The translations under genes were made by a program, and so were the position numbers. Below the pieces are notes generated by a model. It was given only the letters and a program-made list of their open reading frames with translations, was not told the DNA's origin and made no database searches. From positions 37,852-101,851 of the forward strand of contig JAFSRP010000008.1 of NCBI GenBank assembly GCA_017446045.1: a DNA stretch of 64,000 bases, in the 5' to 3' direction. This document shows, piece by piece, positions 1 through 64,000 of this stretch (the first letter of the stretch is position 1; each line of letters begins with the position of its first letter). The stretch comes from Lachnospiraceae bacterium (GTDB taxonomy: Bacteria; Bacillota; Clostridia; Lachnospirales; Lachnospiraceae).

Positions 1-212
1 TTACAGAGGACAACGCGCTGCATGTAAAGGTGGACTTCAAGGAGCTTCTCGGCGCGGAGTACAATCTGTACGTTTATATCGGCGAGGAGAAGGTCATCGT
101 CAAGATGCCGTCTCATGAGCCGCTTCCGGAAGATGAAGAGATCGCGATCCCGGTCAATCTGCGTCTGATGCACTTCTTTGACAAGGAGACAGAGAAGGCG
201 ATCTGCCACTGA
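1..212 (+). CDS. Sugar ABC transporter ATP-binding protein, C-terminal end (partial)
   Basis: Only the last 69 codons are present; the reading frame enters at position 3 and stops at 210-212. The fragment matches the C-terminal regulatory (TOBE-type) domain of MsmK/UgpC-type ATPases that energise carbohydrate ABC importers: a short beta-rich segment followed by the family-typical ending LRLMHFFDKETEKAI. The Walker motifs lie outside the window, so substrate and partner permeases cannot be read. MsmK-type ATPases often serve several sugar importers, which would suit the glycogen locus downstream, but that link is inference. A perfect GC-rich hairpin follows 45 bases after the stop, so it is probably the last gene of its transcript. 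Confidence 0.8.
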   Translation, partial: TEDNALHVKVDFKELLGAEYNLYVYIGEEKVIVKMPSHEPLPEDEEIAIPVNLRLMHFFDKETEKAICH

Positions 213-256
213 TACGGTACGAGAACCACTGCATCTTTTGAATGAAAACCAACGGA

Positions 257-286
257 GCATCCCGGCAGATCTGCCGGGATGTTTCT
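257..286 (+). terminator. Hairpin after the ABC ATPase gene
   Basis: CATCCCGGCA and TGCCGGGATG form a perfect 10-bp stem around GATC, followed by GTTTCT. The T-run is short, so termination may be incomplete. It separates the ABC transporter gene from the next transcript. Confidence 0.55.
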
Positions 287-330
287 GCCGACACTGAATC
301 GGACCAGACAGCACGAAAAGGAGACATTAG

Positions 331-2238
331 ATGGCGGAAGATTATAAAAAAGCAAAAAGAATGGGAGATATTTCCTCGAGAAATGCTGTCCTGGCGGGAC
401 GGTCCCCTGCTCTGCCCGCACTGGATGAGATCCTTGGAGATGATGACAGCCGCAATCCGATCTTCGTGGGTACGATGGAGATCCCTCTCAGCCAGGTAAA
501 AGGTACCCGTACAAGCGGAAGAAAGACTGCATTTGCGCCGGATTTCATGCCCGTGGTTGACCCGAATTCAGAGTTTGCCGAAAAATGGAGTTCTCTGCTT
601 GCATCCCAGATGGAGGAAGGTATCCGCGATCCGATCCTGGTCTACGAGTATATGCGTGAATTCTATGTGCAGGAAGGGAACAAGCGTGTGTCTGTCTCGA
701 AATATGTAGGCGCGGCTACCATCCTGGCAGAAGTCTGGCGGATCGTTCCGAAGCATGCGGATGACCCCGAGCATCGTCAGTATGAAGAATTTCTGCGCTT
801 TTTCGAGGTCGCGCCGGTCTACGAGATCGCCTTTTCGAAAGAGGGGAGCTACCGGAAGCTTGCCGATATTCTGGGACAGGATCTGGAGCACGCCTGGACG
901 GCTGATACGATCCGTGACCTGAAATATATGTATTCCATGTTCTCCAGAGTGTTTTATTCCAGAGGCGGATGGAACCTGCATCTTACCTGCGGGGATGCCT
1001 TTCTGATCTATCTGTCGATCTACGGAAAGGACAGTCTTCTCTCCAAGACACCTGCACAGATCGACCGGAGACTCGAGAAAGCCTGGAATGAGATCGTTCT
1101 GGCGGATCACGGGGATGAGATCGATGTAGTGGAGCATCCGGAAGAACAGGATCAGTCTTTTCTATCCATTCTTCTTAAGAACCCGGGATATACGGCTGAA
1201 CATCCTCTTCGTACCGCTTTCATTTATGATTCCACACCCGAAAAGTCCCGTTGGTGTTACGGACACGAGACAGGAAGGACAGAACTGGAAGAACGGTTCC
1301 AGGGTGCTGTAAGTACGCGCAGATTTGATGACTGCCGCTCGGATGAAGAGATCCGCCGGGCAATAGACGAAGCGGTTGCAGACGGATGTTCGATCATTTT
1401 CACGACGGCTTCCAACCAGATGAATGAGACGCTCCGCAGCGCCATTCATTTCCCGGAAGTCCGGTTTATGAACTGTTCCGTCAACCTTTCCCATAAGGCG
1501 GTGCAGACCTACTATGTGCGCATGTACAGCGCCAAGTTCCTGATGGGCGCGCTGGCAGCCAGTCTGGCGGATAATCACAGGATCGGCTATCGGGCAGCGT
1601 ACCCGATCTTCGGAGCGCTGGCTGACATCAACGCTTTTGCGATCGGAGCCGCGCTGATCGATCCGAAAGCAAGCGTGTACCTGAGCTGGGCTTCCACCAG
1701 TGACAGTGAATGGAACACCGCGCTGGAAGATAATGAGATCCGGATCGTTTCGGGGCCGGATATCAGCCGTCCGGATACCAATTCCCGTGAGTATGGTATC
1801 TATGAGCGGAAAGAAAACGGTGAGATACGAAACCTAGCGGCTCCGATCCTGAACTGGGGACTGTACTATGACCTGATACTGCGTCCGTCAGTGGAGGGAC
1901 AGCCCATCCGAAAGACAGAAAGAGCAGACCGTGCGATCAACTACTGGTGGGGCATGTCTGCCGGTGTGGTCGATATCAGACTTTCAGATGAGCTGGACTA
2001 TTATTCCCGGAAATTGATGAACGCCATGCGGAACAGTCTGATCCTCGGCAAGCTCAATCCCTTTGACGGAGAGCTGCACAGCACCGAAGGCATCGTGAAA
2101 GAAGCAGGTACGCCCCGGCTTGCGAACGAAGAGATCATCCGGATGAACTGGCTGAATGACAATGTGATCGGCCGCATACCGCAGCGTGATGAGCTTCCGG
2201 AGAGTGTATGGGACAAGATCGAGGTAAGCGGTGTATGA
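331..2238 (+). CDS. Cytoplasmic ParB-like / BMP (PnrA-like) ligand-binding fusion protein
   Basis: This 635-residue protein has two recognisable parts. Residues about 45-140 resemble a ParB/sulfiredoxin-type domain, with a strand ending in IPLSQVKGTR and, further on, PILVYEYM then EGNKRVSVSKYVGA, in the place of the ParB GxRR box. Residues about 290-530 resemble the BMP/PnrA family of nucleoside-binding lipoproteins. No signal peptide or lipobox precedes either part, so unlike ordinary BMP proteins it should stay in the cytoplasm. The start is preceded by AAAAGGAGA. Its stop overlaps the start of the metallophosphatase (ATGA), so the two are co-translated. A role as an intracellular sensor is inference; similar chains are usually annotated as BMP-family substrate-binding proteins. 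Confidence 0.65.
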   Translation: MAEDYKKAKRMGDISSRNAVLAGRSPALPALDEILGDDDSRNPIFVGTMEIPLSQVKGTRTSGRKTAFAPDFMPVVDPNSEFAEKWSSLLASQMEEGIRDPILVYEYMREFYVQEGNKRVSVSKYVGAATILAEVWRIVPKHADDPEHRQYEEFLRFFEVAPVYEIAFSKEGSYRKLADILGQDLEHAWTADTIRDLKYMYSMFSRVFYSRGGWNLHLTCGDAFLIYLSIYGKDSLLSKTPAQIDRRLEKAWNEIVLADHGDEIDVVEHPEEQDQSFLSILLKNPGYTAEHPLRTAFIYDSTPEKSRWCYGHETGRTELEERFQGAVSTRRFDDCRSDEEIRRAIDEAVADGCSIIFTTASNQMNETLRSAIHFPEVRFMNCSVNLSHKAVQTYYVRMYSAKFLMGALAASLADNHRIGYRAAYPIFGALADINAFAIGAALIDPKASVYLSWASTSDSEWNTALEDNEIRIVSGPDISRPDTNSREYGIYERKENGEIRNLAAPILNWGLYYDLILRPSVEGQPIRKTERADRAINYWWGMSAGVVDIRLSDELDYYSRKLMNAMRNSLILGKLNPFDGELHSTEGIVKEAGTPRLANEEIIRMNWLNDNVIGRIPQRDELPESVWDKIEVSGV

Positions 2239-2825
2239 GGATCCTGACGATCGCGGACGAGGAGAGCAAGGCTCTTTGGGATCATTTTCGTCCCGGCACG
2301 CTGAAAGGGGTGGACCTGATCCTTTCCTGCGGGGATCTGGATCCGGATTACCTGCAGTTTCTGGTCACTATGGCGAATTGTCCGCTCCTGTATGTGCGGG
2401 GCAACCATGATGAGATCTATGACCGCAGACCGCCTCTCGGATGTACTTCCGTGGAAGACCGGATCTACCGCTGCAACGGTCTGCGGATCCTTGGGCTGGG
2501 CGGCTCGATGCGCTACAGGGAAGGCGGCATCATGTATTCGGAGAGGGAGATGCGTGCCCGAATCCGGAAACTGTGGCTGCAGCTCAGGATATACGGGGGC
2601 TTTGATATACTGCTGACACATGCGCCCGCCAGGGGCATCGGCGACAGGGAGGATCTGCCGCATCAGGGTTTTGAGTGCTTTAATACACTGATGGAGAAGT
2701 GGAAGCCGGCTTATATGATCCATGGGCATATCCACCGGCAGTATGGCGGTTTCCACAGGATCATCGAGCATCCCTGCGGAACGAAAGTGATCAATGCCTG
2801 CGAGCGGTATGATTTTGAGTTCTGA
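2235..2825 (+). CDS. Calcineurin-like metallophosphoesterase
   Basis: A 196-residue protein with most of the metallophosphatase signature in order: CGDLD (about residue 35), YVRGNHDE, LTHAPA and IHGHIHRQYG. These supply the metal-ligand Asp, Asn and His residues of the calcineurin-like fold. The first motif, normally D-x-H, reads as IADEES, so the usual His is a Glu. The start overlaps the upstream stop codon by four bases (ATGA), which makes it the second cistron of a two-gene unit with the ParB/BMP fusion. The substrate is unknown; the small size suits YfcE-like phosphodiesterases. Confidence 0.75.
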   Translation: MRILTIADEESKALWDHFRPGTLKGVDLILSCGDLDPDYLQFLVTMANCPLLYVRGNHDEIYDRRPPLGCTSVEDRIYRCNGLRILGLGGSMRYREGGIMYSEREMRARIRKLWLQLRIYGGFDILLTHAPARGIGDREDLPHQGFECFNTLMEKWKPAYMIHGHIHRQYGGFHRIIEHPCGTKVINACERYDFEF

Positions 2826-2952
2826 TCGGAAGCGGCAGCTTGATTGAAATCCTTCCATCTTTGCATAGATGGGTACATTTCCTTCTGTTTTTTTGCAGGC
2901 ATATATATTATACTGATATTGTAATAGTCATGGCAGTATTCAAGGAGGGTTT

Positions 2953-3840
2953 ATGTTTAAGATCGCGCACAGAAAAGCACTGAAGCCGACGGTGATCTCC
3001 ATCGATGTCGAGGCGCCGCTGGTAGCGAAGAAAGCCAAACCCGGTCAGTTTATCATTCTCAGAGTGGATGATGAGGGAGAGCGTATCCCGCTGACCGTGG
3101 CAGGATGCAATAAAGAGGAAGGCACCGTGCGGGTGATCTTCCATGTGGCGGGTGCTACCACCAAGAAGCTGAAGTATGTCCCCGAGGGCGGTTATATCGC
3201 GGATTTTGTCGGCCCGTTGGGCAATCCGACGGAGATGGAAGGCATGAAGAGAGTGTGCGTGGTCGGCGGCGGCATCGGCTGTGCCATCGCCATGCCGATC
3301 GCTACGGCATTCCATGAGGCCGGCTGCGAGGTGACGACGATCATCGGCTTCCGCAACAAAGACCTGGTCATCCTGGAGGATGAGTTCCGCGCGGCATCCG
3401 ATAATCTTATCATCATGTCAGATGACGGCAGCTATGGCAGAGAAGGTAATGTCACGGTGCCGTTGAAGGAGATGCTTGCGGCAGGCGAGAGATTTGACAC
3501 GGTCATCGTCTTCGGACCGCTGATCATGATGAAGTTTACGACCCTTACGTGCAAGGAGTTCGGCCAGCCCTGTACCGTATCCATGTGCCCGATCATGATC
3601 GATGGCACCGGCATGTGCGGCGGCTGCCGCCTGACCCTGCATAAGGACGGCAAGGATGTAACGGCATTCGCGTGTGTAGACGGGCCGGACTTTAACGGTT
3701 ATGAAGTCGATTTTGATGCGGCTATCCTGAGAAGCCAGACGTATGCGCCGTTTGAACGTCATGCGTATGAGGAGGCCTGCAACCTCTTTAAGGCTGCAGA
3801 TGAGGCCGAAGCGGCAGCGCTTGCGGCCGCAAAGGCGTAA
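2953..3840 (+). CDS. nfnA: NfnA, ferredoxin-NADP reductase subunit alpha (electron-bifurcating transhydrogenase)
   Basis: A 295-residue sulfide/dihydroorotate-dehydrogenase-like FAD/NAD-binding protein. The N-terminal half is the FAD barrel (PGQFIIL, RIPLTVAG); a Rossmann NAD site follows (VCVVGGGIGCAIAMP, about residue 100). The C-terminal part has the [2Fe-2S] cysteines in the GMCGGCR region and FACVDGP. It is directly followed by the GltD-like partner, the arrangement of NfnAB, which couples NADH and reduced ferredoxin oxidation to NADP+ reduction in the cytoplasm. The C-terminus is an Ala/Glu-rich tail of about 25 residues. It is also annotated as a dihydroorotate dehydrogenase electron-transfer subunit (PyrK-like), but the partner gene argues for NfnA. 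The start has a perfect AAGGAGGG. Confidence 0.88.
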   Translation: MFKIAHRKALKPTVISIDVEAPLVAKKAKPGQFIILRVDDEGERIPLTVAGCNKEEGTVRVIFHVAGATTKKLKYVPEGGYIADFVGPLGNPTEMEGMKRVCVVGGGIGCAIAMPIATAFHEAGCEVTTIIGFRNKDLVILEDEFRAASDNLIIMSDDGSYGREGNVTVPLKEMLAAGERFDTVIVFGPLIMMKFTTLTCKEFGQPCTVSMCPIMIDGTGMCGGCRLTLHKDGKDVTAFACVDGPDFNGYEVDFDAAILRSQTYAPFERHAYEEACNLFKAADEAEAAALAAAKA

Positions 3841-3863
3841 GGAAGGCAAAAGGAGGAAAAACA

Positions 3864-5273
3864 ATGGCACTGGATCCGAAAAAACATGAAATGCCTTCCC
3901 AGGCACCGGAAGTAAGAGCACATAATTTTAATGAGGTCGCGCTCGGCTATACTGCGGAGATCGCAGTGGCAGAGGCACAGCGCTGTCTGGAATGCAGGAA
4001 CAGGCCATGCGTATCCGCGTGTCCCGTAAATATCAGCATTCCCGAGTTTATCCATGAGATCAAGAACGGAGAGTTTGAAAAGGCGTACCAGGTGATCTAC
4101 GGATCTTCTTCTCTGCCGGCAGTCTGCGGACGTGTCTGTCCCCAGGAGACGCAGTGTGAGTCGAAGTGTACGATGGGCGTGAAGTTTGAGCCGGTAGGCA
4201 TCGGGCGTCTGGAGCGCTTTGTTGCCGACTGGCATAACGAGCATACCTGCGAGAACCCGATCAAACCGGCGCCCAAGGGACATAAGGTCGCGGTCGTGGG
4301 TTCCGGTCCTTCCGGTCTTACCTGTGCCGGTGATCTGGCAAAGAAGGGGTATGATGTCACCGTGTTTGAAGCCCTGCATGCGGCAGGCGGTGTGCTGGTC
4401 TACGGCATCCCTGAGTTCCGTCTTCCCAAGGCGATCGTCGCCAAGGAAGTCGAGACTCTGAAGCAGTGGGGCGTCGAGGTCCGTACAGATGTCGTCATCG
4501 GAAAGACCCTCACCATCGATGAGGTCTTCGAGATGGGATACGAAGCCGTATTTATCGGCTCCGGCGCAGGCCTTCCGAACTTCATGCATATCCCGGGCGA
4601 GTCGCTCAAGACAGTATACTCCGCGAACGAGTTCCTGACCCGTTCCAACCTGATGAAAGCCTACAAGGATGATCCGACCACCCCGATCATGAAGGGCGGC
4701 AACGTGGCGGTCGTGGGCGGCGGCAACGTCGCCATGGACGCCGCGCGTACGGCACTGCGCCTTGGTGCGGACAATGTCTACATTATTTACCGCAGGTCCA
4801 TGGAAGAGCTTCCCGCGAGAGCGGAAGAAGTCGAGCATGCAGTGGAAGAGGGCATCCAGTTCAAGCTCCTGATGAATCCGGTCGAGATCCTTGGCTACAA
4901 CAACCCGGATGACAGGCGGGATCCGAAGAACGGCAACGTTACCGCGATCCGCTGCATCAAGATGGAACTGGGAGAGCCGGATGCGAAGGGCAGGAGACGT
5001 CCGGTCGCGATCCCGGGATCCGAGTTCGACATCCCGGTCGATACGGTCGTCATAGCGATCGGAACCAGCCCGAACCCGCTGATCAAGAGCACGACAAAGG
5101 GACTGGAGGTCAATGACCATGGCGGCATCATCGTCAACGAGGACGGACTCACTTCCCGTGAAGGCGTCTACGCGGGCGGTGACGCGGTCACCGGCGCGGC
5201 GACGGTCATCTCTGCCATGGGCGCGGGCAAGACGGCAGCGGCAGCCATCGATGAGTATCTGAGTAAGAAATAA
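3864..5273 (+). CDS. nfnB: NfnB, NADPH-dependent glutamate-synthase-like subunit of transhydrogenase
   Basis: A 469-residue GltD/DPYD-like flavoprotein. The N-terminal ferredoxin-like region carries two Cys clusters (CLECRNRPCVSACP near residue 40 and CGRVCPQETQCESKC near residue 90) for [4Fe-4S] centres. An FAD-binding GSGPSGL, an NADP-binding VVGGGNVAMDAARTA and the closing YAGGDAVTGAATVISAMG region complete the reductase. No large glutamate synthase subunit is nearby, and the upstream gene is NfnA with a 23-base gap, so bifurcating transhydrogenase is preferred over glutamate synthase. A strong AAAAGGAGG precedes the ATG, and the operon ends in a bidirectional terminator. Confidence 0.9.
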   Translation: MALDPKKHEMPSQAPEVRAHNFNEVALGYTAEIAVAEAQRCLECRNRPCVSACPVNISIPEFIHEIKNGEFEKAYQVIYGSSSLPAVCGRVCPQETQCESKCTMGVKFEPVGIGRLERFVADWHNEHTCENPIKPAPKGHKVAVVGSGPSGLTCAGDLAKKGYDVTVFEALHAAGGVLVYGIPEFRLPKAIVAKEVETLKQWGVEVRTDVVIGKTLTIDEVFEMGYEAVFIGSGAGLPNFMHIPGESLKTVYSANEFLTRSNLMKAYKDDPTTPIMKGGNVAVVGGGNVAMDAARTALRLGADNVYIIYRRSMEELPARAEEVEHAVEEGIQFKLLMNPVEILGYNNPDDRRDPKNGNVTAIRCIKMELGEPDAKGRRRPVAIPGSEFDIPVDTVVIAIGTSPNPLIKSTTKGLEVNDHGGIIVNEDGLTSREGVYAGGDAVTGAATVISAMGAGKTAAAAIDEYLSKK

Positions 5274-5302
5274 AGATATAGGACCAGAAAACTGATCCGA
5301 AC

Positions 5303-5332
5303 AAAAAGGACTGCAGATCGCAGTCCTTTTTT
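5303..5332. terminator. Bidirectional terminator between nfnB and glgP
   Basis: AAAAAGGACTGC and GCAGTCCTTTTT form a 12-bp stem around AGATC with T-runs on both strands, serving the rightward nfnAB and the leftward glgA-glgP transcripts. Confidence 0.9.
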
Positions 5333-5398
5333 GCGGGCGCACCGTAAAGCGCGTTTTGTCTATAATTCTGTTTTGTCCGTTTGCAAGGCAATCGGTGC

Positions 5399-8047
5399 TT
5401 ACTTAAGCACAGGCAGTGCATGCCAGATATCGCGCGCATAGTCGCGGATACTGCGGTCAGCCGCAAAGCGGGCAGCCTTGGCGATGTTGTCGACAGACAT
5501 GGTGTACCAGCGCTTCGGATCATCATAAGCCTTCTGGATCTCTTCATGGACACGGCAGTAGTCGCCGAAGTCCAGAAGACACATATACGGGTCAGCAATG
5601 CTGTAGGACGGCTGCAGCAGGTAATTGCGCAGCACATTGAAGTCCTTGCCCGCAAAGCCGCGTCCGAGACGGTCGACCGCCCGCTTGAGATCCTGGTTGT
5701 TCTCATAGTAATGAGCGGCATGATATCCTTTGAGATTGGCACGTACTTCCTCTTCACGCTGGCCGAAGATAAAGATGCTCTTCGGGCCGACAGCTTCGTA
5801 GATCTCCACGTTGGCTCCGTCCATGGTGCCGATGGTGATGGCGCCGTTGATCATCATCTTCATATTGCCGGTTCCGCTTGCCTCCTTGCCGGCCAGGGAG
5901 ATCTGCTCGGAGATCTCGGTCGCAGGCATGAGGTCCTCAGCCATAGATACGCTGTAGTCCTCCAGGAAGACGACCTTCAGCTTTTCGGCGATCTTCGGAT
6001 TGCGTTCGATCTCTTCACTGATCTTGCAGATGAGAGAGATCGTATGCTTTGCCAGGAAATAGCTCGGCGCAGCCTTGGCGGCGAAGAGATAGGTCTCCGG
6101 CTTCATATCCATATCCGGATCGTCAAGAAGGTTGTTGTAGCGGACGATGATACGAAGCGCGTTCAGCAGCTGACGCTTGTACTCATGCATACGCTTCGCC
6201 TGTACGATGAACAGGGAATCCGGATCAACCTTGATACCCTGCGCTTTCAGGATGCGCTTTGCCATACGCTCTTTATTCTCGCGCTTGATCTGGGCGAGTT
6301 GCTGGTGTACGGAGGCATCGTGGCGGAAGCGGTCAAAGTCTTCGAGACGTTCCGCGTTGCGGCGGTAGTCCGGTCCGATACAGCTGTCGATCAGCTCGGC
6401 CAGCTTCGGGTTGGACTGACAGAGCCAGCGGCGGTACGCGATACCGTTCGTAACATTTGTGAACTTGTCGGGCGTGGCAAGGAAGAAATCATGGAAGAGA
6501 TCATCCTTGAGGAGCTGGCTGTGCAGCGCGGAAACGCCATTGACACGGTGAGAGCCGATGACGGAAAGATTGGCCATGCGCACCTGCTCATTGCCGAGGA
6601 TGGACATGTAATCGATCTTGCCCCAGTCACCCGGGAATTTCTGCTCCATCTCGGCGCGGAAACGGCGGTTGATCTCCTGGAGGATCGAATAAACACGCGG
6701 CATCATGGAACGAACAAGGCTGGCATTCCACTTTTCAAGGGCTTCCGCAAGAACGGTATGGTTGGTGTAGGATACGGTGTTGATGACACGCTCCCATGCA
6801 TAGTCCCAGGTGCAGCCGTAATCGTCCATGAAGATCCTCATCAGCTCCGGAATACAGAGTGCGGGATGGGTATCGTTGATATGGATGACAGTATACTTAT
6901 GGAAGTCATCCAGAGAACCATGCAGTCTGAGCTGGTTGCGGACGATATTCTGACAGGAAGCAGAGACCATGAAATACTGCTGCTTCAGTCTGAGCTCCTT
7001 GCCTTCCTCGATGTTGTCGGCGGGGTACAGGACCTTGGTGATCAGTTCGGCGCGGTTGGTCGCCTGGGCGGCGCGTGTGAAATCGCCGCTGTTGAAGAGC
7101 TGCATGTCAAATCCTTCGGAGTTCTGTGCCTTCCAGAGACGAAGCTTGTTGACAGCCTTGGTGTTGGCACCGGAAATATAGAGGTCATAGGGAACCGCTT
7201 CCACGACTTGCGGATTATGGACCTCATAATGCAGCCCGTCCTCAGCCCACCATTCGTTGTATTCACCGTAGAAATTGACCTTGAAAACGTCCTCATGGCG
7301 CTGATTGAGCCATACACGGCCGCCTGGCAGCCAGTTGTCGGGCATTTCGACCTGCCAGCCGTCGACGATCTTCTGTTTGAAAAGGCCGTACTCATAGCAG
7401 AGGGAATAGCCGGTGGCATCATAGCCGCAAGTGGTCAGCGCATCCAGGAAGCAGGCTGCAAGACGGCCGAGGCCGCCGTTGCCGAGTCCCGCATCGGGCT
7501 CAGCCGCAAACAGGTCTTCCATGGCAACGCCGCGCTCCTTCATGATGGAAGCGACCAGCTCTGTCTGACCGAGGTTGTAGAGGTTGTTCTTCAGGGACTG
7601 GCCCATGAGGAACTCCATGCAGATATAGCAGATCTTTTTGCGGTGCAGGTTTTTCTTTTCGACTTCGAACCGCTCCTTATTGTAGGCGGTACGCATGGTG
7701 CCGAGCTCGCGGTCGACCAGTGTGGCGATCGCCTGATACAGGTCGGAGATTTCGGCATGTTCAAAATCAGTATGCAGGGTATGGGTCAGATAGGTGTCCA
7801 GTTCTCTGCGGAATACGATCGGATCAAAAAGGGTAGCGGGTTCTTCAGCCACAGGTGCGGCTTTTTTTTCTGCAGGCTTTGCAGCGGCTGTTTTGGGGGC
7901 TGCCTTTTTTACGGCAGACTTTGCTTCGGTTTTCTTAGCAGAGGCGGTTTTGGTTTTGGCCGCAGCTGCCTTTTTGGTGCCTGTCTTGGAGGCGGACGCC
8001 TTTTTAGCGGCGGTCTTGGTTTCGTCTGTTGTCTTCTTAACTGCCAA
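5399..8047 (-). CDS. glgP: Glycogen/alpha-glucan phosphorylase with Lys/Ala-rich N-terminal tail
   Basis: An 882-residue GT35 phosphorylase that releases glucose-1-phosphate from glycogen chain ends. The core is complete: YICMEFLMGQ, the GLGNGGLGRLAACFLDAL active-site stretch, and KEASGTGNMKMM with the pyridoxal-phosphate lysine at about residue 730, followed by GTMDGANVEI. Residues 1-70 are unusual: about 19 lysines in the first 62 positions, mixed with Ala and Thr, like a histone H1 tail. The start is TTG, chosen because AAGAAGG lies eight bases upstream and no better start precedes the phosphorylase fold. It lies 74 bases downstream of glgA on the same strand and shares the terminator with nfnB. 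Ordinary bacterial GlgP is about 750-830 residues, so the extra length is the tail. Confidence 0.95.
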   Translation of the reverse strand: MAVKKTTDETKTAAKKASASKTGTKKAAAAKTKTASAKKTEAKSAVKKAAPKTAAAKPAEKKAAPVAEEPATLFDPIVFRRELDTYLTHTLHTDFEHAEISDLYQAIATLVDRELGTMRTAYNKERFEVEKKNLHRKKICYICMEFLMGQSLKNNLYNLGQTELVASIMKERGVAMEDLFAAEPDAGLGNGGLGRLAACFLDALTTCGYDATGYSLCYEYGLFKQKIVDGWQVEMPDNWLPGGRVWLNQRHEDVFKVNFYGEYNEWWAEDGLHYEVHNPQVVEAVPYDLYISGANTKAVNKLRLWKAQNSEGFDMQLFNSGDFTRAAQATNRAELITKVLYPADNIEEGKELRLKQQYFMVSASCQNIVRNQLRLHGSLDDFHKYTVIHINDTHPALCIPELMRIFMDDYGCTWDYAWERVINTVSYTNHTVLAEALEKWNASLVRSMMPRVYSILQEINRRFRAEMEQKFPGDWGKIDYMSILGNEQVRMANLSVIGSHRVNGVSALHSQLLKDDLFHDFFLATPDKFTNVTNGIAYRRWLCQSNPKLAELIDSCIGPDYRRNAERLEDFDRFRHDASVHQQLAQIKRENKERMAKRILKAQGIKVDPDSLFIVQAKRMHEYKRQLLNALRIIVRYNNLLDDPDMDMKPETYLFAAKAAPSYFLAKHTISLICKISEEIERNPKIAEKLKVVFLEDYSVSMAEDLMPATEISEQISLAGKEASGTGNMKMMINGAITIGTMDGANVEIYEAVGPKSIFIFGQREEEVRANLKGYHAAHYYENNQDLKRAVDRLGRGFAGKDFNVLRNYLLQPSYSIADPYMCLLDFGDYCRVHEEIQKAYDDPKRWYTMSVDNIAKAARFAADRSIRDYARDIWHALPVLK

Positions 8048-8121
8048 TGATTTGTCCTTCTTTCATTTATTCAATAAACGCCGGTGCTGTGTGTATAACT
8101 TACGGCGCGATGCTGATATGG

Positions 8122-9600
8122 TTACGCTTCTTCGGGCTGTACCAGGCTTTCATAGACTCCGCGATACTCCCTGGCGGAAACATTCCAGCTGAAATCTTCC
8201 CGCATATCATGGATCATCAGCTTCTTCCAGTTGTCGTGATCGGCATAATGGTCGACGGCACGCAGAATGGCATCCTGCAATCCCTCCGGTCCGTATGCGT
8301 CAAAGGTGAAGCCGTTGCCCTCGCCCAGTGAGCAGTCAGTGATGGAGTCCTTAAGTCCGCCGGTCGCACGCACGACAGGAACAGAAGCATAGCGGCAGCC
8401 GATCATCTGTGTCAGGCCGCAGGGCTCGCTCCGTGAGGGGACCAGAAGGATGTCAGAGCCGGCATAGATCTGGTGGGAGAGGGGAATATTGAACATGATC
8501 AGGCTGCGTACACGATCCGGGTGGCGTGTCTCCAGTCCGCGGAACCAGTTCTCATAAAGAGGATTGCCGGTTCCGAGCAGCACAAACTGCACATCGCGGG
8601 CTTCCAGGATGCTGTCCAGTACCTGCTGGAGGATGTCCACGCCTTTGGCCGAGACCAGGCGGGAGATCATCGCGATCAGGGGCACTTCCCGCTCCGGGAG
8701 TCCGAGATACTGCTGCAGGTCTTTTTTGCACTCCTTCTTGCCGTCGGGCTCTGCCGCGGAGTAGGATGCTGCGGTGTACGGATCGTGAGCCGGGTCATAA
8801 TCTTTGGTATTGATACCGTTCAGGATGCCCTTCATTTTGCCTTCGTTCCGGCGGACGATGGAGTCCAGACCGAAAGCGTTGGCCGGATCCTTCAGCTCTT
8901 CGGCGTAGGTGGGGCTGACAGTGCTGAAAATGTTGGCGCACTCGATGCCGCCCTTCATCAGGTTGATGCCGCCGTTGAACTCGACGAGGCGGACCTCTTC
9001 TGCAGGAAGTCCGAGTACGTCGTCATTGAAGGAATAAGCATAACTTCCCTGATATTCGATGTTGTGGACCGTAAAGACGGTCTTGATGCCGGGCAGGTGA
9101 TAGAACGCGGTCTGCCATACCGGGACCAGCGCGCTCTGCCAGTCATTGGCATGGAGGATCTGCGGCTCGAATCCGAGCATCGGAAGTGCCGCAAAAACAG
9201 CCTTCGAGAAGAACGCAAAGCGCTCTCCGTCATCGAAGTACCCGTACAGGTTCTCCCGGCTGAAATAATACTCGTTGTCGATGAAGTAATAGGTCACACC
9301 GTCATGGTGCAGCTCGTAGAGCCCCATATACTGCTGGCGCCAGGTCACCGCGACCTGCGTGTATCCCAGGAACTTCATCTCACTGCGGTATTTTTCGGGT
9401 ACCCGGGAATAGAGCGGCATGATCACGCGGCAGTCAAAGCGGCTGTGCGGATCCTTAGCGGAAGGGCGGAGCCTGTTGAGAGCGCCCGGCAGAGAACCGG
9501 CCACTTCTCCAAGCCCGCCGGAATGCGCGAAGGGGGTGCATTCCGGAGTAATATACAAAACACGAATCTTATCGCTGATCTGTTTTTCTTCTGTCGTCAT
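8122..9600 (-). CDS. glgA: Glycogen synthase, ADP-glucose type
   Basis: A 492-residue GT5 synthase, the usual length, that transfers glucose from ADP-glucose to growing glycogen. The N-terminal nucleotide-sugar loop reads FAHSGGLGEVAGSLP, where most GlgA proteins have K-T/S-GGL, so the conserved Lys is a His. The C-terminal lobe has the acceptor and sugar-binding stretch SRSEPCGLTQMIGCRYASVPVVRATGGL. An AAGGGGGGA ribosome site precedes the ATG by seven bases. It is the first gene of the leftward arm of the glycogen locus, divergent from glgB and followed by glgP. Confidence 0.95.
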   Translation of the reverse strand: MTTEEKQISDKIRVLYITPECTPFAHSGGLGEVAGSLPGALNRLRPSAKDPHSRFDCRVIMPLYSRVPEKYRSEMKFLGYTQVAVTWRQQYMGLYELHHDGVTYYFIDNEYYFSRENLYGYFDDGERFAFFSKAVFAALPMLGFEPQILHANDWQSALVPVWQTAFYHLPGIKTVFTVHNIEYQGSYAYSFNDDVLGLPAEEVRLVEFNGGINLMKGGIECANIFSTVSPTYAEELKDPANAFGLDSIVRRNEGKMKGILNGINTKDYDPAHDPYTAASYSAAEPDGKKECKKDLQQYLGLPEREVPLIAMISRLVSAKGVDILQQVLDSILEARDVQFVLLGTGNPLYENWFRGLETRHPDRVRSLIMFNIPLSHQIYAGSDILLVPSRSEPCGLTQMIGCRYASVPVVRATGGLKDSITDCSLGEGNGFTFDAYGPEGLQDAILRAVDHYADHDNWKKLMIHDMREDFSWNVSAREYRGVYESLVQPEEA

Positions 9601-9806
9601 GACGATTCCCCCTTATTCATTGTAAAGTCTGCAGACTGCTTAGAGCGGAACAGTGACAGTCCGGACATCATCACACAAAAATACAGAGTAAATATACCAC
9701 AAAAGAGAGCTCCCGTCCACGCAAAACAGCTTATCCACTTCATAAAAATGACAAACACAGACGGTGTTATTCCTGTTGTTTTTGTACATATTTATGCTCT
9801 TGGACA

Positions 9807-9835
9807 TTGAAAAATACAAAAAACTGGGGTATATT
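9807..9835 (+). promoter_or_regulatory. Promoter of the glgBCD operon
   Basis: TTGAAA (9807-9812) and TATATT (9830-9835) are separated by 17 bases. Transcription would start near 9842, giving a leader of about 27 bases before the GGAGG at 9859-9863. This is the best sigma-A-type match in the glgA/glgB divergent region (9601-9868), which otherwise holds nothing I recognise. Confidence 0.75.
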
Positions 9836-9868
9836 TACTTTGAGAATATCTTTTTACCGGAGGTGAGT

Positions 9869-11815
9869 ATGGCTGAGAAAAGACCACGTAAGAAAAAGGA
9901 ACCTGATATCGCGGAGCATAAGTATCTCTTTCATCATGGAAAGAACTACCGCAGCTATGAGTTATTCGGCGCGCACAGGATCGGACCTGATGAAGAAGAC
10001 GGCTATCGTTTTCGTGTTTGGGCGCCCCGGGCAGTGGCCGTTTCACTGATCGGAGAGTTCAACGGCTGGAGTGAAACACCGATGTCCGAGCTCCCGGACG
10101 ATGACAGCATCTATGAAGTCTGCATTCCGGAAGCCAGAGAGGGACAGCTTTATAAGTATGTCATCCGGACCGATAACGGGCAGACCCTATATAAAGCCGA
10201 TCCTTATGCATTCTATTCTGAGGATCCCGAGACGACGTGGAGCCAGAGAGCTTCCATGATCTGGGATCTCGGCAAGCCCTTCGCATGGAAGGATCAGGAC
10301 TGGGAGAAGGAAAAGCGCAGAAAGAACCCGTACACCTCCCCGATGAACATCTACGAGGTCCATGCCGGTTCCTGGCGCCGTCATGAAGACGGGACCCGCC
10401 TCGACTTCAAAGAACTGGCGGATAAGCTCATCCCTTATGTCAAGAGGATGGGATACACACATGTCGAGCTTCTTCCGGTCATGGAGCATCCCTATGATGG
10501 ATCGTGGGGTTACCAGATCACCGGTTATTACAGCATTTTCGCCCGGTACGGGGATCCGGACAGCTTCCGGTATTTCATCAACAAGGCACATCAGAACGGC
10601 ATCGGCGTGATCCTTGACTGGGTGCCGGCACATTTCCCGAAGGACGCCTACGGGCTTGTTGAGTTCGACGGACATCCGCTCTATGAGTATACGGACCCGC
10701 TCAAGATGGAACACAAGGGCTGGGGTACCCGCGCGTTTGATTTCGGACGCCCGGAAATCATCAGCTTCCTCGTTTCCAACGCATTTTTCTACTGCGAGCA
10801 GTATCATGCGGACGGTCTCAGGGTGGATGCGGTCGCAGCCATGCTGTATCTGAACTATGACAGGCCGGACGGCGAGTGGACGCCCAACGATGAAGGCGGT
10901 ACCGAGAACAAGGAGACCATCGCTTTCCTGCAGCGCCTGAATCAGGATGTGCAGACAGGTTTCCCGGGCACGATGATCATTGCCGAAGAGTCCACTGCCT
11001 GGCCGAATGTCACCCGTCCGCCGGAGATCGGAGGCCTGGGATTCAACTTCAAGTGGAATATGGGCTGGATGAACGATACGATCTCGTATTTCAGCACCGA
11101 TCCGTATTTCCGCAAGGGGATCCATAACCGCCTGACCTTCTCCATGACCTATGCGTACAGTGAGAACTACATCATGCCGGTATCCCACGACGAAGTCGTG
11201 CATGGCAAATGCTCCCTGATCAACAAGATGCCCGGCGAGTATGAAGAGAAGTTCGCGGGATTGAAGAGCTTCCTGGTCTATATGGCGACGCATCCCGGAA
11301 AGATGCTGACTTTCATGGGCACGGAGTTCGCGCAGTTCATCGAGTGGGATGAGAAGCGGGAGCTTGACTGGGTGCTCCTGGAGTATGAAAAGCATGCCAA
11401 GGTGCACGAGTTCGTCCGTGAGCTGAACCATTATTATCTGGAGACCCCCGCTCTTTGGACAAGGGATGATTCCTTTGACGGGTTCCGCTGGATCGACGCG
11501 GACAACAGCAAGGACAATGTTTTCACCTATTATCGGACGGCAGGCGGACCGGAGAAGGATGTGGTGCTGGTGGCGCTCAACCTTTCCGGCAGGGACTTCC
11601 CGGAGTTTGATATCGGTGTGCCGGCAGCGGAGCAGTATGCCGTTGCTATTGATACGGATCTTAAGCGCGCGGGAGGAACCGGTTCCCGGCGCAAGAGAGT
11701 ATATAAAGTCACAAAGGGTGCCTGCAACGGCTACGAACAGCACATTACGATACCGCTGCCGAAGCTGTCTGCGATCATCCTTGAAAAGAGGGGAAAGAAA
11801 GAGGTAAGAGCATGA
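9869..11815 (+). CDS. glgB: 1,4-alpha-glucan branching enzyme
   Basis: A 648-residue GH13 branching enzyme that makes alpha-1,6 branches in glycogen. An N-terminal CBM48-like module ([20 protein letters not shown]) precedes the barrel. Catalytic motifs are [12 protein letters not shown] (nucleophile about D320), IIAEEST (acid/base about E373) and [10 protein letters not shown]. The reading frame is open further upstream, but ATG 9869 has GGAGG five bases before it and removes a hydrophobic stretch unrelated to the family. Residues 2-12 are very basic (KRPRKKK). Its stop overlaps the glgC start (ATGA), indicating coupled translation. Confidence 0.96.
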
Positions 11816-13005
11816 TTAACAGGAAAAAATGCATTGCAATGCTCCTTGCCGGCGGCCAGGGAAGCCGACTGGCACCGCTGACAAACGATACCGCCAAGCC
11901 TGTGGTTCCGTTTGGCGCGCGGTACAGGATCATTGATTTCCCGTTGGCAAACTGCGTCAACTCCGGGATCGATACGGTCGGCGTACTGACCCAGTACCAG
12001 CCGCTGGAGCTGAACGACTACCTTGGCATCGGTTCTCCCTGGGACCTCGACCTGCGCTACGGCGGACTGCACGTCCTGCCGCCTTATCAGGCAGCAAAGG
12101 GCAGCGACTGGTTCAAGGGCACGGCCAACGCCATTTATCAGAACATTCGCTTCATCAAACAGTATAATCCCGAATATGTGCTGATCCTTTCCGGTGACCA
12201 TATTTATAAGATGGATTACTCCATCATGCTTGAGGAGCATATCAAGAACAAAGCCGACTGCACACTGGCGGTCATCGATGTTCCGCTGGAGGATGCGTCC
12301 CGTTTCGGCATCATGTTTACCGATAAGGACGGACGAGTGACCGAGTTTGAGGAAAAGCCGAAGCATCCGAAGAGCACGCAGGCATCCATGGGCGTCTATA
12401 TTTTCAGCACCGATGCGCTGATCCGCTATCTGGAAGAGGATGAGGCGGATCCCGATTCACAGAATGACTTTGGTCATAACATCATCCCCAAAATGCTGGC
12501 TGACAATTGCCGCCTGTTCACGTATCTATTCACAGGCTACTGGAGAGACGTAGGTACGCTGAATTCCTACTGGGCATCCAACATGGATGCGCTCGGCGAT
12601 ATGCCGACACTGTGGCTGAATGACCCCGATTGGAGGATCTACTATCGCCATTCCTTCAACCATCCGCAGTATATGGGTGAGCATGCAGACGTAACGCACT
12701 CGATATGCGGTGACGGCAACGAGATCGATGGCAAGATCGAGAAATCGGTCATCTTCAACAATATCATTGTCGAAGAAGGGGCGGAGATCAAGGACAGCAT
12801 CATCATCAGCGGCTGCACGATCAAGAAAGGCGCGAAGATCGAATACGCGATCCTTGACGGCGGTGTTACCGTAGAGGAAGGTGCTGTGATCGGCGGACCT
12901 GCGGAAGGCGGCACACTTGCCGTGATCGGCAGGGATGTACACATCGGTAAGGGCGCGGTCGTAAAACCGGGCGAGTCCGTGACCGAAGACAGAGAGGGGG
13001 TCTGA
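11812..13005 (+). CDS. glgC: Glucose-1-phosphate adenylyltransferase, catalytic subunit
   Basis: A 397-residue ADP-glucose pyrophosphorylase making the glucosyl donor for GlgA. The nucleotidyltransferase signature is intact at the N-terminus ([21 protein letters not shown]), followed by [20 protein letters not shown] and FEEKP; the C-terminal third is a left-handed beta-helix with hexapeptide repeats. It overlaps glgB by four bases and is two bases upstream of glgD. In Firmicutes GlgC and GlgD form a mixed tetramer in which GlgC is the active subunit. Confidence 0.97.
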
Positions 13006-13007
13006 TT

Positions 13008-14129
13008 ATGAACGCACTCGGATTGATTTTTGCGGATTCCTATGATGGCGCGCTGGATAAACTGACAGAAAAGCGCACCCTGGCAGCGGTCCCCTTCGGC
13101 GCACGTTACCGTGTGGTGGATTTCCTGCTCTCCAATATGGTCAATGCCGGCATCCATGATATCGGTATTACCACGACCGGTAAGTATGACAGCCTGATGC
13201 ATCATCTGCGTTCCGGCGCTCCCTGGGATCTGGACCGCAAACGTTCCAGACTGGCCTTCCTTCCGCCGTATACTTCCTATAACGGCGGCGGCATTCCGGA
13301 GAACCGCCTGGAGGCGATCCAGAACAATCTTCAGTATCTCAAAAGCCTTCCGCACAAATATGTGCTGATGAGCGGATGCAATTATGTTGCAAACATTGAC
13401 TTTGAGAAGGCATTCGAGTATCATATCGCAAGCGGCGCCCGGATCACGGCGCTTTACACGAAAACAGATCTTCACCGCCAGCAGGAACTGGAGGTCATGG
13501 AGTATACGATCGAGGAAGACGGCCGGATCAGCGGACACAAGAACGCTGAGCTCGGAGACGAGATCCGTCCGCTGTCCATCAATACCTATATCATGGAGCG
13601 TGAAGACCTGATCGAGATCGCCGAGCGCTCCAGGCGCCAGGGCAAGCACAGCTTCCGGCATGAGATTCTGTTCCCGATGATCGATGCGGGAGAAAAGGTC
13701 ATGAGCTATGAGATCCCGGCACCGGTCCTGTTCATGGAAGATCTGTCCACGTACCTCAGACACAGCCTGAAACTTCTGAAGGCTGATGTGCGCGACGCCC
13801 TTTTCCATGTGGACGGACGTCCGATCCTGACCAACGTCAAGGACAGCGCACCGGCTCGTTACGGTGATAATGCCAAGGTGACCAATTCCCTGATCGCAGA
13901 CGGAACGGTGATCGAGGGCGAGGTACGCAATTCCATCATATTCCGCGGCGTGCGTGTGGGCCGGGATACAGTAGTGGAAAACAGCGTGATCATGACAGAT
14001 GTTACGATCGGCGACGGTGTACGCCTGAACTACGCGGTCATCGATAAGGATGCTATCATCCAGGATTGCCGGAGCCTTTCCGGATATATCACACATCCGT
14101 TCTATATGGGTGTAAATGAAGTCATTTAA
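13008..14129 (+). CDS. glgD: Glucose-1-phosphate adenylyltransferase, regulatory subunit GlgD
   Basis: A 373-residue GlgC paralogue. It keeps the fold landmarks [23 protein letters not shown] and a beta-helix C-terminus, but the N-terminal GGxGxRL pyrophosphorylase loop is missing (the protein begins MNALGLIFADSYDG). This is the usual state of GlgD, the non-catalytic partner that raises GlgC activity. It starts two bases after glgC, so the pair is co-translated. Confidence 0.96.
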   Translation: MNALGLIFADSYDGALDKLTEKRTLAAVPFGARYRVVDFLLSNMVNAGIHDIGITTTGKYDSLMHHLRSGAPWDLDRKRSRLAFLPPYTSYNGGGIPENRLEAIQNNLQYLKSLPHKYVLMSGCNYVANIDFEKAFEYHIASGARITALYTKTDLHRQQELEVMEYTIEEDGRISGHKNAELGDEIRPLSINTYIMEREDLIEIAERSRRQGKHSFRHEILFPMIDAGEKVMSYEIPAPVLFMEDLSTYLRHSLKLLKADVRDALFHVDGRPILTNVKDSAPARYGDNAKVTNSLIADGTVIEGEVRNSIIFRGVRVGRDTVVENSVIMTDVTIGDGVRLNYAVIDKDAIIQDCRSLSGYITHPFYMGVNEVI

Positions 14130-14221
14130 GCGAATGGCCATTGCGGATGACGAAAGCTGCGGAGCAGCGGAGTCATCCGAAACTTCTGAACAATAATAAT
14201 ATTTGTAGAGGAAACCCTTTT

Positions 14222-16102
14222 GTGAACAGTATTCAGGCAGTTTTTGATTCCAGAGACAAAAGATATAAAAACCCCGTAGGGGCAGTCAGGAGTGGCAGCA
14301 GGATCTCGCTGTCACTCCTGATTCCGTCAACTGTTCAGGTGGTAAAAGCCAGTGCCGTTGTCAGTGATGATCGCGGCGGTCCGCAAGTCCACTATCTGAT
14401 GGTAGAAGAAAAGCCGCCTGTGACCGCAACCAGCGATTACCGGGTCTATACCGCTTTCATGACCCTGCATGAGAGAGGGCTGTATTGGTATCATTTCGAA
14501 GTACAGACAGATCTGGGCTTCCATGTGATCAGCCGGCAGAAAACGGATAACACGGCAGCGGAACTGGATGATCTGGTACCGTGGCAGCAGACGGTCTATG
14601 ACATGCAGTACGAGGAGCCGGAGTGGATCAATGGCGGAGTTTATTACCAGATCTTCGTTGACCGGTTCTATCATACAGGAAAGGACGTGGAACTGCCGGG
14701 CAAGAAGCTCCGTTCTGATTGGGGCGGATGTCCTGAATGGCAGCCGGTAAACGGCAGGATCCTGAACAACGATTTCTTTGGCGGGAATCTCAGGGGGATC
14801 ATGGAGAAGCTCCCTTATCTTGATGAGCTGGGTGTGACCTGTCTGTACCTGAGCCCGATCTTTGAAGCGCCTTCCAATCATAAATATGATACGGGCGATT
14901 ATTTCAAAGTCGATCCGATGTTCGGAACAGAGGAAGATTTCAAGGCGCTTTGCAAGGCGGCGGAAGCCCGGAATATACGTATTATTCTGGACGGCGTATT
15001 TGCACATACCGGTGCGGATTCCCGCTATTTTGACCGTTACGGGAACTATGGCGGGGTCGGTGCCTGGAATTCGCCCAATTCAACATTCAGAAACTGGTAC
15101 CGTTTCCATGACGACGGGACCTATGATGCGTGGTGGGGGATCGATACCCTTCCGCAGACCAATATGAACAGCAGCTCGTACATGGATTTTATTGCCGGTG
15201 AAGACGGCGTTGTACGGCACTGGCTGCGGGCAGGAGCCTCCGGGTGGCGTCTTGATGTGGTAGACGAGTATCCGTCCAATGCAGTACGGAAGGTGCTGCG
15301 GGCAGCCAAGACGGAGAAGAAGGACGCGCTTGTGATCGGAGAGGTCTGGGAAGATGCTTCCAACAAGATCGCATACCAGGAGCGCAAGAACTATTTTGAC
15401 GGCAGCCGTCTTGATACTGTCATGAACTATCCGATGAAGGACGCGATCATTGCGTTCGTGCGTAATGGAGACGCGCCCCGGGTAGCGTATCAGATGGAAG
15501 AGATCATGGAGCATTATCCGTCCTTTGCGACTCATTCCCTGATGAATATCCTCGGGACCCATGACAGTGTACGTATCCTTACAGCACTTGCGGGCCAGAT
15601 CCCCGATCCGGATGCTACCAGGGAGGAACTGTCTCATATTTCCATGTCTCCGCAGGAACTGGAGACCGGTATTCGCCGTCTTAAGATCGCGGTGCTGCTG
15701 CAGATGACACTGCCGGGCGTGCCCTGTATCTATTACGGAGATGAAGCAGGCATGGAAGGGTACAAAGACCCCTTCAACAGGCGCTGTTACCCCTGGGGAC
15801 ATGAGCGGAAGGAACTGCAGGACTGGTATCGCAGGATCATACGGATCCGGCGGGAGCACCCTGTCTATAAAACAGGGCATTACCGGACTGTATCTGCGCA
15901 TGACGGACTTTATGCCTTCGAAAGATACAGCGATAATCGCAAGGACAGCTCTGTCATGACTGTCGCAAACTGCGGAAACAAGGGCGTTCGCCTGCGCATC
16001 CACGGTGAGTGGAAAGACATTCTGAGCGGCAAAGTCTTTGTGAACAACACGACAGTCATCCCGGGCGAGACACTGCTTTTGGAGCATTCCCCCTGCAGCT
16101 GA
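14222..16102 (+). CDS. Intracellular GH13 alpha-glycosidase (cyclomaltodextrinase/neopullulanase-like)
   Basis: A 626-residue GH13 enzyme with an N-terminal beta domain (about 1-130) and a complete barrel: YLSPIFEAPSNHKYDTGDY, GWRLDVVDEY (nucleophile about D345), VIGEVWEDA (acid/base about E374) and GTHDSVRI (about D448). There is no signal peptide, so it acts on cytoplasmic maltodextrins. The start is taken as GTG 14222 with AGAGGA upstream; the frame is open to 14141, but that segment shows no family similarity and lies just after glgD. Position at the end of glgBCD suggests trimming of glycogen-derived oligosaccharides. The exact specificity cannot be read. Confidence 0.88.
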   Translation: MNSIQAVFDSRDKRYKNPVGAVRSGSRISLSLLIPSTVQVVKASAVVSDDRGGPQVHYLMVEEKPPVTATSDYRVYTAFMTLHERGLYWYHFEVQTDLGFHVISRQKTDNTAAELDDLVPWQQTVYDMQYEEPEWINGGVYYQIFVDRFYHTGKDVELPGKKLRSDWGGCPEWQPVNGRILNNDFFGGNLRGIMEKLPYLDELGVTCLYLSPIFEAPSNHKYDTGDYFKVDPMFGTEEDFKALCKAAEARNIRIILDGVFAHTGADSRYFDRYGNYGGVGAWNSPNSTFRNWYRFHDDGTYDAWWGIDTLPQTNMNSSSYMDFIAGEDGVVRHWLRAGASGWRLDVVDEYPSNAVRKVLRAAKTEKKDALVIGEVWEDASNKIAYQERKNYFDGSRLDTVMNYPMKDAIIAFVRNGDAPRVAYQMEEIMEHYPSFATHSLMNILGTHDSVRILTALAGQIPDPDATREELSHISMSPQELETGIRRLKIAVLLQMTLPGVPCIYYGDEAGMEGYKDPFNRRCYPWGHERKELQDWYRRIIRIRREHPVYKTGHYRTVSAHDGLYAFERYSDNRKDSSVMTVANCGNKGVRLRIHGEWKDILSGKVFVNNTTVIPGETLLLEHSPCS

Positions 16103-16125
16103 TATCCGCATTTGTTTACAGTCAG

Positions 16126-16172
16126 AAAATCCCATGAATCAAACGAGAAAGTCTGATCCATGGGATTTTTTA
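16126..16172. terminator. Terminator between the GH13 gene and malQ
   Basis: AAAATCCCATG and CATGGGATTTT form an 11-bp stem with a 22-base loop, followed by T-runs on both strands. It closes the rightward glgBCD-GH13 transcript and the leftward malQ transcript. Confidence 0.85.
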
Positions 16173-16239
16173 TATCCTGGAAGTCCTGTTTTTTCATGAA
16201 TTCGCCGGTTCAGAGTTTTTTTGGGAAATAGCACTGCCC

Positions 16240-17754
16240 TCAGCAGCGTTCGCTCTTGATCGTATGGGCGGCAATGTATGCAGCGAGTTCTTCAGAGAAT
16301 GCGCCGGGCCGCATCCTCCACTGCCAGTTTGTTCCGCCGACCGTGCCGGGCACATTGGTGCGTGCGGTACCGTCCAGCAGGAGATGGTCCTGCATTGGGA
16401 TCACGCAGAGATCGGCCTGGCTGTAAAGGGCAACAGAGACCATGCCCCGTGCTGCCTGTGAAGCACCGTAGATCGGTGCTTTTTTATATTCGGAAGAGCT
16501 GCCGCGGCGCATCGAACGGATGAAATGTGTGATCTGCCTGCGCTCGGCGAGGCTCAATTCCGCGTACCAGCCGCGGGTCGTATTATTGTCGTGCGTACCG
16601 GTATAGATGACACAATGGGCGTCAAAGTTGCCGGGGAGATACGGATTATGCGGGTCATGGTCAAACGCGAACTGTAGCACTTTCATGCCCGGAAGTCGGG
16701 CTTCCTTGACCATGCGGCGTACACCCGGGGTGATATGTCCCAGATCTTCGGCGATAAACCGTCCGCTGCCGAATTCTTTTTCTATCTCGCGGAAGAAACG
16801 GATCCCGGGACCGCGGCGCCAATGCCCGTCTGCCGGGTGCCCGTCTGTCGGAATGGAATAGTAAGCCTGAAAGCCGCGCGTATGGTCAAGACGGATCAGA
16901 TCATACATTTTAAAACATTGGCGAAGCCGCTGCTTCCACCAGACGAAGCCGTCAGTCTCCATCCGTGTCCAATTGTAGAGGGGATTTCCCCACTTCTGCC
17001 CGTCGGGGGCAAATGCGTCCGGGGGACAGCCGGCGACAGCTCTGGGATGAAGCTCGCGGTCAAGCTGAAAGAGCTTCGGATTCGCCCAGCAGTCTGCACT
17101 GTCAGGACTGATGTAGATCGGAATGTCACCGATTACAGATATTCCGCGCGAATGCGCATATCGGACTACATTGTTCCATTCACGGTAGAATTCGTACTGG
17201 GTCCAGACAAAAAAGTCCAATTCACGTTTGTGAGCCGCCCTGAATCCCTCCAGCGCTTTCGGGTCGCGGAAGCGATAAGGCCTGGTCCAGCTCAGGTGTC
17301 CGGTCCCGCCGGCATATTCGCGAAGTGTCATGTAAAGTGCGTAATCTTCAAGCCACCATGCGTTGTCGTCACAGAAGGCTGTAAACCCGGCATCCGGTCT
17401 GAAGCGGGAAAATGCTGTCCGCAGCATGGCGTTTCTGGCGATGCGCACCGTTGTATAGTCAATAAACTCGGGATAATCACTGCCGTCCAGACGGGGAGGC
17501 AGTTCGTTTTTATTCAGGAGTTTCTGCTCATATAGAGCATCCGGATCGATATAGACCGGGTCTCCGGCGAAACAGGAGAGGGGCTGATAAGGAGAGTCCC
17601 AGCCCCCGGCAGGACCCAAGGGGAGGATCTGCCAATAATGCTGCCTGGCTTCCGCCAGACGGTCGATGAATTCGAAAGCTTCTTTGGAAAAACAACCGAT
17701 CCCGTAAGGGGACGGAAGGGAAAAAACAGGAAGCAGTATGCCGCTTGCTCTCAT
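16240..17754 (-). CDS. malQ: 4-alpha-glucanotransferase (amylomaltase)
   Basis: A 504-residue GH77 enzyme of the usual length that disproportionates maltodextrins. Diagnostic stretches are FSLPSPYGIGCFSKEAFEFID at the N-terminus, IRLDHTRGFQAYYSIP (nucleophile Asp), FIAEDLGHITPGV and YTGTHDNNTTRGW. ATG 17754 is preceded by TGAGGT. It would recycle the short glucans left by GlgP. Leftward orientation and its own upstream region make it a separate transcript from the glgBCD arm. Confidence 0.95.
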   Translation of the reverse strand: MRASGILLPVFSLPSPYGIGCFSKEAFEFIDRLAEARQHYWQILPLGPAGGWDSPYQPLSCFAGDPVYIDPDALYEQKLLNKNELPPRLDGSDYPEFIDYTTVRIARNAMLRTAFSRFRPDAGFTAFCDDNAWWLEDYALYMTLREYAGGTGHLSWTRPYRFRDPKALEGFRAAHKRELDFFVWTQYEFYREWNNVVRYAHSRGISVIGDIPIYISPDSADCWANPKLFQLDRELHPRAVAGCPPDAFAPDGQKWGNPLYNWTRMETDGFVWWKQRLRQCFKMYDLIRLDHTRGFQAYYSIPTDGHPADGHWRRGPGIRFFREIEKEFGSGRFIAEDLGHITPGVRRMVKEARLPGMKVLQFAFDHDPHNPYLPGNFDAHCVIYTGTHDNNTTRGWYAELSLAERRQITHFIRSMRRGSSSEYKKAPIYGASQAARGMVSVALYSQADLCVIPMQDHLLLDGTARTNVPGTVGGTNWQWRMRPGAFSEELAAYIAAHTIKSERC

Positions 17755-18069
17755 GGATTACCTCAGTGATACAGTGTTGACGGGGGATGAGTAAGGGCAG
17801 GGAAAGCCGGCAGGGCGTTTATGCAGCAGCCGGTTATCTGCCCCATGGCAAACATTGTACTAGAAACCGGCGCATCTGAAAAGATGAAAATTGACCGGGG
17901 CAGGTGCGTACACAGGGAATGGGGAGTGAAAAAGAGATAATGGATGATCCAAAAGGACGATTTCCGGTTGACGAACCGCCCGTGATGATTTACAGTTGTT
18001 TTGCATCTTTTTGGATCATTATGCAGTTATGTTAACCATAGGTAACAAATCGTGATATGTGGAGGCTTT
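17755..18069. other. Intergenic region between divergent malQ and feoAB
   Basis: These 315 bases hold no gene. The leftward half has a possible malQ promoter: TTTTCA (complement of 17877-17882), a 17-base spacer and TACAAT (complement of 17854-17859). The rightward half holds the feoAB promoter and the inverted repeat listed separately. An imperfect palindrome, GTTAACC-ATA-GGTAAC at 18031-18046, lies about 24 bases before the feoAB start and could be another operator. Confidence 0.5.
17944..18019. promoter_or_regulatory. feoAB promoter bracketed by an inverted repeat
   Basis: TTGACG (17968-17973) and TACAGT (17991-17996) have a 17-base spacer and make a good promoter for feoAB. An 11-base perfect inverted repeat flanks it: ATGATCCAAAA at 17944-17954 and TTTTGGATCAT at 18009-18019, so one arm lies upstream of the -35 box and the other just after the predicted start point. 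Operators in this layout often act through looping. The regulator is unknown; an iron repressor would suit the gene, but the repeat does not resemble a Fur or DtxR box I recognise. Confidence 0.6.
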
Positions 18070-20418
18070 ATGACTTTACGTGATCTGCGGCCGGGAGAGA
18101 CCGGTGTCATTTCAGCTGTCGGAGGAGAAGGCGCGCTGCGGCAGCATTTTCTGGATATGGGGATCATCCCGGGCACGGAGGTGACGGTTGAAAAATACGC
18201 GCCTTTAGGAGACCCGATGCAGGTTCGGATCCACGGCTATGAACTGACGCTCCGGCTTGATGACGCCGGACAGATCGACATTGATAAGGAGGCAAAGGGT
18301 GAGGAGTTTTCCACATCGGTAAAACTGGACATCAGGGAGCATCCGGGACTGGGGGAAGGAGGAAAATATCATGCGAAGGGGAGCGGAGATCCTCTTCCGG
18401 AGGGAACGCCTCTGCATTTCGCACTGGTCGGCAACCAGAACAGCGGCAAAACGACTCTGTTCAATCAGCTGACCGGTGCCCGCCAGCATGTCGGCAATTT
18501 CCCAGGCGTAACGGTCGACCGCAAGGACGGGGAGATCCTTGGCCGCAGCGATATGACCATCACCGATCTTCCGGGGATCTATTCCATGTCGCCGTACTCG
18601 AGCGAGGAGCTTGTTTCCCGTGATTTTGTGCTGCAGGATCGTCCGCAGGGCATTATTAATATCGTGGATGCTACCAATATAGAACGAAATCTTTATCTTA
18701 CCATGCAGCTTCTGGAAATGGAGATCCCGGTCGTTGTCGCGCTGAATATGATGGATGAGGTGACAGGCAATGGCGGTTCAGTGGATGTCAATAAGATGGA
18801 AGCAATGCTGGGAACACCGGTCGTGCCTATTTCTGCAGCCAAAAACCAGGGCATCCATGAGCTGGTAGCCCATGCCGAGCATATTGCGAAATATCAGGAG
18901 ACCCCGCTCAGACAGGACTTTTGCAGTCAGGACGACCATGGCGGTGCGGTACATCGCTGCCTGCATGCGGTAAGTCATCTGATCGAAGATCATGCCGGGG
19001 CAGCCGGGCTGCCTGTCCGCTTTGCGGCATCCAAACTGATCGAGGGTGATGCGCTGATCCTTGAACAGCTGCAGCTTGATCAGAATGAGCGGGAAATGCT
19101 TGAACATATCATTCTCCAGATGGAAAAAGAGCGCGGTCTTGATCACAGTGCGGCTATCGCGGATATGCGGTTCCGTTTTATCATGAATGTCTGCCGCGCG
19201 TGTGTGACTCATCCGCGGGAATCGAAAGAACAGCTGCGCAGTGAGAGACTCGACCGCATACTGACGGGGCGTTTTACGGCGATCCCGGTCTTTATATGTA
19301 TCATGGGCCTTGTCTTTTTCCTGACGTTCAACGTCATCGGCGCCTGGCTGCAGGGACTGCTTGAGAGCGGTATCGGCGCGCTGACCGACGCAGTGGATGC
19401 GGCACTGACTGCTGGCGGCGTCAATCCTGCGATCCACGGACTTGTGATCAAAGGAATTTTTGAAGGCGTGGGCAGTGTGCTGAGCTTTCTGCCGATCATC
19501 GTGACGATGTTTTTCTTCCTGTCACTCCTGGAAGACAGCGGCTACATCGCCCGGGTCGCCTTCTTTATGGATAAAATCCTCCGAAAGCTCGGCCTGTCCG
19601 GGCGCAGCATCGTCCCGATGCTGATAGGGTTTGGCTGCACCGTACCGGCGGTCATGTCGACGAGGACACTGCCGAGTGAACGGGACCGCAGGATGACGAT
19701 CCTGCTGACCCCGTTTATGAGCTGTACGGCAAAGCTGCCGATCTACGCCTTTTTTGTCAATGCTTTTTTCCCCGGACGCGGCGGTCTGATCATGACAGCG
19801 CTGTATGTGACCGGGATCCTGGCGGCGATCCTTGTGGCATTGCTGTATAAACGGACCTTGTTCCGTGGGGAGGCGGTGCCCTTTGTAATGGAACTACCGA
19901 ATTACCGTCTTCCGGGAGCGAGGAGCGTAGCGCTGCTGCTTTGGGAAAAATCCAAGGATTTCCTGCAGCGTGCCTTTTCAGTGATCCTGATCGCTACGAT
20001 CGCAGTCTGGTTCCTTCAGAACTTTGATTTTCATTTTAATGTTGTACAGAATTCCGGTGACAGCATCCTGGCGACGATCTCCGGCGTGCTCGTACCGCTG
20101 TTCAGGCCGGTAGGGCTGGGGGACTGGCGCATCGTGACTTCTCTGGTCAGCGGATTTATGGCAAAGGAGAGCGTGGTAGCGACCCTGAAGGTGCTCTTTG
20201 GCTCAGAGGGAGGCGTACGAAACTCCATCAGCGCCCTGACGGCAGCTTCACTGCTGGTCTTCAGCCTTTTGTATACCCCGTGTGTCGCAGCTGTTGCCTC
20301 GATCCGAAGGGAACTTGGCAGCAGGTGGGCACTGTATGTGGTCCTATGGCAGTGTGCCGTTGCCTGGGCAGGCGCGCTGATCGTCAGGATCATCGGTCTT
20401 GCGCTTGGGCTTTCGTAG
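18070..20418 (+). CDS. feoB: Ferrous iron transporter, FeoA-FeoB fusion
   Basis: A 782-residue protein joining two normally separate proteins. Residues 1-75 are a FeoA SH3-like domain (MTLRDLRPGETGVI, FLDMGIIPGTEV). From about residue 118 comes FeoB: a G domain with GNQNSGKTTLFNQLTG (about 121), DLPGIYS and NMMDE, a helical spacer, then a membrane domain with GFGCTVPAVMSTRTL and a second Cys-containing gate (MSCTAKLPIYAFF). It imports Fe2+ across the cytoplasmic membrane. ATG 18070 has GGAGG four bases upstream; a GTG at 18052 overlaps that site and is rejected. A small Cys-rich partner gene follows. Confidence 0.95.
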   Translation: MTLRDLRPGETGVISAVGGEGALRQHFLDMGIIPGTEVTVEKYAPLGDPMQVRIHGYELTLRLDDAGQIDIDKEAKGEEFSTSVKLDIREHPGLGEGGKYHAKGSGDPLPEGTPLHFALVGNQNSGKTTLFNQLTGARQHVGNFPGVTVDRKDGEILGRSDMTITDLPGIYSMSPYSSEELVSRDFVLQDRPQGIINIVDATNIERNLYLTMQLLEMEIPVVVALNMMDEVTGNGGSVDVNKMEAMLGTPVVPISAAKNQGIHELVAHAEHIAKYQETPLRQDFCSQDDHGGAVHRCLHAVSHLIEDHAGAAGLPVRFAASKLIEGDALILEQLQLDQNEREMLEHIILQMEKERGLDHSAAIADMRFRFIMNVCRACVTHPRESKEQLRSERLDRILTGRFTAIPVFICIMGLVFFLTFNVIGAWLQGLLESGIGALTDAVDAALTAGGVNPAIHGLVIKGIFEGVGSVLSFLPIIVTMFFFLSLLEDSGYIARVAFFMDKILRKLGLSGRSIVPMLIGFGCTVPAVMSTRTLPSERDRRMTILLTPFMSCTAKLPIYAFFVNAFFPGRGGLIMTALYVTGILAAILVALLYKRTLFRGEAVPFVMELPNYRLPGARSVALLLWEKSKDFLQRAFSVILIATIAVWFLQNFDFHFNVVQNSGDSILATISGVLVPLFRPVGLGDWRIVTSLVSGFMAKESVVATLKVLFGSEGGVRNSISALTAASLLVFSLLYTPCVAAVASIRRELGSRWALYVVLWQCAVAWAGALIVRIIGLALGLS

Positions 20419-20458
20419 ACTGCAGGAAGGGCAACACTTTTCAGAAAAGGGGAATGCC

Positions 20459-20620
20459 ATGAATATGATAGATATCATTATCCTTCTGTTGATCCTGGCT
20501 GCCGTTTTCGCGGCAGTCCGCTGTCTCGTTCAGCGGAAAAAAGCAGGAGGATGTGCCGGCTGCAGCTGCGGCAGCTGCTCGGGATGCGGCACTTTGAAAG
20601 ATTCGGGTAAGTCTGTTTGA
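20459..20620 (+). CDS. FeoB-associated Cys-rich membrane protein
   Basis: A 53-residue protein: one hydrophobic helix (about residues 4-22), a short basic stretch, then a Gly/Cys-rich tail with repeated C-x-x-C-type pairs (GCAGCSCGSCSGCG). This is the layout of the small membrane proteins commonly found next to FeoB in Firmicutes. It lies 40 bases downstream of feoAB with AAAAGGGG before the ATG. Its role is not established; handing Fe2+ to or from the transporter is plausible. Confidence 0.85.
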   Translation: MNMIDIIILLLILAAVFAAVRCLVQRKKAGGCAGCSCGSCSGCGTLKDSGKSV

Positions 20621-20699
20621 CATTGACACCCATAAGGAATACAATGTAATCGGTGTATTTTGGTATGCTTTATAATGTCTGAGTATTCCGGAGGGAATC

Positions 20700-22550
20700 A
20701 TGACAATATTCAATATTATTTCGCTGTTTGGCGGCCTGGCACTGTTCCTGTACGGCATGCGTCTCATGGGAGACGGGCTGAAACAGGGCTCTTCAACTGT
20801 GCTGAAAAAGGTGCTGGAACGGGTCACAAACAACCAGTTTTTCGGATTTCTGCTGGGACTGGTCGTTACGGGACTGATCCAAAGCTCCACTGCAACGGTG
20901 GTCCTGACTTCCGGTCTGGTCGGCGCGGGCATCATCACCCTGCATCAGTCGATCGGCATCATTATCGGTGCCAATCTCGGGACGACGGTCACCGGACAGA
21001 TCATCCGGCTTCTGGACCTCAATGAAGCCGCCGCTTTCTGGCTGCGGTTCCTGCAGCCTTCAACACTGGCACCTCTGGCGGCTATTATCGGTATACTTAT
21101 GATCATGGCGTTCCATTTCAGGAATTCCGATCTTCTGGGCGATGTGGCGGTAGGATTCGGCATACTGTTTACCGGATTGATGAACATGACCGCGGCAGTC
21201 AGTCCGCTTTCTGAATCCGCGGCATTCGCCAATCTGTTTATCGGCCTCGCAAACCGGCCGGTGCTTGGATACCTTGCCGGTGCTGCCGCAGCCTTTGCGA
21301 TCCAGTCGTCGTCTGCCACGATCGGTATTCTGCAGGCTCTCACGGTCACCGGAAAACTGACCTTCAGTTCCGTCTATGCCATTATTGTCGGCGTTTACCT
21401 GGGCGACTGCGTGACGACCGGTATCGTCTGTTCGATCGGAGCGAGTCCGGACGCGCAGCGGACAGGTGTCATGCATATCCTCTATGGGATCGGAAAATCA
21501 GTCCTTGCCCTGGCGGGAGTTATGATACTTCACAGCCTCGGCGTACTGGATGGTTTCTGGGACACACCGATCACTTCCGGCGGCATCGCCAATACCCATA
21601 CGCTCTTCAATCTGTGCGCAGCCTTCATTTTATTGCCTGTCTGCGGTGTGTTTGAAAAGTTCAGCCGCATCATTGTGAAAGATAAAGCGCGGGAGATCAC
21701 AGAGACGGACCGTGTGCTCGAGAGCCTGACGCCCGCGTTGTTTGCTTCTCCCGAGCTTGCGCTGCAGGCGGTCGGCAACGCGTTGGACTTTATGGGTTCC
21801 GAGGCAGCGAAAAATGTCGGCCTTTCCTTTGATATCATTGATCATTTTGACCAAAAGACGGTGGATGAGATCGACCGCCGGGAAAATGACCTGGACCGGA
21901 TGGCTGACCATATCAGCGAGTATCTTGTACAGCTCTCCACAAAGATGGGAACGGATGAGGAGACGAACCTGCTGAACTATTATATCAAGTGCGTTTCCGA
22001 GATCGAGCGTGTCGGCGATCTCGCTTCCAATATCAGTGAGAATGCTTCCAGCAAGTTCGAGCGCGGCGCCGTCTTTACAGATTCGTCGATGGAAGAACTC
22101 GGTGTACTCAGGGAAGCAACGGAGGAGATCCTCCTGCATACGCACAATGCCTTCCGTGAGCTGAGCCTGGGTGAAGCATCTTACATCGAGCCTGTGGAAG
22201 AAGTGATCGATGACCTGATCAGCGCGATGCGCTCCAACCATTTCATACGTCTTTCCAATGGGGAGTGCAGCATCTATACCGGCTACATTTTCCTGGATAT
22301 GCTGACCAATATCGAACGATTGTCCGATCAGTGCGCGAATATCGGCGTGCATACCGTTGCGCTTTGCGTACCTGAGGTCGCCGAGGAAGAACATGAATAT
22401 GTCCATCGGCTGCATCAGGGTGAGAACGCGACCTACAATCAGCTTTATAAGGAATATTCCGACAAGTATGCCACCCGGATCCGGCAGGAGAGAAAAAAGC
22501 CGGCCGAATCCGAAACGTCCGTAACGCAGCTGGAACCTGACGACAAATAA
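20700..22550 (+). CDS. Na+/phosphate cotransporter family protein with PhoU-like domain
   Basis: A 616-residue protein of the NptA/YjbB type. Residues 1-310 form the membrane part, with the duplicated QSS motifs of the family (LIQSSTATVVLTSGLVGAG and AIQSSSATIGILQALT). Residues about 330-600 are alpha-helical and PhoU-like. It is predicted to move inorganic phosphate with Na+. A CGGAGGG ribosome site precedes the start, and a TATAAT at 20671-20676 may be its -10 box. The last 30 residues are charged. Direction of transport cannot be told from sequence. Confidence 0.88.
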   Translation: MTIFNIISLFGGLALFLYGMRLMGDGLKQGSSTVLKKVLERVTNNQFFGFLLGLVVTGLIQSSTATVVLTSGLVGAGIITLHQSIGIIIGANLGTTVTGQIIRLLDLNEAAAFWLRFLQPSTLAPLAAIIGILMIMAFHFRNSDLLGDVAVGFGILFTGLMNMTAAVSPLSESAAFANLFIGLANRPVLGYLAGAAAAFAIQSSSATIGILQALTVTGKLTFSSVYAIIVGVYLGDCVTTGIVCSIGASPDAQRTGVMHILYGIGKSVLALAGVMILHSLGVLDGFWDTPITSGGIANTHTLFNLCAAFILLPVCGVFEKFSRIIVKDKAREITETDRVLESLTPALFASPELALQAVGNALDFMGSEAAKNVGLSFDIIDHFDQKTVDEIDRRENDLDRMADHISEYLVQLSTKMGTDEETNLLNYYIKCVSEIERVGDLASNISENASSKFERGAVFTDSSMEELGVLREATEEILLHTHNAFRELSLGEASYIEPVEEVIDDLISAMRSNHFIRLSNGECSIYTGYIFLDMLTNIERLSDQCANIGVHTVALCVPEVAEEEHEYVHRLHQGENATYNQLYKEYSDKYATRIRQERKKPAESETSVTQLEPDDK

Positions 22551-22573
22551 GAATTGATATGGAGAAATGACTT

Positions 22574-23452
22574 ATGAGACGATGGGGAGACCGCAAAGAC
22601 GCTGTAAGGGTAAGGGATCTCGATGCCATGCATATGCTGATGCCCCTGTTTTTCCTGAGCCGGTGTGATAATGAGGCGTATATATCCGAACGGATCGACC
22701 TGACTGCGATCAATGCTTATCTGGAAGACATCCGTGATAAAGATCCGGAGTATAAATACAATATGTTCCAGATCATCGTGACAGCTGTTCTGAAAGCGAT
22801 CACTCTGCGGCCGAAGATGAACCGCTTCATCGCCAATAAGATCATGTATGAGCGCAATACGGTCTCGGCGTCTTTCATTATTAAAAAGATGTTCACGGAC
22901 GAAGCGGAGGAAGGAATTGCCTTCGTATACGCGAAGCCCGAAGATACCCTTGAGAGCATTCATAATGAGATCAAACGGCAGGTGATGTCCAATAAGGACA
23001 AGAGCCCGGAACAAAAAGGCGAGAAGGATCCGACTTCTGCCGTGATGGACGTTCTCTGCAGGCTTCCGCATTTTGTGCTGAAAATGATCTTTGCGCTCCT
23101 GCGTTTTCTGGACCGGCGCGGGCTGGTGCCGGACCCGCTGATCGAAACGGATCCGCAGCGTGCCTCGGTCATGTTCTCCAACCTGGGTTCCATCAAACTT
23201 AATTCCGGTTACCACCATCTCTCTAACTGGGGCACCAATTCCCTCTTTGTCATCATTGGGGAGAAAAAGCTGCGCCCCTATTATGACGCTGAAGGCAACA
23301 TCACTATGAAAGACAGCGTAGATATCGGCATCACGGTGGATGAACGCATCGGTGACGGTTATTATTTCGCAAAGACGCTGCGCCTCATCCGGAAGCTTCT
23401 GCAGGATCCTTCCCTGCTGGAACGGCCCCTGGGAGAAGAGATCGAATACTGA
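22574..23452 (+). CDS. E2/CAT-fold acyltransferase-like protein of unknown function
   Basis: A 292-residue protein whose C-terminal half resembles the catalytic fold of 2-oxo acid dehydrogenase E2 and chloramphenicol acetyltransferase (VMFSNLGSIKLNSGYHHLSNWGTNS, then DERIGDGYYFAKTLRLI). There is no lipoyl or peripheral-subunit-binding domain. The motif normally D-H-x-x-x-D-G reads D-E-R-I-G-D-G at 256-262, so the catalytic His is a Glu while the Asp and Gly remain. It sits 31 bases before an acyl-CoA synthetase, which suggests a shared acyl substrate. With the His missing, it may use different chemistry or only bind an acyl-CoA. Confidence 0.65.
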   Translation: MRRWGDRKDAVRVRDLDAMHMLMPLFFLSRCDNEAYISERIDLTAINAYLEDIRDKDPEYKYNMFQIIVTAVLKAITLRPKMNRFIANKIMYERNTVSASFIIKKMFTDEAEEGIAFVYAKPEDTLESIHNEIKRQVMSNKDKSPEQKGEKDPTSAVMDVLCRLPHFVLKMIFALLRFLDRRGLVPDPLIETDPQRASVMFSNLGSIKLNSGYHHLSNWGTNSLFVIIGEKKLRPYYDAEGNITMKDSVDIGITVDERIGDGYYFAKTLRLIRKLLQDPSLLERPLGEEIEY

Positions 23453-23483
23453 TCACGGGATAAAAGCCACAGGAGAAATCATT

Positions 23484-25235
23484 ATGGGAGAGTTGATCAC
23501 GGCACAGACGCCGTGGAAAGATTTCATGGGCGGTGTACCCATGCATCTGGATTATTTTGAAGGAAGTATGTATGATGCGGTCCGGAAGATCAGCGAGAGA
23601 TATCCGGAGCAGGTGGCATTTGACTTTATGGGCAAGGCCACGACATACCGCCATATGCTTTCCGAGATAGAAAAGTGTGCTAAGGCGCTCAAAACCATCG
23701 GCATCAGGGAGAATGACCGGGTCACGATCGCGCTTCCGAACTGTCCGCAGGCGATCTATCTGTTTTATGCTGTCAATCTGGTCGGTGCAGTGGCCAATAT
23801 GATCCATCCCCTTTCCGCAGAGAAGGAGATCGAGTTTTATCTGAACGAGTCGGAAAGCGTAACAGCGATCACGCTGGATCAGTTTTACGGCAAGTTTGAG
23901 AATATACGTAAAAACACAAAAGTTGTCAATATGATCATTGCAAGTGTCAAGGACGAGCTGACCAGGCCGATCCGGGCGGGATATATGCTGACGGAAGGCC
24001 GGAAGATCAGCAGGATCCCGGCAGATGCCCCTGTGATCATGTGGAAAGACTTTATGCGGATGAGCCGCCACTGTTTCTATGAGTACAGTGTGAGGCGGAG
24101 TGGGGATGACCCCGCGGTCATCCTGTACTCCGGCGGAACCACCGGCACGACAAAGGGCATCCTGCTGACCAACCGCAATTTCAATGCGCTTTCACAACAG
24201 ATCGTTGCAGCCAATCCCATGTTCCATCCGGGAGATAAGATGCTGGCAGCGATGCCCATGTTCCATGGGTTTGGTCTTGGTGTCTGCATTCATTCCATGC
24301 TGGCCAGCGGAGGCCGCTGCATCCTGCTTCCGCGCGTTACGCCGAAAGCTTATGCCAAGGCGATCACCAGGAACCGCTGCAATTTTATTGCCGGTGTCCC
24401 GACTCTTTATGAAGCGCTGCTGAGGCTTCCGAATATGGACAACGCAGACCTTAGCAGCCTGAAGGGCGTTTTCTCGGGCGGAGATTCTCTTTCTCCGGAA
24501 CTCAAGAAAAAGCTGGACAGGTTCCTTTATGACCACAATGCTGTTGTGCAGGTAAGAGAGGGGTACGGAACGACCGAAACGGTAACGGCGTGCTGCCTGA
24601 CACCGCCGCATATGTTTAAGGAAGGAAGTATCGGCGTGCCCTTCCCGGATACTTACATCAAGATCGTTAAGCCCGATACGGAAGAGGAGCTTCCTTACGG
24701 CGAAGAAGGAGAGATCCTGCTGGCCGGTCCGACGGTGATGAAAGAGTATATCCGCCATCCCGAGGAGACAGCCAAAACGCTGCGCAGACACGCGGATGGA
24801 CTGACCTGGGTCTATACAGGGGATCTCGGCACCATGGATCAGGAAGGATTCATCTACTTCCGCAGCAGGGCAAAACGGATGATCGTCACCTCGGGTTACA
24901 ATGTCTATCCTGCGGCAGTGGAGAACATCATCGACGCTCTGGACTTTGTACAGATGAGCTGTGTGATCGGTGTTCCCGATCCTTATAAGATGCAGAAGGT
25001 CAAGGCGTTCGTGATGCTGAAAAGGGGCACGGCTGCTTCTGAAGAAACAAAGGAAAAGATCCTGGACCATTGCCGGAAGCATATCGCAAAATATGCACTG
25101 CCCTATGAGATCGAGTTTCGCGATGAGCTGCCCAAGACGCTGGTCGGAAAGGTAGCCTACCGTGTGCTGGAAGAAGAGGAGAGCGCAAAGCTGAAATCGG
25201 TTTCCGAAGTACCGGAAGAGCAGAGTGCCCTGTGA
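23484..25235 (+). CDS. Class I adenylate-forming acyl-CoA synthetase
   Basis: A 583-residue AMP-binding enzyme. The core motifs are the P-loop YSGGTTGTTKG, GYGTTETVTACC, YTGDLGTMDQEGF and the hinge/C-terminal FRSRAKRMIVTSGYNVYP, with a catalytic Lys near the end (PKTLVGKVAYR). It activates a carboxylate with ATP and CoA in the cytoplasm; medium or long-chain acids are likely but not readable. ATG 23484 is chosen because AGGAGA lies just upstream; the frame is open earlier but overlaps the previous gene. Coupled to the E2-like gene, and followed by a terminator facing rpmB. Confidence 0.85.
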   Translation: MGELITAQTPWKDFMGGVPMHLDYFEGSMYDAVRKISERYPEQVAFDFMGKATTYRHMLSEIEKCAKALKTIGIRENDRVTIALPNCPQAIYLFYAVNLVGAVANMIHPLSAEKEIEFYLNESESVTAITLDQFYGKFENIRKNTKVVNMIIASVKDELTRPIRAGYMLTEGRKISRIPADAPVIMWKDFMRMSRHCFYEYSVRRSGDDPAVILYSGGTTGTTKGILLTNRNFNALSQQIVAANPMFHPGDKMLAAMPMFHGFGLGVCIHSMLASGGRCILLPRVTPKAYAKAITRNRCNFIAGVPTLYEALLRLPNMDNADLSSLKGVFSGGDSLSPELKKKLDRFLYDHNAVVQVREGYGTTETVTACCLTPPHMFKEGSIGVPFPDTYIKIVKPDTEEELPYGEEGEILLAGPTVMKEYIRHPEETAKTLRRHADGLTWVYTGDLGTMDQEGFIYFRSRAKRMIVTSGYNVYPAAVENIIDALDFVQMSCVIGVPDPYKMQKVKAFVMLKRGTAASEETKEKILDHCRKHIAKYALPYEIEFRDELPKTLVGKVAYRVLEEEESAKLKSVSEVPEEQSAL

Positions 25236-25257
25236 TCCGGAGAAAAGAATAAAGACA

Positions 25258-25292
25258 TGAAAAAAGCCGCCACCTTCAGGTGACGGCTTTCT
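25258..25292. terminator. Bidirectional terminator between the acyl-CoA synthetase and rpmB
   Basis: AAAGCCG-C-CACC and GGTG-A-CGGCTTT pair around TTCA with one mismatch. On the minus strand a TTTTTT run follows, so it is best suited to ending rpmB. Confidence 0.85.
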
Positions 25293-25310
25293 GAATGATC
25301 ATGATCCAGA

Positions 25311-25592
25311 TCAGGCTTCGGTGGTCTCTGCAACCGGAGCGGTCTCAACAACAGCCTCAGCAACAGCTTCGACTGCCGGAGCAACGACAGGAGCGGACTT
25401 GACGACTTCGGCTCTCTGCACTCTGCCGGATCTCAGGCAGGAAGTACAAACATACACTCTCTTATTGCCGGTCTCTGTCTGAATGTTGACTCTCTTAACG
25501 TTGGGCTTGAAGATCTTGTTGGATCTTCTATGTGAATGGCTGACAGCATTGCCGAACAGCACAGACTTTCCACATACTGAACACTTTGCCAT
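25311..25592 (-). CDS. rpmB: 50S ribosomal protein L28 with Ala/Val/Glu-rich C-terminal extension
   Basis: A 93-residue L28. Residues 1-62 are the normal protein, including the zinc-ribbon-type cysteines (CSVCGKS near the start and CTSCLRSGRV near residue 50) and the basic HSHRRSNKIFKPN. Family members usually end there, at 60-65 residues. This one continues with about 30 residues of Ala, Val, Pro and Glu and no basic residue after K66. AAGGAGGTG before the ATG and a TTGCAA-17-TATCAT promoter support a normally expressed gene. Confidence 0.95.
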   Translation of the reverse strand: MAKCSVCGKSVLFGNAVSHSHRRSNKIFKPNVKRVNIQTETGNKRVYVCTSCLRSGRVQRAEVVKSAPVVAPAVEAVAEAVVETAPVAETTEA

Positions 25593-25667
25593 GATAGCAC
25601 CTCCTTACTCGCAATATTCTATATCGGATCTGCTCATGGCAGACTTCGCCTAAATAGCGCAAGTGAT

Positions 25668-25696
25668 ATGATAGCAGAAAACAATTTGAATTGCAA
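25668..25696 (-). promoter_or_regulatory. Promoter of rpmB
   Basis: On the minus strand TTGCAA (25696-25691), a 17-base spacer and TATCAT (25673-25668) give a good match, about 75 bases upstream of the rpmB start. Confidence 0.75.
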
Positions 25697-25771
25697 GTAC
25701 TTCCTTATGTCTTTTTTGACGTAACAGCCCGTTCATTAACGGGCCATTAATAAACTTCATTCATTGTTCAT

Positions 25772-25800
25772 TTGAATTTCCGATACTTTTATGTTAGAAT
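25772..25800 (+). promoter_or_regulatory. Promoter of the yloU-fakA-recG operon
   Basis: TTGAAT (25772-25777) and TAGAAT (25795-25800) with a 17-base spacer. The leader of about 78 bases contains two small hairpins: ACCGG/CCGGT around CCATATATGG near 25818-25838 and TGCCAC/GTGGCA near 25850-25864. Confidence 0.75.
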
Positions 25801-25884
25801 GCCTCTATCTGATGTGACCGGCCATATATGGGGACCGGTTGCATTTGTTGCCACAAGGTGGCAGAGATTATCAGGAGGATGATC

Positions 25885-26247
25885 ATGAAAGGTAAGATTC
25901 ACAGCACTCTCGGAAGCATCAATATTTCCGAAGATGTTATAAGTACGATCGCAGGTTCTGCTGCATGTGAGTGTTTCGGTGTGATCGGTATGGCGGCTGT
26001 CAGCATGAAGGACGGATTCGCCCGGCTGCTGAAGCGGGATTCCCTGCAGAAAGGTATTGAAGTATCTGTGGATGACGAGGATAAGGTATCCCTCAGGCTC
26101 CACATTATCGTTGCTTATAGTGTAAATATTTATGCTGTTGCGGAGAACCTGATCGAGACTGTCAGATATCAGGTGGAAGAGCAGACCGGCATGACGGTCG
26201 AGGACGTCGAGGTCTTCATCGAAGGCGTAAGAAGGATTGATCCGTAA
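25885..26247 (+). CDS. Asp23/Gls24 family protein (YloU-like)
   Basis: A 120-residue member of the Asp23/Gls24 family, small cytoplasmic or membrane-associated proteins linked to cell-envelope stress. The family pattern is clear: GSINISEDVISTIAGSAACE, a variable loop, then VSLRLHIIVAYSVNIYAVAENL and a closing VEDVEVFIEGVR. ATG 25885 is chosen over ATG 25879 because AGGAGG at 25873-25878 is six bases before it. It is followed after 14 bases by fakA, the standard Firmicutes yloU-yloV order. Confidence 0.9.
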   Translation: MKGKIHSTLGSINISEDVISTIAGSAACECFGVIGMAAVSMKDGFARLLKRDSLQKGIEVSVDDEDKVSLRLHIIVAYSVNIYAVAENLIETVRYQVEEQTGMTVEDVEVFIEGVRRIDP

Positions 26248-26261
26248 AGGAGGATATTTCA

Positions 26262-27983
26262 TTGCATATTACATTGATAGATGCCGGTCTTCTGAAAAAA
26301 TGCTTCATTGCCGGCGCAAAAAATCTGGATGCGAACAAGGAATACATCAATGAACTGAATGTATTCCCTGTTCCTGACGGAGATACCGGGACAAATATGT
26401 CCATGACCATCATGTCTGCAGCCCGTGCGATCGATGAGCTGGAAGATCCGGATATGCGTTCCCTGGTCAAAGCGATGTCCAGCGGCTCGCTGCGCGGTGC
26501 GCGCGGCAACTCCGGCGTCATTATGTCCCAGCTGATCCGCGGCTTCTGCAAGGCGGTGGATGACAACGAGACGATCGATGCCGCACTCGCACAGGCAGCG
26601 TTTACCAGAGCGGTGGAGACAGCCTATAAGGCAGTTATGAAGCCGAAAGAAGGCACCATTCTGACTGTGGCACGCGGCATGTCCGAAAAAGTAGAAGAGC
26701 TTGCGCCGGAGGCGGAAGATCTGACTGCCCTGCTGGGGGACACTGTTTCCTGCGGCCGCGAGGTCCTCGCCAACACTCCGGAGCTTCTTCCTGTCCTCAA
26801 AGAGGCGGGCGTAGTGGACTCCGGCGGACAGGGACTGATCGTATTTATGGAAGGCGTACTTGCCGTGCTTGAAGGCAGGGAGGTCGATCTTTCTCTGGGC
26901 AGTCCGGCCGGCACACATCCCGGCGCCGCTGATCTTGACAGCCTTGCAGCCCGCGCGGACGCCGCGATGGGACGCGGAAAGATCTCCACGGATGATATCA
27001 AATTCGGTTACTGCACCGAGTTTATCGTCAATCTGCCGGAGCCGCTCCCGGATGAAAAGGTGCTTCAGTTCAAGGCGTTCCTTGAGAGTATCGGTGATTC
27101 TATCGTCTGTGTGGCAGATGATGAGATGATCAAGATCCATGTGCATACGAACCACCCCGGGCAGGCGTTTGAGAAGGGACTGGAGATGGGCTCTCTTTCC
27201 CGCATGAAGGTGGACAACATGCGTGAGGAGCATGAAGAGAAGCTCATCCGCAATGCTTCGAAGATCGCTGCCATGGAGAAGCTGAAGACCTCCGAGGAAG
27301 AAGCAAAGAAAAAAGCTCCGAAGAAACCGGTCGGCTTCGTTACGGTCTGTTCCGGCAGCGGCCTGAAGAAGATCTTCGAGGAGTTGGGCGCCGATTATGT
27401 GATCCAGGGCGGACAGACGATGAATCCCTCGACTGACGATATGCTCAATGCGATCGAGGCAGTCCACGCGGAGGATGTCTTCATTCTTCCGAACAATAAA
27501 AACATCATCCTGGCGGCCGAGCAGGCGGCAAAGATCTGTACGGACTGCCGGATCCATGTGATCCCCACCAAGACGATCCCGCAGGGTATCACTGCTTTGA
27601 TCAATTACCGTGACGGCGCTCCTGCTGAAGAAAATGTCCAGGCGATGAGCGAGAGCCTGTCAACGGTCCGTTCCGGTGAAGTGACCTACGCGGTCCGCAA
27701 TACCCAGGTGGACGGACGGGAGATCCGTGAAGGCGATATCATGGGTATCGGTGACCGGGGGATCCTTGCTGTCGGAGAGGTATTGAATGACACCACCATG
27801 GAGATGCTGAAGGAAATGGTGGATGAGTATACTTCGATCATTACTGTATATTCCGGTGAGGGGATCGACGACGAGGCAGCCGGTATGCTCTGCGACCGGA
27901 TCCGTGAGGCCTGGCCGGATACGGATGTGGAGTATGAGCGCGGTGAACAGCCCGTTTATTACTACATCATCAGCGCGGAATAA
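26262..27983 (+). CDS. fakA: Fatty acid kinase catalytic subunit, DAK2 domain (FakA/YloV)
   Basis: A 573-residue protein that phosphorylates fatty acids carried by a DegV/FakB partner so they enter phospholipid synthesis. The DhaL-type kinase domain is at the N-terminus (NVFPVPDGDTGTNMSMT near residue 28 with metal-binding Asp residues, then GSLRGARGNSGVIMSQL); middle and C-terminal domains typical of YloV follow. The start is TTG 26262, supported by AAAGGAGG eight bases upstream. No FakB gene is in the window. The stop overlaps the recG start (TAATG). Confidence 0.92.
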   Translation: MHITLIDAGLLKKCFIAGAKNLDANKEYINELNVFPVPDGDTGTNMSMTIMSAARAIDELEDPDMRSLVKAMSSGSLRGARGNSGVIMSQLIRGFCKAVDDNETIDAALAQAAFTRAVETAYKAVMKPKEGTILTVARGMSEKVEELAPEAEDLTALLGDTVSCGREVLANTPELLPVLKEAGVVDSGGQGLIVFMEGVLAVLEGREVDLSLGSPAGTHPGAADLDSLAARADAAMGRGKISTDDIKFGYCTEFIVNLPEPLPDEKVLQFKAFLESIGDSIVCVADDEMIKIHVHTNHPGQAFEKGLEMGSLSRMKVDNMREEHEEKLIRNASKIAAMEKLKTSEEEAKKKAPKKPVGFVTVCSGSGLKKIFEELGADYVIQGGQTMNPSTDDMLNAIEAVHAEDVFILPNNKNIILAAEQAAKICTDCRIHVIPTKTIPQGITALINYRDGAPAEENVQAMSESLSTVRSGEVTYAVRNTQVDGREIREGDIMGIGDRGILAVGEVLNDTTMEMLKEMVDEYTSIITVYSGEGIDDEAAGMLCDRIREAWPDTDVEYERGEQPVYYYIISAE

Positions 27984-30169
27984 TGACAGAACTGACGGCA
28001 CTGAAAGGAATCGGTGAAAAGACTGCCGGGGCGCTTAACCGCCTCGGCATTTATCGTGCAGAGGATCTTGTGCGGTACTATCCGCGTGATTATGAGACCT
28101 TCTCGGATCCGGTCCCTCTTCATCGGCTGACACCGGGCGGTACCTTTACGGTAGAGTCGGTGCTGCAGAAAGATGCGGCGATCAACCGGTTCAACGGGAT
28201 GACCATCGTCAACGTCTATCTGGCGGATATGACCGGCCGGCTGCAGCTGAGCTGGTTCAACGCGCCCTTTCTGAAGAACAGCCTGAAGGCGGGACGCCAT
28301 CTGGTCTTCCGTGGACGCGTTTACGAAAAGAACGGGCGCCTGATCATGAGTCAGCCGAGGATCTACGATCCCGTGACTTACCGGGAAAAGTACGCCGGGA
28401 GGATGATGCCGCTTTATTCCCTGACAAAGGGCATCAGCAACCAGACTCTGGTGAAGGCGGTGACGGAAGCCCTGAAACGTGTCGGGGGAGGACCGGAGTA
28501 TCTTCCCGCTGAAGTCAGGGAGCCAAACGATCTGCCGGACCTTTCGGAGACCGTGATCCGGATGCATTTCCCGAGAAGCCGGGAAGAACTCCTGAATGCA
28601 AGGCGCCGCGTCGTATTTGAGGAATTTTTCATGGCAATGCTTGCCGGCGCCTATCTGAGCGAGCATGCCGGAAGGCAGGCTTCTACGCATGTGTGCCGCC
28701 CCAATGTGCAGATGATCCGTTTTATGGCGGACCTGCCGTTTTCCCTGACAAAGGCGCAGTCAAAGGCATATCGAGAGATCGCGGCGGACATGGCTTCCGG
28801 ACGGGTGATGAACCGCCTCGTGGAAGGAGACGTGGGATCCGGTAAAACGATCGTCGCCGTCCTTGCCATGCTGAACGCAGCCCTGAACGGGTACCAGTCG
28901 GCTTTTATGGCGCCGACGGCTGTACTGGCAAAACAGCATTACGAGACCATCACCGGATTGCTGAAGAGTTGGGACGGGGGTGAGGACTCGGCCCTGATAA
29001 ACCTTGGCGGCTTCGGGATGCCTGCAGCGGGTAAAGGAGAGAACACAGGCGATCCGGGAGCGCATCAGCCTGCGCTTCAGAAGCGGCCGCTCCGTGTCGT
29101 CCTGGTGACTGGCAGCATGTCTGCCGCCGAACGAAAGGCAGCCCACGCCCTGATCCGTGATCATGAGGCGGATATCATTATAGGCACACATACGCTGTTC
29201 CAGGAGAAGCTGGAATATGCCGATCTCGGCCTGATCGTCACCGATGAGCAGCACCGTTTCGGTGTCGGGCAGCGGGAGGCGCTGTACCGCAAGGGTGAGG
29301 TGCCGCATACGCTGGTCATGAGCGCGACGCCGATCCCGCGGACGCTGGCGATCATTTTGTACAGTGACATGGATATCTCCGTGATCGACGCCCGGCCGGA
29401 AGGCCGGATCCCGATCAAAAACGCTGTGGTCGGTCCCGGGTACCGTCCGAACGCTTACCGTTTTATCGCTGGTGAGATCAAAAAAGGCCGGCAGGCTTAT
29501 GTGATCTGTCCGGCCATCGAAGCAGGGGAAGATGAAGACGGCGCCGGCTCACAGGACACTGCCGTGCCGGGAGAACTGGAAAATGTCACCGATTATGCCG
29601 GGAAGCTGAAGAAGCTGATGCCCCCGGATGTGCGGATCGGTGTGCTGCACGGGCGCATTAAGGGCGATGAGAAGGAATCTGTCATGGAAGCGTTCAAAAA
29701 CAGGGAGATCGACCTGCTGGTATCCACGACGGTGGTGGAAGTGGGCGTCGACGTACCGAACGCGACCGTCATGATGATCGAAAACGCGGAACGCTTCGGA
29801 CTGGCGGAACTGCACCAGCTACGGGGCAGGGTCGGCCGCGGAGAGTGGCAGTCCTACTGCATCATGGTAAACACTTCCGATACGGACAAGGCGGCAGAGC
29901 GGCTCGACATCCTGAATCATTCCAATGACGGTTTCAGGATCGCGGAGGAGGACCTGCGCCTGCGCGGGCCGGGAGATATCTTCGGTGTCCGGCAGAGCGG
30001 CGAGCGCAGCTTCCGGGTGGCTGATATCTATCAGGACGCCGATGTGCTTAAAATGGCCAAGGACAGTGTCACAGGCCTGCTGAAGGCTGACCGGGATCTG
30101 TCGGCTCCGGCGCATGAGCCCCTTCGGAAACTGCTGGAACAGTACCTGGAGAAAGGTCAGATGATATAG
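27983..30169 (+). CDS. recG: ATP-dependent DNA helicase RecG
   Basis: A 728-residue superfamily 2 helicase that remodels stalled replication forks and branched DNA. An N-terminal wedge/OB domain (about 60-160) precedes the motor: Walker A in EGDVGSGKTIVAV, motif II VTDEQHRFGVGQRE, SATPIPRTLA, and the C-terminal LHQLRGRVGRGEWQSYC. It is longer than the usual 680-700 residues because of inserts after the TAVLAKQHYE block (about 30 residues, Gly/Ala-rich) and near VICPAIEAGEDEDG. It overlaps fakA by one base. Confidence 0.95.
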   Translation: MTELTALKGIGEKTAGALNRLGIYRAEDLVRYYPRDYETFSDPVPLHRLTPGGTFTVESVLQKDAAINRFNGMTIVNVYLADMTGRLQLSWFNAPFLKNSLKAGRHLVFRGRVYEKNGRLIMSQPRIYDPVTYREKYAGRMMPLYSLTKGISNQTLVKAVTEALKRVGGGPEYLPAEVREPNDLPDLSETVIRMHFPRSREELLNARRRVVFEEFFMAMLAGAYLSEHAGRQASTHVCRPNVQMIRFMADLPFSLTKAQSKAYREIAADMASGRVMNRLVEGDVGSGKTIVAVLAMLNAALNGYQSAFMAPTAVLAKQHYETITGLLKSWDGGEDSALINLGGFGMPAAGKGENTGDPGAHQPALQKRPLRVVLVTGSMSAAERKAAHALIRDHEADIIIGTHTLFQEKLEYADLGLIVTDEQHRFGVGQREALYRKGEVPHTLVMSATPIPRTLAIILYSDMDISVIDARPEGRIPIKNAVVGPGYRPNAYRFIAGEIKKGRQAYVICPAIEAGEDEDGAGSQDTAVPGELENVTDYAGKLKKLMPPDVRIGVLHGRIKGDEKESVMEAFKNREIDLLVSTTVVEVGVDVPNATVMMIENAERFGLAELHQLRGRVGRGEWQSYCIMVNTSDTDKAAERLDILNHSNDGFRIAEEDLRLRGPGDIFGVRQSGERSFRVADIYQDADVLKMAKDSVTGLLKADRDLSAPAHEPLRKLLEQYLEKGQMI

Positions 30170-30245
30170 GCAGGCAAAGATGCAGGCCTGCGGACCGGAA
30201 AACCGCAAATACAGCTTATAAAAGGATATCAGAAAGGAATACCAG

Positions 30246-30842
30246 ATGAGAGTGATCGCCGGTACGGCGCGCAGCATTCCACTGAAGGCACCCGCCGGGA
30301 TGGATACGCGTCCCACAGCCGATAAGATCAAGGAGACCCTGTTCAACATCCTGCAGTTTGAAGTGCAGGGTGCGGTTTTTGCCGACCTTTTTGCCGGTTC
30401 GGGCGCCATCGGGATCGAAGCGCTGAGCCGGGGAGCGGATCGCGCGCTTTTTATTGATTCGGCAAAGCCGGCAGTGGATGTGATCCGTGACAATGTCCGT
30501 AAATGTCATTTTGAGGACCGCGCAGAAATCATACGTGCCGACGCCATGTCTGCTGCGGCGTATGTCTCGAGGGCATTGAAGGCGGCGGAGCCGGGCACGC
30601 CCCTGATCGTTTTCATGGATCCGCCTTATGATAAAGGCCTGGAATTCCCGGTACTCGCTTCGCTTAGCGCCGCAGGCATTTTGAATGAGGACAGTCTTGT
30701 GATCGTTGAGGAGTCTCTCCGCTGCGATATGAGTCCTGCGGAGGAACTTGGGTTTACAGTCTGCAGAGAGAAACTGTACAAGAACCAGAAACATGTTTTC
30801 ATGCACTGGGAGCCTGTCGGAGCAGCGCCCCGGAGCAGGTGA
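30246..30842 (+). CDS. rsmD: 16S rRNA (guanine(966)-N(2))-methyltransferase
   Basis: A 198-residue Rossmann methyltransferase modifying 16S rRNA in the small subunit. The SAM-binding ADLFAGSGAIGIEALSRGA and catalytic DPPYDKG are intact; MRVIAGTARSIPL is the family start. It lies 76 bases after recG and before coaD, the usual Firmicutes order. Confidence 0.93.
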   Translation: MRVIAGTARSIPLKAPAGMDTRPTADKIKETLFNILQFEVQGAVFADLFAGSGAIGIEALSRGADRALFIDSAKPAVDVIRDNVRKCHFEDRAEIIRADAMSAAAYVSRALKAAEPGTPLIVFMDPPYDKGLEFPVLASLSAAGILNEDSLVIVEESLRCDMSPAEELGFTVCREKLYKNQKHVFMHWEPVGAAPRSR

Positions 30843-31003
30843 TCGATGAAAACGAAAAGTCTCTGGTTACAGCGGACGGTAGAGTTTTCAGAAGATTCAT
30901 ATCATTTTTGTTTCGGCATACTGGAAAAAGTATACAGATATATGTTATGCTGTCGAAGATAAGATCGTCCGGCATTTCCCGGCAGAAAGACAGGCTGAGA
31001 GAC

Positions 31004-31495
31004 ATGAAGACCACGGCAATTTTCCCCGGCAGCTTTGATCCGCTGACCCTCGGACATTTAAATATCATCGAAAAAGCATCACGACTCTTCGGAAGAATCA
31101 TTATAGGGGTGCTCCCAAATAATGCAAAAACTCCATTGTTTTCTGCAGATGAACGTGTTAAGATGATAGCTGAAGTCGTAGAAAAATTCGGAAACGTCGA
31201 AGTGAAATGCTTCGACGGTTTACTTGTGGATTTTGTGAGGGAGGAGCAGGCGGACTGTGTGATCCGCGGGATCCGCAACATGACGGACTTTGACTATGAG
31301 GTCCGGATGAGCCAGGTCAACCAGAAGATGCTCCCTTCTTATGAGACCGTTTTTCTGATCACAGACAGTATATACAGCTGCATCAGTTCCACTGACGTCC
31401 GAAGCGGCGTCCGCTATGGTGTGGATCTCAGAGATTTTGTCCCGCCGCGCGTGAACGAACTGATCAGGGAGAAGTACAAGGAGAATTACAAATGA
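31004..31495 (+). CDS. coaD: Phosphopantetheine adenylyltransferase
   Basis: A 163-residue enzyme of coenzyme A synthesis joining AMP to 4'-phosphopantetheine. The T/HxGH nucleotidyl motif is in FPGSFDPLTLGH at the N-terminus, and the C-terminal YSCISSTDVR is present. The frame is open to 30839, but starting there would add 55 unrelated residues and overlap rsmD; ATG 31004 gives the standard length. AT-rich DNA at 30900-30960 may contain a promoter (TTGTTT-17-TATACA). Confidence 0.94.
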   Translation: MKTTAIFPGSFDPLTLGHLNIIEKASRLFGRIIIGVLPNNAKTPLFSADERVKMIAEVVEKFGNVEVKCFDGLLVDFVREEQADCVIRGIRNMTDFDYEVRMSQVNQKMLPSYETVFLITDSIYSCISSTDVRSGVRYGVDLRDFVPPRVNELIREKYKENYK

Positions 31496-32061
31496 GCAGG
31501 ATCGAGCAGATCATTCAGGAAATCGAGGAGTATATCGACAGCTGTAAGTATCAGCCGCTTTCCAATTCCAAGATCATTGTCAATAAGGAGGAAATGGAGG
31601 AGCTGTTGGTCGAGCTGCGCATGCGTGTTCCGGATGAGATCAAGAAGTATCAGAAGATCATCGGGCAGCAGGATGCGATCCTTGAGGATGCAAGGTCCCA
31701 GGCGCAGAACATGATCAACGACGCCCAATCCCAGATCGACGAGCTTGTCAGCGATCACGAAGTTATGCAGAGAGCATATCAGCGCGCCAATGAAGTCGTT
31801 GAGGAAGCAAGACAGCAGGGAGATGCTATCGTGGCAGCTGCTGTGGACGACGCCAACAACATCCGTAACGGCGCGATGCAGTATGCAGACGGACTGCTTT
31901 CCAACATTCAGGAGATCATTTCTGTCAATGCAGGCGAGAGCAAGCAGCGTTTTGACCAGATGTTTATCTCGCTGCAGCATGTTTACGATGAGTGTTCGGA
32001 GAGCAGAAGCCAGCTTCAGCCCGCACAGCCTGCCTATGAAGGCGAAGTGGCCGGACAGTGA
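31492..32061 (+). CDS. Coiled-coil protein of unknown function
   Basis: A 189-residue acidic, largely helical protein. Residues about 50-150 read as a long coiled coil rich in Gln, Glu and Ala (DAILEDARSQAQNMINDAQS, then ANEVVEEARQQGDAIVAAAV), similar to segments of V-ATPase stator subunits and DivIVA-type proteins. No membrane segment is present. It overlaps coaD by four bases (ATGA). A structural or septum-associated role is possible, but no function can be assigned. Confidence 0.7.
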   Translation: MSRIEQIIQEIEEYIDSCKYQPLSNSKIIVNKEEMEELLVELRMRVPDEIKKYQKIIGQQDAILEDARSQAQNMINDAQSQIDELVSDHEVMQRAYQRANEVVEEARQQGDAIVAAAVDDANNIRNGAMQYADGLLSNIQEIISVNAGESKQRFDQMFISLQHVYDECSESRSQLQPAQPAYEGEVAGQ

Positions 32062-32746
32062 TCCGGAGGCCGTCATTTTTGATCTTGACGGCACTCTGGT
32101 AGATTCCATGTGGATGTGGACGGATATCGACATTGAATATCTGGCACGTTTCGGACATCCTTTCAGCCGGCAGCTGCAGATCGAGATCGAGGGTATGAGC
32201 ATCGAAGAGACAGCTGTCTGGTTCAAGCAAAAGTATCAGATCCCGGACTCTCTGGAGCAGATCCGGAGAGACTGGATCTCCATGTCTTTGGACAAGTATA
32301 AAAATGAAGTCCCGTTCAAGCCTTATGCACGGGATTTCCTTTGTTTTCTGAAGAGTCGCGGTATAAAGACCGCGATCGCCTCATCCAACGCCGTTCCTAT
32401 GGTGGAGGCGTGTCTCGACTCATTATCCGTCAAAGACCAGATCGACATTGTTGTAACATCCAGCGAGGTAGAAAAGGGAAAGCCCTGGCCGGATGTTTAT
32501 TTGCTGGCCGCCGAGCGCCTGGGTGCCGATCCTTCCCGATGCGTGGTATTTGAAGATGTCCCTGCGGGGATCCGCGCGGGAAAAGCGGCTGGAATGTATG
32601 TGTATGCTGTGTACGACAAATATTCCGAAGACATTGATATTGAAAAACGGGAGCTTGCTGACGCATATATCCATGATTTCGGAGAACTTCTTCCGGAGAT
32701 GAAGGATGGAGATGCGGTGACGGGCGGTACCGGGTCTATGTCATAA
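32036..32746 (+). CDS. HAD-superfamily phosphatase, beta-phosphoglucomutase-like
   Basis: A 236-residue HAD hydrolase. Motif I is AVIFDLDGTLVDS near residue 12, motif II IASSNA, motif III the Lys in VEKGKPWPD, and motif IV VVFEDVPAGIRAGKAAGM. A helical cap lies between motifs I and II. ATG 32036 overlaps the end of the coiled-coil gene by 26 bases; no ribosome site is visible, so it may rely on translational coupling. Substrate is probably a sugar phosphate, not further resolved. Confidence 0.82.
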   Translation: MKAKWPDSDPEAVIFDLDGTLVDSMWMWTDIDIEYLARFGHPFSRQLQIEIEGMSIEETAVWFKQKYQIPDSLEQIRRDWISMSLDKYKNEVPFKPYARDFLCFLKSRGIKTAIASSNAVPMVEACLDSLSVKDQIDIVVTSSEVEKGKPWPDVYLLAAERLGADPSRCVVFEDVPAGIRAGKAAGMYVYAVYDKYSEDIDIEKRELADAYIHDFGELLPEMKDGDAVTGGTGSMS

Positions 32747-32775
32747 GGTTACCACCGGATTGGTTTTTTGATCAT

Positions 32776-33870
32776 ATGATTTCTGTAAGTGTTTCGGCAG
32801 ATGACGCCGGGCAGCGAATGGACAAATACCTTGCAAAGTATCTTGACCGCGCGCCCAGGAGCTTTATCTACAGATCCCTGCGCAAAAAGAATATCAGTCT
32901 GAACGGGAAAAAGGCAGACGGAAGCGAGATCCTTCGTGAGGGGGATGAGATCCGCCTCTTTTTTTCCGACGATACTTTTGGGACACTGCGTTCTGCCGGC
33001 GCTTCCGGCAAAGCTGCCTTAGCATCTTTGAAAGGAGCCGGCAGCATTCATGAGACAGGCCTGAAGGAGGCAACACGGCTTTCGGCATATTGCGGTATCG
33101 TATACGAGGACGATCAGGTGATCATCGCTGATAAGCATGCAGGCATCCTGAGCCAAAAGGCAGCTGCAGACGACGTCAGTATCAATGAGATATTGCTCGG
33201 GTACACAAGGGCGCAGCAGGCAGCAAAAGGAGAGCATTTTTCGGATGCTTTTACGCCATCTGTATGCAACCGGCTGGACCGCAATACGAGCGGACTTGTC
33301 TGCTTTGCGAAGACGTATGGCGCGGCACGTGAGTGGAACCGCCTTTTTCGTGACCGAGATATGAAAAAGTATTATCTGGCCGTGGTCCGGGGAAGTATTA
33401 CCGTTCCGGGACACGCAGCCGGCTGGCTTTTGAAGGATCAGAAGAACAACCGGGTCGTGGTTATGGACGAAGCGGCTGAGGGAGCGTCCCGTATCGAAAC
33501 GGCCTGGGAACCGGTTTTATCCGCGTCACTTCCGCAGGTGCTTCCGGATGTTTCGGATGGCGGGAATCTCAGAGTCCCCGATGGCTATACGCTTCTTCGT
33601 GTAGAGCTCATCACCGGCAGATCTCATCAGATCCGAGCACATTTCAGGCATTTGGGGCATCCGCTTGCCGGAGATCCCAAGTATGCGGATCCTGTAGAAA
33701 CACTACAGCTGCGGAAACAGTTCGGCATCCGCCGTCAGCTTCTGCATGCCTACGAACTTATTCTTCCGGATGAGCTTCATCCACCTCTTGAACATCTGCA
33801 GGGCAGGCGGTTTACGACACCGCTTCCGGCAGACTGGTTATCATTTTTGAAAGCCGGACAGCATTTCTAA
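32776..33870 (+). CDS. RluA/RluC-family rRNA pseudouridine synthase
   Basis: A 364-residue protein with an N-terminal S4 RNA-binding domain (RMDKYLAKYLDRAPRSFIYR, about 12-75) and a pseudouridine synthase domain. The catalytic motif is CNRLDRNTSGLV, with the catalytic Asp kept, where most relatives have HRLDxxTSG. LITGRSHQIRAHFRHLGHPLAGD is the second family signature. It probably converts uridines in 23S rRNA; the exact site cannot be assigned. Confidence 0.87.
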   Translation: MISVSVSADDAGQRMDKYLAKYLDRAPRSFIYRSLRKKNISLNGKKADGSEILREGDEIRLFFSDDTFGTLRSAGASGKAALASLKGAGSIHETGLKEATRLSAYCGIVYEDDQVIIADKHAGILSQKAAADDVSINEILLGYTRAQQAAKGEHFSDAFTPSVCNRLDRNTSGLVCFAKTYGAAREWNRLFRDRDMKKYYLAVVRGSITVPGHAAGWLLKDQKNNRVVVMDEAAEGASRIETAWEPVLSASLPQVLPDVSDGGNLRVPDGYTLLRVELITGRSHQIRAHFRHLGHPLAGDPKYADPVETLQLRKQFGIRRQLLHAYELILPDELHPPLEHLQGRRFTTPLPADWLSFLKAGQHF

Positions 33871-33894
33871 GGCAGATAGTCCTGCATTTTACAT

Positions 33895-33932
33895 GACGGT
33901 TCGAGGCAGAGACCGTCTTGATCTGTTTTTTC
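33895..33932 (+). terminator. Terminator after the pseudouridine synthase gene
   Basis: GACGGT and ACCGTC pair around an 11-base loop, followed eight bases later by a T-rich run (33926-33934). Confidence 0.65.
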
Positions 33933-33980
33933 TTTTGGCTGATTTTTCAGGCTGCGATCCAAAAGAAAACACTATCAGAA

Positions 33981-34117
33981 GGCGCTTTTGATCAAGGTCA
34001 GGGCGCCGGATCGGAAGGGATCGACACCGCTGTACAAAGAGTACAGAGGTGTGTTTCGTGCACCCTGATTTTGAAAGACGGGAACAGAGCGCTGTTCCCG
34101 GGAGTTTTTTCTGGAGG
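33981..34117 (+). promoter_or_regulatory. Structured leader with terminator-like hairpin upstream of yifB
   Basis: Three structures stand in a row. GGCGC/GCGCC pair at 33981-34007. ACACC-G-CTGTAC and GTACAG-A-GGTGT make a strong hairpin at 34024-34052. A perfect 8-bp stem, GGGAACAG-AGCG-CTGTTCCC, sits at 34080-34099 and is followed by GGGAG and six T (34105-34110), three bases before the GGAGG of yifB. GGTG (34048-34051) could instead pair with CACC (34061-34064). This is the layout of an attenuator; no known riboswitch class is recognised. Confidence 0.5.
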
Positions 34118-34125
34118 TATTGTTG

Positions 34126-35778
34126 ATGTTTGCAAAGATAAAAACCGCGGGACTCCGCGGAATAGAAGGATTTATGGTAGAAGTGGAAGCCGACATGCAG
34201 ACGGGCCTGCCTGGGTTTTATCTTACCGGAGCCCTGTCTTCAGAAACCAGAGAGGCCCAGTATCGGATCATGAATGCCATAAAAAACAGCGGGATCCGCA
34301 TGGAACCGAGGAAGATCACAGTAAATTTCTCTCCTGCAGCACTCCGTAAAGACGGGACCTCTTATGATCTGCCGATCGCTGTTGCGGTGTTGTGCGCAAT
34401 GGGACTGGCAGATTATAAAGAATTCGAACACACGGCTTTTTTCGGCGAAACCGGGCTGGATGGCAGCCTGAAACCGGTGCGCGGTGCGCTGCCGATGGCA
34501 TTTACCTGCAGGGAGAACGGGGCCACGAGGGTGATCGTTCCAAAGGGAAATGAAGCAGAGGCGGCGCTTGCGGAAGGCATTGAAGTGATCGGATGCAGGG
34601 ATATTCCTGAAGTGCTGAGTATATTGAACGGCAGTTGGTCTTCGCGTGATCACAGAAGTATATGTACATCCTGGGAAGAAGAGTGTGATCCGCCGGAAAG
34701 GCGATCCGGCGTGTCTGCATTTCCGAAGCGAACGCCGGATAGAAGTACATCGGAAGGATGGAGTGCGGAGGAGGCTGCAGGAGCATACCGGGTCGACTTT
34801 TCGGAGGTCCACGGCCAGGAATACTTGAAACGGGCAGCTGAGGTCGCTGTCAGCGGAGGCCATAATTTTCTGATGAGCGGACCTGCGGGGACCGGCAAAT
34901 CCATGATTGCAAAGAGGATGCCGACCATTATGCCGGATCTGGGGCGGGATGAAGATATTGAGATCTCCAAGATCTACAGTATTTGCGGCCTGCTTTCCGA
35001 AGATCGTCCGCTGCTGGGACACCGTCCCTTTCGAAGCCCGCACCACGGGATCTCGGAGGCGGCATTTGCAGGGGGAGGGAATATGGTGATGCCCGGTGAG
35101 ATCTCCCTTGCCTCCGGCGGGATCCTTTTCCTTGACGAGCTTCCTCTGTTTCAGCGCAATACCCTGGAAATGCTCCGGCAGCCGCTGGAGGATAAACGTA
35201 TCACGGTAACACGCATGAAAGGCAGTTATACATATCCGGCAGACTTTATTCTTGTAGGCGCGATGAACAACTGTCCCTGCGGCCATTTTCCCGACAGATC
35301 GCGATGCCATTGTACTAAAGCACAGATCCGGGCGTATATGGGACGCCTCTCCAAACCGCTGCTCGAAAGGATCGATATCTGCGCAGAGGCGAGACCGGTG
35401 GGATACGGCGAACTGACAGGCACGGTCTCTTCGGAAACTTCTGCGGTGATACGCAAGAGGGTGGAAGAGACCCGCCTTATACAGGAGGAACGGTTCAGCA
35501 CTTTAGGCAGATCAGCCTGCAACGGACAGATGGGGATCCGTGAAGTAGAGCATTATTGCAGACTGGGAAAGGAAGAAACGGATTTCATGCGTGAGATCTA
35601 CCAGATGAGAGGCCTCTCCGGCCGCACCTATCATAAGATCCTGAAGGTTGCGAGAACGATCGCTGATATGAGCAAGTCTGACAATATCGGGATCAGTCAT
35701 CTTGCGGAAGCTGTGGAACTGAGAAGCATGGAAGACTCCCTTTTCCCGGCTGGGGCATCAGCGAAGGAGGCGTTTTGA
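34126..35778 (+). CDS. YifB/ComM-family Mg-chelatase-like AAA+ ATPase
   Basis: A 550-residue protein: an N-terminal Lon-like domain (GLPGFYLTGALSSETREAQYR) and an AAA+ ATPase with Walker A GPAGTGKSMIA and Walker B GGILFLDELPLF, then NCPCGHF and a C-terminal Mg-chelatase helical domain. The ComM relatives act as branch-migration helicases in natural transformation. ATG 34126 has GGAGG eight bases upstream. A Ser/Arg-rich linker at about 170-220 is longer than usual. The stop overlaps the dprA start (TGATG), consistent with joint DNA-uptake functions. Confidence 0.9.
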   Translation: MFAKIKTAGLRGIEGFMVEVEADMQTGLPGFYLTGALSSETREAQYRIMNAIKNSGIRMEPRKITVNFSPAALRKDGTSYDLPIAVAVLCAMGLADYKEFEHTAFFGETGLDGSLKPVRGALPMAFTCRENGATRVIVPKGNEAEAALAEGIEVIGCRDIPEVLSILNGSWSSRDHRSICTSWEEECDPPERRSGVSAFPKRTPDRSTSEGWSAEEAAGAYRVDFSEVHGQEYLKRAAEVAVSGGHNFLMSGPAGTGKSMIAKRMPTIMPDLGRDEDIEISKIYSICGLLSEDRPLLGHRPFRSPHHGISEAAFAGGGNMVMPGEISLASGGILFLDELPLFQRNTLEMLRQPLEDKRITVTRMKGSYTYPADFILVGAMNNCPCGHFPDRSRCHCTKAQIRAYMGRLSKPLLERIDICAEARPVGYGELTGTVSSETSAVIRKRVEETRLIQEERFSTLGRSACNGQMGIREVEHYCRLGKEETDFMREIYQMRGLSGRTYHKILKVARTIADMSKSDNIGISHLAEAVELRSMEDSLFPAGASAKEAF

Positions 35779-36875
35779 TGGACGAAAGAACAGCATTATA
35801 CCTTCTGTATTCATCGGAGGAACTGTGGACAAATACAGTATCTGCCATGCGCACTTACGCAGGATCGTATGAGAATGCCCTTTTTGTCCCTCCCGCGACC
35901 TGGCGTCGCGAAGGCATTTTACGGAACAGTAAAAAAGAATCGGCATTTACCTCGATCATACAAAACAGGCAGCCCCTAATTGATAAACTGAAGCGCTATG
36001 AAGCGATGGGAATAAAGATGGTGACACATTTGGATGAATGCTTTCCGGAGCGCCTGCGGAACATTCCGGATCCGCCCCTTCTGCTGTGGGTACTTGGGGA
36101 TCTGCCCAGGGATGATATTCCCTCGGTGTCTATTGTCGGTGCCAGAGAATGCAGCGAGTATGGGACCGGTGTTGCGGAGTACTTTGCAAAAGAGCTTGCG
36201 GAAGCCGGCGTCCAGGTCGTCAGCGGATTGGCATACGGAATCGATTCCGCAGCAGGTCGTGGCGCGGTAAATGCCGGCGGCAGAAGCTTTGCGATTCTTG
36301 GAACGGGTGTCAACAACTGCTATCCAAAAGAGATGTATCCTCTCTACAGGAATCTGATCAACGGCCATGGAGGTGTGATCTCCGAGTTTATGCCGGGCGC
36401 TCCGCCGCTTCGCCAGCATTTTGTGATGCGCAACCGGATCATTGCCGGCTTCGGGGATGTACTCCTTGTGATCGAAGCGAAAGAAAAGAGCGGGACTTCT
36501 ATCACTGTCGGTTACGCGCTGGATCAGGGAAAAGATATCTTTGCGCTGCCGGGGCGCATTACCGATCCTCTCGGTTATGGCTGCAACCGCCTTCTAAAAG
36601 ATGGTGCGATTCCTTTGACTTCTCCGTCGGATGTATTGGAATACTTCGGAATAGGCGAGAGCGGACAGATGACACTGGGGCTGAAAGATCTGTCATCACT
36701 GTCTCCAAAAGAAAAAATCGTATGGGACAACCTTTCCGTGGATCCACGGCACATAGAAGATGTCGCGCTGCGAAGCGGTATGCCATTGCAGGAAGTGCTC
36801 GCCCTTCTTTATCGTCTGGAACATAAGGCTTTCGTCACTGCCACCGGCAGCGCTTATTGGGCGCGGAGGATGTGA
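35778..36875 (+). CDS. dprA: DNA-processing protein DprA
   Basis: A 365-residue protein that loads RecA onto incoming single-stranded DNA. The Rossmann-like core is intact: SIVGARECSEYGTGVAEYFA, VVSGLAYGIDSAAGRGA, GTGVNNCYP and RNRIIAGFGDVLLVIEA, with KSGTSITVGYALDQGKDIFALPG. The C-terminus has a small winged-helix-like region. It starts inside the yifB stop codon with AAGGAGG upstream. In many Firmicutes topA follows directly; here an AT-rich islet of about 1.4 kb intervenes. Confidence 0.95.
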   Translation: MDERTALYLLYSSEELWTNTVSAMRTYAGSYENALFVPPATWRREGILRNSKKESAFTSIIQNRQPLIDKLKRYEAMGIKMVTHLDECFPERLRNIPDPPLLLWVLGDLPRDDIPSVSIVGARECSEYGTGVAEYFAKELAEAGVQVVSGLAYGIDSAAGRGAVNAGGRSFAILGTGVNNCYPKEMYPLYRNLINGHGGVISEFMPGAPPLRQHFVMRNRIIAGFGDVLLVIEAKEKSGTSITVGYALDQGKDIFALPGRITDPLGYGCNRLLKDGAIPLTSPSDVLEYFGIGESGQMTLGLKDLSSLSPKEKIVWDNLSVDPRHIEDVALRSGMPLQEVLALLYRLEHKAFVTATGSAYWARRM

Positions 36876-36904
36876 TGGGAGTTTAAATATGTAATGGAAA
36901 GAGT

Positions 36905-37176
36905 CGAGCCTGCTCAGAAAAGCATCTGACGGCCACAAATAAAGAAAAGATAGAGCGAGGCCGTGGTTTTTGAAAAGTAATCCGGCCATAAATTGAGGCA
37001 ATTGAAAATGCGGTCGGAATTATGACAGAAAAAGCCGGCTACTAATAGTGAGAACATGGAAATGTGGCCGTTATTATATCGAAAAGAGCCGACCACAAAT
37101 CGGCACAATTAAAAAAGAAGCCGGCATTTCGGGATTTTGAGACGGCCGCTTATATTGAGTTACAAGTTTTCGGCCG
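36905..37176. repeat. 53-bp tandem repeat array with paired CGGCCG-like cores
   Basis: About five and a half degenerate units. Each unit has an a core (starts 36930, 36983, 37036, 37090, 37143) and a b core (starts 36905, 36958, 37011, 37065, 37119, 37171). Cores read CGGCCA, CGGCTA, CGACCA or CGGCCG. From a to b is 28-29 bp and from b to a 24-25 bp, so the period is 52-54 bp. Between cores the DNA is A-rich and loosely conserved: a-halves tend toward CAAATTGAGGCAATTGAAAA and b-halves toward TTATTATGACAGAAAAGAGC. The array ends about 20 bases before the ribosome site of the next gene. The surrounding 36876-37208 holds no gene. Confidence 0.85.
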
Positions 37177-37208
37177 TACATACAAAAGAATATTAAAAGG
37201 AGATCTAT

Positions 37209-38003
37209 ATGTTGTCGATACGAGATGAATTATTGAAAAGACAGCAGTTATATTCTACTTTGGAGAATGATATAGAGAAGAAGCTTAAAACTGCACCCTG
37301 TGGTTCATTGCGAATCAGTAACAAAGATGGGAGAGTTCAGTATTATCATCGCAGAGTTCCGTCTGAGAGAAGCGGAACTTATATATCAGCCAAGGAACGA
37401 AACCTGGTATCAGAGTTGGCACAAAAAGAGTATGATAATCAATTACTTAGAATAATCAAAAAAGAATTGAAGGCGATCGATTATTACCTCAGAGTCAGTC
37501 CGGCACAGGATCTAAAGGAAGTGTATGAAACACTTCACGGAAAAAGAAAAGAAGCAGTGATCCCCATGATAGAAACGGACGAAATGTATCTGCAGCGATG
37601 GCTGAATATGGAATTCAATAAAAAAGGATTTGAGGACGGCGCTCCTGAATTTATAACCGATAAAGGGGAACGGGTAAGATCAAAATCGGAAATGATCATA
37701 GCCAATTTGCTTACTAAGCTGGACGTTCCTTATCTTTACGAAGTACCGGTCTTTTTGAACGGTTTTGGAAATGTTTACACAGATTTCAGAGTACTGGATC
37801 TCCGCCAGCGTAAGGAATACTACTGGGAACATCTGGGAATGATGGATAACAGCAATTACGCCGATAGAAATGTCCGAAAGATCACTGCATATGAACTGAA
37901 TGGATTTTTCCAGGGAGAAAAGCTGATCATTACGTATGAAACAAAGAATGATCCTTTAAATATGCGGCATATCCAAAAAATCATCGAGCATTATTTTCTG
38001 TGA
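37209..38003 (+). CDS. Unrecognised protein with PD-(D/E)XK nuclease-like motifs
   Basis: A 264-residue protein I do not recognise as a named family. Residues 1-115 are basic and helical (EKKLKTAPCGSLRIS, ISAKERNLVSELAQKEYDNQ). Residues 155-240 carry a pattern like PD-(D/E)XK nucleases: RVRSKSEMIIANLL (E161), YLYEVPV (E178), YTDFRVLD (D192) and YYWEHLGMMDN (E207), with the usual final Lys replaced by His208 or supplied elsewhere. Base composition is clearly more AT-rich than its neighbours. AAAAGGAG precedes the ATG, and the 53-bp array lies directly upstream. A DNA-binding or DNA-cutting role is inference; no transposase or partner gene is present. Confidence 0.6.
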   Translation: MLSIRDELLKRQQLYSTLENDIEKKLKTAPCGSLRISNKDGRVQYYHRRVPSERSGTYISAKERNLVSELAQKEYDNQLLRIIKKELKAIDYYLRVSPAQDLKEVYETLHGKRKEAVIPMIETDEMYLQRWLNMEFNKKGFEDGAPEFITDKGERVRSKSEMIIANLLTKLDVPYLYEVPVFLNGFGNVYTDFRVLDLRQRKEYYWEHLGMMDNSNYADRNVRKITAYELNGFFQGEKLIITYETKNDPLNMRHIQKIIEHYFL

Positions 38004-38266
38004 TCACGAACCGGACTTTATCGCCTGAGTCGTTAAATGAACGTATACGGACGGCCATGTTTCGGGCCTTTTTTCAGGCTCTGGAGGTAAGAGGAAAGAT
38101 CATTAAAAATCGAAAATATGAAAAATTAAGAGAATATTGGTTTGACATTCCATCGAAACTATAGTAATAGAATTCATAAAACATCGAGTGGCAGACGAAC
38201 ACCTGTCCGAAGTTTTTCCTTAGGATCTCCGGGCGTTCGTACTGCACGCGTGACGGAGTAATAAAT
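38004..38266. other. Intergenic region before topA
   Basis: No gene is seen in these 263 bases. CGGCCA at 38052 with a following GGGCC and TTTTTT (38066-38073) may be a weak terminator for the islet gene. TTGACA at 38142-38147 with a poor -10 (TAATAG, 38165-38170) may be the topA promoter. Near the gene, GCAGACGAAC (38191-38200) and GTTCGTACTGC (38235-38245) can pair imperfectly to give a leader hairpin. Confidence 0.4.
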
Positions 38267-40258
38267 ATGGCAAAAAACCTTGTGATCGTCGAGTCACCGG
38301 CGAAAATGAAAACAATCAAGAAGTTTCTTGGATCCAACTACACCGTAGATGCTTCCATGGGACATATCCGTGATCTTCCGAAATCCAGCATGGGCATCGA
38401 TGTAGAGCACGGATTCGAACCGAAGTATATTACGATCCGCGGAAAGGGCGATCTGATCGCCTCCCTGAAAAAGGAAGCTGCCAAAGCAGATAAGATCTTT
38501 CTGGCAACGGACCCTGACCGTGAAGGAGAGGCTATAAGCTGGCATCTGAAAGCGGCACTGGGACTGGACAGTTCTGATAAAAAGGTCTGCCGCATCACCT
38601 TTAACGAGATCACGAAGGATGCGGTTACCAGGGCGCTGAAGAATCCCCGGGGCATTGACATGAATCTCGTAAATGCCCAGCAGGGCCGCCGTGTCATGGA
38701 CCGTGTAGTCGGTTATTCCATCAGTCCTCTGCTTTGGGAAAAGATCAAACGAGGTCTTTCTGCCGGCCGTGTTCAGTCTGTCGCCCTCAGGATGGTATGC
38801 GAGCGGGATGCGGAGATCAACGCTTTTGTGCCGCAGGAATACCACACAGTCGATGCGACGATCAAAAACGGTGCAAAGACGGTCAAGGCTTCCTACTATG
38901 GTGAAAACGGACGGAAAAAGACACTGCATACCGCTGCCGAGGCGCAGAAGATCGTGGACGATGTGCGCGGACAGGATATCGCAGTCACGGAAGTAAAAAA
39001 CAGTGACCGTGTCAAAAATGCTCCCTGGCCCTTCACCACATCCACCATGCAGCAGGAGGCATCCCGCCTGCTGAATCTTTCGACGCAGCAGACCATGCGC
39101 ATCGCGCAGAAACTGTATGAGGACGGCCGTATCACTTATCTCAGGACCGACTCCATCCGTGTCAGCGATGAAGCTGTTGCCGCAGCTAAAAAATATATTG
39201 GGGCAGAGTACGGTAAGGATTATGTTTCGTTCAGGTCCGGATCCGGCAAGTCCGGAAGCAATGTGCAGGATGCACATGAAGCGATCCGCCCGACACATAT
39301 CGAAGATACACCTGCGGTTCTGAAGGAATCTCTTGCGCGGGATGAATTTCGTCTCTACCAGCTGATCTGGAAGCGGTTCACTGCAAGTCGCATGACCCCT
39401 GCGGTCTATGCACAGACTGCGGTTCGTCTGGAAAAGGATACACATACCTTTACTGCCTCCGGGTCTCATCTGAAGTTTGACGGTTTTCTCAAGGTATACC
39501 GTCAGGACCAGGAAGATGAGGAGGAAAAGCAGGATCTTGGGTTCCTGAAAGAAGGGATGACCGTACGCTTCGAAAAAGTGGAAGATGTACAGCATTTTAC
39601 CGAGCCGCCCGCACACTATACCGAAGCGACGCTGGTGCGTGCGCTGGAAGAGGAAGGAATCGGAAGACCTTCGACTTATGCGCCTACGATCGGAACACTG
39701 CTCGGCCGCAACTATGTGACGAAGGAAAAGAAAAATCTGTACGCAACGGAACTGGGATTTGCGGTGAACGAGCTCCTGGTAGGCTCTTTCCCCGGCATCG
39801 TGGACGTCGGTTTTACCGCCAAAATGGAAGAGCAGCTGGATGCTGTTGAAGAAGGCAGAGCTGACTGGAAAGATATCATCGCTTCTTTCTACCCCGATCT
39901 GGAAAAATCCGTAGCTGCTGCGAGGGAGAATCTCGGACGCATCAAGGTTGCCGACGAGGTGACCGATGAGATCTGTGACAAATGCGGACGCAACATGGTC
40001 ATCAAATACGGACCGCATGGCAGATTTCTGGCCTGCCCGGGATTCCCGGAATGCCGCAATACCAAGCCGCTGCTCGAGAAGATCGGCGTGAAATGTCCGA
40101 ACTGTGGATCTGACATCGTGAAGAGACGTACAAAAAAAGGACGTTTGTTCTATGCCTGTGAGAATAAGGACTGTGATTTTATCAGCTGGCGCAAGCCGGG
40201 TTCAAAAGGCGGAAAGGCTGATTTAAAGACCGCTCCTGAAGCAGGAGAAAAGGCCTGA
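38267..40258 (+). CDS. topA: DNA topoisomerase I
   Basis: A 663-residue type IA topoisomerase that relaxes negative supercoils. The TOPRIM domain begins VESPAKMKTIKKFLG and contains DPDREGEAISWHL; the catalytic Tyr is about residue 291 in GRITYLRTDSIRVS. Two C-terminal C4 zinc ribbons follow (CDKCGRNM...CPGFPEC and CPNCGSDI...CENKDC), then a Lys/Gly-rich end. Length and order are normal for Firmicutes. Confidence 0.97.
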   Translation: MAKNLVIVESPAKMKTIKKFLGSNYTVDASMGHIRDLPKSSMGIDVEHGFEPKYITIRGKGDLIASLKKEAAKADKIFLATDPDREGEAISWHLKAALGLDSSDKKVCRITFNEITKDAVTRALKNPRGIDMNLVNAQQGRRVMDRVVGYSISPLLWEKIKRGLSAGRVQSVALRMVCERDAEINAFVPQEYHTVDATIKNGAKTVKASYYGENGRKKTLHTAAEAQKIVDDVRGQDIAVTEVKNSDRVKNAPWPFTTSTMQQEASRLLNLSTQQTMRIAQKLYEDGRITYLRTDSIRVSDEAVAAAKKYIGAEYGKDYVSFRSGSGKSGSNVQDAHEAIRPTHIEDTPAVLKESLARDEFRLYQLIWKRFTASRMTPAVYAQTAVRLEKDTHTFTASGSHLKFDGFLKVYRQDQEDEEEKQDLGFLKEGMTVRFEKVEDVQHFTEPPAHYTEATLVRALEEEGIGRPSTYAPTIGTLLGRNYVTKEKKNLYATELGFAVNELLVGSFPGIVDVGFTAKMEEQLDAVEEGRADWKDIIASFYPDLEKSVAAARENLGRIKVADEVTDEICDKCGRNMVIKYGPHGRFLACPGFPECRNTKPLLEKIGVKCPNCGSDIVKRRTKKGRLFYACENKDCDFISWRKPGSKGGKADLKTAPEAGEKA

Positions 40259-40270
40259 AAATAAAAACAC

Positions 40271-40299
40271 TTGCTTTTTTGGAGCATAGATGTTATGAT
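40271..40299 (+). promoter_or_regulatory. Promoter of the rimP-nusA-infB operon
   Basis: TTGCTT (40271-40276) and TATGAT (40294-40299) with a 17-base spacer, after the topA stop. Confidence 0.7.
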
Positions 40300-40327
40300 A
40301 TCGCATGGTAATTGAATAATAATGTAG

Positions 40328-40358
40328 TTGAGGAGTGGGTCAAAGGCCCACTCCTCAA
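40328..40358 (+). promoter_or_regulatory. rimP leader hairpin
   Basis: TTGAGGAGTGGG and CCCACTCCTCAA form a perfect 12-bp stem with a seven-base loop, ending about 10 bases before the rimP ribosome site. A GAGTGGG/CCCACTC stem ahead of rimP is, from memory, common in Firmicutes and may control the operon. No T-run follows, so it is not a simple terminator. Confidence 0.6.
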
Positions 40359-40380
40359 TGCGTGATAAGGGAGATTTGAC

Positions 40381-40815
40381 ATGAGTCAGAAGTATGTGGA
40401 CCGTGTGAATGCGTTTATAGGACCCTATCTGAAGAAAAACGGCTACAGCCTGATCCTCTCCGAGTTCACGGAGGAAGATCATAACTGGTTCCTGCGTCTT
40501 TATATCGATCTCACGGAAGAAGAGATCGAAAAAAGGACGGCAGCCATGGCTGAGGAAGCCGAAGATGCGGAAGGGTACGAGGATGGGGATGCTGCCCTGG
40601 AGGCAGGCCGCGGCGAGACCGGTGCCGAAGCAGAAGAACTTCCGGAGGACTCTGAGGAGGGGGACGGAGAGGAGACTCCCGTACCCGGTGTCAGTATCAA
40701 CGACTGTGCCAAGGTATCCCGTTACCTGAGCAAATGGCTCGACAAGGAAGACTTTATCCGGGAAGCGTATATGCTGGAGGTCTGTTCGAGAGGCTTTCTG
40801 CCCAGGGAATCATAA
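40381..40815 (+). CDS. rimP: Ribosome maturation factor RimP, acidic insertion and no C-terminal domain
   Basis: A 144-residue RimP-like protein for 30S maturation. The N-terminal domain is recognisable: start to FLRLYIDLT (about 44), then VSINDCAKVSRYLSKWLDKEDFIREAYMLEVCSRG (from about 104). Between the two halves lies an acidic insertion of about 55 residues rich in Glu, Asp, Ala and Gly. The family motif LEVSSPGLDRPL is altered to LEVCSRGFLPRES and the protein stops there, so the C-terminal SH3-like domain is absent. Only 37 bases separate it from nusA, so no shifted remnant exists. Identity is supported by position in the rimP-nusA-infB operon. Confidence 0.85.
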   Translation: MSQKYVDRVNAFIGPYLKKNGYSLILSEFTEEDHNWFLRLYIDLTEEEIEKRTAAMAEEAEDAEGYEDGDAALEAGRGETGAEAEELPEDSEEGDGEETPVPGVSINDCAKVSRYLSKWLDKEDFIREAYMLEVCSRGFLPRES

Positions 40816-40852
40816 AGAAAAACCCTAAAAGATACATATAGAGGAGATAAAC

Positions 40853-42058
40853 ATGAACACCGAATTAAAAGAAGCACTGGAGATCCTTGGCAAGGAGCGC
40901 AATATTCCGAAGGAAGCTCTTCTGGAAGCCATCGAGAGCTCCCTTCTGACCGCCTGCAAGAACCATTTTGGCAAGGCGGACAATTGCTCTGTCAGCATTG
41001 ACCGGGATACTTATGAATACAGGATCATCCAGACCAAGACCGTCGTGGAGAAGGTCGAGGATCCGGTGGAGGAGATCAGCCTTCCCGATGCGCTGATGAT
41101 CAATAAAAACGTGCAGCTGGGAGATACGGTAGATATTCCGATCGACTCCCAGAAATTCGGACGCATTGCGACACAGAATGCCAAAGGCGTTATTGTGCAG
41201 AAGATCAGGGAGGAGGAGAGAAACTCCCTGTATCGTGATTTCTACGAGCATGAACACGGCATTATGACCGGTGTGGTGCAGAGGAACCTGGGCCGCAATA
41301 TCAGTATCAATCTTGGCAAGGCAGATGCGATCCTGGCGGAGAATGAGCAGATCCGCGGCGAGAATCTGAAGCCCAATCAGAGGATCCGCGTTTATCTTCT
41401 TGAGGTCAAGAACAATCCCAGAGGCCCCAGGATCTCTGTTTCACGCACCCATCCGGATCTTGTTAAATGCCTCTTCGCGGAAGAAGTATCCGAGATCAAG
41501 GAAGGCGTGGTCGAAGTAATGGCCATTGCCCGTGAAGCGGGTTCCCGTACGAAGATGGCAGTCGTGTCTCACGATGAAAATGTCGATCCTGTCGGTGCCT
41601 GTGTCGGTGTGAACGGCACCAGGGTAAATTCTATCGTCGATGAACTGGGCGGAGAAAAGATCGATATCATCAACTGGGATGAGAATCCCGCTTTCCTTAT
41701 TGAAAATGCGTTAAGCCCGGCGAAGGTGATCTGTGTCGTTGCGGATGAAGATTCCCGCGAAGCGGTCGTGATCGTACCCGACTATCAGCTGTCCCTGGCG
41801 ATCGGCAAGGAAGGCCAGAATGCACGTCTCGCTGCAAAGCTGACCGGTTATAAGATCGACATTAAGTCCGAGACCCAGGCAGAGGAATCCGGTCTTCTGG
41901 AAGAACTTGGCATGCAGCTTTCCGAGGAGGGTGAATACACCGAGGAAGGTTACTACGAGGATGAGTACGTGCCGGAGGAAGAAGGCGATGTCGTATATGA
42001 AGACGATGGGGAATTCGCCGAGGATGGATTCGTTGAAGACGGAGCTGTTGAAGAATAA
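40853..42058 (+). CDS. nusA: Transcription termination/antitermination factor NusA
   Basis: A 401-residue NusA: N-terminal RNA-polymerase-binding domain (ALEILGKERNIPKEALLEAIE), S1 domain near residue 130-200 (GIMTGVVQRNLGRNISINLG), and two KH domains (VGACVGVNGTRVNSIVDELGGE; LAIGKEGQNARLAAKLTGYKID). After residue about 350 comes a strongly acidic Glu/Asp/Tyr tail of about 45 residues in place of the repeats found in some other bacteria. AGAGGAG precedes the ATG. Confidence 0.96.
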   Translation: MNTELKEALEILGKERNIPKEALLEAIESSLLTACKNHFGKADNCSVSIDRDTYEYRIIQTKTVVEKVEDPVEEISLPDALMINKNVQLGDTVDIPIDSQKFGRIATQNAKGVIVQKIREEERNSLYRDFYEHEHGIMTGVVQRNLGRNISINLGKADAILAENEQIRGENLKPNQRIRVYLLEVKNNPRGPRISVSRTHPDLVKCLFAEEVSEIKEGVVEVMAIAREAGSRTKMAVVSHDENVDPVGACVGVNGTRVNSIVDELGGEKIDIINWDENPAFLIENALSPAKVICVVADEDSREAVVIVPDYQLSLAIGKEGQNARLAAKLTGYKIDIKSETQAEESGLLEELGMQLSEEGEYTEEGYYEDEYVPEEEGDVVYEDDGEFAEDGFVEDGAVEE

Positions 42059-42072
42059 AGGGGACACCGGTA

Positions 42073-42420
42073 TTGACTGAGAATAATAAAACTCCGGGAT
42101 CCGACAGTCAGAGACTGATGAGATTGATCGGTCTTGCGGCTAAGGCAGGCCGTGTCCGTTCAGGCGGTTTTGCCGCGGAGGAGTCAGTCCGTTCCGGGAA
42201 GGCTGCGATATGCATGCTGGCATCGGACGCTTCGGAGAATACGATAAAGAATTTTGAGGATATGTGCCTCCATCGCGGTGTGCCGCTCGTGCGGACACCC
42301 TTTACCAAAGAGGCACTTGGACATATGATCGGCCGCGGGGACAGAGCATCACTGACCGTGGAAGATCAGGGATTTGCAGAGAGTATGTTGAGATCAGCAC
42401 AAGGGAGGATATGCCTGTGA
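42073..42420 (+). CDS. L7Ae/L30e-family ribosomal protein (YlxQ)
   Basis: A 115-residue member of the L7Ae RNA-binding family (LMRLIGLAAKAGRVRSGGFAAEESVRSGKA, ACILAS-type segment, GVPLVRTPFTKEALGHMIGR). The family binds kink-turn RNA. The start is TTG 42073 with AAAGGGG upstream. It follows nusA after 14 bases; the ylxR/rnpM gene commonly found between the two in Firmicutes is absent. Its stop overlaps the likely GTG start of infB. Confidence 0.85.
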   Translation: MTENNKTPGSDSQRLMRLIGLAAKAGRVRSGGFAAEESVRSGKAAICMLASDASENTIKNFEDMCLHRGVPLVRTPFTKEALGHMIGRGDRASLTVEDQGFAESMLRSAQGRICL

Positions 42421-45400
42421 GTAATGAAAACAATGAAAATGAAGTGAAAAAGGCCGCTGCACCTGCCAGACGCAGGGAAGGTGCCGCAGCTGAGAGTGCC
42501 GGAGGACAGGCAGCCCCCCGTAAGAAACTGAATGTTGTATTCAGGAAGCAGAATTCCACCAGCATCAAAGAGCTTCCGAAGCGCCTGAAGAGCGCTGCCG
42601 ACGGAAGTACGGAAAGAAGGCAGAAGCCGGCTGAAAGTGTTGCTGCTGCAGCTGCGGGATCCAAACGTCCGCGTCCGCTTCCGGCAGGTACGAAACCGGT
42701 AAAGCCGGCTGTTTATGGTGCGCCTAAGACAGCGGGTGCGTCGGCTGTGAAGAAAGCGGTACAGAAGGCAGAGACAAGACCCGCTGAAACTGTCGGAGAA
42801 GCAGCTGCTGATAAGGCAGCTGAACTTGCGGCAGCGGCTGAGCTGCGCGCTGCGGAAGAAAAGCAGAAGGCAGCAGCAGAGGCGGCAGAAGCGGCAAGAG
42901 TACAGACAGAGGCCCAGGCGGAAGCCGTCGCTCCGGTTACGGAACAGGCATCCATACCGGAAGAGCCTGCGGCTGAACCTGTTGTCAACGTAAAAGAAGA
43001 GCCGCAGGGAACAGGCGCTCCCGAAGAAAGCGAAGAAAAGGCTGCTGCGAAGGCGGAGACGAAGCCTGCTCAAAAGGCGGAGACAAAGCCTGCCCCAAAG
43101 GCGGCGTCAGGTGCCGCAAGAACGGGCACTGCCCAGACGAGATCTGATGCCGGCGATGGAAAACCAAAGGTTCGCATCGTCAAATCATATGCCAATTATG
43201 ATGCAGCCGCAGTCATTGCGGAGGCATCCCGTCAGGCCCGTAAAAATGTTGCGTCACAGCGCGGGCCGGAAGGTGCTGCTCCTTCACAGCGCAGACCCAG
43301 GACTCCCGGAGAGGGTCCGGGAAGGCCTGCCGGCAGAAATGCAGGCGCGCCGGGTACCCGCAGAGAAGGACAGGGACAGGCAGGCGGCTCACGCCGTCCC
43401 GGCGAGGGCGGCAGGACATTTATCGCCCGCGGTTCCGCGGCACCGGGCGGCAGAGCGGCTGCGCCCGGCGGCAGAGCAGGCGCTCCCGCTCCGGCATTTA
43501 ACGCGACACAGGGCAAGAACGCAGGCGGCCGCGGAGGAAGAAATACATACGCCGGCAAGGATAAAAAAGACAGAAAAGATAAGTATGTGGACGAACTGAC
43601 AGCCAGCAAGACGGCACGTACCGGCAAGGGTGCATTTATCCGTCCGGAACCCAAGAAGGAGAAGCCGGAGGAGGAGATCAAGGTCATCGTCATTCCGGAG
43701 AAGCTCACCATCAAAGATCTGGCAGATAAGCTTCACATGCTGCCGAGTGTGATCGTCAAGAAGCTCTTCCTTCAGGGCAAAATGGTGACGCCAAACACCG
43801 ATCTGAGCTATGAAGAAGCAGAAGAGATCGCTATGGAATATGACATCCTCTGTGAAAAGGAGGAAGTCGTCGATGTGATCGCCGAGATCCTGCGTGAGGA
43901 TGAAGAAGACGAAGAGAAGATGATCACCCGCAACCCGGTCGTCTGTGTCATGGGTCATGTCGACCATGGCAAGACTTCCCTGCTGGATGCGATCCGTAAT
44001 ACCAATGTGACTGCACGCGAAGCCGGCGGTATCACGCAGCACATCGGTGCTTCTGTCGTTCGCGCGGGAGATCGCGATATTACCTTCCTGGATACTCCCG
44101 GCCATGAGGCATTTACGGCAATGCGTCTCAGAGGCGCCCAGTCCACCGATATTGCCGTATTGGTCGTCGCTGCGGACGACGGTGTCAAGCCGCAGACCAT
44201 TGAGGCGATCAACCACGCAAAGTCGGCCGGTGTCGAGGTGGTCGTTGCGATCAACAAGGTCGATAAGCCGGCAGCCAATATCGATATGGTCAAGCAGGAG
44301 CTGACAGAGTACGGTCTGATCGCGGAGGAATGGGGCGGTTCTACGCCGATGGTCCCCGTGTCTGCCAAGACCGGACAGGGTATCAGTGATCTGCTGGATA
44401 TGATCCTGCTGGTTGCGGATGTGCTGGAACTCAAAGCCAATCCGAACCGCAACGCGCGAGGCCTCGTGATCGAGGCCCAGCTGGATAAGGGAAGAGGTCC
44501 CGTGGCAACTGTCCTGGTCCAGAAGGGCACCCTGAAGGTCGGCGACAATGTCGCTGCCGGCGCATGTTACGGCAAGGTCCGCGCGATGATGGACGATAAA
44601 GGCGGCAGACTGCGTAAGGCAGGCCCGTCCGTTCCGGCAGAGATCCTTGGTCTGAACGACGTCCCCAATGCGGGCGAAGTATTCATGGTCTGCGATGACG
44701 AGAAGGAAGCCAGAAGCATTGCGGAGACCTTCATTGCCGAGCAGAAGAAGCACAAGCTCGAAGAGACGATGCAGAAGATGAATCTGGATCAGCTGTTCGA
44801 TCAGATCAAGGCAGGAAATGTCAAAGAACTGCCGATCATTGTCAAGGCAGATGTGCAGGGATCCGTGGAGGCGGTCAAGCAGAGTCTCGGCAAGCTTTCC
44901 AATGAAGAAGTCGCAGTCAAGGTCATCCATGCGGCTGTCGGTAATATCAACGAGTCCGATGTCAACCTGGCATCCGCTGCAAATGCGATCATTATCGGCT
45001 TTAACGTCAAACCGGATCCGACCGCAAAGTCTACGGCGGAACGTGAAAAGGTCGATGTGCGTCTGTACCGTGTGATCTATCAGGCTATCGAAGATCTGGA
45101 AGCAGCCCTGACAGGTATGCTTGCTCCGGTCTACGAGGAGAAGATGACCGGGCGCGCGATCGTCCGCCAGCTGTTCAAAGCAAGCGGTGTTGGTACGATC
45201 GCAGGATGCTATGTAACGGACGGTGTCATTGAAAAGGGATCGCGTGCAAGAGTATTCCGCGGTGATAAGCAGGTATTTGACGGCGACATCGCATCCCTGA
45301 AGCGCTTCAAAGATGAAGTTAAGGAAGTACGCCTCGGATTCGAGTGCGGTATCGTTCTTGACGGGTTCAGTGAAGTACAGGTCGATGACAATCTGGAGAT

Positions 45401-45446
45401 CTACAAGATGGTGCAGGTACCGCGGACGTCATCGAACGCAAATTAA
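42417..45446 (+). CDS. infB: Translation initiation factor IF-2
   Basis: A 1009-residue IF-2 that places initiator tRNA on the 30S subunit. Residues 1-420 form a low-complexity region: Ala/Glu/Lys-rich repeats (KAETKPA twice near residue 215) then Arg/Gly/Ala/Pro-rich stretches. The IF2_N domain starts near 428 (EKLTIKDLADKLHMLPS). The GTPase domain has GHVDHGKTSLLDAI (about 512), DTPGHEAF and NKVDKP, followed by domains II-IV. GTG 42417 is preferred because GGAGG lies eight bases upstream and it overlaps the ylxQ stop (GTGA); ATG 42411 is only two bases from GGAGG. The N-terminal part is longer than in many relatives. Confidence 0.96.
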   Translation: MSNENNENEVKKAAAPARRREGAAAESAGGQAAPRKKLNVVFRKQNSTSIKELPKRLKSAADGSTERRQKPAESVAAAAAGSKRPRPLPAGTKPVKPAVYGAPKTAGASAVKKAVQKAETRPAETVGEAAADKAAELAAAAELRAAEEKQKAAAEAAEAARVQTEAQAEAVAPVTEQASIPEEPAAEPVVNVKEEPQGTGAPEESEEKAAAKAETKPAQKAETKPAPKAASGAARTGTAQTRSDAGDGKPKVRIVKSYANYDAAAVIAEASRQARKNVASQRGPEGAAPSQRRPRTPGEGPGRPAGRNAGAPGTRREGQGQAGGSRRPGEGGRTFIARGSAAPGGRAAAPGGRAGAPAPAFNATQGKNAGGRGGRNTYAGKDKKDRKDKYVDELTASKTARTGKGAFIRPEPKKEKPEEEIKVIVIPEKLTIKDLADKLHMLPSVIVKKLFLQGKMVTPNTDLSYEEAEEIAMEYDILCEKEEVVDVIAEILREDEEDEEKMITRNPVVCVMGHVDHGKTSLLDAIRNTNVTAREAGGITQHIGASVVRAGDRDITFLDTPGHEAFTAMRLRGAQSTDIAVLVVAADDGVKPQTIEAINHAKSAGVEVVVAINKVDKPAANIDMVKQELTEYGLIAEEWGGSTPMVPVSAKTGQGISDLLDMILLVADVLELKANPNRNARGLVIEAQLDKGRGPVATVLVQKGTLKVGDNVAAGACYGKVRAMMDDKGGRLRKAGPSVPAEILGLNDVPNAGEVFMVCDDEKEARSIAETFIAEQKKHKLEETMQKMNLDQLFDQIKAGNVKELPIIVKADVQGSVEAVKQSLGKLSNEEVAVKVIHAAVGNINESDVNLASAANAIIIGFNVKPDPTAKSTAEREKVDVRLYRVIYQAIEDLEAALTGMLAPVYEEKMTGRAIVRQLFKASGVGTIAGCYVTDGVIEKGSRARVFRGDKQVFDGDIASLKRFKDEVKEVRLGFECGIVLDGFSEVQVDDNLEIYKMVQVPRTSSNAN

Positions 45447-45452
45447 ACGATT

Positions 45453-45860
45453 ATGAAAAAAGGCAGTATTAAAAACAACAGGATCAACGGCGAAGTCCTG
45501 CGCGAGCTCACTTCCATCATCCGTGATGATGTAAAGGATCCGCGCATCGACCCGCTGATCACGGTCACCAGGGTAGAAGTGACGCCGGACCTGCAGTATT
45601 GCAAGTGTTTCGTCTCTTCCCTGGGGTCCGATGATACACTGAAGGAGAGCATTGAAGGGCTGAAGAACGCAGGCGGATATATCCGCCGGGAACTGGCCCG
45701 CAGAGTCAATCTCCGGAAGACACCCGAACTGCAGTTTGTTCCGGACCGCAGCATGGAATATGCCATGGAAATGTCCATGAAGATCGAAGCTCTGGCGAAA
45801 GCGGGCGGAATGTCTTCGGATGACAGCGCTGCGGATGAAGAACCGGATCTTGAAATGTAA
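45453..45860 (+). CDS. rbfA: 30S ribosome-binding factor A
   Basis: A 135-residue KH-like cold-shock and 16S maturation factor. Family signatures are RINGEVLRELTSIIRDDVKDPRI, VEVTPDLQYCKCFVS and a closing RKTPELQFVPDRSMEYAMEMS. A Ser/Asp/Glu-rich tail of about 20 residues ends it. It starts six bases after infB. Confidence 0.95.
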   Translation: MKKGSIKNNRINGEVLRELTSIIRDDVKDPRIDPLITVTRVEVTPDLQYCKCFVSSLGSDDTLKESIEGLKNAGGYIRRELARRVNLRKTPELQFVPDRSMEYAMEMSMKIEALAKAGGMSSDDSAADEEPDLEM

Positions 45861-45866
45861 GGGGCA

Positions 45867-45897
45867 GGGGCCTGCATACAAAAGCAGGCCCTCTTTT
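45867..45897 (+). terminator. Hairpin between rbfA and nrnA
   Basis: GGGCCTGC and GCAGGCCC form an 8-bp stem around an eight-base loop, followed by TCTTTT. Probably a partial terminator, since the following genes have no other clear promoter. Confidence 0.65.
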
Positions 45898-45916
45898 GAT
45901 CCCCGGAATTATCTGT

Positions 45917-46918
45917 ATGGAAAATAATCTTACAAAAGAGATATTTCACCGGGAGCTTTTAAAAGCAGAGAGCATCTGTATTCTCGGTCATATCAGTCCG
46001 GACGGCGACTGTGTGGGATCCGTCCTTGGAGCGTACAATTATATCCGTAAGCTTCCGGGATGTACAGCGGTAACTGCAGGGAGGCTTCAGCCTTATCTCG
46101 AGGAGGTTGGGGAGAAGTTCCGGTATATGCAGGGAAGCGATGTCGTATGCTGCGATCCGAGGGATGACCGCCGCTACGAGCTCGCACTGGTCTGCGACTG
46201 TGCCGATCCTGACCGCATGGGCAGGTTTCGCCATTTTATGGACCGGGCGGACAGGTGCATTATGATCGATCATCATGTCACCAACCCCGGTTTCGGAGAT
46301 CACAGACTCGTGGTTCCCGGCTCTTCATCCTCATGTGAAGTCCTGTTCGGGCTTATGGACGAAAAGTATGTTGACCGCAGTGTGGCAGAATGTATTTATA
46401 CAGGACTGATCCACGATACCGGTGTATTCCGACACAATTCCACCTCTCCGGACACCCTTCGCGCAGCCGCGAGATGCATGGAATACGGTATCGACTTCAA
46501 CCGCATCATAGAGGAGTCATTCTTTTCCATGACCTTTGCACAAAAGCGGGTCCTGGGCTGGCTCCTGAGTCATATGGAGTCTTACCTTGACGGGAGACTG
46601 ATCATGGCGGCGCTTGATATGCCGACCAAAAAAGATCTGGGCGCCGAATCGATGGATATGGACGGTATGATCGACCATATGCGCACAACGACGGGCGCAT
46701 TGCTTGCTGCTTATATGTACGAGACCAAGGACGGACGGACAAAACTATCACTGCGTTCCAATTCAGACCTCGTGGATGTGAGCAGGATCGCGGCAGCATA
46801 CGGCGGCGGAGGACACAAACGAGCCGCAGGCTGCTTTATGGGGCTTGATCTCGAAAGAAACAAAGCCGAGATCGAGGCTGCGGTGATGGAACAGCTCGGT
46901 GAACACGGTGTTCTATGA
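45917..46918 (+). CDS. nrnA: Bifunctional oligoribonuclease and PAP phosphatase NrnA
   Basis: A 333-residue DHH-DHHA1 phosphoesterase that degrades nano-RNAs and hydrolyses phosphoadenosine phosphate. Motifs are GHISPDGDCVGS, VCDCADPDRMG, the name-giving MIDHHVTNPG, and the DHHA1 end AYGGGGHKRAAGCFMG. ATG 45917 is chosen; the frame is open to 45896, but that would start inside the hairpin's T-run. The stop overlaps the start of truB-ribF (ATGA). Confidence 0.93.
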   Translation: MENNLTKEIFHRELLKAESICILGHISPDGDCVGSVLGAYNYIRKLPGCTAVTAGRLQPYLEEVGEKFRYMQGSDVVCCDPRDDRRYELALVCDCADPDRMGRFRHFMDRADRCIMIDHHVTNPGFGDHRLVVPGSSSSCEVLFGLMDEKYVDRSVAECIYTGLIHDTGVFRHNSTSPDTLRAAARCMEYGIDFNRIIEESFFSMTFAQKRVLGWLLSHMESYLDGRLIMAALDMPTKKDLGAESMDMDGMIDHMRTTTGALLAAYMYETKDGRTKLSLRSNSDLVDVSRIAAAYGGGGHKRAAGCFMGLDLERNKAEIEAAVMEQLGEHGVL

Positions 46919-48597
46919 ACGATAATCGATATAATGGGTTTATAAATATATATAAAGAAGCCGGCTGGACCTCCATGGACGTATGCGCGAAGCTTCGCCG
47001 CATCCTCGGGATGAAAAAGGTCGGACATGCCGGCACGCTGGATCCCATGGCGGAAGGAGTCCTGCCGGTGGCGCTCGGACGTGCCACCAAGGATGTTGAC
47101 CGGGTGGGAGACGGGACAAAGACCTATGAAGCTGGCATGCTGCTGGGGGTGGAGACGGACACGGAAGATATCACGGGAAAGGTCGTCCATACCTGTTCTG
47201 AAGACGGATTTCCTTCGGAGGAAGAAATACGCCGTGCCGTATCATCATTCGTCGGACCTTATGAGCAGAAGACCCCGATGTATTCTGCCCGCAAGGTGGG
47301 AGGAAAGAAGCTGTATCAGTATGCGCGTGCCGGGATCGAAGTGGAGAGGAAGACCAGGACCGTGGAGATCCTTGAGATCGGGATCCTGGAGATCCGGCCG
47401 CCGCATGTACGGTTCCTCGTGACCTGTACGAAGGGCACTTACATCCGGACGCTATGCCGTGATATCGGAGAAATGCTCGGATGCGGTGCGTGTATGGAAA
47501 GCCTGACGCGTACGAGAGTCGGTGATTTCCTCGCCGGAAACGCCTTGAAGATCGCGGATGTGGAAAGCCTGGAAGCGAACGACGCAGTTGACGGAGCGCT
47601 CCGTATTATCGCGCCAACTGCGGTTTCCATCGGGAAGTTCGACGGAACCCATATGGGACATCAGGCTTTGTTGAAAGAGCTGAAAAAAGTGGCACAGGAG
47701 GACCGTCTTCGCACCTGTGTACTGATCCTCAAGTTTGGCAGTACCGGAGTGCTGACAGACGCGGAACGCAAACAAAAGCTCTACAGCATGGGCGTCGATT
47801 ACTGCATCGAGCTGCCGTTTACCGAAGAAATGAAGAACATGTCTGCAGAGGACTTTCTGCAGAAGGTCCTGATCGGACGCTACCATATGAAAGCGATCGT
47901 TGCAGGCGATGACGTAAGCTTCGGAAAGGGAAAACGCGGCAATGCGGCATTTTTGCACGAACATTCGGAAGAGTTCGGCTACCGGGTCCGCCTGATCGAG
48001 AAGGTAAAGATCGACTTTTCAAGTGAGAACGCAGGAGCGGTAGGTGCTCTGATCGAAAGCAGGCAGAAGACGGCGGAAAAGGAAACCGGTCCCGTTCCTT
48101 CTTCCGCAGCGGCGCAGGATATCAGTTCCACGCTGCTGAGGGAAGAGCTGCGAAAGGGCGATATGCTCCATGTGACCAGGCTTTTGGGCAATCCTTTTAC
48201 GATCACGGGACCGGTCATACATGGCAGGCATGCCGGGACAGAGAGGATGAGCTTCCCCACGATGAACGTTCAGGTCCCGGAGGAACTGATCCTGCCGCCA
48301 ATGGGTGTCTATGCGGTACTGGCGCAGATCGCCGATGAAAAAGGATCGTTTGAAAACAGTCCCGTACTGCAGGGGATCGCAAACCTTGGGACAAGACCCA
48401 CGGTGGACAGCAGCGGCAGAGTCCTGCTGGAAACGCATACTTTTGGGGACTCATATGAATGCTACGGGAGAATGCTTCGCGTCGGTCTCTGCTTCTATAT
48501 ACGTCCGGAAGAGAAGTTTGACAGCCTGGAAGCTTTGAAAGCCAGTCTGGAAACAAAGGATATCCCGGCAGTGGAATCATTTTTCAGTCATATATGA
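46915..48597 (+). CDS. TruB-RibF fusion: tRNA pseudouridine(55) synthase with riboflavin kinase/FAD synthetase
   Basis: A single 560-residue chain joining two enzymes usually encoded separately. Residues 1-230 are TruB, with the catalytic Asp at about 43 (GHAGTLDPMAEGVLP), YEQKTPMYSARKVGGKKLYQYAR and the GTYIRTLCRDIG signature; the usual C-terminal PUA-like part is missing. From about 235 RibF begins: SIGKFDGTHMGHQALL (FAD synthetase nucleotidyl motif), then the flavokinase end with RMSFPTMNVQ, PPMGVYAVLA and IANLGTRPTVD. There is no stop, frameshift or plausible internal start at the junction. It modifies U55 of tRNA and makes FMN/FAD in the cytoplasm. Confidence 0.92.
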   Translation: MNDNRYNGFINIYKEAGWTSMDVCAKLRRILGMKKVGHAGTLDPMAEGVLPVALGRATKDVDRVGDGTKTYEAGMLLGVETDTEDITGKVVHTCSEDGFPSEEEIRRAVSSFVGPYEQKTPMYSARKVGGKKLYQYARAGIEVERKTRTVEILEIGILEIRPPHVRFLVTCTKGTYIRTLCRDIGEMLGCGACMESLTRTRVGDFLAGNALKIADVESLEANDAVDGALRIIAPTAVSIGKFDGTHMGHQALLKELKKVAQEDRLRTCVLILKFGSTGVLTDAERKQKLYSMGVDYCIELPFTEEMKNMSAEDFLQKVLIGRYHMKAIVAGDDVSFGKGKRGNAAFLHEHSEEFGYRVRLIEKVKIDFSSENAGAVGALIESRQKTAEKETGPVPSSAAAQDISSTLLREELRKGDMLHVTRLLGNPFTITGPVIHGRHAGTERMSFPTMNVQVPEELILPPMGVYAVLAQIADEKGSFENSPVLQGIANLGTRPTVDSSGRVLLETHTFGDSYECYGRMLRVGLCFYIRPEEKFDSLEALKASLETKDIPAVESFFSHI

Positions 48598-48636
48598 TTT
48601 TAGTAAGAAACAGAAATGACTCTTTATTGGAAATGC

Positions 48637-48778
48637 TTGCATTTTCCGGATGTTTATGTTAGTATAGCAAAGCTTAACGCCGCAGTCTTGGTTTCGCGCA
48701 TTCCTTGGCGGAGACTCAGGCTGACGGGTATGTTTGACCGGACATGGTTTTCGGTCCAGTATTTAAAGGAGAAGAAAC
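48637..48778 (+). promoter_or_regulatory. rpsO promoter and leader RNA
   Basis: TTGCAT (48637-48642), a 17-base spacer and TAGTAT (48660-48665) form the promoter. The leader of about 105 bases contains AGTCT/AGACT pairing (about 48683-48715) and GACCG/CGGTC pairing (about 48735-48756) just before AAAGGAG. S15 represses its own mRNA through such leader structures in several bacteria; the class here is not identified. Confidence 0.6.
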
Positions 48779-49045
48779 ATGATCGCAAAGGACAAGAAGA
48801 CAGATATCATCAAAAGCTATGCGCGTAAGGAAGGCGACACGGGTTCACCCGAGGTTCAGATCGCGATCCTGACCGCACGTATCAATGAGCTCACCGAGCA
48901 CCTGAAGCAGAACCCGAAGGATCATCACTCCAGAAGAGGTCTTCTGATGATGGTCGGCCGCCGCAGAGGCCTTCTGCAGTACCTGCAGAAGAAGGACCTT
49001 GAGGGCTACAGAGAGCTCATCAAGAAGCTGGGTATCCGTAAGTGA
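48779..49045 (+). CDS. rpsO: 30S ribosomal protein S15
   Basis: An 88-residue S15, the normal length, with [21 protein letters not shown] and [20 protein letters not shown]. It binds 16S rRNA early in 30S assembly. AAAGGAG precedes the ATG and a strong terminator follows. In many Firmicutes pnp is next; here it is not. Confidence 0.98.
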
Positions 49046-49080
49046 TCCGGAAGCCCGGTCTGCACAGAAAGAACCACAGG

Positions 49081-49112
49081 CAGCATCCCGTTTGACGGGG
49101 TGCTGTTTTTTG
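49081..49112 (+). terminator. Terminator after rpsO
   Basis: CAGCATCCCG and CGGGGTGCTG pair around TTTGA, followed by six T. Confidence 0.92.
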
Positions 49113-49313
49113 TTTTGTATTTAATATGTTTTAAACTGGAAAAGGATGGGGATATATGATATTCTAAACATGCTTGTTAAATATCAAACAATATAGCACG
49201 GTGTCCGACAATACCGAACCAAGAGAGCGATTTTTAGTGTGGGAAAGCATCATGCCGGACCACAAGTGATGCTTAGGTAAACAGTTACTTTATTCAGACC
49301 GAAGGAGGACTTT

Positions 49314-51023
49314 ATGGCACATTTCAGAAGTGCGGATCTGATGCAGCTTTCATACAAAGGCTATTTCAAGGCGATGGGATATTCCGATACGGAGCTTGGT
49401 CCTGATAAGCCCAGGATCGGTATCGCAAACTCCTGGAACCAGCTGGTTCCGGGACACTACAATTTAAATCAGGTCGCGGAGTATGTTAAGCGCGGCATCT
49501 ACGAGGCAGGCGGTACGCCCTGTGAGTTCGGCGTCATGGCCTGCTGCGACGGTATTGCCCAGGGCCATGTAGGCATGAGCTATATCCTTCCTTCCCGCGA
49601 GATCATTTGTGATTCCGTTGAGCTCATGGTGCAGGCTCACCAGCTGGATGCGGTCGTTCTTCTGGCTTCCTGTGACAAGATCGTGCCCGGCATGATCATG
49701 GCAGCTGCGCGGCTCAACGTTCCCGCGATCCTTATCAACGGCGGCCCGATGCTGAGCGGTATTGAGTTCGATGGACGTAAGTCAGACGGTACGGCACCGG
49801 ATGAGGCTATGGGCATGCTTTCCGCCGGAAAGATCACCCAGGACGAACTGGATACACTTGTGAATGCCTGCTGTCCGGGCTGTGGTTCCTGTTCCTTCTT
49901 TGGCACCGCGAACACTATGGGATGCGCGATCGAGGCACTCGGCATGTCACTTTCCGGCAGTGCCGTTGTTCCGGCTGTTTATGCCGACAGACTGCGGTAT
50001 GCGTTCAAGACCGGTCAGAAGATCGTTGAGCTTACCAAGAAGGATATCCGTCCGAGAGATATCATCACTAAGAAATCGATCCGCAACGCGATCATCGCGA
50101 CAATGGCTGTCTGCGGTTCCACCAATGCATGTCTGCATCTGCCCGCGATCGCAATGGAGGCAGGCATGAAGGATTGGGATGTCATCGGTGAGTTTGACAG
50201 ACTCAACAAGATCACTCCGCAGCTTGCGCGTATATATCCGGCATCTGATTTCTCACTGGAGGATTTCTATAAGGCAGGCGGCATGCAGAGAGTCATGAAG
50301 AATCTGGGAGACCTTCTGTACACCGATGTTATGACCGTTGACTGCCAGACGCTCGGCGAGAATCTGGCGCAGGCGAAGTTCATCTACCCGGAGAATCCGG
50401 ACCTTATCAAGACAAGGGAGGAACCGTTCGCGATGATGGGCGGTATCGCGGTCCTTCGCGGCAACATCTGCCCGGATACCGGCATCACCAAGCCCGGCGC
50501 ATATGATCCCTGTTTGTATGATTTTACCGGCAAGGCCATCTGCTTCGACTGTGAAGAGGACGCCGAAGAGGCTATCCTGAAGGGCGACGTGAAGCCCGGA
50601 CATGTCGTGGTCGTACGTTACGAGGGACCGAAGGGCGGTCCCGGCATGCGTGAGATGTACAAGGCCATGAAGTATCTCTACGGACAGGGGCTCAACAAGT
50701 GTACTGCGCTGATCACGGACGGGCGCTTCTCCGGCACCAACAACGGCTGCTTCGTAGGACATATCTCACCGGAGGCAGCAGATGGCGGCCCGATCGCGCT
50801 GATCAGGGATGGAGATACGATCCATCTGGATGTCATGCGCGGTATCCTTGAGCTGACCGATGTGAGCGATGAGGAACTGAAGGAAAGAAGGAAGAGCTGG
50901 AAGCGTCCGAAGAAGGACATCCCGAACGGATATCTGCGCCTGTACTCCAAGGTGGCATCTTCGGCAGCGAAGGGCGCTGTCATCGACGAGGAGCAGATCT
51001 ACTCCAAGGTCGAAGAACTGTAA
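49314..51023 (+). CDS. ilvD: IlvD/Edd-family dihydroxy-acid dehydratase
   Basis: A 569-residue iron-sulfur dehydratase. The three cluster-type Cys motifs are present (ACCDGIAQGH, ASCDKIVPG, CCPGCGSCSFFGTANTM), and the end has RFSGTNNGCFVGHISPEAADGGPIA. The family includes dihydroxyacid dehydratase of branched-chain amino acid synthesis and sugar-acid dehydratases. No other ilv gene is nearby, and details such as CDGIAQGHVGMSYILPSREI differ slightly from textbook IlvD, so a sugar-acid substrate remains possible. AAGGAGG precedes the ATG. The 268-base upstream gap may contain a structured leader (AAGCATC/GATGCTT at 49247-49276). Confidence 0.85.
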   Translation: MAHFRSADLMQLSYKGYFKAMGYSDTELGPDKPRIGIANSWNQLVPGHYNLNQVAEYVKRGIYEAGGTPCEFGVMACCDGIAQGHVGMSYILPSREIICDSVELMVQAHQLDAVVLLASCDKIVPGMIMAAARLNVPAILINGGPMLSGIEFDGRKSDGTAPDEAMGMLSAGKITQDELDTLVNACCPGCGSCSFFGTANTMGCAIEALGMSLSGSAVVPAVYADRLRYAFKTGQKIVELTKKDIRPRDIITKKSIRNAIIATMAVCGSTNACLHLPAIAMEAGMKDWDVIGEFDRLNKITPQLARIYPASDFSLEDFYKAGGMQRVMKNLGDLLYTDVMTVDCQTLGENLAQAKFIYPENPDLIKTREEPFAMMGGIAVLRGNICPDTGITKPGAYDPCLYDFTGKAICFDCEEDAEEAILKGDVKPGHVVVVRYEGPKGGPGMREMYKAMKYLYGQGLNKCTALITDGRFSGTNNGCFVGHISPEAADGGPIALIRDGDTIHLDVMRGILELTDVSDEELKERRKSWKRPKKDIPNGYLRLYSKVASSAAKGAVIDEEQIYSKVEEL

Positions 51024-51040
51024 GATAAGACAAATAATGA

Positions 51041-51071
51041 GGGGGCTGTTCCATCGGGAACAGCCCCCTTT
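51041..51071. terminator. Bidirectional terminator between ilvD and the DUF3048 gene
   Basis: GGGGGCTGTTCC and GGAACAGCCCCC form a 12-bp stem with an ATCG loop and a short T-run. It lies between two convergent genes. Confidence 0.85.
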
Positions 51072-51086
51072 ACTGACTTGCGGATC

Positions 51087-52364
51087 TTACAGATCCGTTC
51101 TGTTTCCATCTACCAGGAAATGATCCTGTCCCGTGCGGGCGATAAACACCATGGTGCGGCCGGGATTCAGGACGATCTCCGCGCCGTTGTCATCATAGAA
51201 GCGTGTAGTCTGGTATTCCGTTGCCTTAGCCCAGGTTCCGTGGATCATCCTGCCGCCGGTAAGGTACCAGGCGTCGTGTCCGCCGTCCAGGGAATGATAA
51301 TAAAGATATCCGGCTCCTCGCTGTCCGGAAGTTTCACTCTTGATCAGAATATTGGTAAAAGACAGCTGTTCACCGGTGACGGCGTCACACTGCGGTTCGC
51401 CGTAAATACTGCGGTAGTACAGACCGTCTTCTTCATTATATTCAAGGACCGAACCCGTGACGGGATAGCACCCCTTCATATCCAGCCGGACAGCCGGGAC
51501 CGAACCGGGTGCTTCGGAAAGGTCAATGAGCCCCGGCTCCCGCGCGAATTTCCAACGATCAGGATCGTAGTATTCCGGCCGGTGTTCACGCGCAAAGCCT
51601 GCTTTTTCAATCGCTGACAGGATATGGGCGCCATCGGTATACGCCCTGTGCATGGAGTTGGAGTTGGCAGGAACGCGGTAGAATGCACCGTAGGATGAAC
51701 CCATCACACCGTCAACACCGTTGATGTTATCCACGTCGGGACGGGTCAGGATGTCCTTGACAAATACTTCCGGGCCGCCGAAATGGATAAGGATGCTGTC
51801 CCATTCGAGTGCTTCATACACAAAGTATTCCCTTGTGCTTCGGACGTTGCCGATACGTTCAAGGTCTTCCCAGTCAAGAAGGATCCCCATCTGGCGGCTC
51901 ATGTCACCTTCTTCCATGATCTCATAAAATACTTCCACACGATCCAGCCCATACTGCGGCTGGGCTTTTTTGTCGATCGGATACATCACGGCGATCGGAC
52001 GTTTTTCTGCCAGCTCCCCGGGGATCCATTCGTAGGTCAGAGGACTGCGAACAAGACCCTCTTCAGGAGGGATATCAGGCATTACGGGCTCCGGGAGCTC
52101 CGGGTCGGCAGAAGTTTCAGCATCTGTCCGGACTTCTTCAGGAGACGCGGTTTCAGCTTCCGTATCAGTTTCCGAAACAGATTCGGTAAAGGACGATGCT
52201 TCAGACGATTCGACGGGACCTGCGCTTTGACATGCTGACAGCAGCAAAGAGGCGGAGAGGAGCGTCACTGACACGGCAGCGGTCAGGCGGACGGAAAACG
52301 GTCGATTACGGTCCTGATATTCGGGCAGACTGTTACGGCCTGCTTTTATCCGGTGATTTTTCAT
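51087..52364 (-). CDS. DUF3048 lipoprotein (YerB-like)
   Basis: A 425-residue secreted lipoprotein. A basic N-terminus, a hydrophobic segment and a lipobox SLLLSAC place the acylated Cys at residue 45, so it is anchored outside the membrane. A Ser/Thr/Glu/Pro-rich linker of about 60 residues follows. The mature domain shows the DUF3048 pattern: RPIAVMYPIDKKAQPQYGLDRV, IGNVRSTREYFVYEALEWDSILIHFGG and a C-terminal WAKATEYQTTRFYDDNGAEIVLNPGRTMV. Function is unknown. ATG 52364 has GGAGA twelve bases upstream. Confidence 0.88.
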   Translation of the reverse strand: MKNHRIKAGRNSLPEYQDRNRPFSVRLTAAVSVTLLSASLLLSACQSAGPVESSEASSFTESVSETDTEAETASPEEVRTDAETSADPELPEPVMPDIPPEEGLVRSPLTYEWIPGELAEKRPIAVMYPIDKKAQPQYGLDRVEVFYEIMEEGDMSRQMGILLDWEDLERIGNVRSTREYFVYEALEWDSILIHFGGPEVFVKDILTRPDVDNINGVDGVMGSSYGAFYRVPANSNSMHRAYTDGAHILSAIEKAGFAREHRPEYYDPDRWKFAREPGLIDLSEAPGSVPAVRLDMKGCYPVTGSVLEYNEEDGLYYRSIYGEPQCDAVTGEQLSFTNILIKSETSGQRGAGYLYYHSLDGGHDAWYLTGGRMIHGTWAKATEYQTTRFYDDNGAEIVLNPGRTMVFIARTGQDHFLVDGNRTDL

Positions 52365-52561
52365 TTTTTTATATTTCTCCGCGGGGGTTTATCCCCTGGT
52401 CCGACGAGCATGGATGGTTTTGACTTTCCGGTATCTTACTGTCTTCCGATCATAACATAAAACAACCTGTTAATACATCTGTTTTTATTTAATATGCATG
52501 GGATCTATGATAAAATATACCTGTCAGGAAATGAACGAAAGCCATATGAGGAGGTAGAATT

Positions 52562-53110
52562 ATGGCAGGAAGAAAAAACAAATACTCTGGAACTCAGACG
52601 GAGAAAAACCTGATGGAAGCATTCGCCGGTGAATCACAGGCAAGAAACAAATATACTTTTTTTGCGGGAGTCGCGCAGTCCGAGGGTTATGAGCAGATCG
52701 CCGCCCTTTTCCTGAAGAGCGCGGAAAACGAGCGTGTTCACGCCAAGATCTGGTTCAAGGAACTGGCGGGCATCGGGACCACACCTGAAAATCTTTCCGA
52801 TGCGGCGGACGGCGAGAACTACGAGTGGACGGATATGTACGCGGGGTTCGCCAAAACAGCGGAAGAGGAAGGTTTTCCGGAACTGGCCGCGAAATTCCGC
52901 CTGGTAGGAGAAATCGAGAAACGCCATGAGGAACGTTATCGCGCGCTGCTCCATAATATCGAGATGAATGAGGTGTTTGAAAAGAGCGAAGTCAAAGTCT
53001 GGGAGTGCCGTGCATGCGGACATGTGGTCGTTGGCACGAAGGCTCCCGATATCTGTCCGGTCTGCAAAGCCTCGATCGGATGGTTCGAGATCACGGAGGC
53101 AAATTATTAA
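52562..53110 (+). CDS. rbr: Rubrerythrin
   Basis: A 182-residue peroxidase protecting anaerobes from hydrogen peroxide. The N-terminal four-helix diiron domain shows [26 protein letters not shown] and [10 protein letters not shown] ligand helices; the C-terminal rubredoxin domain has CRACGH and [19 protein letters not shown] precedes the ATG. A TATGAT at 52506-52511 may be the -10 box; no clear PerR box is seen. Confidence 0.95.
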
Positions 53111-53131
53111 GAGCGAAATTGTGTAAATTTA

Positions 53132-53160
53132 TTTATTTTATAAGAAAAACCTGTTATAAT
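53132..53160 (+). promoter_or_regulatory. Promoter of the CofE-like gene
   Basis: TATAAT at 53155-53160 is a perfect -10 box; the -35 TTTATT at 53132-53137 is weak. It lies in a markedly AT-rich stretch after rubrerythrin. Confidence 0.55.
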
Positions 53161-53208
53161 CATTCAGTTGTTTCTATGAATAATTGATTACAGGAAGAGG
53201 TAATAATT

Positions 53209-54399
53209 ATGAGGACAGTTGGAACGGTTTCAAGAGGCGTCAGATTGCCGATCGTCAAACAGGGAGATGATCTGATCAAAGTGGTCACGGATTCCGTAAA
53301 AGCAATGGGAGAGGAACAGGGCCTGACTTTCCATGAAAAAGATGTAGTTGCTGTCACAGAGTCTGTCGTGGCTCGTGTCCAGGGCAACTATGTCGGCATA
53401 GAGGATATAGCGGCAGACTGCCGTGCGAAGTTTGGCGGAGATAAGATCGGCATCGTATTTCCGATCCTGAGCCGCAACCGTATAGCGATCTGTCTGAAAG
53501 GATTTGCGAAAGCTTTCAAAAAGGCGTATATCCTCCTGAGCTATCCCTCGGATGAAGTGGGCAACCACCTGTTTGATGAGGACCTGCTTGATGAAAAGGG
53601 CGTCAACCCTTATTCGGACGTGCTTGATGAAAAAAGATACAGAGAGTTATTCGGTTATGTGAAGCATCAGTTCACCGGTGTCGATTATGTTGAGTATTAC
53701 CGTGAGCTGTTCCACGCGGAGGGCTGTGAGGTAGAGTTCATCTTTGCCAATGACTGCCGTGCGATCCTGCCGTATACGAAGGAGGTGATCTGCTGTGATA
53801 TCCATACCAGGGAGCGTTCCAGACGCCGGCTCCTGAATGCGGGCGCCGAAAAGGTCCTTACTATGGCGGATATCATGAATGCTTCCGTCAATGGCAGCGG
53901 TTTTAATGAGAAGTACGGCCTTTACGGCTCCAACAAAGCGACCGAGAATACCGTCAAGCTGTTCCCGAGAGACTGCCAGGCATTTGTTGATGCCCTGCAG
54001 GATAGCCTTGCGAAGGCCACCGGCGTTAAAATGAACTGTATGATCTACGGCGACGGAGCATTCAAGGATCCGGTTGGTAAGATCTGGGAGCTTGCTGATC
54101 CGGTCGTCAGCCCGGCATATACAGAGCGTCTCAGCGGCACGCCGAACGAGCTCAAGCTGAAGTACCTTGCTGACAATGATTTCAGTGAGCTGAAGGGCGA
54201 GGAGCTTGCCGAAGCAATGAAGGATGCCATCCGCAAAAAGGAAGGCAGCCTGGTCGGCAAGATGGCTTCCGAGGGTACGACACCGCGTCAGCTGACAGAT
54301 CTCCTTGGTTCTTTAAGTGACCTGACGTCGGGTTCCGGAGATAAGGGAACACCGGTCGTCTTTATCCAGGGATATTTCGATACTTACGCAGAGCAGTGA
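53209..54399 (+). CDS. Coenzyme F420:L-glutamate ligase-like (CofE-like) protein
   Basis: A 396-residue protein of the CofE/F420-0 gamma-glutamyl ligase family, seen in RTVGTVSRGVRLPIVKQGDDL, VAVTESVVARVQGNYV and a C-terminal IYGDGAFKDPVGKIWELADPVVSPAY. True CofE adds glutamate to F420, but Clostridia of this type do not make F420, and no other cof gene is in the window. It is longer than archaeal CofE (about 250 residues). A ligase acting on another cofactor or peptide is possible; the real role is unknown. It stands alone between a promoter and a terminator. Confidence 0.75.
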   Translation: MRTVGTVSRGVRLPIVKQGDDLIKVVTDSVKAMGEEQGLTFHEKDVVAVTESVVARVQGNYVGIEDIAADCRAKFGGDKIGIVFPILSRNRIAICLKGFAKAFKKAYILLSYPSDEVGNHLFDEDLLDEKGVNPYSDVLDEKRYRELFGYVKHQFTGVDYVEYYRELFHAEGCEVEFIFANDCRAILPYTKEVICCDIHTRERSRRRLLNAGAEKVLTMADIMNASVNGSGFNEKYGLYGSNKATENTVKLFPRDCQAFVDALQDSLAKATGVKMNCMIYGDGAFKDPVGKIWELADPVVSPAYTERLSGTPNELKLKYLADNDFSELKGEELAEAMKDAIRKKEGSLVGKMASEGTTPRQLTDLLGSLSDLTSGSGDKGTPVVFIQGYFDTYAEQ

Positions 54400-54435
54400 T
54401 CGGCTGTTCCCGGCGGGATACCGACGATTTTCTGC

Positions 54436-54504
54436 TTGACAGAAGAAGTGATTTGCAATAGTATATACGCAATATAAAAAACCGTCAGAACATGGCGGTT
54501 TTTT
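54436..54504 (+). promoter_or_regulatory. Promoter followed directly by an intrinsic terminator
   Basis: TTGACA (54436-54441), a 17-base spacer and TAGTAT (54459-54464) make a strong promoter after the CofE-like gene. A terminator hairpin starts only 12 bases later at 54476 (AAAAACCG, loop, CGGTTTTTT, to 54504). The hairpin can end the upstream gene, but a transcript from this promoter would meet it at once. It may attenuate the PTS gene, or the promoter match may be fortuitous. Confidence 0.45.
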
Positions 54505-54607
54505 ATTAAAACGGGAATGATAAAAAATTAACAATGATCGGAGGCACGAATTGCGGGAGCAGGTGTTTCGGATCGCTTTCAGTGAAAGGGAAGGAGAGTA
54601 TCATCCC

Positions 54608-55699
54608 ATGGAAAACTTCAAAGCGTTTCTGAAAAGAAAAGACATCGAGATCTCGGTCCGGCGCTATCTGATCGATGCGCTGGGAGCTATGGCACAGGGC
54701 CTGTTCTGCTCTCTGCTGATCGGAACGATCATCAATACGATCGGGACACAGTTCCATGTTCCGTTCCTGACGCAGCCGGTGGCTACAGTGAGCGGGATCG
54801 ATTACACAGTCGGCGGACTGGCGTCTGCCATGAGCGGCCCTGCGATGGCAGTAGCGATCGGTTATGCGCTGCACTGTCCCCCTCTGGTCCTTTTTTCCAT
54901 GATCACAGTCGGTTTTGCCTCCAATGCCCTGGGTGGGGCCGGAGGACCATTAGCGGTCTTGTTTATCGCTATTATTGCTGCTGAAGTGGGAAAGGCTGTC
55001 TCAAAAGAGACAAAGATCGACATTTTGGTGACACCGCTGGTGACAATAGGAGTCGGCATCGCACTGTCTGCATGGTGGGCACCGGCGATCGGCAAAGCTG
55101 CCATGAGAATGGGCGCGCTGATCATGTGGGCAACCGAACTCCAGCCATTCCTGATGGGCATCCTTGTTTCCGTGCTCGTGGGCATAGCGCTGACTCTCCC
55201 GATCTCCTCTGCGGCGATCTGCGCTGCGCTCGGACTGGTCGGTCTGGCAGGCGGTGCTGCAGTCGCGGGCTGCTCCGCCCAGATGGTAGGATTTGCTGTT
55301 ATGTCTTTTGCCGAAAACGGATGGGGCGGACTGGTGTCTCAGGGGATCGGCACATCGATGCTCCAGATGGGCAATATCGTACGCAATCCGCGGATCTGGA
55401 TCGCGCCCATACTTACTTCTGCCATAACCGGACCCATTGCCACCTGCATTTTCAGGCTTCAGATGAATGGCGCGCCGGTATCTTCCGGTATGGGTACCTG
55501 CGGATTTGTAGGGCAGATCGGTGTTTATACCGGTTGGGTGAATGATGTCGCATCCGGAGCCAAAGCGGCTATCACCGGTTTTGACTGGGCCGGACTGCTG
55601 CTGGTCTCGATCATACTGCCGGCAGTGCTCTGTCCCCTGATCAATCTCGGCCTCCGGAAGATAGGATGGGTCAGGCCGGGTGATATGAAGCTGAAATAA
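54608..55699 (+). CDS. PTS IIC-type sugar permease (PTS_EIIC_2 family)
   Basis: A 363-residue membrane protein with about ten hydrophobic segments, Gly/Ala-rich throughout (YLIDALGAMAQGLFCSLLIGT near the start, ALGGAGGPLAVLFIAIIAAE). It resembles the stand-alone IIC proteins of the PTS_EIIC_2 family. No IIA or IIB protein is in the window, so phosphotransfer is unproven and the substrate unknown. ATG 54608 has AAGGAG upstream and gives the usual N-terminus; TTG 54551 with its own GGAGG would add 19 residues. It is followed after 36 bases by rpe. Confidence 0.75.
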   Translation: MENFKAFLKRKDIEISVRRYLIDALGAMAQGLFCSLLIGTIINTIGTQFHVPFLTQPVATVSGIDYTVGGLASAMSGPAMAVAIGYALHCPPLVLFSMITVGFASNALGGAGGPLAVLFIAIIAAEVGKAVSKETKIDILVTPLVTIGVGIALSAWWAPAIGKAAMRMGALIMWATELQPFLMGILVSVLVGIALTLPISSAAICAALGLVGLAGGAAVAGCSAQMVGFAVMSFAENGWGGLVSQGIGTSMLQMGNIVRNPRIWIAPILTSAITGPIATCIFRLQMNGAPVSSGMGTCGFVGQIGVYTGWVNDVASGAKAAITGFDWAGLLLVSIILPAVLCPLINLGLRKIGWVRPGDMKLK

Positions 55700-55735
55700 T
55701 TGCTCTCCTCGAGAAGACATATGGAGGTATCACAG

Positions 55736-56398
55736 ATGAAATATGTCCTTGCACCGTCGATCCTGTCGGCGGATTTTGCCAACCTGGGTCCGGAAGTGCG
55801 TAAATGTGCGGAAGCCGGTGCGCAGTATATCCATATCGATGTCATGGACGGGAGTTTTGTGCCGAATATCACATTCGGGCCGCCGGTGATCAAAGCGATC
55901 CGTCCGTATACGGACCATCCCTTTGACGTACATCTGATGATCGACGAGCCGATCCGCTATGTGGAGGAGTTCCGCAAGGCGGGAGCCGACATCATTACCG
56001 TTCACCAGGAGGCATGCACCCATCTGGACCGTACCGTTCAGGCGATCCGGGAGACCGGAGCAAAGGCGGGCGTGGTATTGAATCCGGCTACTTCGCTGGA
56101 AACGGTGCGCGATATCCTTCCCGCGCTCGACATGATCCTTCTGATGAGTGTCAACCCCGGCTTCGGAGGACAGAAATATATTCCGTATGTAACGGATAAG
56201 ATCCGCCGGCTGCGGGTCATGGCTGCCGAAGCGGGATGCCCTGAAATGGATATAGAGGTGGACGGCGGCGTGACCCTCGACAATGTCCGGGAGGTTCTGG
56301 AGGCAGGGGCCAATATAATTGTTGCGGGGTCAGCGGTTTTTAAGGGGGACCCCATAAAAAATATAAAAGCTTTCTTACATTGCTTTGGAACATATTGA
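55736..56398 (+). CDS. rpe: Ribulose-phosphate 3-epimerase
   Basis: A 220-residue TIM-barrel epimerase of the pentose phosphate pathway interconverting ribulose-5-phosphate and xylulose-5-phosphate. Signatures are [48 protein letters not shown] and [13 protein letters not shown] 55736 has GGAGG eight bases upstream; the frame extends earlier without family similarity. Placement after a PTS permease suggests a carbohydrate link, but it may simply be the housekeeping copy. Confidence 0.95.
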
Positions 56399-56487
56399 TT
56401 TCCGAAGTAAGATGCGTTACGCTATTTGCACAGGAGGGGGCAAAAAACTGAATTTCATTCCCCCGGAAGCAAAAGGAGCGTGGCGTC

Positions 56488-57060
56488 ATGAAAAACAGAC
56501 TTACAGTTAAGCAGATCTCCATAATCGGTTTGATGGCTGCACTGGTATTCGTCAGTTCGAAGATCGAGATCCGGATCCCATCCATTCTCGGTGTTACCAG
56601 GTTCCATCTTGGCAACGGTATGTGTATCCTTTCGGGATTGCTGATGGGAGCGCTGCCGGGCGGACTTGCGGCAGGCCTCGGATCCTTCTTCTTTGATCTC
56701 GTATTCTGGGGCGGCAACCCGGTAGGCTGGTGCGTGACTTTCGCGACCAAGTTCCTCATGGGCTATTTCTCCGGACTGTTTTATCATCACGAGACATTTT
56801 CCCATCTCGGCCGCACTGCCAATATTGCCATCTGCGGCGCGATCGGTGAGCTTGCCTATATCATCGGATACCTTCTGAAGGAATTTATCACCTATCGGAT
56901 CGTAATGGGCAATCCCATGGAAGCCGTCGCTGCCATGCTGGTCCAGAAGGGACTGACCTCCATGATCAATGCAGTCATAGCTGTCATCGTTGCCGAGATC
57001 TTATTCAGGGTCCTTGTACCGATCCTGCGGAAAAGCGGACTAAGTTATGAACAGGCATGA
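56488..57060 (+). CDS. ECF transporter substrate-binding (S) component, probably vitamin B6
   Basis: A 190-residue integral membrane protein with about six segments and the S-component pattern (MAALVFVSSKIEIRIPS, HLGNGMCILSGLLMGALPGG, GSFFFDLVFWG). S components bind a vitamin and work with a shared EcfAAT energising module, not in this window. Overlap by 14 bases with a pyridoxine-type kinase makes pyridoxine the likely substrate (PdxU-like). The 89-base leader has no riboswitch I recognise. AAAAGGAG precedes the ATG by nine bases. Confidence 0.78.
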   Translation: MKNRLTVKQISIIGLMAALVFVSSKIEIRIPSILGVTRFHLGNGMCILSGLLMGALPGGLAAGLGSFFFDLVFWGGNPVGWCVTFATKFLMGYFSGLFYHHETFSHLGRTANIAICGAIGELAYIIGYLLKEFITYRIVMGNPMEAVAAMLVQKGLTSMINAVIAVIVAEILFRVLVPILRKSGLSYEQA

Positions 57061-57940
57061 GATTCCAAAGAAAATAGCGATCATCAATGATCTTTCCGGT
57101 TATGGCCACTGTTCTTTAGCAGTGGCTATTCCCGTTATATCGGCTCTCGGCGTGCAGGCGTGCCCCGTCCCCACATCGATCCTTTCCAATCATACAGGTT
57201 TTCCCAGTGAGTATAAGTTTGATTTTACGGATCATATGACGCCGTATATGGAAGCCTGGGAACAGCTGAAGATCCATTTCGACGGCATTCTTACCGGATA
57301 TATGAACTACGATGCCCAGGTCCGGGCAACGGCGTCCTTTATTGAGAAATTCAAATCCGAGGATACGCTGGTATTCGTGGATCCCGCGATGGCGGATCAT
57401 GGCCGGCTGTACCGCGGTTTTACGGAAGACTATGCAAACTATATCAAAGATCATCTGATCCGGCAGGCTACCGTGATCAAACCCAATATTACCGAAGCCT
57501 GCCTGCTGACCGGCTTCGATTATGATCTCGTGATGGACGCGACCCGCGACCGTACCATGCGGAGACTGAAATCCTATCTGATCAATATCGTTACGGCCCT
57601 GAAGGAGCTGGGGCCCAGAGATATCGTGATCACGGGCGTAGACCGCGGAGAAAGGATCCTCAATACTCTCGCGGACGAGCATGAGGTCAAGTTTATCTCC
57701 GTCAGGAAGACAGGACACAACCGCCCCGGAACGGGAGACATTTTTTCTTCTATCGTCGCTTCATCGTTACTGCTCGGCATGAGCCTGGAGCATGCGGTGC
57801 GCAAAGCCTGTGATTTCATCGCAGTAGCGATCGAGATAAGCGAGCAGGCGGGCGTACCTGTCGCGGAAGGCGTAATGTTTGAAAAGATCATGTCACGCCT
57901 GAGCTCGACAGCAGACCAGGCAAAGTATATACGCCATTGA
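57047..57940 (+). CDS. Pyridoxamine/pyridoxine kinase
   Basis: A 297-residue ribokinase-like kinase of the PdxY/PdxK group. Features are INDLSGYGHCSLAVAIPVISALG at the N-terminus, PTSILSNHTG, VFVDPAMADHGRLYRGF, KPNITEACLLTG and the anion-hole/catalytic RPGTGDIFSSIVAS. It phosphorylates B6 vitamers on the ring-side hydroxymethyl group and traps them in the cell. It starts inside the ECF gene, so import and phosphorylation are co-produced. Confidence 0.9.
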   Translation: MNRHEIPKKIAIINDLSGYGHCSLAVAIPVISALGVQACPVPTSILSNHTGFPSEYKFDFTDHMTPYMEAWEQLKIHFDGILTGYMNYDAQVRATASFIEKFKSEDTLVFVDPAMADHGRLYRGFTEDYANYIKDHLIRQATVIKPNITEACLLTGFDYDLVMDATRDRTMRRLKSYLINIVTALKELGPRDIVITGVDRGERILNTLADEHEVKFISVRKTGHNRPGTGDIFSSIVASSLLLGMSLEHAVRKACDFIAVAIEISEQAGVPVAEGVMFEKIMSRLSSTADQAKYIRH

Positions 57941-58042
57941 ATAATTGGTCAGAATGCACATCTTTTGGCTTTGATTTTTATATCATTTCCATAATATTCC
58001 GTCACGTTACAAAATGATAAAATAATACTATAAGTACTGCAG

Positions 58043-58079
58043 GATCCGGGAACTATTCTTAAGGAATCGTTCCTGGGTC
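58043..58079 (+). promoter_or_regulatory. Leader hairpin upstream of the DUF1537 kinase gene
   Basis: GATCC-G-GGAAC and GTTCC-T-GGGTC pair (10 bp with one mismatch and a G-T pair) around a 15-base loop. It lies 43 bases before the gene start with no T-run directly after. It follows an AT-rich stretch (57980-58032) likely to hold the promoter. Confidence 0.45.
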
Positions 58080-58121
58080 TTGTGACAGTTATTACTTTTT
58101 TTATTATCCAGGAGCCGAAAG

Positions 58122-59342
58122 ATGATTAAGATTCTGATCATTGCGGATGATTTCACCGGTGCGCTCGATACCGGCGTCAAATTCGCTGCAAAAGGAGCAA
58201 AAACAAAGGTCATGACAAAGTGGAACGATGACTTCGTCAATGACCCTGCCGAAGTTCTGGTTCTCTGTGTGCCGACCCGTCATGAGACGCCGGAGGACGC
58301 CTATGAGATGGTGCGTGCTGTTGTGGAGAAAGCAGACGGCAAGGTAGGTACGATCTTTAAAAAGACGGACTCCGTGCTGCGGGGCAATGTCGGCGCGGAG
58401 CTGACAGCTGTCCTGGAAGGATCGGAAGCCAACCAGCTCTATTTTATTCCGGCATTACCTTCGATGCGCCGTATCACACTGGGAGGTATTCATTATATCA
58501 GCGGCATCGCCGTTAAAAACAGTGTATTCGGACGCGATCCCTTTGATCCGGTGACAGAGAGCTATGTTCCTGACCTGATGCATAAGCAGTCTGACGCACA
58601 CATCGAATCTGTAAGTGTGGAGGAAGCGATCTCGACAGCCCCGACGAGCGAAGACAAGACGATCTATGTTTATGACTGTGAAAGCAGCGACACGCTGGAT
58701 GCCGAGCTCAAGACGCTCTGCAAGCGGGGCATGCCGCGGCTGGTCGCCGGATGTTCCGGCCTGGCAGAAGCTCTGGCTTCCAGAGTAGGAGATGAGACAC
58801 GGATCGCACCGCGGTCTATGGACGGAAATCTTACCGTGGTCTGCGGAAGTGTCAACCCGATCTCTGTCGCACAGATGAATTTCGCGGAGCGCTACGGCTT
58901 CAGCCGCGTCCACTTGTCGGATTCGCAATTCCTCGGAGACATCAACGCGCTGAAGGTGACGGCGGAAGGCATCGAGATGATCGGCAGATATGCCGGCGGC
59001 ACACTGGTAGATACTCTTTATGCCAATAACGGCGTGCAGAGAAATGTTACGGAAAAGGAACTTGAGAAGACCCGCGCACTGATCTCCAGACGCATCGGAC
59101 AGCTGATGAAGAGCATGCTTGAAGCGGGCTTCGAAGGAAGGCTGATGATCATCGGCGGCGATACTTTGCTGGAATTCACCAATGCCATCGGCTGCTTTGA
59201 GCTTTATCCGATCTGCGAGATCGATCCGGGCACCGTGGTCTTTAAGCTGGAGTACGAGGGAAAAGAACACGAGATCATTACGAAGTCCGGCGGTTTCGGA
59301 AGCGAAGAACTGCTGGTGAAGATCGTCGGAGGCATTACCTGA
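58122..59342 (+). CDS. Four-carbon acid sugar kinase family protein (DUF1537)
   Basis: A 406-residue kinase of the OtnK/DtnK type. The N-terminal domain begins IIADDFTGALDTGVKFAAKG and contains FKKTDSVLRGNVGAEL; the C-terminal nucleotide-binding domain has VVCGSVNPISVAQ and IIGGDTLLEF. Members phosphorylate threonate or erythronate. The PdxA2 partner follows 71 bases later, the pair that turns these acids into dihydroxyacetone phosphate. The exact stereoisomer cannot be read. Confidence 0.88.
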   Translation: MIKILIIADDFTGALDTGVKFAAKGAKTKVMTKWNDDFVNDPAEVLVLCVPTRHETPEDAYEMVRAVVEKADGKVGTIFKKTDSVLRGNVGAELTAVLEGSEANQLYFIPALPSMRRITLGGIHYISGIAVKNSVFGRDPFDPVTESYVPDLMHKQSDAHIESVSVEEAISTAPTSEDKTIYVYDCESSDTLDAELKTLCKRGMPRLVAGCSGLAEALASRVGDETRIAPRSMDGNLTVVCGSVNPISVAQMNFAERYGFSRVHLSDSQFLGDINALKVTAEGIEMIGRYAGGTLVDTLYANNGVQRNVTEKELEKTRALISRRIGQLMKSMLEAGFEGRLMIIGGDTLLEFTNAIGCFELYPICEIDPGTVVFKLEYEGKEHEIITKSGGFGSEELLVKIVGGIT

Positions 59343-59413
59343 TCTCCCGGCAGCAGAAGGAACTGATCATTTTTACAGCGAAGAGATTTATACTCACATG
59401 AAAGGAGTACTAT

Positions 59414-60511
59414 ATGAGCAACCTGCCGATCCTTGGAATCACCATGGGCGATCCGTTTGGAAACGGACCCGAGATCTCTGTTAAAGCGCTTTCCGATCCT
59501 GCGCTTTATGAGCGCTGCCGTCCGCTGATCGTCGGCGACATGACCAGCATGAAATATGCCGCGGACGTCGCGAAGAAAGTCGACGGCCTGGATATCAAGC
59601 TGCGCAAGATCTCGTCTGTCGACGAGGCAAAGTTTGAATACGGAACGATCGATGTCATCGACCTCGGTATCGTACCGGATCATATGATCCCGAAGTCCCT
59701 GGACCAGGATGAGCCGAAGCCTTTTAAGATCGGTGCGAGCGCGCTGGGCGGTGAAGCGGCTTTCCAGTATGTCAAAAAGGTCATTGAACTGGCGATGGCC
59801 GATCAGGTGGACGCAACGGTCACCAATGCGCTGAGCAAGGAAGCCATCAATATGGCAGGCCATCATTTCTCGGGGCATACGGAGATCTATTCCCATTACA
59901 CCAATACGAAGAAATACACCATGATGCTGGCACACGAGAATCTGCGTGTGGCGCATGTATCCACGCATGTTTCCCTGCGTGAAGCCTGCGACAGGGTCAA
60001 GAAAGACAGAGTTCTGGAAGTTATCCGCCTTGCCAATGAAGGCATGAAGGACCTTGGCATCGAGAATCCGAAGATCGGCGTCGCCGGACTCAACCCGCAC
60101 TGCGGCGAGAACGGCATGTTCGGAACGGAAGAGATCAAGGAGATCCAGCCGGCGATCGATCAGGCAATGGCAGAGGGCATCAACATTCCGGAGAAGGCAC
60201 CGACACCTCCGGATACGGTTTTCTCGAAGGCCCTTGGCGGCTGGTATGATATCGTGATCGTCATGTACCATGATCAGGGACATATCCCGCTTAAGGTCAA
60301 AGGCTTTGTCTATAATCATGAGAAGAAGGCCTGGGATGCGGTCGCGGGCATCAATGTGACTCTGGGACTGCCGATCATCCGCGCTTCCGTGGACCATGGC
60401 ACCGGATTCGGTCATGCCGGCAGCGGACACGCGAATGCGTTGAGCCTGACGAACGCGATCGATTATGCGATCCAGCTCGGCAAGGCGCGGAAAGCGAAAA
60501 AGCAGATCTGA
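59414..60511 (+). CDS. PdxA2-type four-carbon acid sugar phosphate dehydrogenase
   Basis: A 365-residue member of the PdxA family. Signatures include GITMGDPFGNGPEISVKAL, HHFSGHTEIYSHYTN with metal-ligand His, GVAGLNPHCGENGMFG, MYHDQGHIPLK and SVDHGTGFGHAGSG. PdxA itself makes a B6 precursor, but PdxA2 paralogues paired with DUF1537 kinases oxidise threonate/erythronate 4-phosphate with decarboxylation. The kinase neighbour supports PdxA2; the nearby B6 genes leave some doubt. AAAGGAG precedes the ATG and a terminator follows. Confidence 0.85.
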   Translation: MSNLPILGITMGDPFGNGPEISVKALSDPALYERCRPLIVGDMTSMKYAADVAKKVDGLDIKLRKISSVDEAKFEYGTIDVIDLGIVPDHMIPKSLDQDEPKPFKIGASALGGEAAFQYVKKVIELAMADQVDATVTNALSKEAINMAGHHFSGHTEIYSHYTNTKKYTMMLAHENLRVAHVSTHVSLREACDRVKKDRVLEVIRLANEGMKDLGIENPKIGVAGLNPHCGENGMFGTEEIKEIQPAIDQAMAEGINIPEKAPTPPDTVFSKALGGWYDIVIVMYHDQGHIPLKVKGFVYNHEKKAWDAVAGINVTLGLPIIRASVDHGTGFGHAGSGHANALSLTNAIDYAIQLGKARKAKKQI

Positions 60512-60539
60512 TAAGGTCATATTCATCATATCGTAAAGA

Positions 60540-60576
60540 AAGAAACAAGGTTTGCGCCTTGTTTCTTGTTTTTTTC
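60540..60576 (+). terminator. Terminator after the PdxA2 gene
   Basis: AAGAAACAAGG and CCTTGTTTCTT form an 11-bp stem around TTTGCG, followed by G and seven T. Confidence 0.92.
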
Positions 60577-60654
60577 TATGATAAACTTTATTGTGAAAGA
60601 AAAGGGGCTTGACCGCGCCAGGCGCTGTGATCCCGGATTGTAAAGGTATCAGAA

Positions 60655-61053
60655 GTGATCAACAGGGAAAAGATCCGACTCATGACCGATCTCGCGATCT
60701 ACGAGAAGAAGAATGAGCAGGATGTTTTTAAAATCAATAATTACTACCGGTCAGACTACATCATATGGCATATGCTGCTGTCGCTGGTTCGATATACGTT
60801 TGTGTTTCTGGCGCTTTTCGGGCTTTATATACTGTTCCGGGCAGATACACTGTTTTATAATATCAACCTGGATGGTATCGGGCAAACACTGAAACGGCTG
60901 GGGTATCTTTACGCGGCCGGGCTGGGTGTCTATCTGGTGATCACCTGGTTCGTATGTGCATCCAGATACAAGGCAGCGCGAAAAGGCATGCTGCTTTACG
61001 CCACGAAGCTGAAGCGGCTGGCACGTAAATACCATTATTATGACAGCAATTGA
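60655..61053 (+). CDS. Small membrane protein of unknown function
   Basis: A 132-residue protein I do not recognise. It has a charged N-terminus, two hydrophobic helices (about 38-62 and 84-103) and a basic C-terminus rich in Lys, Arg and Tyr. The start is GTG 60655 with AAAGG about nine bases upstream. Close spacing to the next membrane protein and to cdaA-cdaR suggests one transcript, so a link to c-di-AMP or envelope functions is possible but unproven. Confidence 0.6.
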   Translation: MINREKIRLMTDLAIYEKKNEQDVFKINNYYRSDYIIWHMLLSLVRYTFVFLALFGLYILFRADTLFYNINLDGIGQTLKRLGYLYAAGLGVYLVITWFVCASRYKAARKGMLLYATKLKRLARKYHYYDSN

Positions 61054-61092
61054 TCCCGGCAGACACTGCGGGACCGGACGGGAGATATATCG

Positions 61093-62004
61093 TTGCGCAC
61101 CATACTGATCATTCGGGATTCCCTGAGAAAAATATACGCAGGCTATGATATTTTTTTGCGGCCGGTGCTGAAATTCGCACTTGCCTTTTTAATGCTGTAT
61201 CTGCTGCAGAGCCGGGTCGGGTTCAGCTCCATGCTGGACCGTCCTGTCGTCATCGGCGCCTGTGCGCTGCTCTGCGCCTTTTTCCCCTTTGGGTTCATCA
61301 CATTTATCAGCGGACTTTTTCTGCTCGGCAATATGTATGAAGTGTCTTATGCCATGACCCTGTTCACGCTGGTCGTGCTGATGATGATCTTCGTACTGTA
61401 TTACGGATTCCATCCCGGGACAGGCATTATTATATCCCTGGTCCCGCTTGCTTTTTTCTTTAAGATCCCATACCTGGTGCCCCTCATTCTGGGGATGTCC
61501 GCGGGACTGGCTTCCTCGGTGCCGGCAGTGCTTGGCGTACTGGTGTGGTTTATAGTGAAATATTTTGCGGATCATGCAGGCACTATGCAGCAGGCAGCCC
61601 GGTCAGCGGATATGGTGGAAGGGTTCCTTGGGATCAGTGAGACCATCCTCAAAAACGAATATATGTACATCATCATGCTCGCTTTTGTGCTGTGTATCGT
61701 AACAGTCTCACTGCTCAGCCACAGCAGCATGGACCATGCATGGACGATCGCAGTAACAGCAGGTACGATCGTGCTGGCAGTGGTGATCTTTATCGGGGGA
61801 GCGAGTTTCGACAGCGGCTCTATCGGCGGCGATCTGGCGGGCCTGGTCGTTTCTTTCCTGCTGGCATTTCTGTATGAGTATATCTTTTACTGTGTCGATT
61901 ATCAGGGCACGGAACATCTGCGTTTTGAAGATGATGACTATTACTATTTTGTCAAGGCGGTTCCGAAGGTGAACCCCTATGACGAGGACGAGAGAAGGGA
62001 ATAG
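61093..62004 (+). CDS. Polytopic membrane protein of unknown function
   Basis: A 303-residue protein with about eight to nine hydrophobic segments and a charged cytoplasmic-type tail rich in Asp, Glu and Tyr (FEDDDYYYFVKAVPKVNPYDE). No transporter motif is recognised. The start is TTG 61093 with GGGAG upstream. It ends seven bases before cdaA, so it is probably co-expressed with the c-di-AMP synthase and may modulate it or use it; this is inference. Confidence 0.65.
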   Translation: MRTILIIRDSLRKIYAGYDIFLRPVLKFALAFLMLYLLQSRVGFSSMLDRPVVIGACALLCAFFPFGFITFISGLFLLGNMYEVSYAMTLFTLVVLMMIFVLYYGFHPGTGIIISLVPLAFFFKIPYLVPLILGMSAGLASSVPAVLGVLVWFIVKYFADHAGTMQQAARSADMVEGFLGISETILKNEYMYIIMLAFVLCIVTVSLLSHSSMDHAWTIAVTAGTIVLAVVIFIGGASFDSGSIGGDLAGLVVSFLLAFLYEYIFYCVDYQGTEHLRFEDDDYYYFVKAVPKVNPYDEDERRE

Positions 62005-62011
62005 ATAAACT

Positions 62012-62872
62012 TTGTCAAACATCATAAACAATTTCAAAAGCTGGACGTCGCTTCTCCCTCCGTTTTCCTTCACGAATTTTGTGGAGGTCATTATTATCTC
62101 CATAATTGTCTATGAGATCCTTTTGTGGATCAAGAACACCCGGGCCTGGACCCTTCTGAAGGGAATTCTGGTGATTCTGGCATTTACCTTTTTTTCTGCG
62201 GTATTTCACCTGGATACGATCCTCTGGATCCTGGAGCGCATCTCCTACATCGCGGTGACGGCTCTCGTGATCATTTTCCAGCCGGAGCTGCGCAAAGCCC
62301 TCGAATCGCTGGGAAGCCAGTCCGTCTTCAGCAGTCTCACTTCCGCGATCGGCCGGCAGGATACGGACCGCACCATGTCCAAGGAAGCTGCTTCGCAGAT
62401 CTCCAAGGCAGTCTATGAGATGGCGAGAGTCAAGACCGGCGCCCTCATTGTGATCGAGCAGACAGAGTCTCTGGACGAGTTCGTCAAGACGGGCATCACC
62501 ATCAACGGCCAGGTCAGTTCGGGTCTTCTGATCAATATTTTTGAGAAAAACACACCACTTCACGACGGTGCTGTGATCATGCGCGGGGATACGGTCGTTG
62601 CTGCTACCTGTTACCTGCCGCTTTCGGACAACATGTCCATCAGCAAGGATCTGGGAACCAGACACCGTGCCGCTCTCGGCATATCCGAAGTTACGGACAG
62701 CCTTACCATTGTCGTGTCAGAGGAGACCGGACGGGTCAGTATCGCTTACCGCGGCAGACTTACCAGGCTGACCGATGCCGGTGCGCTGGAAAAGGTACTC
62801 ATCAACCGGATCAACAAAGCCGAAGTTTCGTTCTTTGGTAAAAACCGGAGAAATGAGGCTGCCAATGCTTAA
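62012..62872 (+). CDS. cdaA: Diadenylate cyclase CdaA
   Basis: A 286-residue membrane-bound DAC enzyme that makes cyclic di-AMP from two ATP. Three N-terminal hydrophobic segments (about 12-80) lead to the catalytic domain with the DGA motif in LHDGAVIM (about residue 183) and the RHR motif in TRHRAALGISEVTDSLTIVVSEE (about 217). c-di-AMP controls potassium and wall homeostasis in Firmicutes. The start is TTG 62012. It overlaps the start of cdaR, the standard arrangement. Confidence 0.95.
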   Translation: MSNIINNFKSWTSLLPPFSFTNFVEVIIISIIVYEILLWIKNTRAWTLLKGILVILAFTFFSAVFHLDTILWILERISYIAVTALVIIFQPELRKALESLGSQSVFSSLTSAIGRQDTDRTMSKEAASQISKAVYEMARVKTGALIVIEQTESLDEFVKTGITINGQVSSGLLINIFEKNTPLHDGAVIMRGDTVVAATCYLPLSDNMSISKDLGTRHRAALGISEVTDSLTIVVSEETGRVSIAYRGRLTRLTDAGALEKVLINRINKAEVSFFGKNRRNEAANA

Positions 62873-64000
62873 ACATATTATCAACATTTTTCGAGTGAAT
62901 ATCCCGCTGAAGGTGATCTCTGTCGCGATCGCCTTCCTGCTTTGGTTCGTGGTCGTCAATGTTTCCAATCCGGAAGTGACGGACAGTGTCACGATGGAGA
63001 TCGAGGTGAATTACGGGGATGAACTGGTCAATGCCGGCAAATCCTTTACGCTTGACTCCCGAACCGTCCGCATCAGCTACAACGTCAGGACAAGTTACCG
63101 CAGCCAGATCCAGCCGTCTTCCTTTAATGCGTATGTGGATATGAGGGACTATTCCGTGACCGGTGCCGTGCCGGTCTACGTTGAAGTGGATCCTGCCGCG
63201 GCACAGCTGATCTCCGGGGTTCGCCAGACACCTATGGTGATCCATGTCAGTACCGAAAACATGCAGGAAAAGAGTTTCCCGATTTCCGCGGTGATAGAGG
63301 GTACACCGGCAGACGGTTTTGTCTGCAGAGAAGTACAGCTGACTCCCGAGACCGTGACCGTATACGGGCCGGTGTCTGAGATCGGAAAGATCAGCCGCGT
63401 GGGGGTCACCGTGGATGCATCCGGTGTCAGTGAGACACAGGAGGGCACGGCAAAGGCACAATGCTATGATGCCAACGATAACGTTACGACACTGAGTTCC
63501 AATGTCACTTTTAAAAGCAATGTGCAGTATGTGCTGCCGGTGTACAGGACAAAAAGCCTGAGCATCAATGTTCCGACCACCGGCCAGCCGGAGCATGGCT
63601 ATACACTTACGGGCGTGGAGACTGAGCCGAGATTCGTTCAGGTATACGGTGAGGACGAGGTGTTGGATCACTATAATACGATCTATCTGCCGGAAGGTCT
63701 GTTGGATATTACCGGAGTCAATTCCAACGTTACGATCTCTGTGGCGATACAGAACTATCTGCCGGAGGGACTCTATCTCGTACAGCAGTCTGATGCATCT
63801 ATCGTGGCAAGGATCGCCCGGCAGACCGATCTGATACCGGGTGCGGCCGGACTTCCCGCAGCAACGATACCGGCACCGCCCGCCGCCGGGGGAAGCGTTC
63901 CCGAAAGCACTGCGGCACAGCCTTCTCAGGAAGCGGTGATCAGCGCGCCGGAGACAGAAGCGCCTGCGGATGATGGCGAGATCCAGCACAGTGAAGAAAA
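62865..64000 (+). CDS. cdaR: CdaR, YbbR-domain regulator of CdaA (partial)
   Basis: The 378 codons shown run off the right edge without a stop. A single N-terminal membrane anchor (KVISVAIAFLLWFVVVNVSNP) precedes at least three YbbR-type beta domains outside the membrane (for instance FPISAVIEGTPADGFVCREVQLTPETVTVYG), then a Pro/Ala/Ser/Glu-rich region from about residue 330. CdaR binds and tunes CdaA. ATG 62865 with GAGG upstream is chosen; ATG 62853 in the same frame is also possible. Both overlap cdaA. Confidence 0.9.
   Translation, partial: MLKHIINIFRVNIPLKVISVAIAFLLWFVVVNVSNPEVTDSVTMEIEVNYGDELVNAGKSFTLDSRTVRISYNVRTSYRSQIQPSSFNAYVDMRDYSVTGAVPVYVEVDPAAAQLISGVRQTPMVIHVSTENMQEKSFPISAVIEGTPADGFVCREVQLTPETVTVYGPVSEIGKISRVGVTVDASGVSETQEGTAKAQCYDANDNVTTLSSNVTFKSNVQYVLPVYRTKSLSINVPTTGQPEHGYTLTGVETEPRFVQVYGEDEVLDHYNTIYLPEGLLDITGVNSNVTISVAIQNYLPEGLYLVQQSDASIVARIARQTDLIPGAAGLPAATIPAPPAAGGSVPESTAAQPSQEAVISAPETEAPADDGEIQHSEE

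Follow-up and report, generated by a model that had tools for sequence, protein, structure and literature searches.

A solitary nuclease-like gene with a cognate array of alternating, helically spaced DNA sites: a putative enzyme-DNA array partnership in Lachnospiraceae

The DNA analysed here, referred to as the window, was a stretch of 64,000 nucleotides from a Lachnospiraceae bacterium (assembly GCA_017446045.1, contig JAFSRP010000008.1). An array of ten core sites with strictly alternating orientation was located at positions 36928-37178 by a chain model in which the core itself is learned. Sites 1, 3, 5, 7 and 9 (36928-36939, 36981-36992, 37034-37045, 37088-37099 and 37141-37152) were on the reverse strand, and sites 2, 4, 6, 8 and 10 (36954-36965, 37007-37018, 37061-37072, 37114-37125 and 37167-37178) on the forward strand. 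The steps from site to site were 26, 27, 26, 27, 27, 27, 26, 27 and 26 bp; like-oriented sites were 53-54 bp apart, and the pitch of 53 bp corresponded to five helical turns. Directly downstream, 30 bp after the end of the array, started an open reading frame for a nuclease-like protein of 264 residues, P0001 (37209-38003, forward strand). The neighbouring genes, dprA on the left (35775-36875, forward strand; Pfam DNA_processg_A, 3.5e-70) and topA on the right (38267-40258, forward strand; Pfam Topoisom_bac, 5e-128), were considered to lie outside the system.

The consensus of the core was approximately TTTGYGGCCGT and was asymmetric. Eleven near-palindromic cores of two types, a and b, had been described in the initial annotation. 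Its coordinates and spacings were essentially right, but ten sites were supported by the chain model, the two types were a single asymmetric core in opposite orientations, and the near-palindromic look held for this CGGCCG core only. Two further core-like sequences were noticed by eye: GTCGAGCC at 36903, roughly in phase with the array and unscored by the chain model, and a lone GACGGCCATGTTT at 38050-38062, located 3' of the nuclease gene beside a possible terminator. Elsewhere in the window, at 43030-43104, Tandem Repeats Finder reported a 24-bp tandem repeat of 3.2 copies with 80% matches.

The chain-model score of the window array was 133, compared with a mean of 58 (sd 8.9, maximum 81) for dinucleotide shuffles, and none of 100 shuffles reached it in the same search. 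In a simpler link search the array was not clearly separated from shuffles, 78, 15, 48 and 50 of 400 being as good for word sizes of 6, 7, 8 and 9, respectively. Tandem Repeats Finder and a repeat finder reported nothing at this stretch. When a fixed length of 700 bp upstream of each gene was scanned, roughly half of it dprA coding sequence in this case, the window was absent among the arrays listed at z≥4. The case for the window array was built on the chain model together with the homologous loci described below, and on these grounds the array was confirmed as real.

The junction between dprA and topA was surveyed at 21 topA loci from other genomes of the genus, of which 14 showed dprA in the stretch. 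The two genes were 3-69 bp apart in 12 of these 14 and were separated by a reverse-strand DAHP-synthase gene in two (the copy at L174 matched Pfam DAHP_synth_1, 2.7e-48). At four further loci a DAHP-synthase-type gene adjoined topA with no dprA in view, and the remaining stretches held neither dprA nor a DAHP-synthase-type gene. It was observed that this junction varied within the genus (36876-38266 in the window; L174-L179), being a gap of up to 69 bp, a DAHP-synthase gene, or the nuclease gene with its array. Because the congener junctions held no such pair, the array and the nuclease gene were regarded as a junction occupant that none of the other genomes examined showed. An association with DprA or with competence was considered and rejected, since 3-69 bp in 12 of 14 congeners leaves no space for an array. 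The DprA/RecA connection of the initial annotation was dropped for this reason, and also because the orphan arrays described below adjoin other genes.

The P0001 protein was divided into an unnamed N-terminal part (residues ~1-148) and a PD-(D/E)XK-like C-terminal part (~149-264). Its C-terminal ~115 residues matched the C-terminus of PDC-S68, a phage-defence candidate in PADLOC (1.3e-27), with only positions 1101-1218 of 1221 (~118 positions) aligned, and no full-length match of P0001 to this ~1200-aa model was found. An alignment of 75 sequences was composed of P0001 and 74 of 76 listed proteins. The C-terminal match to PDC-S68 was present in all 75 members and that to PDC-S69 in 56, while the PD-(D/E)XK model HEAT_CxxC_PDDEXK matched 38; no Y1 transposase model occurred among the Pfam matches of the 75. 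Residues S158, K159, E161, E178, D192, E207 and H208 were invariant in this alignment. The lysine of the D/E-X-K motif was not kept at its usual place, the residue two after E207 being variable, and one of the 24 members of a smaller alignment (L017) was without E207; catalysis by the family is therefore uncertain. Searches of Pfam, NCBIfam, PHROGs and PDB sequences returned no informative family, P0001 itself falling into none of Pfam or NCBIfam; 6 of 24 N-termini matched RecX_HTH1 weakly (best 0.0003).

Homologues were found in 121 of the 396 sampled genomes of the bacterial family of the window, and of 549 named matches, the 80 best came mostly from Lachnospiraceae and from other Clostridia. 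The distribution was patchy, and some genomes carried several paralogues, with five nuclease matches in G252. The protein family was rare outside chromosomes: it was matched by 3 of 50,697 phage records (one of them unannotated, 31% identical and matched over 80% of the protein), by 9 of 72,556 plasmid records, none across most of the protein, and by one viral contig in the C-terminus only. Many of the loci came from metagenome-assembled genomes, and gene starts were chosen by script. One homologue (G368:C79:10029-10646) carried three in-frame stops, in a genome with ten units of the AACCGTA core introduced below. A recent intragenomic duplication was considered for L127 and L128 and was rejected, as both 8.8-kb stretches proved identical from end to end, like the arms of a palindromic contig.

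Absence of the spacing at homologous loci had been named beforehand as the outcome that would speak against the pattern. Equivalent arrays with different cores were found near homologous genes at 63 of 149 loci and in 1 of 104 control stretches. An array was called by the chain model at z≥4 (sd floored at 3) and a pitch above 30 bp, the threshold being the choice of the analyst. The control stretches were taken 2.0-3.2 kb from the genes and received 12 shuffles each, compared with 20 for the test stretches. Rows with a mean pitch below 30 bp were removed as low-complexity, namely two of the test rows and four of the five control rows, so that the only control array kept was L143 with a pitch of 50 bp. 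Loci with duplicate proteins, twelve in all, were excluded. The 86 loci without an array at this threshold, the 700-bp stretch of the window itself included, may include decayed arrays as well as truly absent ones.

By side, arrays were detected upstream of the gene at 55 of 142 loci and downstream at 8 of 144, and in a few loci (L139, L064) both sides were flanked. The cores included CAGTTGTA (L008), TGACTGCA (L019), TCCCGCTG (L065) and, downstream of its gene, GTCAGCCC (L126). The longest chains reached 25 sites. At L098, a second array was seen at 5774-6291, ~1 kb past the nuclease gene, with a similar core and a pitch of 75 instead of 84 bp; no second nuclease gene was found near it among the listed ORFs of at least 120 aa.

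The pitches of 64 arrays were grouped at 51.7-54.5, 61.2-64.2, 72.8-74.9 and 84-86 bp, two were at 38.8-39.7 bp, and none fell elsewhere. The resultant length R of the pitches was 0.852 at 10.5 bp with a phase of ~0, the best-fitting repeat being broad (R of 0.84-0.86 across 10.25-11 bp). When one array was taken per protein cluster (<45% identity), R was 0.826 (n=26, Rayleigh p~2e-8). When 634 spacings from 60 arrays were counted without constraint, near-palindromic cores being excluded, the main peaks were unchanged (R 0.723, phase 0.2 bp). Whole turns did not fit L011, with its pitch of 40 bp, or the 39-bp portions of L068.

Pitch also changed within arrays. In 31 of 60 arrays, some spacings were more than 6 bp apart from one another; many of these were off the grid, and five arrays were judged to show clear whole-turn jumps. 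The pitch shifted between 41-42 and 74-75 bp in L025 (off-grid values 45 and 55), between 84 and 94 bp in L098, between 73 and 62-63 bp in L106 (off-grid value 67) and L136, and among 53-54, 62-63 and 75 bp in L164 (off-grid values 35, 36, 36 and 39). Such helix-locked spacing, kept while the sequence of the spacers changes, indicates a protein on double-stranded DNA. Two ideas of the initial annotation were thus borne out, namely that spacing rather than sequence is kept, as seen at the homologous loci, and that whole helical turns matter, as seen from the pitch clusters at ~53, 63, 74 and 84 bp.

Further, the arrays were compared with the proteins encoded next to them (64 protein-array pairs). 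Core similarity tracked protein identity (Spearman 0.21, 0 of 2000 permutations), a similar core being shared by 59% (n=41) of the protein pairs that were 60-80% identical and by ~1-2% of those below 40%. Pitch class followed protein identity more strongly than the core did (Spearman 0.42, 0 of 2000 permutations). The partial correlation of core similarity was 0.126 with the N-terminal part and 0.051 with the C-terminal part. The covariation of core and pitch with the protein could arise from linkage by descent alone, host kinship being uncontrolled. The earlier suggestion of cooperative binding by the downstream protein gains indirect support from this tracking of protein by core and pitch.

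Units of the form AACCGTA-gap-TACGGTT were found away from nuclease genes. G446 contained 56 such units, G445 had 11 and G450 had 10, with no match of the control pattern in these three genomes, and 0 to 6 units in the other seven genomes searched (none in G389 and G447). The G446 genome had 2 nuclease genes only, compared with its 56 core units; some units belonged to the arrays of the genes themselves (three listed on contig C126 of G446). Of the 20 places examined in G446, 17 contained at least 10 core matches within one mismatch.

Many of the same 20 places (L199-L218) were seen to lie in a MITE-like element of ~490-520 bp, repeated across the genome, with ends like GTTACTTTTCA and an array of up to 12 sites. 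At least one GTTACTTTTCA-like end within one mismatch was present at 10 of the 20, and an exact target duplication of 8-9 bp in three of the six copies judged two-ended. No MITE-like element ends were found in the 8.8-kb locus of the G446 nuclease gene; another transposase may therefore move these copies. Over 18 aligned copies (L209 and L210 omitted), conservation was 98.0% for the cores, 87.6% for the spacers within the array and 70.7% for the rest, the cores being somewhat favoured because each copy had been preselected for an exact match of one core pair.

In G252, three further arrays had the core and the 26/27 spacing of the gene's own array and different spacers, which repeated within an array. 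No nuclease relative was found within 2-5 kb around each of the three, and one G252 nuclease gene was also located on contig C13, ~37 kb from the orphan array there. A further array on C9 surfaced in the empty-site comparison for an orphan array (a single genome of the genus). Two orphan arrays, L219 and L225, lay between convergent genes according to the reading of ORFs.

At least three AACCGTA units were present in four of the 396 genomes, all four among the 121 with the nuclease. Another 44 genomes had one or two units (any match, 48 of 396). The control pattern matched 39 of 396 genomes and never more than twice per genome; since it reached the same level, one or two AACCGTA matches mean little. 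In G322 the gene's own array was found and no others. The core of the window was unenriched elsewhere in its own genome (G000), with 132 matches compared with 304 for the control pattern at two mismatches, and dispersal of this core in its genome was rejected on these counts.

Based on these comparisons of sequence, we proposed that the solitary PD-(D/E)XK-like nuclease gene and its cognate array form a cooperative DNA-binding platform for the nuclease itself, and we put the probability of this reading at roughly 0.6. Most likely, copies of the protein recognise the core and assemble cooperatively on a single face of the DNA, where whole-turn spacers would let neighbours touch in register, and the pitch would be set by the geometry of the protein of each clade. 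Arrays probably grow by tandem duplication, followed by drift between cores while the cores are kept. The same core appears to have been seeded as orphan arrays into the intergenic DNA of some genomes, which makes the gene-array pair resemble a repeat family equipped with an enzyme of its own. Any regulation of the gene by its cognate array would probably be a by-product. The array, its alternation, the clustering of pitches at whole turns, the association with genes, the tracking of the protein by core and pitch, and the orphan arrays were seen in the sequences; binding, oligomer formation, cleavage, array growth, spreading and benefit were inferred.

A more elaborate form of this proposal was considered, at clearly less than even odds. 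Each paralogue might read its own core and count whole helix turns like a key in a lock, so that the enzyme would assemble only on arrays spaced by an integer number of turns, and this assembly would license or restrain cutting; the arrays might spread through the chromosome as selfish or self-marking addresses, and several orthogonal pairs could coexist in one genome.

The cooperative platform was weighed against other explanations. It was considered unlikely that the array is only an operator, through which the protein, bound cooperatively to phased sites, would repress the gene that encodes it. The bias of detected arrays to the upstream side (55 of 142 compared with 8 of 144) and the 30 bp between the window array and the start codon agree with such a role, but some arrays are downstream of the gene or on both sides, chains reaching 25 sites seem overlong for it, and a pure operator role is made unlikely by orphan arrays without an adjacent nuclease relative, two of them between convergent genes. 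The main rival was a defence device, in which the nuclease would attack foreign DNA and the chromosomal array would tether, license or restrain it. The C-terminal matches to PDC-S68 (75 of 75) and PDC-S69 (56 of 75), the patchy distribution and the several paralogues of some genomes point in this direction. However, the PDC-S68 match of P0001 covers ~118 of 1221 profile positions, the window copy neighbours dprA and topA with no partner gene, and the family is seldom met in collections of phages, plasmids and viral contigs (3, 9 and 1 matching records), unlike many mobile defence genes. Additionally, PDC-S68 and PDC-S69 were unmentioned in the main text of the papers searched. A defence role was judged improbable.

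The array might also act as RNA, as a row of hairpins serving, for example, as an RNA antitoxin of the type III toxin-antitoxin kind. Inverted cores can fold, and the folding z-scores of the window array were -2.8 and -3.4 for the two strands, which in our judgement is what inverted cores would give. Nevertheless, neighbouring arms varied independently at one spacing (24 same-deviation pairs compared with 22.6 expected, a count reached by 192 of 500 permutations) and nearly so at the other (30 compared with 24.1 expected, reached by 37 of 500). The position weight matrices in this comparison merged both orientations, and a consensus common to both was hence partly built in. RNA would have no need of whole-turn DNA spacing, arrays are found both upstream and downstream of genes as well as in orphan form, and no Rfam family matched the array. 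RNA stems were rejected as the main reading because of the lack of clear covariation between neighbouring arms, and an RNA role was rated as very improbable. Chance, or the decayed remnant of an ordinary tandem repeat, would fit the naive link search, which was not clearly significant, and the blank result of Tandem Repeats Finder, but not the absence of equally good shuffles under the chain model (0 of 100), nor the sharper arrays and clustered pitch of the homologous loci. It was refuted for the family by the control stretches and was given a negligible weight overall.

Spacing by whole turns, shared by arrays whose cores differ, argues strongly on comparative grounds for a large protein-DNA assembly, and the arrays accompany an uncharacterised nuclease-like family present in 121 of 396 sampled genomes. 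As distant members differ in core and some genomes carry several paralogues, the set would provide a natural collection of DNA sites paired with their binders. The findings are also relevant to the origin of repeat families without tyrosine transposases.

The design was compared with several known systems. Iteron and DnaA-box arrays are multi-site and are bound cooperatively by a protein that is often encoded nearby. The present arrays are similar in having many sites and a protein gene nearby, with cooperative binding a probable further likeness, and they differ in strict alternation, in having no replicon or origin context at the window copy and in occurring as orphans within ordinary intergenic DNA. 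ToxIN and other type III toxin-antitoxin systems carry direct repeats, which act as RNA, immediately upstream of a nuclease gene. The window array has the same position, but its cores alternate, the sequence varies between cores, and the arms show no clear covariation. CRISPR arrays consist of identical direct repeats with unique spacers, whereas here the cores alternate and the spacers repeat; no cas genes flanked the window pair, where dprA and topA were found instead. In contrast to restriction-modification systems, the window pair had no methyltransferase gene next to it, its neighbours again being dprA and topA. The PADLOC phage-defence candidates PDC-S68 and PDC-S69 contain a related nuclease-like C-terminal part, but the PDC-S68 models have 1202-1273 positions, whereas the proteins described here have ~265 residues, a different N-terminal part and an array of their own. 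Among the open-licence PubMed Central papers listed in searches for this pattern and for PDC-S68, none described such a system.

The nearest known design appears to be that of REP/BIME repeats with RAYT and of REPINs, although the enzyme here is unrelated. RAYTs have been described as tyrosine transposases whose genes invariably lie between two inverted REPs (PMC2817692), and the RAYT enzyme and the REP repeats co-diversify (PMC2817692, PMC3116915). The likeness lies in short cores of alternating orientation and regular spacing, placed by the gene of a DNA-processing enzyme and also dispersed, and in the co-diversification of enzyme and repeat, which linkage alone could explain in the present case. 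The differences are that a RAYT is a Y1 (HUH) tyrosine transposase flanked on both sides, whereas a PD-(D/E)XK-like protein with arrays mostly on one side of its gene is found here. REP/BIME copies usually exceed 100 per genome, compared with a maximum of 56 units among the few cores searched, and the whole-turn pitch is a hallmark of the present arrays. As a Y1 transposase defines the REP/BIME-RAYT family and the enzyme here is of another kind, the system was placed outside that family. It would work like REP/BIME-RAYT without being a member, and, measured against the open-licence literature, it looks like an undescribed partnership of an enzyme and a DNA array in gut bacteria.
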